IMG/VR virus record: IMGVR_UViG_3300006969_000024
Location: 1 to 29,530 of that record
Reading direction: 5' to 3' (one strand)
Source: a virus
Length of the DNA: 29,530 nt
In this document: piece after piece, positions 1-29,530 of the stretch
How positions within the stretch are numbered: position 1 is the stretch's first letter
Layout of the letters: every line of letters starts with the position of its first letter
The notes under the pieces: generated by a model
Databases searched by the model: none
Told to the model about the DNA's origin: nothing
Seen by the model: only the letters and a program-made list of their open reading frames with translations
Position numbers and translations under genes: made by a program

Positions 1-1788
1 CTGGAAATTAACAATAAGATCGCGGAATATCGCGATAAGATGAAGACCATCGAACATGATATCTTGGAGAAAGAGAGAGACCTAGCAAAGCAGGCTGAAC
101 AGAAGCGGATTCGCGAAGAGTATGAACGCCAAAACGCCATCTTCAACGAACAACTTAAGGCTTTTGAGTGGGGCGACAAGGCTCTACCACATCAAATCGA
201 GGGTGCTAAAGCCTTGGCTATTGCTAAGCGCGGCGTTCTCGGAGATAAGCGTGGTTTGGGTAAAACGCTCACCTCAATTGCCTGGTTGGATCTTATTGGT
301 GCCAAGAAAGTACTCGCGATTGTACCGAATGATGTCATGGGCAACTTCGAACGAGAAGTGCTGCGATGGGCACCCCATCGATCTGTCGTCATCATCGGGG
401 GCTATAATAAGATTCAGAGGAATGCGCTCCTTGATGTTTTTAAGCTACAGGAGGACATCTTCCTCATTATCAATTATGAGGCATGGCGACGTGATAGCAC
501 TCTGCTACAGAGGCTCATCGACGTTAGGTTCGATACGGTCATTGCGGATGAAGCACATATCATAAAGGAAATGAAGACTAACGCTTATCAGGGCATTGAG
601 AGACTTCTAACTCAGAAGAACGAATGTCCTAAGTGTCAGTCTACTAATCACGGCACTGCACAAGATAAGGATTACGGACTCCCTATCTACAAGTGCTTTA
701 AATGCGACTACATTCAAACTGAGCATAACGAGTTCAATTCAGTTAAGAACTTCGTTCCTATGACCGGTACTCCTATCCTTAACAAGCCACAGGATATCTT
801 CCCCCTGCTTCATCTGGTTAACCCTGTGTTATTTGATGACAAGGATGATTTCCTATACGATTACTGTGAGAGGGATATTTGGTCTAACAAATGGAAATTT
901 AAGCCTGGTGGCATCGACCGCCTTGCCAATAAGTTGAGGGGTTTCTATGTAGCACGAGACCGTTTCTCGGCTGGCGTGATCATTCCTCAGCAGACTGTGC
1001 AAATCCATGATATTCCATTCGATAAGGAATTGTACCCGAAGCAGTGGGAAGGCTATCAACTGCTTAGGCAGAAGTCTGCTATGGTGATGGATGATTTGCT
1101 TAAGCATGGCAATAAGGGAGTGAGTCCAGTAATGGCCGCGATCGCCCTTATTACTCGGCAGAGGCAAATGATGACCTGGCCTAAGGGTATCATGATGAAG
1201 GACCCGGAGACTAAGCAAATTCTATTCGAGTCTGAGGTTGATGAGTCAATTAAGTTGGACTACATCATTCATCCAAAGGGAACAGGTCTACTCCCTCTCT
1301 ATGTAAAGGATGAACAAGAGCGTGTTGTTGTTTTCTCGCAGTTTGTCCAACCTCTTATCGAACTTGAACGTCGAATCAAGAATGCAGGTATTTCGGTCGC
1401 ACGATACGACGGTTCAACTACTCCTGCTCAGGCACAAGCAATCCAAATGGACTTCGATAGAGCTTATCAAAAGCCAGATGAACCTCCAAAGTGGGATGTG
1501 TTACTCGCTCACTATAAGAAGGGGGGAGTCGGGCTCAACCTTAATGCTGCTACTCAGACAATCATCCTTGATGAAGAATGGAATCCCGGGAAGGAAGATC
1601 AAGCATTTGGTCGTACTGACCGCATGGGCCAAACGGAGGAAACCACGGTCCATATCCTTCGCGTTGCCAAGACAATTGATTCCTGGATGGCGGGCCTCAT
1701 TAAGATGAAGGGCGAAATGATTGCAGGATTTGAGACCAGAATGGATTTGGAGCAGGAGTTGATTAAAATCCTGACAATGGACGAATGA
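1..1788 (+). CDS. SNF2-like DEAH-box helicase with an inserted zinc ribbon (5' partial)
   Basis: Superfamily 2 helicase of the SNF2 group, expected to translocate on double-stranded DNA using ATP during phage replication or recombination. The frame is open to the left edge, and a charged, coiled-coil-like stretch runs across the ATG at 40, which has no ribosome binding site, so the true start probably lies outside the window. Counting from that ATG: Walker A DKRGLGKT at 69-76, DEAH at 170-173, TGTP at 242-245, and the C-terminal motifs GGVGLNLN and QAFGRTDRMGQ near 500-535. Between DEAH and TGTP sits a CxxC...CxxC zinc ribbon (C196, C199, C219, C222), an insertion not typical of core SNF2 enzymes. 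The stop overlaps the next gene's start as ATGA, so the two are probably translationally coupled. Confidence 0.93.
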   Translation: MEINNKIAEYRDKMKTIEHDILEKERDLAKQAEQKRIREEYERQNAIFNEQLKAFEWGDKALPHQIEGAKALAIAKRGVLGDKRGLGKTLTSIAWLDLIGAKKVLAIVPNDVMGNFEREVLRWAPHRSVVIIGGYNKIQRNALLDVFKLQEDIFLIINYEAWRRDSTLLQRLIDVRFDTVIADEAHIIKEMKTNAYQGIERLLTQKNECPKCQSTNHGTAQDKDYGLPIYKCFKCDYIQTEHNEFNSVKNFVPMTGTPILNKPQDIFPLLHLVNPVLFDDKDDFLYDYCERDIWSNKWKFKPGGIDRLANKLRGFYVARDRFSAGVIIPQQTVQIHDIPFDKELYPKQWEGYQLLRQKSAMVMDDLLKHGNKGVSPVMAAIALITRQRQMMTWPKGIMMKDPETKQILFESEVDESIKLDYIIHPKGTGLLPLYVKDEQERVVVFSQFVQPLIELERRIKNAGISVARYDGSTTPAQAQAIQMDFDRAYQKPDEPPKWDVLLAHYKKGGVGLNLNAATQTIILDEEWNPGKEDQAFGRTDRMGQTEETTVHILRVAKTIDSWMAGLIKMKGEMIAGFETRMDLEQELIKILTMDE

Positions 1789-2051
1789 GTAACTTCTCAG
1801 CCCGGGAATTTAAGGTGAAGGTCAGAGATTGGTACACCAACTTTGGCCCAGGTCATACGACTATAGGCCGATACGATGTTCTGGACCATGATCCAAGCAA
1901 TCCAGCCTGTATTTGCATTGATAATCCCGAAACATCAGGATTTTGGAAGTTCAAGACAAATCTAGACGAGTATGATTTCGTACTCATGAATGAAAAGGAG
2001 TTAAAGATTTTCCTATGGAAGATGTGGGACTTCTACGCCAAGAGAGGTTAG
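1785..2051 (+). CDS. small conserved-type hypothetical protein
   Basis: An 88-residue protein that I do not recognise. It starts at an ATG overlapping the helicase stop by four bases (ATGA), a typical translational coupling arrangement in phage operons. The sequence is mixed alpha/beta in character, with many aromatic and acidic residues (for example DEYDFVLMNEKELKIFLWKM near the C-terminus), no signal peptide and no membrane segment. It has a Cys pair (CIC, about residue 45) but no full zinc motif. Its last 37 bases overlap the next gene in another frame. Position suggests an accessory to DNA or RNA metabolism, but nothing in the sequence proves this. Confidence 0.75.
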   Translation: MSNFSAREFKVKVRDWYTNFGPGHTTIGRYDVLDHDPSNPACICIDNPETSGFWKFKTNLDEYDFVLMNEKELKIFLWKMWDFYAKRG

Positions 2052-2323
2052 TTTGCACTCACTGCGGTAATGAAATCCTCGGCGCAGGAGAGAAGTTTTG
2101 CAGTAGACGTTGCAGAAAAAGATGGCACGAAAAGCAACGTAGACTACACCATAGAGCAGAGAGACAGAGAGATAAACTAATTCCATGCCATACACCTTGG
2201 AAAAAGATATTCGTAACTTTAGATGATGCCGTGGCTGGGGGAGATAAGGCTAAGGAGCCTTATCTCTGCCCATCCTGCGGGTATTTCCATAACAAAACGA
2301 GAGCAGAGTATAGGACGAGGTAA
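2015..2323 (+). CDS. small basic protein with two zinc-binding motifs
   Basis: A 102-residue basic protein. A CxxC...CxxxC zinc finger (CTHC through CSRRC) lies at about residues 14-33 and is followed by an Arg/Lys/His-rich helix. A second half-site, CPSCGYFH, lies near the C-terminus (about 86-93); this tail resembles small phage proteins ending in a CPxCGxWH-type motif. It is probably a nucleic-acid-binding accessory protein, but its function is unknown. The ATG at 2015 lies inside the preceding gene; a GTG at 2024 is an alternative start, and both come before the first finger. The stop codon overlaps the next start (TAATG). Confidence 0.78.
   Translation: MEDVGLLRQERLVCTHCGNEILGAGEKFCSRRCRKRWHEKQRRLHHRAERQRDKLIPCHTPWKKIFVTLDDAVAGGDKAKEPYLCPSCGYFHNKTRAEYRTR
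2241..2266 (+). other. perfect 11-bp hairpin inside a coding sequence
   Basis: Bases 2241-2251 and 2256-2266 are perfect reverse complements (GAGATAAGGCT and its complement) around the 4-base loop AAGG. It lies within the zinc-finger gene, encoding part of the GDKAKEPYL segment. No T-run follows, so it does not look like an intrinsic terminator. It could be an RNA processing site or a pause site upstream of the metalloprotease gene. Confidence 0.6.
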
Positions 2324-2946
2324 TGAGGAAAGTAATTGGTCTGGTGCTGCTGGCGACCCTGGCGTGCACCCCTGACCTAGACCGTCTGGACCGCCCGCCA
2401 TCGTTCACGCCCGAGCCGCTGGCGTCCGTTCCCTCTGCCTCGGTACCTCCGGACACCCCGGAACCTAGCAGAGTTAAAACTAAATCCCCCAAGAAGGTTA
2501 TATTTGTCTACGCACCAAATTTGGATAAAAGTTGGGGTTTAGATCAAGTAATTTCCGACTGGAATAAAGCGAAATATACCAGACTAGTTGAGACAGATGC
2601 TAAGTGCAAGTCGACTGTAGCCTGTGTCACAATCACAGTAGGTTATTTCTCACCTAATCACGTTGGTAGAACTAAATTTGGAGTCGAACAGTGGCAAAAT
2701 ACAATTACTCTCGACCCCTCAGCCGAATTTCATCAACCGACGGTCTGTCACGAATTGGGACATATTCTAGGACTTGGACACATTACTAATTCTACAAGAA
2801 CCTGTATGGGTATGTGGGACATCCCTAGCCCTAAGACCGCAACCGCCTTTGACATCTGCTGGCTCAACCAGCACGGACGATGGGACCTCGAAAAAGCCTA
2901 CTACTCAAGTCACGAAACTGTTGACGCTCAAATGGTACGCTGCTAG
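2323..2946 (+). CDS. secreted, probably lipid-anchored metzincin-type zinc metalloprotease
   Basis: A 207-residue zinc endopeptidase. The full metzincin signature HExxHxxGxxH is present as HELGHILGLGH (H143, E144, H147, H153), followed by a candidate Met-turn (CMGMWD, 161-166), so the active site looks intact. The N-terminus is a short hydrophobic signal with a lipobox-like end (ATLAC, Cys15), followed by a Pro/Ser/Thr-rich linker to about residue 50. I infer export and anchoring on the outer face of the membrane. It overlaps the upstream gene by TAATG. The first 45 or so codons are strikingly GC-rich (72% over 2341-2460) and the rest is AT-rich (38% over 2461-2520), suggesting a chimeric origin. 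The substrate is unknown; a host surface protein or a cell-wall role during infection is possible. Matrixin-like rather than astacin-like is a guess. Confidence 0.88.
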   Translation: MRKVIGLVLLATLACTPDLDRLDRPPSFTPEPLASVPSASVPPDTPEPSRVKTKSPKKVIFVYAPNLDKSWGLDQVISDWNKAKYTRLVETDAKCKSTVACVTITVGYFSPNHVGRTKFGVEQWQNTITLDPSAEFHQPTVCHELGHILGLGHITNSTRTCMGMWDIPSPKTATAFDICWLNQHGRWDLEKAYYSSHETVDAQMVRC

Positions 2947-2949
2947 TCT
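2921..2949 (+). promoter_or_regulatory. candidate sigma-A-type promoter for the leader and exoribonuclease gene
   Basis: TTGACG at 2921-2926, a 17-base spacer and TAGTCT at 2944-2949, which fits the actinobacterial TAnnnT -10 form. It overlaps the end of the metalloprotease gene. Transcription would begin near 2955-2957, at the first base pairs of the structured leader, which supports both calls. It is based on sequence match only. Confidence 0.5.
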
Positions 2950-2953
2950 TAGT

Positions 2954-3069
2954 GGCTACAGGACCACCCATAAGGGTAAAAGGGTTGCCCCTGTAGCCTC
3001 GTCACCTTCTACCAGTGACCTTCCAAGTCGGGAAACTGGTAAAAGCTCTCACTTGGCTACAGGGGCAAC
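2954..3069 (+). promoter_or_regulatory. structured, switch-like 5' leader of the exoribonuclease gene
   Basis: This 140-base gap holds no gene but dense complementarity. Segment A (2954-2962, GGCTACAGG) can pair with segment B (2990-2998). A longer form of B (2984-2998, 15 bases) is perfectly complementary to segment C (3055-3069). B cannot pair with A and C at once, so the layout is that of an attenuator or riboswitch. Between B and C are 3001-3005 with 3015-3019, 3010-3016 with 3035-3041, and 3023-3028 with 3051-3056; the last two interleave as a pseudoknot. A small ACCC-ATAA-GGGT hairpin sits at 2966-2977. A short T-run (3075-3078) follows C, then the AGGGA ribosome binding site. I recognise no known riboswitch class. 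Confidence 0.6.
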
Positions 3070-3088
3070 AAGCATTTTAGGGATAAAA

Positions 3089-3649
3089 ATGAAAACAAAC
3101 TTCTTTTATGACACTGAATTTCTAGAGGATGGGCAAACGATCGACTTAATCAGTTTCGGGATGATTTGCTTAGAAACTGGTGAAGAGTTCTATGCAGTTA
3201 ATCGAGATGCTGATTGGGAACGGATCAGGCGTCATGATTGGTTGATGGAGAACGTAGTTCCTAGTCTGCCTGTTAGTTGGGATAGTTCTGGTCTGCTTAA
3301 TTTCCACCACAGTGTTGAGTTTGCAGATATTCTTCCTAAGGAAGTAATTCGAACCTCATTGATGGATTTTGTAGACCGTAATCAAAAGGATGGGACAAAG
3401 AATAGATTTTGGGCTTGGTATGGTGACTATGATCATGTCGCTATGGCTCAACTGTTTGGCCCTATGATCGGAATTCCTCAGAACTTTCCGAAATTCACAA
3501 TGGATTTGAGGCAGTATGCTGAACATCTGGATAATCCCTCTCTACCTGATCAAGCCGAGGGAGAACACAACGCATTGGAGGATGCACGCCACAATATTGT
3601 ACGTTATAAGTTCCTAAAAGAGATTGAAAAAGAAAAATGGCGGAAGTAA
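3089..3649 (+). CDS. DEDDh 3'-5' exoribonuclease, Rv2179c-like
   Basis: A 186-residue exonuclease of the RNase T/DEDD superfamily. The N-terminal FFYDTEFLEDG closely resembles mycobacterial Rv2179c, a 3'-5' exoribonuclease. Catalytic residues are visible: D8 and E10 (DTE), D113 or D115 in the WYGDYDHVA segment, and H160 and D165 (HNALED), giving the DEDDh set. The family trims 3' overhangs of RNA in a metal-dependent reaction. I chose the ATG at 3089, preceded by AGGGA with 5-base spacing; the frame is open upstream, but that part overlaps the protease gene and the structured leader. The leader may control its expression. Its end overlaps the small membrane peptide by 13 bases. Likely roles are host mRNA turnover or phage RNA processing. 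Confidence 0.88.
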   Translation: MKTNFFYDTEFLEDGQTIDLISFGMICLETGEEFYAVNRDADWERIRRHDWLMENVVPSLPVSWDSSGLLNFHHSVEFADILPKEVIRTSLMDFVDRNQKDGTKNRFWAWYGDYDHVAMAQLFGPMIGIPQNFPKFTMDLRQYAEHLDNPSLPDQAEGEHNALEDARHNIVRYKFLKEIEKEKWRK

Positions 3650-3723
3650 TCATATTACTAATAATTGTAGGTCTGATTGCAATCGTTATGGCTATGCCAG
3701 ACCATAACGATTGGGACCTATAA
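3637..3723 (+). CDS. 28-residue single-helix membrane peptide
   Basis: ATG at 3637 to TAA at 3721-3723, encoding a 28-residue peptide. Residues 4-20 are nearly all hydrophobic (VIILLIIVGLIAIVMAM), followed by an acidic, polar tail (PDHNDWDL), so it is a candidate single-pass membrane peptide. It overlaps the exoribonuclease end by 13 bases, and the next gene's GTG follows its stop immediately, so it fits the operon exactly. A 12-bp hairpin covers its last third. It could be a small superinfection-exclusion, holin-like or regulatory peptide. Nothing identifies the function, and the short length means it could be spurious. Confidence 0.5.
   Translation: MAEVIILLIIVGLIAIVMAMPDHNDWDL
3680..3713 (+). 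other. perfect 12-bp hairpin before the gene at 3724
   Basis: Bases 3680-3691 (CAATCGTTATGG) pair perfectly with 3702-3713 around a 10-base loop. The hairpin ends 10 bases before the GTG start at 3724, so as RNA it would partly cover the translation initiation region. No T-run follows. A role in translational control or RNA processing is inferred. Confidence 0.55.
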
Positions 3724-3984
3724 GTGAAGATGTTCTACCAAGGCTCTATCACTCCAATACAAAATCTAAAGATCATTGACCGGTATGCTAGTTTGATAGG
3801 TGTATCAGGAATGCCTGAAAATTACGAAGACTTCGATTTCAATCCTAATCCAATCTGGGACTCCATGCGCGATTTCAGACTTCCTAGTGGGGGCATTCTA
3901 GTTAGAGGAAAGGAGATTAAGTTCCCTATTGAAATCGAACCAGTAAAGAAACCACGCGCTAGGGTTCGAAGAAAGACCACGTAA
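3724..3984 (+). CDS. hypothetical protein with a basic tail
   Basis: An 86-residue protein starting at GTG 3724, directly after the previous stop; an ATG at 3730 is the alternative. I do not recognise a family. The middle is rich in Asn, Pro and aromatic residues (ENYEDFDFNPNPIWD), and the C-terminus is strongly basic (KKPRARVRRKTT), which hints at contact with nucleic acid. It has no signal peptide, membrane helix or Cys motif. The next gene follows after 10 bases, in an operon of small accessory genes. Confidence 0.68.
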   Translation: MKMFYQGSITPIQNLKIIDRYASLIGVSGMPENYEDFDFNPNPIWDSMRDFRLPSGGILVRGKEIKFPIEIEPVKKPRARVRRKTT

Positions 3985-3994
3985 GAGGTTAATC

Positions 3995-4300
3995 GTGAAA
4001 CGCGGCTATTTAGAGCGATATGAAGACATCTCTGGTGTATCAGGTACCGGTAGGGTCGCCGAATTGGCGATTAGTTCAGATGGGAGAGTTGCAGTATTCT
4101 GGCCAGCACCACTCGATTCTGTAGCATCTTATAGTGATATCGAGAAGGTAAAGAAAATTCATGGCCATAATGGACGAACGGCTATCGTAATATTAGATGA
4201 AGAAGCCGAGAGTCACGAGCACTGTGTAGATTGTCACGACGTTGGTAAATACTGTGTAGATCACGACAACATCTGTCTAGCATGTATGGAGCACATCTAA
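3995..4300 (+). CDS. conserved actinophage-type hypothetical protein with a C-terminal Cys/His cluster
   Basis: A 101-residue protein starting at GTG 3995, behind AGAGGTT. The N-terminal two thirds (DISGVSGTGRVAE, then SDGRVAVFW and IEKVKKIHGHNGRTAIVIL) matches a small-protein pattern common in actinobacteriophages, for which no function is established to my knowledge. The C-terminus adds a Cys/His cluster (HCVDCHDVGKYCVDH, then CLACMEH) that could bind zinc. No membrane segment is seen. The MazG-like gene starts immediately after its stop codon. Confidence 0.78.
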   Translation: MKRGYLERYEDISGVSGTGRVAELAISSDGRVAVFWPAPLDSVASYSDIEKVKKIHGHNGRTAIVILDEEAESHEHCVDCHDVGKYCVDHDNICLACMEHI

Positions 4301-4696
4301 ATGAAATCTCTCAAAGAGATGAGTGAAGAAGTATACAACAATTGTGTAGAAAAGGGTTGGGACCCTGACCCTAATCGTACATTTGGAGATGAATGTGCAC
4401 TTCTTCATTCTGAAATTTCCGAGGCCCTAGAAGCATATAGGGATTGGAAATTTGAAGATGTCACACCACCTGAGCCTTTGCAGCATTCAGGTAAATGTCC
4501 CGCTTCCTGGGATCATCGTAATTCTTGTATTGGATGTCTGCCTAAGCCTGAGGGTGTAGGTTCTGAATTTGCTGACATTCTTATTCGTTTGGTTCATTAT
4601 GCTCGTGTTCACAATATCGACCTAGAATATGAATACGAACGTAAGATGGCTTACAATCGTACTCGTTCGTTCCGTCACGGCGGACGTAATCTTTAA
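4301..4696 (+). CDS. MazG-like nucleotide pyrophosphohydrolase
   Basis: A 131-residue protein of the all-alpha NTP pyrophosphohydrolase superfamily. The metal-binding motifs are visible: an ExxE pattern in LLHSEISEALEAYR (about 35-48) and ExxxD-type acidic residues in GSEFADILIRLVHYA (about 87-101). The family hydrolyses (d)NTPs to monophosphates; in phages it is thought to clear unusual nucleotides or lower alarmone levels. Between the two motifs is an insertion of about 25 residues with Cys and His (CPASWDHRNSCIGC), perhaps a small zinc loop, also seen in some phage relatives. The start codon follows the previous stop directly, and the HNH gene starts 4 bases after its own stop. Confidence 0.88.
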   Translation: MKSLKEMSEEVYNNCVEKGWDPDPNRTFGDECALLHSEISEALEAYRDWKFEDVTPPEPLQHSGKCPASWDHRNSCIGCLPKPEGVGSEFADILIRLVHYARVHNIDLEYEYERKMAYNRTRSFRHGGRNL

Positions 4697-4700
4697 TTAA

Positions 4701-5225
4701 ATGGCATGTCCAAGTTGTGGGGCAGGGTTACATTGGGAATGTAGATCAGACCCATGTTGTTGTTCGAGTGACCCTGCCCCTGTAGCTGAGGAAGAAATTA
4801 ATGATAGAAAGCATCAGCGAAGATTCACAAGGGACGCTAACCTTAAAGATCAGCAGAGCACAGGTAGAAAAAGAGCTGCCAGGGATTATCCCCTTGATCG
4901 AACAGCACCTTGCGAATGGCAAGGGCTTCGATTTGCAGGTGGGGGACAAAACCCAATTACTGGTTGTACCCAAGGATTACAGCAAGCGAGACATCACGGT
5001 CCTGATAAAAATACCCTCAATAACAGTGAGGGGAATGTCCATCGAATCTGCCATAAGTGTCACAACCGTTGGCACACCCTTAACGATGATGGATATTTGG
5101 AACGAATGGGTGAAGCCGGTTATGGAGCGACACATGATGCCACCACCAAAGCCGGAATGGATGAATTAATAGAGTCTGAAATGTATTGGCAAAGAAACAA
5201 AACGATTAAAGTACACGGAGATTGA
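4701..5225 (+). CDS. HNH-type endonuclease with a Cys-rich N-terminus
   Basis: A 174-residue protein. The C-terminal half has the HNH pattern of small actinophage nucleases: a Cys (PCEW), GC at about residue 88, ARHHGPDKNTLNN with the His pair (about 95-107), then NVHRICHKCHNRWH (about 112-125), which supplies Cys, Cys and His ligands. Such enzymes cut DNA in a metal-dependent way and can act in packaging or recombination. The first 25 residues are rich in Cys (CPSC, then CCCSS), followed by a polar linker (30-60). The start has no clear ribosome binding site and probably relies on coupling 4 bases after the MazG stop. A second long frame (4801-5169) lies entirely inside it. Confidence 0.83.
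   Translation: MACPSCGAGLHWECRSDPCCCSSDPAPVAEEEINDRKHQRRFTRDANLKDQQSTGRKRAARDYPLDRTAPCEWQGLRFAGGGQNPITGCTQGLQQARHHGPDKNTLNNSEGNVHRICHKCHNRWHTLNDDGYLERMGEAGYGATHDATTKAGMDELIESEMYWQRNKTIKVHGD
4719..4780 (+). other. 10-bp inverted repeat inside the HNH gene's 5' end
   Basis: GGGGCAGGGT at 4719-4728 is perfectly complementary to ACCCTGCCCC at 4771-4780, with a 42-base loop. The right arm runs directly into a CCTGTAGC copy (4779-4786), so this is one of several helices in the window joined to that word. It is followed by the start region of the nested frame at 4801. Confidence 0.45.
4801..5169 (+). CDS. candidate overprinted gene nested in the HNH gene
   Basis: A 122-residue frame lying wholly inside the HNH gene, shifted by one base. 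It starts at an ATG preceded by GAGGAAG, a better ribosome binding site than the host gene has. The translation looks protein-like: balanced composition, alternating hydrophobic segments (GTLTLKISRAQVEKELPGII) and a plausible end (WNEWVKPVMERHMMPPPKPE). However, false frames of 120-150 residues occur elsewhere in this window in other frames of real genes, so length alone proves nothing. I have no homology for it. It is either a real second product or a chance open frame. Confidence 0.35.
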   Translation: MIESISEDSQGTLTLKISRAQVEKELPGIIPLIEQHLANGKGFDLQVGDKTQLLVVPKDYSKRDITVLIKIPSITVRGMSIESAISVTTVGTPLTMMDIWNEWVKPVMERHMMPPPKPEWMN

Positions 5226-5227
5226 TA

Positions 5228-5611
5228 ATGATGACACTTTATGACCATGCTCGAACAGAATTGGAATTACTAGGTGAAGAACCGGAAGTCATCGACTGGT
5301 TTATCCGTGTTATTGATGAATTTGCGTCATTTGGCCATTCTGGGGGATCAGCCTCAATCTGCATCCCGATCCTTAACAAACTCCTGCGTTTTGAAAACCT
5401 CACCCCTCTTACAGATGATCCGAAAGAATGGATCGATGTAGCCGAATACTCAGGATTTAAATGGTGGCAGAATGCCCGTAATGGGGAGGCATTCTCGAAA
5501 GATGGAGGAAAGACATACACATTGCTTAGTGAGCGTAAATTTAAGTCATGGAAAAATCTTTGGTTAGCCAGAACACCAGTCCATAAATCTGAGAAGAAAC
5601 AAAATGCCTAG
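5228..5611 (+). CDS. conserved phage hypothetical protein
   Basis: A 127-residue protein. I chose ATG 5228, which follows GGAG at 7 bases; a TTG at 5222 is less likely. The segment LTDDPKEWIDV, then WWQNARNGEAFSKDGGKTYTLLSE (split here), has the look of a family common in actinobacteriophages, for which I know no assigned function. The N-terminal half is helical (TLYDHARTELELL, then VIDWFIRVIDEFA). There is no membrane segment or metal motif. The next small gene overlaps its end by eight bases. Confidence 0.75.
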   Translation: MMTLYDHARTELELLGEEPEVIDWFIRVIDEFASFGHSGGSASICIPILNKLLRFENLTPLTDDPKEWIDVAEYSGFKWWQNARNGEAFSKDGGKTYTLLSERKFKSWKNLWLARTPVHKSEKKQNA

Positions 5612-5759
5612 ATGGATGATTTGGGTAATCGGCTTATTTCTTGCGTACTTTCTTTGGAGAGCACCAACAGCCGCAGCCGATGCAGTAACAGGTATAGCCA
5701 ACGGTGTTGGATCATTCTTTGATTCAATCACAATCTTTCTAAGACGAGTTATCACTTGA
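5604..5759 (+). CDS. 51-residue small membrane protein
   Basis: ATG 5604 to TGA 5757-5759. The N-terminus is a single hydrophobic helix (MIWVIGLFLAYFLW, about 5-18), followed by an Ala/Gly-rich amphipathic segment (APTAAADAVTGIANGVGSFF) and a basic end (LRRVIT). This layout resembles small membrane proteins of actinobacteria and their phages, which carry a short helix followed by a PTxAADxV-type motif; their function is unknown. The stop codon overlaps the -35 box of the promoter that follows, so it closes this transcription unit. Confidence 0.65.
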   Translation: MPRWMIWVIGLFLAYFLWRAPTAAADAVTGIANGVGSFFDSITIFLRRVIT

Positions 5760-5790
5760 CACACCATCTAGTGTGTGCTACACTAGATGT
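5756..5790 (+). promoter_or_regulatory. consensus promoter with a perfect palindromic operator
   Basis: TTGACA at 5756-5761, a 17-base spacer and TACACT at 5779-5784, with TG one base upstream of the -10 (extended -10). A perfect 10-bp inverted repeat (CATCTAGTGT, spacer GTGCT, ACACTAGATG; 5766-5790) covers most of the spacer, the -10 and the expected start site near 5791. A protein bound here would block RNA polymerase. It drives the gene at 5807, which has its own AAAGGA ribosome binding site, and probably the recombination genes behind it. Confidence 0.8.
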
Positions 5791-5806
5791 ATTGAAAGGA
5801 ACCCCG

Positions 5807-6058
5807 ATGCCGGGTATCGATTGGATTCATTTGCCGCAGGAAGTTGAAGATGCGGTATGTATGTGCCGAAGTAAAGGAAAGGAGGACAGGAAGGGATATT
5901 CACTTGACCCGAAATCAGGATATTGGGTTCATGACTGCGGAAAGCCAGAGTTAAGAGTCGCAGTCCAAAAGTGTGATCTTTGTGACAAAGTCTTCGTACC
6001 AAAAACCTACAAAGAGGTTAAATACTCCTACATGGGAATCTCTTGCTATGACCATTGA
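5807..6058 (+). CDS. Cys-rich small hypothetical protein
   Basis: An 83-residue protein, first gene after the strong promoter. I chose ATG 5807, with AAAGGA 8 bases upstream, because the longer in-frame reading would begin inside the promoter. Cysteines occur as CMC (about 18-20), a single Cys in VHDCGKPE (about 46), then CDLC (about 57-60), suggesting a zinc site; the last part reads like a zinc-ribbon edge (KCDLCDKVFVPKTYKEV). No function is recognised. It overlaps the Cas4-like gene by 11 bases, so it probably belongs to the recombination operon. Confidence 0.72.
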   Translation: MPGIDWIHLPQEVEDAVCMCRSKGKEDRKGYSLDPKSGYWVHDCGKPELRVAVQKCDLCDKVFVPKTYKEVKYSYMGISCYDH

Positions 6059-6971
6059 TCTTATCCCCACTGAGTTAGGTGATGCACGCATTATCTCAAA
6101 TACTGAGGTTGACAACTTCGGTACTTGTGAGCGCAAGCACCTTTTCTCTTTTATCTTCAACAAAGAACCACGCCAGCCCGGACGTTCTCTTGGTATTGGT
6201 ATTCTCGGACACGAGATATTGGCCGTCTACTACCGTGCCATCAAGGCAGGAATGAGTAAGGATGAAGCGGAGAGGGAAGCACTTAAAGACCTCACGCAAA
6301 TGTTCATGGATGGTAACAATGATCCAGAAGTGCTTTCAATGGTCCACGCCCTCGTCACCCGATACATTGCCCAAGACGTCATCCCAGCAACGTGCGAAAT
6401 CATCGCAGTAGAGGAAGACTTTTACCTACCGATTAACAAAGAGTTTTGGTACGGTATGCGTCTCGATCTACTCGTCCGGGCTAAGGTGGGGAGGGAACGT
6501 GGCAAGTACATTCTGGTGGACCACAAATTCACCTATGATTTCTACACGGACGACGACCTCAAACTCAATCCGCAACTGCCAAAGTATGTTTCCGCTATCA
6601 GGTATGCTGGCATCCCGGTCAGTAATGGATATATTAATCAGTTGCGAACGAGGTTCCATGCGGGTCTCATTCCAAAGAAGTCTGATACTGATTTATTTAA
6701 TCGTGCTTCAATCAATCTTACAGAAGAAAGAGTCAAAAGTTCTCTGAACTACCAAATGATCCTTAGTAAGAGGATCATCGATCGCCAGAAGTTACCCCTA
6801 GAATTGCAGTTAGAAGAGGCCGTCCCGAAACTGAATAAGATGGTCTGTCGTAACTGTCCATTTAAACTGCCCTGTGAAATGATGAATGAGGGACGAGATA
6901 TTACTCGCACCCTTGAGGCTCATTACAAACCACGTTCTTACGGATACACAAAGGTAGAACTCGATGGATAA
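6048..6971 (+). CDS. Cas4/RecB-like PD-(D/E)XK nuclease with a predicted Fe-S cluster
   Basis: A 307-residue nuclease. The PD-(D/E)XK core is visible: GHEILA with H55, D140 (YGMRLDLLV) and the DHK triad end (D158, K160). One Cys near the start (C27 in FGTCERK) and three near the end (C267, C270, C276 in VCRNCPFKLPC) match the four ligands of the iron-sulfur cluster in Cas4 and AddB-type nucleases. Such enzymes resect DNA ends to single strands. Start ATG 6048 overlaps the upstream gene by 11 bases; the frame extends further up, but the preceding residues do not look like part of the family. Its end overlaps the Sak4-like ATPase by 8 bases. It is expected to supply single strands for phage recombination; no CRISPR genes are nearby. 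Confidence 0.9.
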   Translation: MTIDLIPTELGDARIISNTEVDNFGTCERKHLFSFIFNKEPRQPGRSLGIGILGHEILAVYYRAIKAGMSKDEAEREALKDLTQMFMDGNNDPEVLSMVHALVTRYIAQDVIPATCEIIAVEEDFYLPINKEFWYGMRLDLLVRAKVGRERGKYILVDHKFTYDFYTDDDLKLNPQLPKYVSAIRYAGIPVSNGYINQLRTRFHAGLIPKKSDTDLFNRASINLTEERVKSSLNYQMILSKRIIDRQKLPLELQLEEAVPKLNKMVCRNCPFKLPCEMMNEGRDITRTLEAHYKPRSYGYTKVELDG

Positions 6972-7827
6972 CGCTCGGCTACAGGCGCTGAATGATGCGT
7001 TTTTTGATCCAGACGAGCCCGATTATTGGAAGGGCCTTATCTATGGACGAGGAGGAGTGGGTAAGACTATCGCGGGAGGTTCGCTTTTCGAGAGCATCTT
7101 ATATCTTGCTGTTGATCCTGGTGGTAGTTCTAGTTTCCGCAATCATCCAGAATTAGGTTGGAAAACTCGAATTATCCCAATGCGGTACAAGGGCCTGTCG
7201 CAATTAGAAGCCTTGTCCGATGCATTTCTGGAACGAGTTGAGGGCTTCGATCATTTCGATACTCTGATGGTCGATACCGCTACTAATACTGGTGTACTTG
7301 ATCTTGATCTTGTGACTCGGGAACGAATGGGTTACAAGAAAAGGAAGGGTGATAACTTCGATTTCATGGACGACATGCTCGGAGTCTATAATCAGAACAC
7401 ATTCAGGCTAAAGGCTGCATACCTTAAGCTAATGTTGGCTCCGGTCAATATCGTTCTAATCGCCCATGATCGTGTATTCGATGACAAAGACGACACTGGC
7501 TATAAACTCATCCAACCAAAGTTCACACCAGAAGTTTATAAGACCATTGAGGGATACTGTACTCAGGTAATCCGTATGACTACGGCACGGCAAAAGGGTA
7601 GTGACGACAATGCCACGCCTGTGTATACTAGGAGAATGCAATTCCACCCCTCAGGAAATATAGTCGCCAAATCTCGCATCGGAGGATTGCCCGTAATTCA
7701 AGATGACCCCAACTTACGAGAGATTCTAACTAAGTGGCAAGAAGAAGGTTCCCCAACTTCACCACTTGATCCAAAGAAAATTGAAGAACAAAAGCTGGAA
7801 CTCGCTTCCTTCGGATTAGGACAATAA
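6964..7827 (+). CDS. Sak4-like RecA-fold ATPase (single-strand annealing/recombination)
   Basis: A 287-residue P-loop ATPase. Walker A is GRGGVGKT (28-35), Walker B is FDTLMVDT (98-105, with D104), and a sensor-like strand NIVLIAHD lies near 160. The short RecA-core layout and its position between a Cas4-like nuclease and an SSB-like protein match phage Sak4-type recombinases (AAA_24-like), which promote annealing or strand exchange together with a single-strand binding protein. It overlaps the nuclease gene end. One GCTACAGG copy lies at codons 5-8. The C-terminus is acidic and Lys-rich without clear motifs. An alternative reading is a generic phage nucleotide-binding protein. Confidence 0.85.
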   Translation: MDNARLQALNDAFFDPDEPDYWKGLIYGRGGVGKTIAGGSLFESILYLAVDPGGSSSFRNHPELGWKTRIIPMRYKGLSQLEALSDAFLERVEGFDHFDTLMVDTATNTGVLDLDLVTRERMGYKKRKGDNFDFMDDMLGVYNQNTFRLKAAYLKLMLAPVNIVLIAHDRVFDDKDDTGYKLIQPKFTPEVYKTIEGYCTQVIRMTTARQKGSDDNATPVYTRRMQFHPSGNIVAKSRIGGLPVIQDDPNLREILTKWQEEGSPTSPLDPKKIEEQKLELASFGLGQ

Positions 7828-7828
7828 C

Positions 7829-8305
7829 ATGAGCCTTTTTGGCGAACTAGATGTTGCTGGTGCAAATGCTAACCCTTTCTTCCTTCCTGATGATACTTAT
7901 AAGTGCAAGATCATCGAGGCAGTAAAGCGGATTGCGAAGTCTAGTGGTAACCCTGGTCTCGCTATTACTTACCAGGTTATTGAGGGCCCCAAGAAGGGTC
8001 GCAAGATCAAGGAATGGAAGACCATTCCCCATCCTTACGAACTTGAGGGCTACAAGTCTGAGGAAGACCTCAAGAAGAAGAAGGGTGCTGACGACGAGGT
8101 TAAGGAAAAGGCTGAGCAGCAGATTTCCTTCCTTAAGCAGCGCATGGTTTCTCTTGGTATTCCTGATGAGATGCAGAACTCAGTGGAATCCAAGCATTTC
8201 CTTGAGGTCGGTTTAGTTGACGTGACGATTAAGAACTCCGAGGATCGCGTCAATGTGCAAAGCGTAAAGTTGGTGGAGGATAGCGCCGCTGACCCTTTCG
8301 CCTAG
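7829..8305 (+). CDS. DUF669-like protein, probable single-strand DNA-binding partner
   Basis: A 158-residue protein starting one base after the ATPase stop. The N-terminus (SLFGELDVAGANANPFFLPDDTYKC, split here), the middle YQVIEGPKKGRKIKEW, and the acidic C-terminal end SAADPFA fit phage DUF669-type proteins that follow Sak4 or RecA-like ATPases and are thought to bind single-stranded DNA. The acidic tail ending in aromatic DPF resembles SSB tails that recruit partners. A Lys/Glu-rich stretch (EEDLKKKKGADDEVKEKAEQ) links the two halves. Its stop codon lies within the first helix of the structured noncoding region that follows. Confidence 0.78.
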   Translation: MSLFGELDVAGANANPFFLPDDTYKCKIIEAVKRIAKSSGNPGLAITYQVIEGPKKGRKIKEWKTIPHPYELEGYKSEEDLKKKKGADDEVKEKAEQQISFLKQRMVSLGIPDEMQNSVESKHFLEVGLVDVTIKNSEDRVNVQSVKLVEDSAADPFA

Positions 8306-8708
8306 GAACCACTGTAGAGTTCTAACAGGACGGGACTGGCGGCCCAGATGCTCCTGTTAGATCAAGAGGGTGGACTAGCTAAATACAAGGAAGGACTGGG
8401 CCCCGTCGATTTGCCGGGAATAAGCCACGCAGTCACTTAGCCAGGTTGCTAGTCAGTAAATGAAGTACTCTGGGTACAAACTACCAGCCCTCTCTTTAAT
8501 TCAATAGAGGAACGCCATCGCAGGGCGGTTTACGGTTCCTACCTGCGATGGGGTTGGAGATAATGATTTTGCCAACTGCCATTATCTCCAACGGCTACAG
8601 GGCTTTAGGATAGGACTTCCCGGAAACTGTGAAATAAGGGATACGTCGGGACCTAAAGTACTGCCCTTGGTGGATTCGACCCCACCTAAAGGTCACTGGC
8701 CCTGTAGC
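8303..8708 (+). ncRNA. large highly structured noncoding RNA candidate
   Basis: No gene lies between 8305 and 8713, but perfect helices fill the space: 8321-8330/8352-8361 (10 bp, with an inner 4-bp hairpin); 8365-8370/8488-8493; 8373-8379/8448-8454; 8394-8398/8430-8434; 8515-8524/8542-8551 (10 bp); 8553-8565/8580-8592 (13 bp); 8594-8603/8699-8708 (10 bp, made of the GCTACAGG word and its complement); inside it 8603-8609/8652-8658, 8618-8622/8647-8651 and 8665-8673/8682-8692 with a two-base bulge and a TTCGA loop. The first eight bases, 8303-8310, pair with 8534-8541 in the loop of the 8515-8551 hairpin, a long-range pseudoknot directly adjoining that stem. tRNA-Leu begins 4 bases later. Size, ornateness and tRNA linkage recall GOLLD and ROOL RNAs, but I cannot match either. 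The exact ends are unknown. Confidence 0.72.
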
Positions 8709-8712
8709 ACAA

Positions 8713-8795
8713 GCCGATGTGGCGGAATGGTAGACGCAGCGGACTTAAAATCCGTGGTACACTAGTACATAAGGGTTCGAATCCCTTCATCGGTA
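8713..8795 (+). tRNA. tRNA-Leu (anticodon UAA)
   Basis: Acceptor GCCGATG (8713-8719) pairs with CATCGGT (8788-8794). The anticodon stem GCGGA/TCCGT (one G-T pair) encloses loop CTTAAAA, giving anticodon TAA, which reads UUA. The long class II variable arm (GTAC-ACTA-GTAC) and the T arm AAGGG-TTCGAAT-CCCTT are clear. The discriminator is A8795, and CCA is not encoded. It directly follows the structured noncoding region, so the two may share a transcript. Confidence 0.96.
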
Positions 8796-8817
8796 CGTCC
8801 ATCAATAAAGGAGAGAA

Positions 8818-9447
8818 ATGAAGAATAAAATCGTACTCGTCCTCGTTGCAGCGGTTGCTTTTTTCGGATTATCGACATTAGCAAGCACTGCGGCTGAGGC
8901 ACCTACAGTCACCACAAAGGTTACAGCCGAAGTTATTCACCCCTATTGGGATCAGGCTCGATGGCGTGATTGGCATAATGGTGGACCTGTCCCTTGGGTT
9001 TGTGTAGATAATCACTCACCTTTTGCTCTGCAAGTAATGGCAGAGCAATGGGACTACCAGATGAATGATGGCTATCTTTATTATGAAGATGGCAATAACT
9101 GCGCCAGTTTCTGGGAACGCGAAACTATTGATGTATTTGGTTCAGACTATCCAGGTGGTCCTTGTAGTTGGAAGTCAGTTACTTATGATGGCAATTACTA
9201 TGCCAATGTCAATATGTATATCAATACTGCAGACTCGATGGCTAGTACCTGCTTCTACTCCACCATTGCTAGTAATCACCGCAAGTCCGTAGCAATTGGT
9301 CAAGGACTAGGAGCCCAAACTTTCACTAAAATTTACTATGATGGTGAATGGCATCCAGGTGGTATTCATGTAATGGACAACGACCAAATCTGCTGTGTGT
9401 CCTATGCACAACAGCCTGATGGTCTGAATTGGGATTGGCGATACTAG
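8818..9447 (+). CDS. secreted Cys-rich hypothetical protein, possibly a degenerate metzincin
   Basis: A 209-residue protein with a clear signal peptide (basic KNK, hydrophobic core to about residue 20, cleavage likely after STAAEA). The start has a strong ribosome binding site (AGGAGAG). The mature part is rich in Trp, Tyr and paired Cys, as expected for a secreted disulfide-bonded protein. The segment MYINTADS...HRKSVAIGQGLG (133-165) has the spacing of the strand-plus-helix preceding the zinc site in secreted proteases (MNT...RRxxxCxExGH), but the catalytic His and Glu are absent. It may therefore be an inactive relative of the metalloprotease at 2323, or something unrelated. It lies between two tRNAs and upstream of the lysis genes. 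Confidence 0.78.
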   Translation: MKNKIVLVLVAAVAFFGLSTLASTAAEAPTVTTKVTAEVIHPYWDQARWRDWHNGGPVPWVCVDNHSPFALQVMAEQWDYQMNDGYLYYEDGNNCASFWERETIDVFGSDYPGGPCSWKSVTYDGNYYANVNMYINTADSMASTCFYSTIASNHRKSVAIGQGLGAQTFTKIYYDGEWHPGGIHVMDNDQICCVSYAQQPDGLNWDWRY

Positions 9448-9456
9448 CAAGGCATA

Positions 9457-9528
9457 TGGGGATTAGTGTAATTGGCAGCACGAGAGATTTTGGATCTCTT
9501 AGTTAAGGTTCGAGTCCTTAATCCCCAG
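9457..9528 (+). tRNA. tRNA-Gln (anticodon UUG)
   Basis: Acceptor TGGGGAT (9457-9463) pairs with ATCCCCA (9521-9527), with discriminator G9528, as typical of glutamine tRNAs (U1-A72 pair). The D arm is GTGTAATTGGCAGCAC. The anticodon stem AGAGA/TCTCT encloses TTTTGGA, giving anticodon TTG for CAA codons. The T arm is TAAGG-TTCGAGT-CCTTA. CCA is not encoded. Confidence 0.95.
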
Positions 9529-9561
9529 CGAGTAACACCCCAACTCGAAGGAAGGAGGGAA

Positions 9562-9675
9562 ATGAACGAGAAGGGAGTAGTGTACAACTCTGTTTTAATC
9601 ACAGTTGTTTTAGTACTTGCGGTTGTCGCATTAATCGTCTTCATTGTAGCCAATCTCGATGTTAACGTGAAGTAG
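9562..9675 (+). CDS. 37-residue membrane protein next to the endolysin (holin-like candidate)
   Basis: ATG 9562 follows an excellent GGAGGGA ribosome binding site. The frame extends upstream, but that part overlaps tRNA-Gln, so it is not the start. The 37-residue product has one hydrophobic helix (about 10-31, LITVVLVLAVVALIVFIVAN) flanked by a polar N-terminus (NEKGVVYNS) and a short DVNVK end. It ends 5 bases before the endolysin start. Single-helix proteins beside an endolysin are often holins or antiholins, but this is position-based inference. A better holin candidate exists on the other strand at 15765. Confidence 0.68.
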   Translation: MNEKGVVYNSVLITVVLVLAVVALIVFIVANLDVNVK

Positions 9676-9680
9676 GAAGA

Positions 9681-10634
9681 ATGCCTTGGTATCCAGGTGC
9701 TATAATTAAAAAGGTTACCAGGTTCAACCCTGGTGGCTCTAACGCATCGAAGCGTAAAAAGGGACGTGGAGTATGTAACCACGTCGCGGTCTCCGAGGCA
9801 GCCTCTTTATTCAATTACTTTAATCAACCTGGTAACCCCTGTAGCCATTTCTATGTACGTAGAGACGGCACCGTAGAACAGTATGTAGATACTGATTATG
9901 TCGCCCCTTGTAATTTGGATGGTAACCCTACTCTTTTGAGTATTGAGACTCAAGGAGGAGTTAATTCTCCCGAGACTGAGCCTTGGACCTCTGCCCAATT
10001 AAATTCTCAAATCAATCTTCACATTTGGCTACAGGGGGTCGACGGATTCCCAATTCAGTTAATGACCGATTCAAGGCCAGAGACTAAGGGTATTGGCTGG
10101 CATGAGTTAGGTATAGAACCTCACGTAGTGAGTGGCGGGGAACTCTGGTCCAGTGCCTATGGCAAGATTTGTCCGGGAAACAAGAAGATTGAACAAATCA
10201 AAACTGTCATCTATCCAGGAGTAAAGGAAGGCGGGGCAGATATGGACCTCACAGAGCAAAATCTAGATGACATCGCCCTAAGGGTTTGGAACTTCCTTAT
10301 TGCTGGCGAACAAGCTAAGACTCTTATGATGCGCCTTAATCCTGGACCAGATGCATTTGATGCCAGTGTCAGAGAGTCATCCTGGACTAAGGTAACTAGT
10401 TCACCTGTAGATGGCAGTGACATTAGCGTTCTTCAACTATTGCGTCTAGCCTATTCTGAGGCTCGTGCTGCGGCTAATGAACCACCTGTTATCATTGACT
10501 ATGCAGAACTCTCCACAATGATTTCTGAACAACTCGCACAAGACCTCGTCATTCCTCCTGTCACTCAAGAACAGATCGAATCCTCTCTCATTGCCGTCTT
10601 CAATAAGACGGGTTTTGTCGTCAACCCTGCTTGA
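9681..10634 (+). CDS. endolysin: N-acetylmuramoyl-L-alanine amidase (amidase_2/PGRP type)
   Basis: A 317-residue zinc amidase that cleaves the bond between muramic acid and the stem peptide of peptidoglycan. The zinc ligands of the amidase_2 fold are visible: H34 (VCNHVAVSEA), H141 (GIGWHELG) and C164 (KICPGNKK). The domain covers about residues 5-175 and includes the SHFYVRRDGTVEQYV strand pair. The C-terminal 130 residues show no recognised wall-binding repeat and may bind the cell wall or mediate oligomerisation. The start follows AGGAAG. No signal peptide is seen, so release by a holin is expected. A rho-independent terminator follows. It is on the early/replication strand rather than with the structural genes. 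Confidence 0.93.
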   Translation: MPWYPGAIIKKVTRFNPGGSNASKRKKGRGVCNHVAVSEAASLFNYFNQPGNPCSHFYVRRDGTVEQYVDTDYVAPCNLDGNPTLLSIETQGGVNSPETEPWTSAQLNSQINLHIWLQGVDGFPIQLMTDSRPETKGIGWHELGIEPHVVSGGELWSSAYGKICPGNKKIEQIKTVIYPGVKEGGADMDLTEQNLDDIALRVWNFLIAGEQAKTLMMRLNPGPDAFDASVRESSWTKVTSSPVDGSDISVLQLLRLAYSEARAAANEPPVIIDYAELSTMISEQLAQDLVIPPVTQEQIESSLIAVFNKTGFVVNPA

Positions 10635-10651
10635 CAACCGTGGTACACTAG

Positions 10652-10680
10652 AAGGGTCAGCACATAAGGTTGGCCCTTTT
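10652..10680 (+). terminator. rho-independent terminator after the endolysin gene
   Basis: AAGGGTCA (10652-10659) pairs with TGGCCCTT (10671-10678, one G-T pair) around an 11-base loop, and the right arm ends in TTTT. It closes the tRNA/lysis unit and lies 25 bases before the primase-helicase start. An extended -10-like TGGTACACT (10641-10649) sits just upstream without a good -35 at the right distance. Confidence 0.75.
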
Positions 10681-10704
10681 AGTCAATGAAAGGGGAGAAG
10701 AGAC

Positions 10705-12486
10705 TTGACAGATGGCGTGATTAGTTTACGCCCGGAAGTCGAGTTGGATGAATTCTTTGAGTTTATGTGGGGTAAGAACTCTGGCTTTGTATATGCCCCA
10801 ATTAAATCGCCAGAAAGCGAGGACAAAGAAGGTGAGTGGGGAACCTTCTTTTTTCAATGGCCAGAGCAACGCACAGAACTCGTCCAGCACGTACTGACGT
10901 ACACTCCTGTAGCCGAGTGTTATTTTGGTCCAGCATTGTATCGTTCTCCAACGGAGGTATCAAAGGAGAATATCTATGGGTCCCAAGTATTATGGGCTGA
11001 ATTCGATGGTAACGCCCCTAAACCTGATGTCATCGGTGACAAGATTCCCCATCCCTCCCTCCGAATCAAATCGTCTAACGAGGGCCATGAGCATTTCTAC
11101 TGGCATCTTGACGATTTTCAGTCCGACCAAGAATTTATCGAAAGTACGAATCGAGCTATTACCTATACACTACATGCCGATTCGAGCGGTTGGGATTCCA
11201 CCCAAATATTACGGCCGCCTGGGACGAAAAATCATAAGCGTGGTAAGTTTGTCAGGGTTGTCTCACAAAACAGTGCTGAATATACAAAAGATCACTTCTC
11301 ACGACTTACTGTTCCCAAACAACTCGCTAAAGACTCCATCGAACTTGATGAAGTACCCGATGTATTATCAGTAGTAGCCAAGTATAAGTGGCCGACAGAA
11401 GAGTTCTTATTCTTCCGTAAGAATGAAATGGCAGTAGGGACTCGGTCCTCTGCCTTGATGCGCCTTGCCTACGTCTGTGCTGAACTGCGCATGTCTGACG
11501 AGGAAGCATTTTCGGTGCTATACAACGCCGATGAGCGGTGGCAAAAATTTGTAGGACGTAGGGACAGGGACAAGCGACTTCTTGACCTAATCAATAGAGC
11601 ACGGCACAAGTATCCACTTGATCCCGAAATAGTAGTAGATGATTTACAGGTATTGAGTTGGAATGAACTAAAAGAACAGGAAGTTTACGTAGACTGGTTA
11701 ATCCCTGGTATACTACAGCGACAGGGGCTATTGCTAATCTCTGGTAAGCCTGGGGTTGGCAAGACTCAGTTAATGATCCAAATGCTTATGTGCCAGGCTA
11801 TAGGTAAGCCAATGTTCCATTGGGAGATTACCCAACCTCGTAAGGTAATGTTCGTTTCTATGGAGATGAATGTTGTTGAGTTAAAGGTGATCCACCAAGA
11901 AATGGATTCGGTACTAACTGATGACGAACGAGCCTTACTCCAAGAAAACTTTAGATTCGTACCTATTGGACAGAGCCTCTTATTCGATTCAGATACTGAC
12001 AGAGCCAAAATACTACGAATGCTTGATCGCTACAAACCGGAGATTTCATCTTTCGACTCACTATCTAAGACTACTAAGGCGGCGCTCGATGAAACCAACT
12101 CTAAAGCTGTCATGGATTTTGCTGACGAAATGCGATTCAACTACGACACCACAGTCGGACTCATCCACCATAATAGAAAAGCCCAAGTAGGAAATCGCCG
12201 GCCCAAAGAACTAGACGACATCTATGGATCATTCTATCTAACCGCCAATCCTACCACAGTAATGAATATGTGGACCAACGACAAGTCAATGGATATTGAA
12301 CTCAGTTTTCCTAAAGTCCGTCTCGCAAAACAACCAAAGAAACTTCACATTATGCGACAGCCCCGCGGATTAGTATTCGAGGAGATTGCCCCGAATGCTC
12401 TGATTAGGGAGAAGCCTGTAGATGACGGACCCAATGAGGGTGATCAACAAGAGCCCCCTTCTGGAAAAGCCAATCTCCAACTCTAA
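10705..12486 (+). CDS. bifunctional primase-polymerase/RepA-like helicase
   Basis: A 593-residue replication protein. The N-terminal half (about 90-185) carries AEP primase-like patterns: LWAEFDG (97-102), PHPSLRIKSSNEGHEHFYWH (split here; 116-134) and STQILRPPGTKNHK (165-178). The C-terminal half is a RecA-fold helicase of the RepA/AAA_25 type: Walker A GKPGVGKT (347-354), VMFVSMEM and GLIHHNRK near 485, the last being the conserved His-containing strand of RepA-like helicases. It should prime and unwind DNA for the adjacent polymerase. The start is TTG 10705 behind a strong GGGGAGA site; GTG at 10717 is the alternative. The end overlaps the polymerase gene by 65 bases in another frame. Confidence 0.88.
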   Translation: MTDGVISLRPEVELDEFFEFMWGKNSGFVYAPIKSPESEDKEGEWGTFFFQWPEQRTELVQHVLTYTPVAECYFGPALYRSPTEVSKENIYGSQVLWAEFDGNAPKPDVIGDKIPHPSLRIKSSNEGHEHFYWHLDDFQSDQEFIESTNRAITYTLHADSSGWDSTQILRPPGTKNHKRGKFVRVVSQNSAEYTKDHFSRLTVPKQLAKDSIELDEVPDVLSVVAKYKWPTEEFLFFRKNEMAVGTRSSALMRLAYVCAELRMSDEEAFSVLYNADERWQKFVGRRDRDKRLLDLINRARHKYPLDPEIVVDDLQVLSWNELKEQEVYVDWLIPGILQRQGLLLISGKPGVGKTQLMIQMLMCQAIGKPMFHWEITQPRKVMFVSMEMNVVELKVIHQEMDSVLTDDERALLQENFRFVPIGQSLLFDSDTDRAKILRMLDRYKPEISSFDSLSKTTKAALDETNSKAVMDFADEMRFNYDTTVGLIHHNRKAQVGNRRPKELDDIYGSFYLTANPTTVMNMWTNDKSMDIELSFPKVRLAKQPKKLHIMRQPRGLVFEEIAPNALIREKPVDDGPNEGDQQEPPSGKANLQL

Positions 12487-14224
12487 AGAGGACAGTGAAT
12501 TCCAAATCTTTCTGGGAATGGCACGCTTACCCCAAGTTAAGCGGCTACACGTTGACACGGAGTCCAACGGGCAGAGCCTCAAGGATGGGCGTGGATATAC
12601 AATCGGTACCTCTATTGACTTTGCTGTTGATGAATCCGTTGCGTACTCGTACTATTTTCCATTCCGGCATAAAATCAACAATATATCTCTATCGTACAGG
12701 GATGAACTAAAAGAACTAATTGAGAAAGGGGGCAAGAAGATTGTTTGTCATCATACTCGTCATGATATGTTGGCTTTGCGTTCTCTTGGTATTACTTGCC
12801 CTTTGGACTTTGATGATACTATGCTTCTCGCGCACTCAGTCGATGAGAACAAACTCTCCTATAGACTCGATTACGTCGCCAAAGAACTCGGATTACCAGG
12901 TAAAGCCAGAGACAAGCATTTTGACCAAGCCATTAAACTCCTTGGTTGGGACGGAATGCCACCTAGTAGCATGGGCGAATATGCGGCCACCGACGCCACC
13001 CTTCTCCGACCTATATACGACCACTATAAACCCATCTATGACAGTGAGGATCAAACCAACGGAGAACTTTGGGAATACGATAAACGCTTTATGCTATTAC
13101 TCAACAACATTGAATTAACAGGAGCCAAGGTTGATTTAGAGTTAGCCGCTAGGGAACTCGAACGTGGGGAATCCAGAATGAAGGAAATCTCCAAAGAACT
13201 CGGACTCAACCCTGGCTCTAGGAATGACCTTGAAGAACTACTAATTACCAAACTGGATTTACCCATTGTCAAGAAATCGAAAAAGACGGATAATCCATCC
13301 TTCGATAAGAAGGCTATGGAAGTTTATGAAGGTTATCTTGAGAAACTCAACTCTCCTGTAGCACAGCTAGTTTTGGAGTATCGTGGCTACCAAAAAGCGA
13401 CATCTTCGTATTGGAAGGCGTATCTCAATCATGTCTCACCGGATGGCAGGATTAGACCAAATTTCAATTTACATCGTACGGTCACCCACCGTTTATCGTG
13501 TGATACACCTAACACACAGCAAATCCCCCGAATCTCGACTAAGCCCTGGCATGGTAGCGTCAAGCAAGGCTTTATTGCGGAGGATGGGCACGTCCTTATC
13601 GAAGCGGATTACTCGCAACTAGAATTTCGCTTAGGGGCAGCATATGCGCAACAAACGGATCTTATCGAGATATTCAACGATCCCGACCGCGACATTTTTA
13701 CTGAAATGTCGATCGACCTGGGAATGCTTAGACACGATACAAAAACTCTCAACTATACCATTCAGTTTGGTGGGGGAGTCACGCGGATCAGTGAAGCGTT
13801 TAACATTCCAAAGGAGAACGCTAAGTTCATCAGGGACAATTACTTTAATACTTACACAGGATTCCGTAAGATTATCCAAATGGCGTCCCAGACATGTCAA
13901 GGTCAGGGATTTGTACGAACATGGACCGGCAGGCGACGCCACTTTGAAGATCCATACGGAGAAGCTCATAAAGCATTTAATGCTGTTATCCAAGGAGGCG
14001 CTGCTGATATAGTTAAACGACAAATGATTCGTCTTGCCGATGCGATTGGTTGGGATAATCCTGAGTGCAGGATGATTCTCCAAGTACATGACTCAATTGT
14101 TTTTGAGATTATCAAGGGCAAAATTGAGTACTACAGCCGTATTATCAAGAAAGTCCTAGAAGACGTTGTCCCTGACTTTGGTGTTGCATTCAAAGTTGAT
14201 GTTCACGAATGGGGTAAGGAATAA
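12422..14224 (+). CDS. family A DNA polymerase with 3'-5' proofreading domain
   Basis: A 600-residue Pol I-type replicative polymerase without the 5'-3' exonuclease domain. Proofreading motifs: D45 and E47 (HVDTESNG), an Exo II-like VCHHTRHD, and YAATD (Exo III). Polymerase motifs: A, EADYSQLEFRLG with D396; B, RHDTKTLNYTIQFGGG; C, VHDS with D557. In motif B the residue matching E. coli Phe762 is Tyr445, as in T7 and mycobacterial polymerases, and the usual following Gly is Thr. The start at ATG 12422 lies inside the helicase gene but has a good AGGGAGAAG site 7 bases upstream. Its stop overlaps the next start as TAATG. Confidence 0.96.
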   Translation: MTDPMRVINKSPLLEKPISNSKEDSEFQIFLGMARLPQVKRLHVDTESNGQSLKDGRGYTIGTSIDFAVDESVAYSYYFPFRHKINNISLSYRDELKELIEKGGKKIVCHHTRHDMLALRSLGITCPLDFDDTMLLAHSVDENKLSYRLDYVAKELGLPGKARDKHFDQAIKLLGWDGMPPSSMGEYAATDATLLRPIYDHYKPIYDSEDQTNGELWEYDKRFMLLLNNIELTGAKVDLELAARELERGESRMKEISKELGLNPGSRNDLEELLITKLDLPIVKKSKKTDNPSFDKKAMEVYEGYLEKLNSPVAQLVLEYRGYQKATSSYWKAYLNHVSPDGRIRPNFNLHRTVTHRLSCDTPNTQQIPRISTKPWHGSVKQGFIAEDGHVLIEADYSQLEFRLGAAYAQQTDLIEIFNDPDRDIFTEMSIDLGMLRHDTKTLNYTIQFGGGVTRISEAFNIPKENAKFIRDNYFNTYTGFRKIIQMASQTCQGQGFVRTWTGRRRHFEDPYGEAHKAFNAVIQGGAADIVKRQMIRLADAIGWDNPECRMILQVHDSIVFEIIKGKIEYYSRIIKKVLEDVVPDFGVAFKVDVHEWGKE

Positions 14225-14439
14225 TGGGATTTGGCACTCAGCAAGAGATTGAGCAAGAGTTTCTCACTAAGCCTTGGAAGTATATTCCAGATGATTTAGT
14301 CGGAGGCACATGTATTGTACTTGAAGAAGAAACTAAAACCCCAGCTACAGGAGCCTACATAGTTGTTAACTTTATCTACCCTGCGGTCGCCGCTCATGTA
14401 TGCACAATCCATAACGAAAGCCTAATCGATGTCCCGTAA
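14224..14439 (+). CDS. small hypothetical protein
   Basis: A 71-residue protein coupled to the polymerase stop (TAATG), with an AAGGA site upstream. I do not recognise a family. The N-terminus is helical and acidic (QQEIEQEFLTKPWKYIPDDL); the rest is beta-rich (TGAYIVVNFIYPAVAAHVCTI). Neither a clear membrane helix nor a metal motif is present. It overlaps the following small gene by 11 bases. Its place between polymerase and RuvC suggests a replication accessory, without direct proof. Confidence 0.72.
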   Translation: MGFGTQQEIEQEFLTKPWKYIPDDLVGGTCIVLEEETKTPATGAYIVVNFIYPAVAAHVCTIHNESLIDVP

Positions 14440-14590
14440 TGATGCACTATGTATTCATGATATCATCGCTGAATGGTGCTGGACATGCAAGCATGAGAAC
14501 CCTGATAGTATTCGTTCTATGAAGCGGGTTCTCATAGAGGAGAATAAGAAGATTTCGGAGAACATCCTCAAATGGCCAACAAAGAATTAG
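14429..14590 (+). CDS. 53-residue small protein with a Cys/His motif
   Basis: ATG 14429 to TAG 14588-14590. The 53-residue product contains CIHDIIAEWCWTCKH (residues 8-22), a Cys/His arrangement that could bind zinc, and then a basic, helical C-terminus (MKRVLIEENKKISENILKW). It overlaps both neighbours (11 bases before, 19 bases into RuvC), a normal pattern in this operon. A 10-bp inverted repeat (14493-14502/14526-14535) lies within it. No strong ribosome binding site is seen. Unknown function. Confidence 0.6.
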   Translation: MSRNDALCIHDIIAEWCWTCKHENPDSIRSMKRVLIEENKKISENILKWPTKN

Positions 14591-15012
14591 CGTATATCTC
14601 ATTCGATCCTGGCAAGGCTACAGGGTGGGCAAAATGGAATGAGGCCGGCGATTTCATTGACATGGGTACCGCCTGGGATCATGACCAACTTTGTGACTTG
14701 TTAGAAGACCTACTATTGAAACCTCATGGTTTTATTTATGAGAGTTTTACTCTCGATCCCGACACACCGCAGGGTGGCTCAGATATGCAAGCCTCGATAG
14801 CCATAGGCATTATCATGGCTCATGGCCATTTCAATCGATGTGAAATGATCAAACAACCATCCTCAATCAAGGAGACAGCAGAGAAGTGGGGTGTATCAAC
14901 TAAGGGAATGAGCCACGATAAAACTCACGTATTGGACGCCTACAATCACGGAATCTACTATTTCGTATCTCAGGGTATCAAGGAAATAGACCTTAGGGGT
15001 GTGAAACTGTGA
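14572..15012 (+). CDS. ruvC: RuvC-like Holliday junction resolvase
   Basis: A 146-residue RNase H-fold endonuclease that resolves branched DNA before packaging. The acidic site is visible: D12 in ISFDPGKATGWA, E57 or E58 region in FIYESFTLDP, and paired acidic residues in SHDKTHVLDAYNHGIYY (about 115-131). Length is near that of phage RuvC-like proteins. The start follows GGAGA at 10 bases. A GCTACAGG copy sits at codons 16-18. The stop overlaps the next start (GTGA), linking it with the zinc-finger protein. Confidence 0.86.
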   Translation: MANKELAYISFDPGKATGWAKWNEAGDFIDMGTAWDHDQLCDLLEDLLLKPHGFIYESFTLDPDTPQGGSDMQASIAIGIIMAHGHFNRCEMIKQPSSIKETAEKWGVSTKGMSHDKTHVLDAYNHGIYYFVSQGIKEIDLRGVKL

Positions 15013-15509
15013 GGGAAAGCACCAAAAACGCTCGACACGATGCCGCTATCGCCGAACTATTAGGCATCAGCGTAGAAGAAGTTCAATCTCAGAGAATTAA
15101 AGAAGAAAGGGATGCAAAAGCCCGGGAAGCCCAAGCCATCTTACTTTTCCTTGAGCACCCGGACAAATTTATCAGCAAGTTTTGTGATAAGTGCCACCAA
15201 ATCTTTATGACATCTTATCAGTTTGTATCCGTATGTTCCTCTAAGTGCCGAATTGCTGCTCTGGCAGATGTTGGCATTGATTGGAACCCTATGAGGACAG
15301 CGGACGAAAGATGGAAGCGTGCACAGATTCCTGTTGATTACACGATTCCACCTGATGCTTTGGCGATTCTTATGCAATTAGCCCAAGATCAGACTCAGCG
15401 GCCTCCTTCCGAGAACGGTCAAGGTAATCAACAATTGAAAATCGACTCTCGTACAGACCTAGAGATTTGGCTTGACGAATTAGATCCGCTTGAAGTTGAG
15501 GAGAATTAG
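15009..15509 (+). CDS. zinc-finger actinophage hypothetical protein
   Basis: A 166-residue protein starting at GTG 15009, overlapping the RuvC stop. A CDKC...CSSKC zinc finger lies at about residues 59-79, followed by ALADVGIDWNPMRTADERW and a conserved-looking VDYTIPPDALAIL. This pattern is familiar from small actinophage proteins without assigned function. The N-terminus (AAIAELLGISVEEV) resembles a helix-turn-helix start, so a DNA-binding role is possible. Its last 140 bases are antisense to the end of the WhiB gene, so both C-termini are encoded by the same DNA. This is the final gene of the rightward block. Confidence 0.8.
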   Translation: MRESTKNARHDAAIAELLGISVEEVQSQRIKEERDAKAREAQAILLFLEHPDKFISKFCDKCHQIFMTSYQFVSVCSSKCRIAALADVGIDWNPMRTADERWKRAQIPVDYTIPPDALAILMQLAQDQTQRPPSENGQGNQQLKIDSRTDLEIWLDELDPLEVEEN

Positions 15510-15711
15510 ATATCATTGAATGACGCTCTTTGAATGTGGTTCCACCCCAGATACCCCATTCATCATAAATCAGAGCATACTGAAAGCACTCGCTCGCTAC
15601 AGGGCATGTATTACAGATACGCTTAGCACGTTTTGGGTTTGTCTTAAAGGGCTCAGAAAATTCAGGTTCACGACAAACTGCTTCTAACCGCCACTCCTGA
15701 ATGGCTCTCAT
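15370..15711 (-). CDS. whiB: WhiB-family iron-sulfur transcriptional regulator
   Basis: A 113-residue WhiB-like protein. The four cluster ligands are C13 (AVCREPE), C33 and C36 (RICNTC) and C42 (SECFQYAL), followed by the GIWGG turn (53-57) and a basic KERHSM. These proteins bind a [4Fe-4S] cluster and the principal sigma factor, altering promoter choice; phage copies (such as TM4 WhiB) can interfere with host regulation. The WhiB domain ends near residue 66, and the last 45 or so residues lie over the opposite-strand gene. I chose ATG 15711 over a TTG at 15747 because the -10 sits 6 bases upstream and the longer reading runs through a hairpin. It is the last gene of the leftward block but has its own candidate promoter. 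Confidence 0.92.
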   Translation of the reverse strand: MRAIQEWRLEAVCREPEFSEPFKTNPKRAKRICNTCPVASECFQYALIYDEWGIWGGTTFKERHSMISNSPQLQADLIRQAKSLGLYESRFSIVDYLDRSRKEAAESDLGLIA

Positions 15712-15757
15712 AAGACAAAGATAACCCCTCTTGACACCACCTGTCAAGAGGGGTTAT
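15712..15757 (-). promoter_or_regulatory. leaderless WhiB promoter inside a perfect 16-bp palindrome
   Basis: Read leftward: TTGACA (15747-15742), an 18-base spacer, TATCTT (15723-15718, TAnnnT type) and six bases to the A of the ATG at 15711, the geometry of a leaderless actinobacterial transcript. The region 15721-15757 is a perfect 16-bp inverted repeat (15721-15736 with 15742-15757, 5-base loop) covering the -35 and spacer. It may be an operator; as RNA from upstream genes it forms a hairpin followed by a pyrimidine-rich stretch and may terminate the holin operon. Confidence 0.6.
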
Positions 15758-15764
15758 TCATCTG

Positions 15765-16007
15765 TTATACAGTAGATTTAGTATTATACCCGGCTACAAA
15801 AGCAAGTCCAGTAGATACGATAAGGAATACCATTCCAACTACTGGATCAGGTACACTGTCTGTCTTCCAAAGATATTCGTCAAGGACCCATACTAAGAAA
15901 GTTGAGATAACTGTTCCTGTACCTGCACCTACGGTGGCGCCAACAACCTTACGTTCCACCTTCGGAGTGTTGGTGTTGATGTTGTCGGGGGGTAATGGTA
16001 GTGACAT
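15765..16007 (-). CDS. two-helix membrane protein, holin candidate
   Basis: An 80-residue protein. After a polar N-terminus with several Asn and Pro (PPDNINTNTPKVERK) come two hydrophobic segments: VVGATVGAGTGTVISTFLVW (about 21-40) and VVGMVFLIVSTGLAFVAGY (about 56-74), separated by a charged loop (DEYLWKTDSVPDP). This matches small two-helix holins of actinophages, which form the membrane lesions that release endolysin. Both ends face the same side by the helix count. The start overlaps the upstream gene by 59 bases; no later Met is available before the second helix. Confidence 0.72.
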   Translation of the reverse strand: MSLPLPPDNINTNTPKVERKVVGATVGAGTGTVISTFLVWVLDEYLWKTDSVPDPVVGMVFLIVSTGLAFVAGYNTKSTV

Positions 16008-16356
16008 TTGCGATCATTCCGTCTCTAATGACATTAAGGGAAGCAAGCATTTCATGCATCAAGGAGTTCAATGCAGCAAGTTCTGTCTTGCCTGTAACTA
16101 ATCCCTCCAAATAATGGTTGCGGTCGCTAAGCATCTTAATGTCACTCTCTTGTGAGGCAGACTTTGCTTGTAGCATAGTATTCTCACTTGTGAGAGTATC
16201 CACTCGACCTGTTAAGGCTTCAATTAATTTGCCTTGTTGCTCAATCGTAGCATTCCCTACCTTACTTCGAAAGTAAGCATAGGCAAATAAAAGAGCAGAA
16301 AAGATGGAGAATGCGAACCCCGCCACGATCATGACGTCAAAGACATCAACCTTCAT
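15949..16356 (-). CDS. membrane-anchored coiled-coil protein, lysis region
   Basis: A 135-residue protein with one N-terminal membrane helix (VMIVAGFAFSIFSALLFAYA, about 8-27), then a long heptad-like coiled coil (IEQQGKLIEALTGRVDTLTS and onward, to about residue 85), and a His/Gln-rich C-terminus (QHQHQHSEGG). Between transglycosylase and holin, it probably acts in lysis or is virion-associated. A spanin role is unlikely for a host without an outer membrane, though mycolic-acid hosts would reopen that question. Its start overlaps the transglycosylase stop by four bases (ATGA). Confidence 0.65.
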   Translation of the reverse strand: MKVDVFDVMIVAGFAFSIFSALLFAYAYFRSKVGNATIEQQGKLIEALTGRVDTLTSENTMLQAKSASQESDIKMLSDRNHYLEGLVTGKTELAALNSLMHEMLASLNVIRDGMIANVTTITPRQHQHQHSEGGT

Positions 16357-17066
16357 AGACCCATCCGTTTCACAATGGCGTTAGCATAGGTAGCAATGCT
16401 TGAATATGCACCCTGCCTTCGATTCAGGGATTGCCTACTATACTTCAATGCACCTGGTCCAGCGTACCATGCCACAGCCGCGCCCCATGCACCATATCTA
16501 GAGAAATATTGCTGCAACTTGTATCGAGCGATTGCCTCCTGTAACTTAGGGCTTTGCATAAATTGCGCGGGGCTCACGTCGTACCCGAGAGCCTCATAAT
16601 CCCAACCTCGTCCCGATCCTTTAATATTACCAGGCATGATCTGGTACTTACCCATAGCACCAGAAGATCGGTTCCTGGCCCCGTAATTTCCTCCGGATTC
16701 ACGTCCGGCAATAGCGTTAATGAAAGCGGCAAAACTTCCTTTTGCCCCAGGGACGCTAATCCCGCTGTATAAATCTGGTCCTTGACCCTGACCGACCGAA
16801 ACATTGAATCTCCTGCCCGCTTGTGCGTACATCCTTTCTTGGGCAGCCCTTAACTCCGCAGCCTGTCTTTTGGCTCGTAACATAGACTCAAAGTCGGTTG
16901 CTTGACGACCGCCGGTTGTTATCTCATTAAAGCGCCGCCTGTAGCCGGTCATATCTTGTGCAGGATTACGCTTATTCCCCAGCAAAAGAGCTTGAAATGC
17001 TCGTTGCCGTTCTTCGCGTTCTGTAGTTTTTTCCTGAGGAATATACCTTGGGTTAATGTAGGCCAT
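16353..17066 (-). CDS. lytic transglycosylase (SLT type), probably virion-associated
   Basis: A 237-residue enzyme that cleaves the glycan strand of peptidoglycan, forming 1,6-anhydro ends. The SLT domain occupies about 110-230: catalytic E123 in AGRESGGNY, GAMGKYQIMP (136-145), and AVAWYAGPGAL (197-207). The first 90 residues are charged and helical, probably for virion attachment. ATG 17066 overlaps the preceding stop (TAATG); the upstream TTG is less likely. Because it is encoded with structural genes and lacks a signal peptide, a role in local wall opening during DNA injection is likely, though it could aid lysis too. Confidence 0.9.
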   Translation of the reverse strand: MAYINPRYIPQEKTTEREERQRAFQALLLGNKRNPAQDMTGYRRRFNEITTGGRQATDFESMLRAKRQAAELRAAQERMYAQAGRRFNVSVGQGQGPDLYSGISVPGAKGSFAAFINAIAGRESGGNYGARNRSSGAMGKYQIMPGNIKGSGRGWDYEALGYDVSPAQFMQSPKLQEAIARYKLQQYFSRYGAWGAAVAWYAGPGALKYSRQSLNRRQGAYSSIATYANAIVKRMGL

Positions 17067-17665
17067 TAGATGAACCAACTTAATGGATTGACTGGTTGGT
17101 TATTGATCCATGTCTCGAAATGTAAGTGAGGACCAGTAGACCAACCAGTACTTCCTACATAACCAATAGGTGCACCGGCAGCAATACTTTGACCCGGTTT
17201 AACATTAAAACCAGACTGATGACCGAACATAAGAGACCGACCACCACCAATATCCAGAATAGTCTGATTTCCGTAAATTTTATCCCAACGAGTGCTGCGA
17301 ACTCTGCCAGCAGCAGGAGCATAAATAGTGGTGCCAGCAGGGGATGCCCAATCAATACCAGTATGTGCGCTTTTATGACCTTTCCTATGAACCCCGTACG
17401 GAGAAGTGACTCGTAAATCACCCCTTAAAGGATACATAGATAAGAGTCCGCCAGGGAATCCTCCTTGAAGCCCACCTTGTCTCTGATAGTCTTGTGGTGG
17501 AATAGTAGCCGCGAACTCAATCATACGTTGTTGCTGCAACCGAAGATTTTCTAAGAAATCTCGCTTGATTTTATCCCTAGTTGAACGATTAAATTCAAAT
17601 CCTGTTTGGCGCGGGCCTTCCTCAGAAATCGCCCTAAGGCGTTCGAGGTAATCAACGGCTGCCAT
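17066..17665 (-). CDS. M23 family peptidase (LytM/lysostaphin-like), probably virion-associated
   Basis: A 199-residue zinc endopeptidase that cuts peptide cross-links of peptidoglycan. The M23 domain covers about 80-199: HTGIDWASPAGT with H101 and D105, H149 in MFGHQSG, and HLHFE with H180 and H182, giving the full zinc and catalytic set. The N-terminal 75 residues are a helical, Gln-rich linker without a signal peptide. It overlaps the 1315-residue virion protein by 14 bases and the transglycosylase by one base, so glycan and peptide cleavage are encoded side by side, as in phage DNA-entry modules. Confidence 0.93.
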   Translation of the reverse strand: MAAVDYLERLRAISEEGPRQTGFEFNRSTRDKIKRDFLENLRLQQQRMIEFAATIPPQDYQRQGGLQGGFPGGLLSMYPLRGDLRVTSPYGVHRKGHKSAHTGIDWASPAGTTIYAPAAGRVRSTRWDKIYGNQTILDIGGGRSLMFGHQSGFNVKPGQSIAAGAPIGYVGSTGWSTGPHLHFETWINNQPVNPLSWFI

Positions 17666-20600
17666 ACTGTTCCCTTTGCTTCTTACGTTCCTTAGCGCGC
17701 TGTTCCTTTAGATCAAATTCACCGCCCTTGATGAATCTTCCTGTATCCAGGATACCAGCCGCTGTCAAGAAGTTAATGATTCCCGCAGGGTTGTACGGTT
17801 TAGTCTCCTTACCTCGCAAATCCCCACCTTCTAGAAGACCAGTACCAATTGCTCCTTGCGACAGACGGGATGCATTTGCAAGAATAGGGATGTTCTTATC
17901 TGCATATTGAGTATAATCCTCAATAGGTGCACCAGTCATAAACTCAGTATCGAAACCTAGTTCCGCTGGGATTTTAGCAAAGGGAGTAACTGAGTTTCCA
18001 ATTCCCTTAACCGGATTATTGAAGAAATCTTCCATAATATCGGTTTGGGGGAGTCCAGGATTAATAACACCATATCCAACTTCTTCTGGACTACGGGAAA
18101 TGGCCCGAGCAAAGCCCGAAGTAGGCAGAATAGTAGGACCAATAACGTTGCTTGAGAGCCAGTTGGGGAATAGTTGGTCGTCCGGCCACGGATCAGAGAC
18201 ACTTGAATCTATCCCTTGATACTCTTGAGCGGCGCTCATTCCCTTCGGATACATAATGAACTTGTGGGGCTTAAGTAGCATACCTTCGATAATAAGAGGA
18301 ATGGCCTTGCGATTCCAAGAATAGAAGGGAATAACCCGTCTGAAATACCTACGCTCAGTCGGAGTTAGATCTAATCCATCAGGGTGAAACTTTCGAACCT
18401 GACCAGCAGCAGATTCAAATAGTTCCTCTAATGAGGTAACCTTCTTCGGGGGGTGTTCAAGTCGATAAATGTAGTGGGCAAGACGGAAGTAATGCTCACG
18501 ACTCTCAGAAAATCCACGAGCAACCTTGGCACCCTTACCCTTTAGAGGAGCAAAAGGTCCAATCTTACCAGGGTGAAACTTTTCTGCTAACCTATCAAAT
18601 GCAGTCTCTGTACCAGGAAGGTCTTCCACTACACTAGAGTGCGGGAATAGTCCATGACGGAAACCCATTTGGTAAACTTGATCAATACTAATTGGATAAG
18701 ACTTACCACCAGCCTTACCAGTAGCAATAACCCTTGTACCCTTAGGTATCCTACCTTGGCTTTGCTTAGTAATTTGCTCGATAAGTTCCCGTTCTCGACC
18801 CTCACCAAGTAACTCACGGAAGGGCCTCATATCTTCTCCACCAAGATCAGAATACCTATGGCTATTAGCTTTAATTACTTGCCAAGCCTTAGAGTAGTAG
18901 ATCGGGTTATTCAGCCCATCCATCCAGGAAAGGAATGAGTCACCAAGACCATTCCTAACATGGTGGCTAGGAGCAAAGATAGTTACACCGGCCTTCCAAG
19001 TACGGAGAGCCATATCGTACACTTTGAGGAACTTCGAAGTAGCTAAAGGTTCAGAGAATTTATCAATACCTGTAGCCATTTTACCAATTTGAGGGGCGAT
19101 ATCCTTAGGGAAGAATAACCCATCAATAGCAGGGTGCATCGAACTAACCTCGATATACCCATTCCTAGCCTTACGACTTCCCCATACTGCACCCAACTGA
19201 GCAAAGGCTGAATACTCTACCATCGCATTTTCTACAGCCTGCGTTAAGTTAAACGCAAACATGCGAAGGTCTTCCGGATTCTCAGGGCTGTATGATTTCC
19301 AACCTTGAAGAATCTCAGGACCAGTAAGCATAATCTTTTTTGAAGGATTTACCGGATCAGGAACCTTGTCCTCAAACTTGAAGTCCTTAATGCCTACAAT
19401 ACGCATGTGCTTATTAAGATGTGCAACATTCGTACCCGAACGAGCAATAGCTGTGTTACCTGCAAACTTGCTTGCTAACCCAGATTCCCCAAATAGGTTA
19501 CCTAGCATCATCTGTAACTGTTCAACTTGCTGAGCATGTGCAGGATTAGTAGGAATAAACCCACGAACTTCATTCCAGAAGTCCATAGTCTCTTTTGGAG
19601 GAATAGCATTAAAGATACGAATAATATCGTGGGCACGAGTAGTAGCACTAGCCCTGCGAGCACCGATATGCTTCAAAACTAAGGGCCGTAAATCCTTATA
19701 TCCCGCATTGGGCTTGATCCAAGATAATACGGTGCTAATAATTCCGCCCTCAGCGGCGGCACTTGCTCGCGCAACATCCGTAGCAGCAGTTCTAACGATT
19801 TGTCCGACTGACGTAGCACCCGATACAGGGCCAAATTCAGTCGTAAGGACATCAGCAGTATGTGCGGATGAAGTTTCAATTCTTGGAGCCTGAGCAGCAC
19901 GGTCTCCACTCTTTCCTCCCGTAACCCCAGCAGCTAATCTAGTTTTACCCCTTTGAATAGTGAATTCTACAAGATTCGAAGGATTAACGGCCTGAGGAAT
20001 CTCACGACGCAACTTATTAAGCATTTCATTCATTGCATCCCGAGTTTCGGGCATTGCTCCCGCAAATTGAGCCTTACTTTGCCGTGTAATCTGCTCAATA
20101 AAGTTTGCCTTGTTAACATCACTAATAGGCGCACCTTCAACGGTGTTAATCGCCCCGGCTGTAGCCTCAGTTACAGCCTTAGCCGCGTTAGCATCCTCAA
20201 TAACCCTAGCAGCGTGATCCTTCACCATTAAAGGTGACCAATCAGTAGCCTCAATCGCGGCCTTTAGTTCTGGTTGCTTAGCAATCTGAGTTAATGCTGC
20301 TTTTTCGCCAACAATCGCACGAAGAATGACCGAGGGACTGACCTTCTTGGTCTTATCACCTAAAATTGCAGCCTGTGCAACCTCACGAGGTAATGTCTCA
20401 AGAACATCACTAAGACGTAAGTAAGGAGAGCCAGCCTTAAGTCCACCACGAGGCTTAAAAATATCACCCTTACGCTCAATCATGCTTTCTTCTGCGTGCC
20501 GGACTAATTGCACGTAACGATCAAAGATAGCAGATTGGAATTTCTCCGGAACTACCCCATAAGTTACCGGATTTGCTTGCAAAACTTGCTGGCGGGCAGG

Positions 20601-21599
20601 GCTCAGTAACTTATTAGCTACAGCCGACTGCGCTTGTGCGTTATAATTCGAGATTTTAACCGCAGGATTGCCAATATCAGCCGCGATTTTAGCTACAGTG
20701 CGCTCCACAGCCTCTCTTGAAGCAGGGGCGAGTGGAAGTAAGTTCTTATTCGTTAAAAGATCAGTAGCCTCAGGTGACCCCTTAGCAAATTGGTCCAATA
20801 CTTTCTCGGAATCAGAGGCAATATTAGCCCTCTGAATATCCGGATACTTCTTTTCCAAGAATGACGGAAGATTCTGCTTACCAATTTCCGACATTTGCTG
20901 CTCGGCAGCGATCAAACCCTCCTGGCGAGGGCTCAGAACCGCCCCGGACTGGCCCACATCTGCCGCCTCCCGAACGACGGCCTCAGCAGCACCCTCAACC
21001 TCGTCCAGTTCTTGAGCACCCTTTTTAAGACCCTTGGCGGCTTTGATCGGACCCTTTACAGCACCAGCACCGACTAAATTAAGAGGATCAAGAGCAATAT
21101 CGCCCAACAGACCATACACAACTGCGGACGTATTCTTCTTTTTCAGTTCCTTTTGTAGATATGCTTCGGCCTCAGGAGTTCCAGGACCTAATTGCTGGTA
21201 TTCCTCACTCTCCTTAATATGCCTTTCATCGGCCGCCTGTAGCACATCAATAAAGGAAGTCTTCTCTTTACCAGATAACCCTTCCCAAGCACCCTTAAGA
21301 GGATTCCCACCCTCATTAGCTAAAGTATCAACGGCCTCTGCTACTGCATAGTTAGGCCGAGAGAGTTTATCCAGAATCCAAAGACCAACACTCTTGGAAT
21401 GCTGACCAAATGACTTATCTTCTTTGATTAAGGAAGGCGCGGGCTGAATATCAAAATCAGACCTCGCCTTCCTTAAGATCATGTTTGCAAAATCAGCCTG
21501 AGAAGCAGTAGGACGTGTGAGGGATGCAATTAAGTTAGTGGGCATACGGGCAGACTGAATGGCGTTAAGCCGTGCGACGTAATCGTCAACATAGGTCAT
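17652..21599 (-). CDS. very large internal virion/ejection protein
   Basis: A 1315-residue protein, the largest in the window. It is mostly helical and Ala-rich, with Gly-rich LLGDIALDPLNLVGAGAV (about 160-180) and a conserved-looking RYFRRVIPFYSWNRKAIPLI (about 1110) of a type seen in large internal proteins of phage heads. No protease, transglycosylase or nuclease motif is evident. Position after the stopper/nozzle and before the wall-cleaving enzymes suggests it is packed in the capsid and ejected with DNA, like podovirus core proteins. Start ATG overlaps the upstream stop by one base (TAATG). Four GCTACAGG copies or near copies lie within it. A tape measure is less likely, as tail tube and chaperone genes are missing. 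Confidence 0.78.
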   Translation of the reverse strand: MTYVDDYVARLNAIQSARMPTNLIASLTRPTASQADFANMILRKARSDFDIQPAPSLIKEDKSFGQHSKSVGLWILDKLSRPNYAVAEAVDTLANEGGNPLKGAWEGLSGKEKTSFIDVLQAADERHIKESEEYQQLGPGTPEAEAYLQKELKKKNTSAVVYGLLGDIALDPLNLVGAGAVKGPIKAAKGLKKGAQELDEVEGAAEAVVREAADVGQSGAVLSPRQEGLIAAEQQMSEIGKQNLPSFLEKKYPDIQRANIASDSEKVLDQFAKGSPEATDLLTNKNLLPLAPASREAVERTVAKIAADIGNPAVKISNYNAQAQSAVANKLLSPARQQVLQANPVTYGVVPEKFQSAIFDRYVQLVRHAEESMIERKGDIFKPRGGLKAGSPYLRLSDVLETLPREVAQAAILGDKTKKVSPSVILRAIVGEKAALTQIAKQPELKAAIEATDWSPLMVKDHAARVIEDANAAKAVTEATAGAINTVEGAPISDVNKANFIEQITRQSKAQFAGAMPETRDAMNEMLNKLRREIPQAVNPSNLVEFTIQRGKTRLAAGVTGGKSGDRAAQAPRIETSSAHTADVLTTEFGPVSGATSVGQIVRTAATDVARASAAAEGGIISTVLSWIKPNAGYKDLRPLVLKHIGARRASATTRAHDIIRIFNAIPPKETMDFWNEVRGFIPTNPAHAQQVEQLQMMLGNLFGESGLASKFAGNTAIARSGTNVAHLNKHMRIVGIKDFKFEDKVPDPVNPSKKIMLTGPEILQGWKSYSPENPEDLRMFAFNLTQAVENAMVEYSAFAQLGAVWGSRKARNGYIEVSSMHPAIDGLFFPKDIAPQIGKMATGIDKFSEPLATSKFLKVYDMALRTWKAGVTIFAPSHHVRNGLGDSFLSWMDGLNNPIYYSKAWQVIKANSHRYSDLGGEDMRPFRELLGEGRERELIEQITKQSQGRIPKGTRVIATGKAGGKSYPISIDQVYQMGFRHGLFPHSSVVEDLPGTETAFDRLAEKFHPGKIGPFAPLKGKGAKVARGFSESREHYFRLAHYIYRLEHPPKKVTSLEELFESAAGQVRKFHPDGLDLTPTERRYFRRVIPFYSWNRKAIPLIIEGMLLKPHKFIMYPKGMSAAQEYQGIDSSVSDPWPDDQLFPNWLSSNVIGPTILPTSGFARAISRSPEEVGYGVINPGLPQTDIMEDFFNNPVKGIGNSVTPFAKIPAELGFDTEFMTGAPIEDYTQYADKNIPILANASRLSQGAIGTGLLEGGDLRGKETKPYNPAGIINFLTAAGILDTGRFIKGGEFDLKEQRAKERKKQREQYGSR

Positions 21600-22993
21600 T
21601 AACCTACTCCATAAAGCAACTTATATAGAATCTGTGTAGCCTGCATGAGAGCATTCTTGCTATTCGGGTCTAATTGCTGAGCCGATTGTGAATCAGCAAT
21701 TAACCTAGCAAACAATGCCGGGTTCATTTCTACCCCTGCACTATTTCCTTCGTTTCGACCCCAAATCTCAGGACGCTCATACATAGCACCTTGAATAACC
21801 GAAACAATATCCGATCCGCGACCAGGTGCTAGTTGCTCAGCAAAGGTAGCCGTCTCTTGCCAGGGATTAAGTTTTTGCTCACCTGCACTTGAGCCGGCAC
21901 TACCTGCTCCACCACCCTGTAATTGAAGCAGTTTCATAGCTAAATCAAGTTGTTGATTCTGAGCCTGAGAACTACGATCAAATAGTGCATTCTGATCAGA
22001 GAGATAATCCCGCTGTTGCTGATACCCAAATTGAGTATTTGCTACATCACGTTGGTAGGCAGCATCAGCTAATTTAAGCATCAAATCATTAATAGACCCA
22101 GCCCTCTGGGACCTAACCCCTGTAAGATCAGTGTTAGATTGAGCGAGATAATCCTCTAACTGACGACCAATATCTTGACTCGACTCAATACCCTCAGCCC
22201 GAGTCGCATTAGCAATTGCTCGATCATAGTCCTGCTGAGCATTACCTTGCATTGACATAGCAGCCTGCTGAGCTTGTTGCTCCTGCATTGACATTTGATT
22301 AGCAAATCGCATATCACCTTGCTGCTCAGTTAATTCCTCATTTAAGCCTAAAGACTCAATTCCGAGCCTTTTAGCCTCAGCCCTTTGAGCAGCAGCATCC
22401 CTAGCATATCCAGCCGCAATTTGATCACGCTGGTCTTCATACAGATTCTTAGACTGTGCTTGAGAAGTAGCGTACCTAGTCCTATCGGCTACAGCGCCAC
22501 GATCCTCAACAGCGCCTAATTGATTATAGAGATTTCGAACAGTCGACTGACTCGTGGCAGCACGAGACTGAGTTGCCGATTGCTGAGCCAGAATCTGATT
22601 GATAATCGGATTAAATTGCTCATTCACGGCCGACATTGCTTGATTCTTAAACCTATTAGGATCATAGGTAGGCAGTTGCTGAGGATTAAAGCGAGGCATT
22701 TGGGAGGTGCCCTGGGTAAATTGCCGCAACTGAGCAAGAATAGCCTGTAGAGGATCAACTTGAGGGAGTTGTGGTGTAAACTTCCCCGCTAAAGGACCTC
22801 CTGGATCATATTCTGAATAATGACGTGACGTAGGATAGTTAGGAGGTCCTTGAGGCGTAGGGGGAGAGTGCGTAGACCGTCCGCCTGAAAGGATATTTAA
22901 CATATCCTGAATTTCATCACGAGTACGGATCAGGTCACGATCCCGCTCATTGATGTTAATATTCCTACTGCCGCGTTCACCAATGTTTGCCAT
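21599..22993 (-). CDS. Gln/Ala-rich internal virion protein candidate
   Basis: A 464-residue, strongly helical protein with long Gln- and Ala-rich stretches (for example MSMQEQQAQQAAMSMQGNAQ and QRDYLSDQNALFDRSSQAQN), a Pro-rich segment at 40-125 and no Cys. A C-terminal domain begins after a Gly-rich linker (QGGGAGSAGSSAGEQKLNPW, about 355-375). Low-complexity helical proteins beside the giant internal protein are typical of ejected core proteins, so I infer the same role. It overlaps both neighbours by one base (TAATG), implying strict co-translation. Confidence 0.68.
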   Translation of the reverse strand: MANIGERGSRNININERDRDLIRTRDEIQDMLNILSGGRSTHSPPTPQGPPNYPTSRHYSEYDPGGPLAGKFTPQLPQVDPLQAILAQLRQFTQGTSQMPRFNPQQLPTYDPNRFKNQAMSAVNEQFNPIINQILAQQSATQSRAATSQSTVRNLYNQLGAVEDRGAVADRTRYATSQAQSKNLYEDQRDQIAAGYARDAAAQRAEAKRLGIESLGLNEELTEQQGDMRFANQMSMQEQQAQQAAMSMQGNAQQDYDRAIANATRAEGIESSQDIGRQLEDYLAQSNTDLTGVRSQRAGSINDLMLKLADAAYQRDVANTQFGYQQQRDYLSDQNALFDRSSQAQNQQLDLAMKLLQLQGGGAGSAGSSAGEQKLNPWQETATFAEQLAPGRGSDIVSVIQGAMYERPEIWGRNEGNSAGVEMNPALFARLIADSQSAQQLDPNSKNALMQATQILYKLLYGVG

Positions 22994-23697
22994 TAGATAC
23001 CATACTTTTCCGTACGACGACGTAGAGCCTCAGCCCGAGCATTTTGAGACTGAGTACCTTGCTCATTACGGAATTTATTTAGATCATTTGCTAAGCCTTG
23101 AATGAAAGCAGTCCTTTGCTCACTCAAGTCACCATATTGATTTGCATATTGAGAGTTTAAGTCACCGAGACCTTGAGTATATAGGCTTGATTGTAACATT
23201 CCACGAGAGGCGAAGTCATTTCGAAGGTCTTCTGTAGCCTCGCCCTTAGCCAAACCAATATCACGGTACATGTTCTGGTAGTTAGTATTGTAATCACCAC
23301 GAGATAGAGTCTGATCAGCATTAAAGTCAGAAAGAGCCTTAGCATAGGCCGCTAATTGACGCTGATAGGTCGTGTCACCTTTAAGAAATGCATTAACATC
23401 CGGCACCATAGGCTTAGCCGGCTTCGGCGGTTGGACTGTCCTAGCCGTCGGAGGGGTAGAGCGACGAACAGAAGTAGAACGACGCCTACCACCTTCACGA
23501 CTAACTACACGACGACGCCGGTAACCACGATTACCACCATCATCATTACTACTCCTAGACCTACGACTCCTATAAATAGGAACTTGGCTCGCACGTTCAG
23601 GCTTTAACTTACGCCGAACCCTCGGCCTAGCCGTATTACGTCGCACAGTAGCAGGTGCTTGCCTATTACTAGCACCCGCAGAATCAATATCTGCCAT
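22993..23697 (-). CDS. virion protein candidate with an Arg-rich, DNA-binding-like N-terminus
   Basis: A 234-residue protein with two parts. Residues 18-92 are extremely basic, with runs such as RPRVRRKLKPERASQ, YRSRRSRSS and YRRRRVVSREGGRRRS, and resemble protamine-like or nucleic-acid-binding tails. Residues 100-234 form a helical domain (DVNAFLKGDTTYQRQLAAYA, then DFASRGMLQSSLYTQGLGDL) of a type common in actinophage virion gene clusters. I infer an internal protein that contacts packaged DNA. The preceding gene ends at the base next to its start. Confidence 0.7.
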   Translation of the reverse strand: MADIDSAGASNRQAPATVRRNTARPRVRRKLKPERASQVPIYRSRRSRSSNDDGGNRGYRRRRVVSREGGRRRSTSVRRSTPPTARTVQPPKPAKPMVPDVNAFLKGDTTYQRQLAAYAKALSDFNADQTLSRGDYNTNYQNMYRDIGLAKGEATEDLRNDFASRGMLQSSLYTQGLGDLNSQYANQYGDLSEQRTAFIQGLANDLNKFRNEQGTQSQNARAEALRRRTEKYGI

Positions 23698-23919
23698 TTA
23701 TACTGTCCTTCCCGGGGGAGTACTGAGATAATCTGCGCTCATATAACGCTTTTTCTGATGCGCTTGAATCCTCTTTAGAAGGGCATTATTTCTTTGCCTT
23801 GTTTGATACAAGCGATCGCGTTCTGCATAGCCCTCAACATCAGTTAATGGGCCAATATTAGGAGCCGAAGACATACCCCTGTACGTCTTCGATCCAACCG
23901 CATACTTGTTGAAAGCCAT
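23698..23919 (-). CDS. small basic protein of the virion operon
   Basis: A 73-residue, Tyr- and Arg-rich protein that I do not recognise. It contains YAERDRLYQTRQRNNALLKR and a Lys-rich HQKKRYMSADYL. There is no hydrophobic helix or Cys. It lies between the stopper/nozzle gene and the Arg-rich virion protein and abuts the latter exactly, so it is probably a minor structural or assembly protein. Its start is 16 bases after the preceding stop, with a GGATAGAGG-like site upstream on the leftward strand. Confidence 0.65.
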   Translation of the reverse strand: MAFNKYAVGSKTYRGMSSAPNIGPLTDVEGYAERDRLYQTRQRNNALLKRIQAHQKKRYMSADYLSTPPGRTV

Positions 23920-23935
23920 ACCTCTATCCTAGCAC

Positions 23936-25450
23936 TTATGTCAATGACTTACTAACATGTTGCTTTGTGCCAATTAAGGTAGTAAAAGTAAAGAATCTCA
24001 AAGGTCCTGTCACATTCGTCCCATCGTAACTTAAACTAAGTTGAAAATTTATCTGCCTAAAACGTAGAGATTTCTGGAATTTGACAAATTTACGCATAGC
24101 AGACTGAGAACCAACTACTGTCTGAACGACAAATGGTACAGACAATGGCTGATCCCAGGTATTTCCTGCAATACTACCCCACGTAAAAGCCGCCAAATCC
24201 CCCCAAGTTACAGAGAAATTGACTACAACAGGTTGCACAATACCACTAATTAGTTTAGTAGTTGATACATCTGCACCCCACCACATAAGCCTCTTGTAAC
24301 GATGGGGTACTCCATAATCATAGTTCTTAGTTTTAATAAGAACAAAAATAGTTTCAGGATTCGATCCATCAATGATATCCCTCATACTATGGATATCATT
24401 AGAAGATGAATCTGCACTTGCCATAATATAGGTAGGAACAGCATTCACTGTACCACGAATAGGAACGGCTACAGGAACACCGGGATACCTAATATCAGCA
24501 TCCCATCGAGTCCATACTTTTGTTTTCAATCCAAATAAATATAATCTATTAAAATATTTGACTAAAAGACGATCGCCGACCACAGCACAATAAGTAGGTG
24601 ATACCCACGGGGCAGGTTGTGTGGCATCATAGAAAAGAGGAACTTTGGCGTTTAATTTAGAAAAGTCATAGTTTACAACTTCATACACATTGTTCCGGTG
24701 AAGAACATATAATTGATTTTCATAGGCTGCAACACACCAACGAGAAGCAACACCAATACCATCTTTAATTTTACGAGTAATAGCATCGGCAGGGTCAGCA
24801 TCGTAGGCTAATACATACGTAGAATCTTGCTTGAATAAAAGAAGGTTATCATTATAAACAACGATATCTAGTAACTTCTGCCCATCGCCCTTATTGATGT
24901 AAACACTAATAGGGAAAGATGAGAAGTTAGCAGGGGCCGAGCCCTTAAGCAGCGAAGCGTCAGATCCTGTTTTCTCCACATTAGGAACAATAAATAACCG
25001 TTCCTTATGAACTACCGCAGCACCACCACGAGGAATAGCAGCTATGGTAGAATAGGTCAAAGAGTCGTTTAATGACCCTCCATCTGTAGCAGAATCAGAA
25101 GTAGCAATAATATAAGCAGTATTATCATACTGAACCATAGCAGTTGCTTTAAGGGTGCCTGTACCTCCAATTGCTGTCCATGCACCACTCTCATAAGACC
25201 AAAGTGAAGTAGAATTAATCCCAATGAGTCTAGTATGAGCATCAGTAATATACCAACCTAGCAATGTCATACCTACACCAGAGCCTGGACTGGCTAAATC
25301 AAAGAAGGGTGGGCGTGCAACATACGATCCATCAAGGTCTAATTCTGCATTGACAACATCAAGTAATTCCGTATCCTGTAGCGCAGTAGGATCGGAAAGA
25401 TGATTAATACCCCCAGCAAAAGGGCCAAGACGAATCGGCTCACCAGGCAT
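23936..25450 (-). CDS. tail stopper/nozzle-like protein (podovirus stabilization or tail tubular B type)
   Basis: A 504-residue beta-rich protein. The N-terminus, GPFAGGINHLSDPTALQDTE followed by LLDVVNAELDLDGSYVARP, is the pattern of podovirus tail-tip or stabilization proteins (P22 gp10-like and tail tubular protein B-like), which form a ring below the connector and close the DNA channel. Repeated strand motifs such as DNTAYIIAT, ERLFIVPN and DNLLLFKQDSTYVLAYD suggest a beta-propeller. The start overlaps the connector stop by one base (TAATG). It points to a short-tailed phage. Confidence 0.8.
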   Translation of the reverse strand: MPGEPIRLGPFAGGINHLSDPTALQDTELLDVVNAELDLDGSYVARPPFFDLASPGSGVGMTLLGWYITDAHTRLIGINSTSLWSYESGAWTAIGGTGTLKATAMVQYDNTAYIIATSDSATDGGSLNDSLTYSTIAAIPRGGAAVVHKERLFIVPNVEKTGSDASLLKGSAPANFSSFPISVYINKGDGQKLLDIVVYNDNLLLFKQDSTYVLAYDADPADAITRKIKDGIGVASRWCVAAYENQLYVLHRNNVYEVVNYDFSKLNAKVPLFYDATQPAPWVSPTYCAVVGDRLLVKYFNRLYLFGLKTKVWTRWDADIRYPGVPVAVPIRGTVNAVPTYIMASADSSSNDIHSMRDIIDGSNPETIFVLIKTKNYDYGVPHRYKRLMWWGADVSTTKLISGIVQPVVVNFSVTWGDLAAFTWGSIAGNTWDQPLSVPFVVQTVVGSQSAMRKFVKFQKSLRFRQINFQLSLSYDGTNVTGPLRFFTFTTLIGTKQHVSKSLT

Positions 25451-26082
25451 TACATATCATCCAATAACACTGTGATGGTCGGATACGTTTCCCGCTCTAC
25501 AAATTCTTCCCTGGACTTCAAGATGTCTAATCCATCATTGAATTGAGATTGCTTCTGATTTGAGGCATCCCAATCCTCATCCGTCTCGTATGCCTGCTGT
25601 AGCACATACTCAACAACTCGATTATGGTATTCCTCAGAAAATGGGATAGTATCAGATAATGAATCAATAGCAGCGGGACGTTGGATATAGAGAATCTTAA
25701 TCCCATTAGTAATACTCGTATCTGGTTTAGGATATAGCGTAAATTCAGTACCCCAACGAGTCCACATATAAGGAGTACCAGTCTGAATTTCCTCAGGATC
25801 GTTAGCATTTACATAGGTGTCATATTCAGTACGCTTCATAAAAGCAATTTTTAGATTATCATAGTAGATAGTCTGCATTGCAAGCATATCAACAGGAAAG
25901 GGATAGGTATTGTCCCCAGCCACTGCATTTATAAGAGCCGATGCTTGAAGAAGACTATTCTTGACGGCAATTTCGCGTACGCCATCATTGATCCAACGCA
26001 TGATGTCGTCTTGAGTAATTTGAACCGATGCCTCGTCGCCAAATTGACGAAGCACGCGAGTTACAACATCTTGGACATTCAT
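25450..26082 (-). CDS. head-tail connector/adaptor protein (gp4/tail tubular A-like)
   Basis: A 210-residue protein. The helical N-terminus (VQDVVTRVLRQFGD, then ITQDDIMRWINDGVREIAVK), the central PFPVDMLAMQTIYYDNLKI, and the helical C-terminus fit phage adaptor proteins that join the portal to the tail in short-tailed phages. It overlaps the preceding gene by four bases (ATGA) and the nozzle-like gene by one base, as expected for proteins needed in fixed ratio. A role in particle assembly is inferred from family resemblance and context. Confidence 0.8.
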   Translation of the reverse strand: MNVQDVVTRVLRQFGDEASVQITQDDIMRWINDGVREIAVKNSLLQASALINAVAGDNTYPFPVDMLAMQTIYYDNLKIAFMKRTEYDTYVNANDPEEIQTGTPYMWTRWGTEFTLYPKPDTSITNGIKILYIQRPAAIDSLSDTIPFSEEYHNRVVEYVLQQAYETDEDWDASNQKQSQFNDGLDILKSREEFVERETYPTITVLLDDM

Positions 26083-26510
26083 TTCGGAATAATCTTCCCA
26101 TTGTGTCGGAACCTATGCAGAGGCGATGAGGCAACAGTTTTAATGAAGTCCTTCCTGAATTCAGCAGCATCTTCTAATTCCTTGCGGCGTACTGCTGCTA
26201 AAGCCCGCTCCTCGGCTTCGAGATTATCTAGAACCTCATTCTTTGTTGTATCCGCAGCATAGATTTTAGCAAGAACTCGATGGTCTAATTCTCCCTGCTT
26301 AATAAAGAACATAATATAAGGGGGATTGTTGACCGGATTATGGCGGACAGCATAGGGAGCCTCATTCTTATTCTCTGTACGCTTTTCCGGAGGAATCCAT
26401 ACAAGTTCAAGTTCAGGGTTGTATTCATTAATAAGTTCAGCGATACGGGTATGCTTCTCATCTACCCAATATCCTTGCTCAGTCGGTGTCAGCACTATAG
26501 TCCATTCCAA
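26079..26510 (-). CDS. hypothetical virion-operon protein
   Basis: A 143-residue protein. The first 80 residues look beta-rich and folded (IAELINEYNPELELVWIPPE, then RHNPVNNPPYIMFFIKQ); the rest is a charged helix (LDNLEAEERALAAVRRKELE) ending in a basic tail (HRFRHNGKIIPK). I do not recognise the family, though proteins of this kind occur beside phage connector genes. It may be a minor structural or assembly protein. Start and stop overlap both neighbours (16 and 4 bases), so it is part of the head-tail operon. Confidence 0.7.
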   Translation of the reverse strand: MEWTIVLTPTEQGYWVDEKHTRIAELINEYNPELELVWIPPEKRTENKNEAPYAVRHNPVNNPPYIMFFIKQGELDHRVLAKIYAADTTKNEVLDNLEAEERALAAVRRKELEDAAEFRKDFIKTVASSPLHRFRHNGKIIPK

Positions 26511-28498
26511 TATACAAACTCGCGGTCACGTAATGAACCCGCAGGTACTAATTGTACATCATAAAACGCCCATTCCAGGTCTGCTAATGAACGTCCCGAT
26601 AATCCTGTCTGAGCCTGCCAGTAGACTCGTTGATGATCACTAATACTAAAGGAACTAGCAGGAGCCAGACCACTCAACCCTGCATAGTAACTACGCATGA
26701 GGTCTGAGATTGTTCCTTGTTGTCCAGTTAGAATCTGTAACTTGGCGAGTTGCAGATCAGCAATACTCATTATACCTCCCGGCTGCACGCCACCCAAAAC
26801 CACGTTTTCTGCGACCATACTCAAGAATGCATTATCAATGAAGATATTATGAACTTGAGTAAGGTTAACATTGTCCGCAGTCATGGCTAGAACAGCATTA
26901 GCAATGATTAGATCGAGTTCCTGAGACAATGTTAAATTATCAGCAGTTACAGGAATATCAGCATTTTGAATAACTAAGATATGTTCCTGAGTAACATTTA
27001 AATTATCTGCTATCATAGCAATATCAGCATTTGAAATTGCTAAATTAGCCTCAGTATTTAAAACAACATTCTCAGCAGATACACCTAAAGATGCATCTTG
27101 AATAACTAACTGGTGAACTTGAGTAAGGACAACATTTTCAGCAGAAACACCCAGAGAAGCATCGGCTACAGCCAATTGATGCTCTTGGGTTAGAACAACA
27201 TTTTCTGCTGATACGCCTAAGGAAGCGTCTGCCGGTGCTAATGTAGGGGTGGTTACACCAAGGATTTCGATAGCATGACATCTAATAGCAGCGCCGCCAG
27301 CACCCGTAGTACCATAATTCCTAGTACCAGCAGCCTGTCCTAGCCAATAATGAGAGTTTTCTGTATAGTTAGCATCAGCAGAGTTTTCTACAGTATTTGC
27401 TCCACCAGGGGTTGGAGTTCCAACCGTTCCAGCATCAAAGTCATAAGAAGCAAATCCTACGAAACTATTAGCATCTGCTGCTATAGAGACGACTTGAGTA
27501 CTAGATGAAGTATAAGAAGTCCCAATATTACCAGTACCACCAGTACTGGCACCAGGTACTTGTATTGCCCAGGCGTGCCAAGTACCAGGAGTTCCACCGG
27601 ACCTAGTAAGTGTAATAGTTAATGTGTGACTTCCTGCGCCCGTAATTGGTACTTTATAAATACCTAACCAGTCATCATTTGTTCCACTAAGGTCTTCTGT
27701 TTCATTTACAACAGTACCGATAGACCCTGAGGAGGTAATGACAACATCTGTGATATCATTAGAAGAACCGAACTGGTCGCCACCAGCAAACACCCAAACA
27801 GTATCTCCATTGGCTAATCCGGTAAGAGCAATAGTCTTAGGATTGGCTGTACTTCTAGCAGATTCGACTAGTTGCTTGACATTTGGTCCGGCTTTAGGAC
27901 AAACAATCTCAGCAAAAGCTAATTGGGCTGCACCTTGAGAACCATTTGGACCATTAACCCAGAATTCTCCTCGACCTCCGGAGGCCATTGAGCCAGTACC
28001 ACCCTGACCAGCGGCATCATCGATCCATAGAGTAATTCTAAGACGGTCACCATCAGATAAGGTAGTATCAGTTACATTTGCAGCGGAAACAGAAATCGTA
28101 TCAGCAGAGCCACCAGCAGTGGTGCCCATTTCAGCGGCACCATGATTAACGGTTTCATCTACAATTGTTGATTGAACTGTACCATCACCAGAAGTTCTTT
28201 CAATTCTAATAGTGGGAGCAACATTGTTGGCTGTAGCATTCTCACGATCCCATAATGAACAAGTAATAGCACCAGCAATAGTCACTCCCCATAACTCAGG
28301 AGTGTAGAACGATACTGCCGTTCCATCTGTTCCAGCGGCACCATCCGTCATTTGCAATGGAGCAGTTGGGCCAGTAACACTGTTTTTATTGAGATGGGTT
28401 GCAGAAGCGCCAGGTGTAAAGTCCGCTTTCCACTTTGTACCTGAGCCTGCTGTTACACCCGAATCTGCGGCAGCAGAGGTAAGATAGATATTCGACAT
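26495..28498 (-). CDS. repeat-containing head/tail fibre protein
   Basis: A 667-residue structural protein. Residues 1-415 form Gly/Thr/Ser-rich beta domains (WVFAGGDQFGSSNDITDVVI, then THAWAIQVPG-type sandwich strands), probably a surface-exposed jelly-roll. Residues 421-567 are six and a half repeats of 22 residues (pattern NADxxxxADNVxLTQxHxLxI), a repeat type seen in actinophage and environmental phage fibres. The C-terminus has repeats of the S(I/L)xDLxxxYYxGLxG kind (MSIADLQLAKLQ, SISDHQRVYWQAQTGLSG, SLADLEWAFYD). It could be a head fibre or a receptor-binding protein. The gene lies 9 bases after the decoration-like gene. Confidence 0.82.
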   Translation of the reverse strand: MSNIYLTSAAADSGVTAGSGTKWKADFTPGASATHLNKNSVTGPTAPLQMTDGAAGTDGTAVSFYTPELWGVTIAGAITCSLWDRENATANNVAPTIRIERTSGDGTVQSTIVDETVNHGAAEMGTTAGGSADTISVSAANVTDTTLSDGDRLRITLWIDDAAGQGGTGSMASGGRGEFWVNGPNGSQGAAQLAFAEIVCPKAGPNVKQLVESARSTANPKTIALTGLANGDTVWVFAGGDQFGSSNDITDVVITSSGSIGTVVNETEDLSGTNDDWLGIYKVPITGAGSHTLTITLTRSGGTPGTWHAWAIQVPGASTGGTGNIGTSYTSSSTQVVSIAADANSFVGFASYDFDAGTVGTPTPGGANTVENSADANYTENSHYWLGQAAGTRNYGTTGAGGAAIRCHAIEILGVTTPTLAPADASLGVSAENVVLTQEHQLAVADASLGVSAENVVLTQVHQLVIQDASLGVSAENVVLNTEANLAISNADIAMIADNLNVTQEHILVIQNADIPVTADNLTLSQELDLIIANAVLAMTADNVNLTQVHNIFIDNAFLSMVAENVVLGGVQPGGIMSIADLQLAKLQILTGQQGTISDLMRSYYAGLSGLAPASSFSISDHQRVYWQAQTGLSGRSLADLEWAFYDVQLVPAGSLRDREFVYWNGL
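26797..27236 (-). repeat. tandem 66-bp (22-residue) coding repeats in the fibre gene
   Basis: Six and a half in-frame repeats. The first three share DASLGVSAENVVL exactly, while later ones drift (NADIAMIADNLNV, NADIPVTADNLTL, NAVLAMTADNVNL, NAFLSMVAENVVL). The DNA of the identical protein copies differs at many third positions, so they are not freshly copied. Confidence 0.9.
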
Positions 28499-28507
28499 AC
28501 CTACCCC

Positions 28508-28882
28508 TTATGTTGGATCGCCAGTCTCAATCTTCCACGCTGGGAAGTTAACAGTATTGGCAGCGGTTAGTGCCTGAGAAGTACAAGTGGTAACGAATCT
28601 AAGACTAGAATCAGCAGTTCTAATCAAGGCAATATGAGTAGCAGTACCAGAAGTATCAACTGTGACTCCATTCTTTGCAGCCATAGTAACTTTTCGACCA
28701 CTGGTAGTCCCATCTGCTTTAGTATAATCAGTATCAGGAGTCATGGCCGCATCGGCTAGAGCAAAGGTAGCATTGGCCTCAGTAAAAGTAGTTGGTTGAG
28801 CAGAGCAGGCAACCTGCTTATCGCACTGGTCAATTACATCAGCCGGTGCATCAAGAACAGCATCAGAGGCTGACTTAGCCAT
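28508..28882 (-). CDS. capsid-associated/decoration-like protein
   Basis: A 124-residue protein. KQVACSAQPTTFTEANATFA, the TSGRKVTMAA strand, VDTSGTATHIALI and TTCTSQALTAANTVNFPAWK form a beta-rich pattern that recurs in proteins encoded just downstream of capsid genes in many phages; these are usually annotated as decoration or hypothetical virion proteins. No signal or membrane segment. It overlaps the preceding small gene by eight bases and precedes the fibre by nine. A head-surface role is inferred. Confidence 0.72.
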   Translation of the reverse strand: MAKSASDAVLDAPADVIDQCDKQVACSAQPTTFTEANATFALADAAMTPDTDYTKADGTTSGRKVTMAAKNGVTVDTSGTATHIALIRTADSSLRFVTTCTSQALTAANTVNFPAWKIETGDPT

Positions 28883-29099
28883 GACCAGGGCTCTCCGCTT
28901 CGTTCTTTAAAGTACTATTGTGGATATCTAATGTAACCTCACTAACCTGAGGCTTAGAAATGATTTCCTCATCATTAACTGGATCGGCCCAACCTACAGC
29001 ACAGAAATAATATCCAAGGTGCTCCTGGACATCAACCTCGACATCTTTTTCAAACTTATCCCTCTCATGGAGGAAAGTTTGATTAGGCTTAATACGCAT
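28875..29099 (-). CDS. small head-region hypothetical protein
   Basis: A 74-residue protein starting at ATG 29099, with GGAGA seven bases upstream. The frame is open further to 29138, but those codons run through the terminator hairpin and lack a ribosome binding site, so the shorter start is preferred. The sequence is acidic in the middle (KFEKDVEVDVQEHLGYYFCA) with VGWADPVN; small proteins of this look occur right after phage capsid genes. Unknown function, probably in the head or neck. Confidence 0.72.
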   Translation of the reverse strand: MRIKPNQTFLHERDKFEKDVEVDVQEHLGYYFCAVGWADPVNDEEIISKPQVSEVTLDIHNSTLKNEAESPGHG

Positions 29100-29115
29100 T
29101 TGATTCTCCAAATAC

Positions 29116-29154
29116 AATAGGGCTACAGGGCCACTCAAACCCTGTAGCCCTATT
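29116..29154 (-). terminator. perfect 15-bp hairpin after the capsid gene
   Basis: Bases 29116-29130 pair perfectly with 29140-29154 around a nine-base loop. Both arms contain the GCTACAGG word. Read leftward it lies between the capsid stop and the next ribosome binding site, and is followed by GTATTT, a weak T-rich tail. It fits a partial terminator that keeps capsid mRNA in excess over downstream genes, or an RNA-stabilising 3' structure. Confidence 0.7.
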
Positions 29155-29170
29155 ATGAGGGGCAGATCGT

Positions 29171-29530
29171 TTAGCCTTCAATTAAGTCGTCAAGGAGACC
29201 ATGAGAGTTACGACGGTGCGTACCAATCTCCGCGTACATAAACATCCGAGCCTCGTAGGCATCGAAGCCAATAACACGTTGCAGGTAAGAACCGTCTTCA
29301 TCCATCCAACCCCAATCGTCTTCACGATAGAGCTTGATTTCCTTCTCATTAACAAACTTCATCTGGTTAAACGGCATATCCACGTCAATAACAACAGGAA
29401 TATCACCATTATCGGTGGTGAAAGCAAGCCCCTTGAACCCGCCTTCAAATTCCTGAGTATTGACGAACCGACGATCAGTCTTCAACAGATTGAAGTAGGC
29501 ACGCCGGACGCCGAGGTTAGAGAAAATAAC
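29171..29530 (-). CDS. major capsid protein, C-terminal part (5' end beyond the window)
   Basis: The frame is open to the right edge, so only the last 119 residues or so are visible. VRRAYFNLLKTDRRFVNTQE, then GGFKGLAFTTDNGDIPVVID, FVNEKEIKLYREDDWGWMDE and DAYEARMFMYAEIGTHRRNS are the pattern of the HK97-fold capsid C-terminus in actinophages (spine and axial domain strands). The TTG at 29485 is internal. It is the first visible gene of the leftward structural operon and is followed by a strong hairpin. Confidence 0.87.
   Translation of the reverse strand, partial: VIFSNLGVRRAYFNLLKTDRRFVNTQEFEGGFKGLAFTTDNGDIPVVIDVDMPFNQMKFVNEKEIKLYREDDWGWMDEDGSYLQRVIGFDAYEARMFMYAEIGTHRRNSHGLLDDLIEG

Follow-up and report, generated by a model that had tools for sequence, protein, structure and literature searches.

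Beyond tRNAs, few classes of phage RNA have been described, and most of these are unexplained. GOLLD and ROOL are large RNAs whose function is not known and which are often found near tRNA islands (PMC12286853), and theta ribozymes are neighbours of phage tRNAs, with tRNA-Leu among the commonest (PMC10879173). The put RNAs, of about 70 nt, consist of two stem-loops, occur twice per genome and are protein-free (PMC9378689). Small non-coding RNAs are also made by the mycobacteriophages D29, L5 and StarStuff, the most abundant coming from an early promoter at the genome end (PMC5712189), and RNase P processing forms 3' ends of the MALAT1-mascRNA type (PMC11693755).

Here we describe a locus in the window, which is the whole 29,530-nt stretch of DNA analysed (IMG/VR record IMGVR_UViG_3300006969_000024), from an uncultured, actinophage-like virus with a DNA polymerase that shares about 40% identity with its Arthrobacter phage counterparts. 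On the + strand, an SSB-like gene (DUF669; phrog_378, E 3.7e-7; PF05037, E 1.1e-7) occupies positions 7829 to 8305, and a tRNA-Leu(UAA), called by both ARAGORN and Rfam, occupies positions 8713 to 8796, its 5' end being the expected RNase P site. Between them, on the same strand, lies a real non-coding structured stretch of 407 nt (8306 to 8712), in which the ORF scan found no reading frame of at least 50 aa. The original prediction of a structured non-coding RNA beside tRNA-Leu was thus upheld, and the opening bases of the feature as it was first drawn are those of the TAG stop codon of the SSB-like gene (8303 to 8305). Neither a + strand terminator-like site nor a sigma-70-like promoter was found within 8306 to 8712, so that co-transcription of the stretch is most likely; it lies deep within the operon with no identified early promoter nearby, and the site shows no skew turning point.

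The results showed a clear excess of long perfect helices: four of at least 10 bp were observed in comparison to a mean of 0.08 in dinucleotide shuffles of the same 410 nt, none of 300 shuffles matched this count, and the longest helix was 13 bp in comparison to a shuffle mean of 5.8. On the + strand these are a hairpin at 8321 to 8361 (10-bp stem 8321-8330/8352-8361), another at 8515 to 8551 with GGTTCCTA in its loop (10-bp stem 8515-8524/8542-8551), a hairpin at 8553 to 8592 (13-bp stem 8553-8565/8580-8592), and the closing stem (10 bp, 8594-8603/8699-8708) of a branched domain at 8594 to 8708, which ends 4 nt before the tRNA-Leu and is also its leader stem. Every long helix that had been predicted, one of 13 bp and three of 10 bp, was located, as were the multi-branched domain and an arm with a TTCGA loop (GGTGG/CCACC, 8669 to 8686, + strand). 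The fold of the whole stretch gave a z of -3.6, with -6.4 for 8513-8592, -2.7 for 8593-8712 and only -0.9 for 8303-8512; the folding excess is therefore located in the 3' half (8513-8712), and 8303-8512 folds about as its shuffles do. Since the reverse strand also folds (z -4.5), fold energy alone cannot separate RNA from DNA hairpins. A pseudoknot had also been proposed between 8303-8310 and 8534-8541 (+ strand), and the 8-bp complementarity does exist, but it is at chance level: 1.09 helices of at least 8 bp are expected per shuffle, and the pairing is thus not significant by itself. A homologous core is present in a single relative, L014, which retains GAACCAC near the 5' end, and no GGTTC partner for it was found there by inspection; the pseudoknot was dropped after the shuffle test.

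At the gathering score, cmscan against Rfam 15 returned tRNAs only, and with E up to 10 over 8250-8830 the further matches lay solely on the tRNA. Without an Rfam 15 match, strong or weak, the RNA cannot be recognised as GOLLD or ROOL, to neither of which it could be aligned earlier, nor as tmRNA, RNase P RNA, an intron or any ribozyme described so far. The Rfam ribozyme families, theta and HDV-like families included, gave no match at E 10, ARAGORN and Rfam reported tRNAs only when a tmRNA (a tRNA-like domain with a tag reading frame) was sought, and BLASTN of the window RNA against annotated phages and plasmids gave chance matches only. Rfam near-misses on L014 and L066 were judged to be chance.

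Relatives were collected by a polymerase-profile scan (80 loci), with L150 and L153 added via an SSB profile, and most of them are metagenome contigs. The order SSB, non-coding RNA, tRNA-Leu(UAA) was found in the window, L014, L015, L019, L027, L150 and L153. The slot of the six relatives holds 79 to 316 nt of non-coding, mostly structured sequence, in comparison to 407 nt in the window; what is conserved is the slot and not one 400-nt RNA, and its contents are rebuilt from phage to phage. Two further IMG/VR contigs belong to the same virus and, being 100% identical over the stretch (581 bp), are uninformative on covariation.

A perfect helix ends 1 to 4 nt before the tRNA in the window (10 bp), L014 (13 bp), L019 (12 bp), L015 (8 bp) and L027 (13 bp), with P per genome of 0.0005 to 0.0035, while L150 and L153 have just 6 bp (P 0.13); over all seven genomes, these two included, the combined P is 3e-11. 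The closing-stem sequences differ, except for GCTACAGGG/CCCTGTAGC, common to the window and L019. As a control we took the other phage tRNAs of this set, and a helix at P<=0.02 was found in 13 of 35 leaders (the five above included) in comparison to 0.7 expected, and in 7 of 35 trailers; several tRNAs of these phages have no leader stem. The closing stem is thus a habit of many phage tRNAs here and not a mark of the window RNA, and the idea that it is special to tRNA-Leu was dropped. In L013, L015, L017, L041, L058, L079 and L081, many tRNAs are preceded by a perfect stem of 10 to 15 bp that ends no more than 4 nt from the tRNA 5' end, and leader stems of this kind hint at how a message could remain stable once the tRNA is excised.

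Other structured gaps were seen beside SSB genes. In Arthrobacter phage Casserole (L010, 7339-7559), a gap between an AAA-ATPase gene and an SSB-like gene folds with a z of -5.6 on the gene strand and -0.8 on the other; its conservation in Jasmine and Adat-like phages is limited to the 3' half, and it is dissimilar to the window. It had been considered as a relative since it looks alike by eye (GGTGGG..GTGCCCACC), yet it aligns no better than shuffles (z -0.2 with the window, -0.7 with L014, -0.5 with L153, and 1.9 at best, with L150). In L043 (2253-2379) and L048 (2914-3027), the gap that separates SSB from primase carries a near-perfect hairpin of about 19 bp, with a z of -9.2 and -7.6, respectively.

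Among the relatives, only L014, with a polymerase identity of 50%, has the core of the window RNA, a 127-nt segment at 8366 to 8492 (+ strand; 5015-5140 in L014). The two cores have GNGGGTG, ATACAAGGAA (8383 to 8392 in the window), ACTGG and CTGGGTACAAACTAC (8470 to 8484)..CAGCCC in common at nearly equal spacing, and the local alignment of the two slots beats 200 of 200 shuffles (z 4.3). Helix A (8366-8370/8488-8492) is GAGGG/CCCTC in the window and GTGGG/CCCAC in L014, helix B (8373-8379/8448-8454) is GACTAGC/GCTAGTC in comparison to GCTTC/GAAGC, and hairpin C (8470-8473/8484-8487, loop GTACAAACTA) is paired in both. These helices were picked by complementarity in two sequences only, and the compensatory pairing is suggestive as two-sequence evidence rather than a covariation test; the conserved core itself suggests a bound partner. 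Scanning IMG/VR for both motifs at the core spacing returned these phages and three other matches within coding DNA that appear to be fortuitous. L150 and L153 are similar in layout by eye (GTGGGTG..CAGCCCAC and AAGGTG..CAGCCCACCTT), and the two-sequence model R3 matched neither. The suggestion that this may be a new RNA class is therefore helped by the absence of an Rfam match and by helices which pair in L014 through sequence change, but the core is common to one relative only. The picture of one 400-nt RNA acting as a catalyst or scaffold was not supported, given the variable slot, a core confined to the window and L014, the chance-level pseudoknot and a closing stem common to other tRNAs.

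In L059, L060, L066 and L068 the slot has no tRNA-Leu, and a compact motif starts 13 to 14 nt past the SSB stop, with the layout GGGC-P1..P1'-GGAGUGGGAG..GGUACCCCACA, two helices and a length of about 53 to 131 nt. A pattern scan gave more copies, including one that directly precedes tRNA-Leu(UAA) in L110 and one that follows an SSB-like gene in L104, and the L019 and L022 contigs each contain a second copy; some phages have two copies on one strand, and the motif mostly lies just 3' of SSB or another early gene. Copies were located in L059 (1212-1304), L066 (1664-1758), L068 (1940-2036), L060 (2761-2867), L019 (211-283 and 5801-5931), L022 (3854-3906 and 5502-5587), L055 (431-517), L110 (328-420, - strand), L104 (8862-8977), L113 (5635-5703, - strand), L125 (6391-6480), L103 (9632-9704, - strand) and L165 (2087-2203 and 2243-2352). 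With models R1 and R2, 19 copies were gathered and aligned with MAFFT, short members being N-padded; later alignments were fitted to the model. The percentage of paired cells was 97.7% over the 19 copies, and changes on both sides were observed for six of nine pairs, namely all four of P1 and two of the five in the 3' helix. Cells with changes on both sides numbered 22 in comparison to 3.8 in shuffles (0 of 500 reach this value), and slid controls fail; because flanking invariant bases fix P1 and the 3' helix, this covariation is not an artefact of helix choice. The motif also contains near-invariant unpaired bases. It is absent from Rfam, and its strict pattern had one match only in 84,980 prokaryote genomes, an Akkermansia MAG, which was taken as chance; weak R1 matches in the L032, L034, L021 and L088 contigs (10-14 bits) were not accepted.

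BLASTN led to copies of the motif in the cultured Streptomyces phages Hiyaa, Spocter, Keanu and Galactica, where they sit between a TerD-like gene (hypothetical in Hiyaa) and RecA, and since Hiyaa and its kin are cultured, the slot offers a laboratory route to function; the Hiyaa region concerned is MK279841 32077-32440. An unannotated tRNA-like structure lies 4 nt past a motif copy in Hiyaa, Keanu and Spocter. In Hiyaa (L165, about 2350-2431; same place in L166, L167 and L168) it has a GTCGATG/CATCGGC acceptor, a T-arm, CCA and a 10-nt anticodon loop AACUGGCUCC, and, judged by eye, a comparison of Hiyaa, Keanu and Galactica shows compensatory changes in three of its stems (acceptor, D and anticodon); the Hiyaa type has no ARAGORN call, and Rfam tRNA-Sec is sub-threshold. 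Spocter (L167, about 2125-2270) has a second possible tRNA-like insert (TCCTCAGG..CCTGAGGA, with an GGTTCGATTCC arm) between two motif copies, and in Microbacterium phage Shocker (L012, 6923-7174) a stretch that may be tRNA-like, GCCCCG..GGTTCAAGTCC..CGGGGC, comes after a 15-bp stem and has no ARAGORN call. In L059, positions 1305-1536 contain three modules, each with CCTTTTG(A/G)AAGGAGGT downstream of a strong hairpin, so that the T run overlaps a ribosome site; the modules resemble terminators or message-end protectors.

As to whether the window RNA and the compact motif are one family, models R1 and R2 matched none of the window, L014, L150 and L153, the best R1/R2 score on the window + strand was at noise level even with filters off, and R1, R2 and R3 fail as a bridge between the two types. 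Kinship is nevertheless possible. The slot just after SSB is shared by the window and the motif-bearing L059, L060, L066, L068, L019 and L022, and in L019 and L110 the motif is placed before tRNA-Leu. A GNGGG/CCCNC helix around GGUAC may have its counterpart in the window (GAGGG/CCCTC enclosing GGGTAC) and in L014 (GTGGG/CCCAC), with about 100 nt inserted in both, and CACATTAATTA is present in L014 and L059 alike. It is conceivable, if on balance doubtful, that the two are forms of a single new and fast-evolving RNA class of actinophages, linked to SSB genes as well as to tRNAs or tRNA-like elements, in which RNase P would make the 3' end and a conserved binding core would act either on RNA polymerase or on the transcript.

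The reading we tentatively prefer, while holding it to be somewhat short of probable, is an intercistronic structured RNA in the replication-gene transcript with an RNase P-made 3' end and the closing stem as an exonuclease barrier. The stretch would be co-transcribed with the replication operon, the RNA starting at the SSB stop codon, and host RNase P, in cutting the 5' end of tRNA-Leu, would create the 3' end of the upstream RNA. The stem ending 4 nt before the cut may then shield this new end, whether of the SSB message or of an excised RNA, from 3'-to-5' exonucleases, and the 127-nt core would be a second conserved module with a putative bound partner, perhaps a diverged relative of the compact motif that related phages carry at this position. 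The gene order in seven genomes, the closing stems and their leader control, the lack of promoter and terminator, and the L014 core all favour this reading. Against it, the trailer stems imply that such stems may serve tRNA processing generally, L150 and L153 have just 6 bp, several tRNAs are stemless, and a pure barrier needs no conserved core.

The slot could instead hold ordinary intergenic hairpins, with the L014 likeness as residual descent without function. The 5' half that folds like its shuffles, the single relative with the core and the stems common before these tRNAs fit such an account, but motifs and pairing are kept at a polymerase identity at which free non-coding DNA should have vanished, and related slots carry a covarying motif; we consider it unlikely. 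A replication origin, recombination site or other DNA-level element is extremely unlikely. Against it, the stretch is tied on the gene strand to both SSB and tRNA, the site shows no skew turning point, and the compact motif has invariant loop bases and occurs in two copies in one operon; the palindromes, which are perfect, the similar folding of the two strands and the location among replication genes would suit it.

Three further alternatives borrow from the described phage RNAs. An excised, trans-acting large RNA, working as a free scaffold or cage in the manner of GOLLD and ROOL, is decidedly unlikely for a slot so variable in length (79 to 407 nt) whose core recurs once; the window RNA is tRNA-linked, phage-borne and elaborate, but half their size or less and without an Rfam match at E 10. 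If the compact motif were the active form of a cis-acting RNA which modifies RNA polymerase to suppress early-operon termination or pausing, as put does in HK022, its two helices, the two copies on one strand in some phages and the terminator-like hairpins with a T run 3' of it in L059 would be accounted for; the window RNA, however, fails to match the motif model and lies far inside the operon rather than near an identified early promoter, which leaves this, too, decidedly improbable. A self-cleaving, theta-like ribozyme separating the SSB message from the tRNA has a phage precedent beside tRNAs, and the near-invariant unpaired bases of the compact motif would fit it, but no Rfam ribozyme matches at E 10, theta sits 3' of the tRNA while the window RNA sits 5', where RNase P suffices, and the HDV-like nested double pseudoknot could not be traced by hand in the compact motif, all of which makes it very unlikely.

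Set beside the known systems, the window RNA is similar to GOLLD and ROOL as a phage-borne structured RNA near a tRNA, its closing stem lying 4 nt from tRNA-Leu, in comparison to which it is shorter, unmatched at E 10 and rebuilt among phages. Theta ribozymes likewise adjoin phage tRNAs, tRNA-Leu included; they are HDV-like and 3' of the tRNA, while the window RNA is 5' of it and has no HDV-like match. The likeness to put is carried by the compact motif (about 53-131 nt with two helices, lying in an early operon on its gene strand, sometimes in two copies) and is one of layout, the window RNA being larger and not matching the motif. With the RNAs of D29, L5 and StarStuff it would share membership among actinophage non-coding RNAs of unassigned function, although the most abundant of those is expressed from an early promoter at the genome end and BLASTN in phage records gave chance matches only. 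If the preferred reading is right, RNase P acting on a tRNA, or on an element like one, further downstream would make the 3' end of a non-coding RNA, similar to MALAT1-mascRNA, which is a human nuclear RNA with another 3' stabiliser, so that the analogy is one of mechanism.
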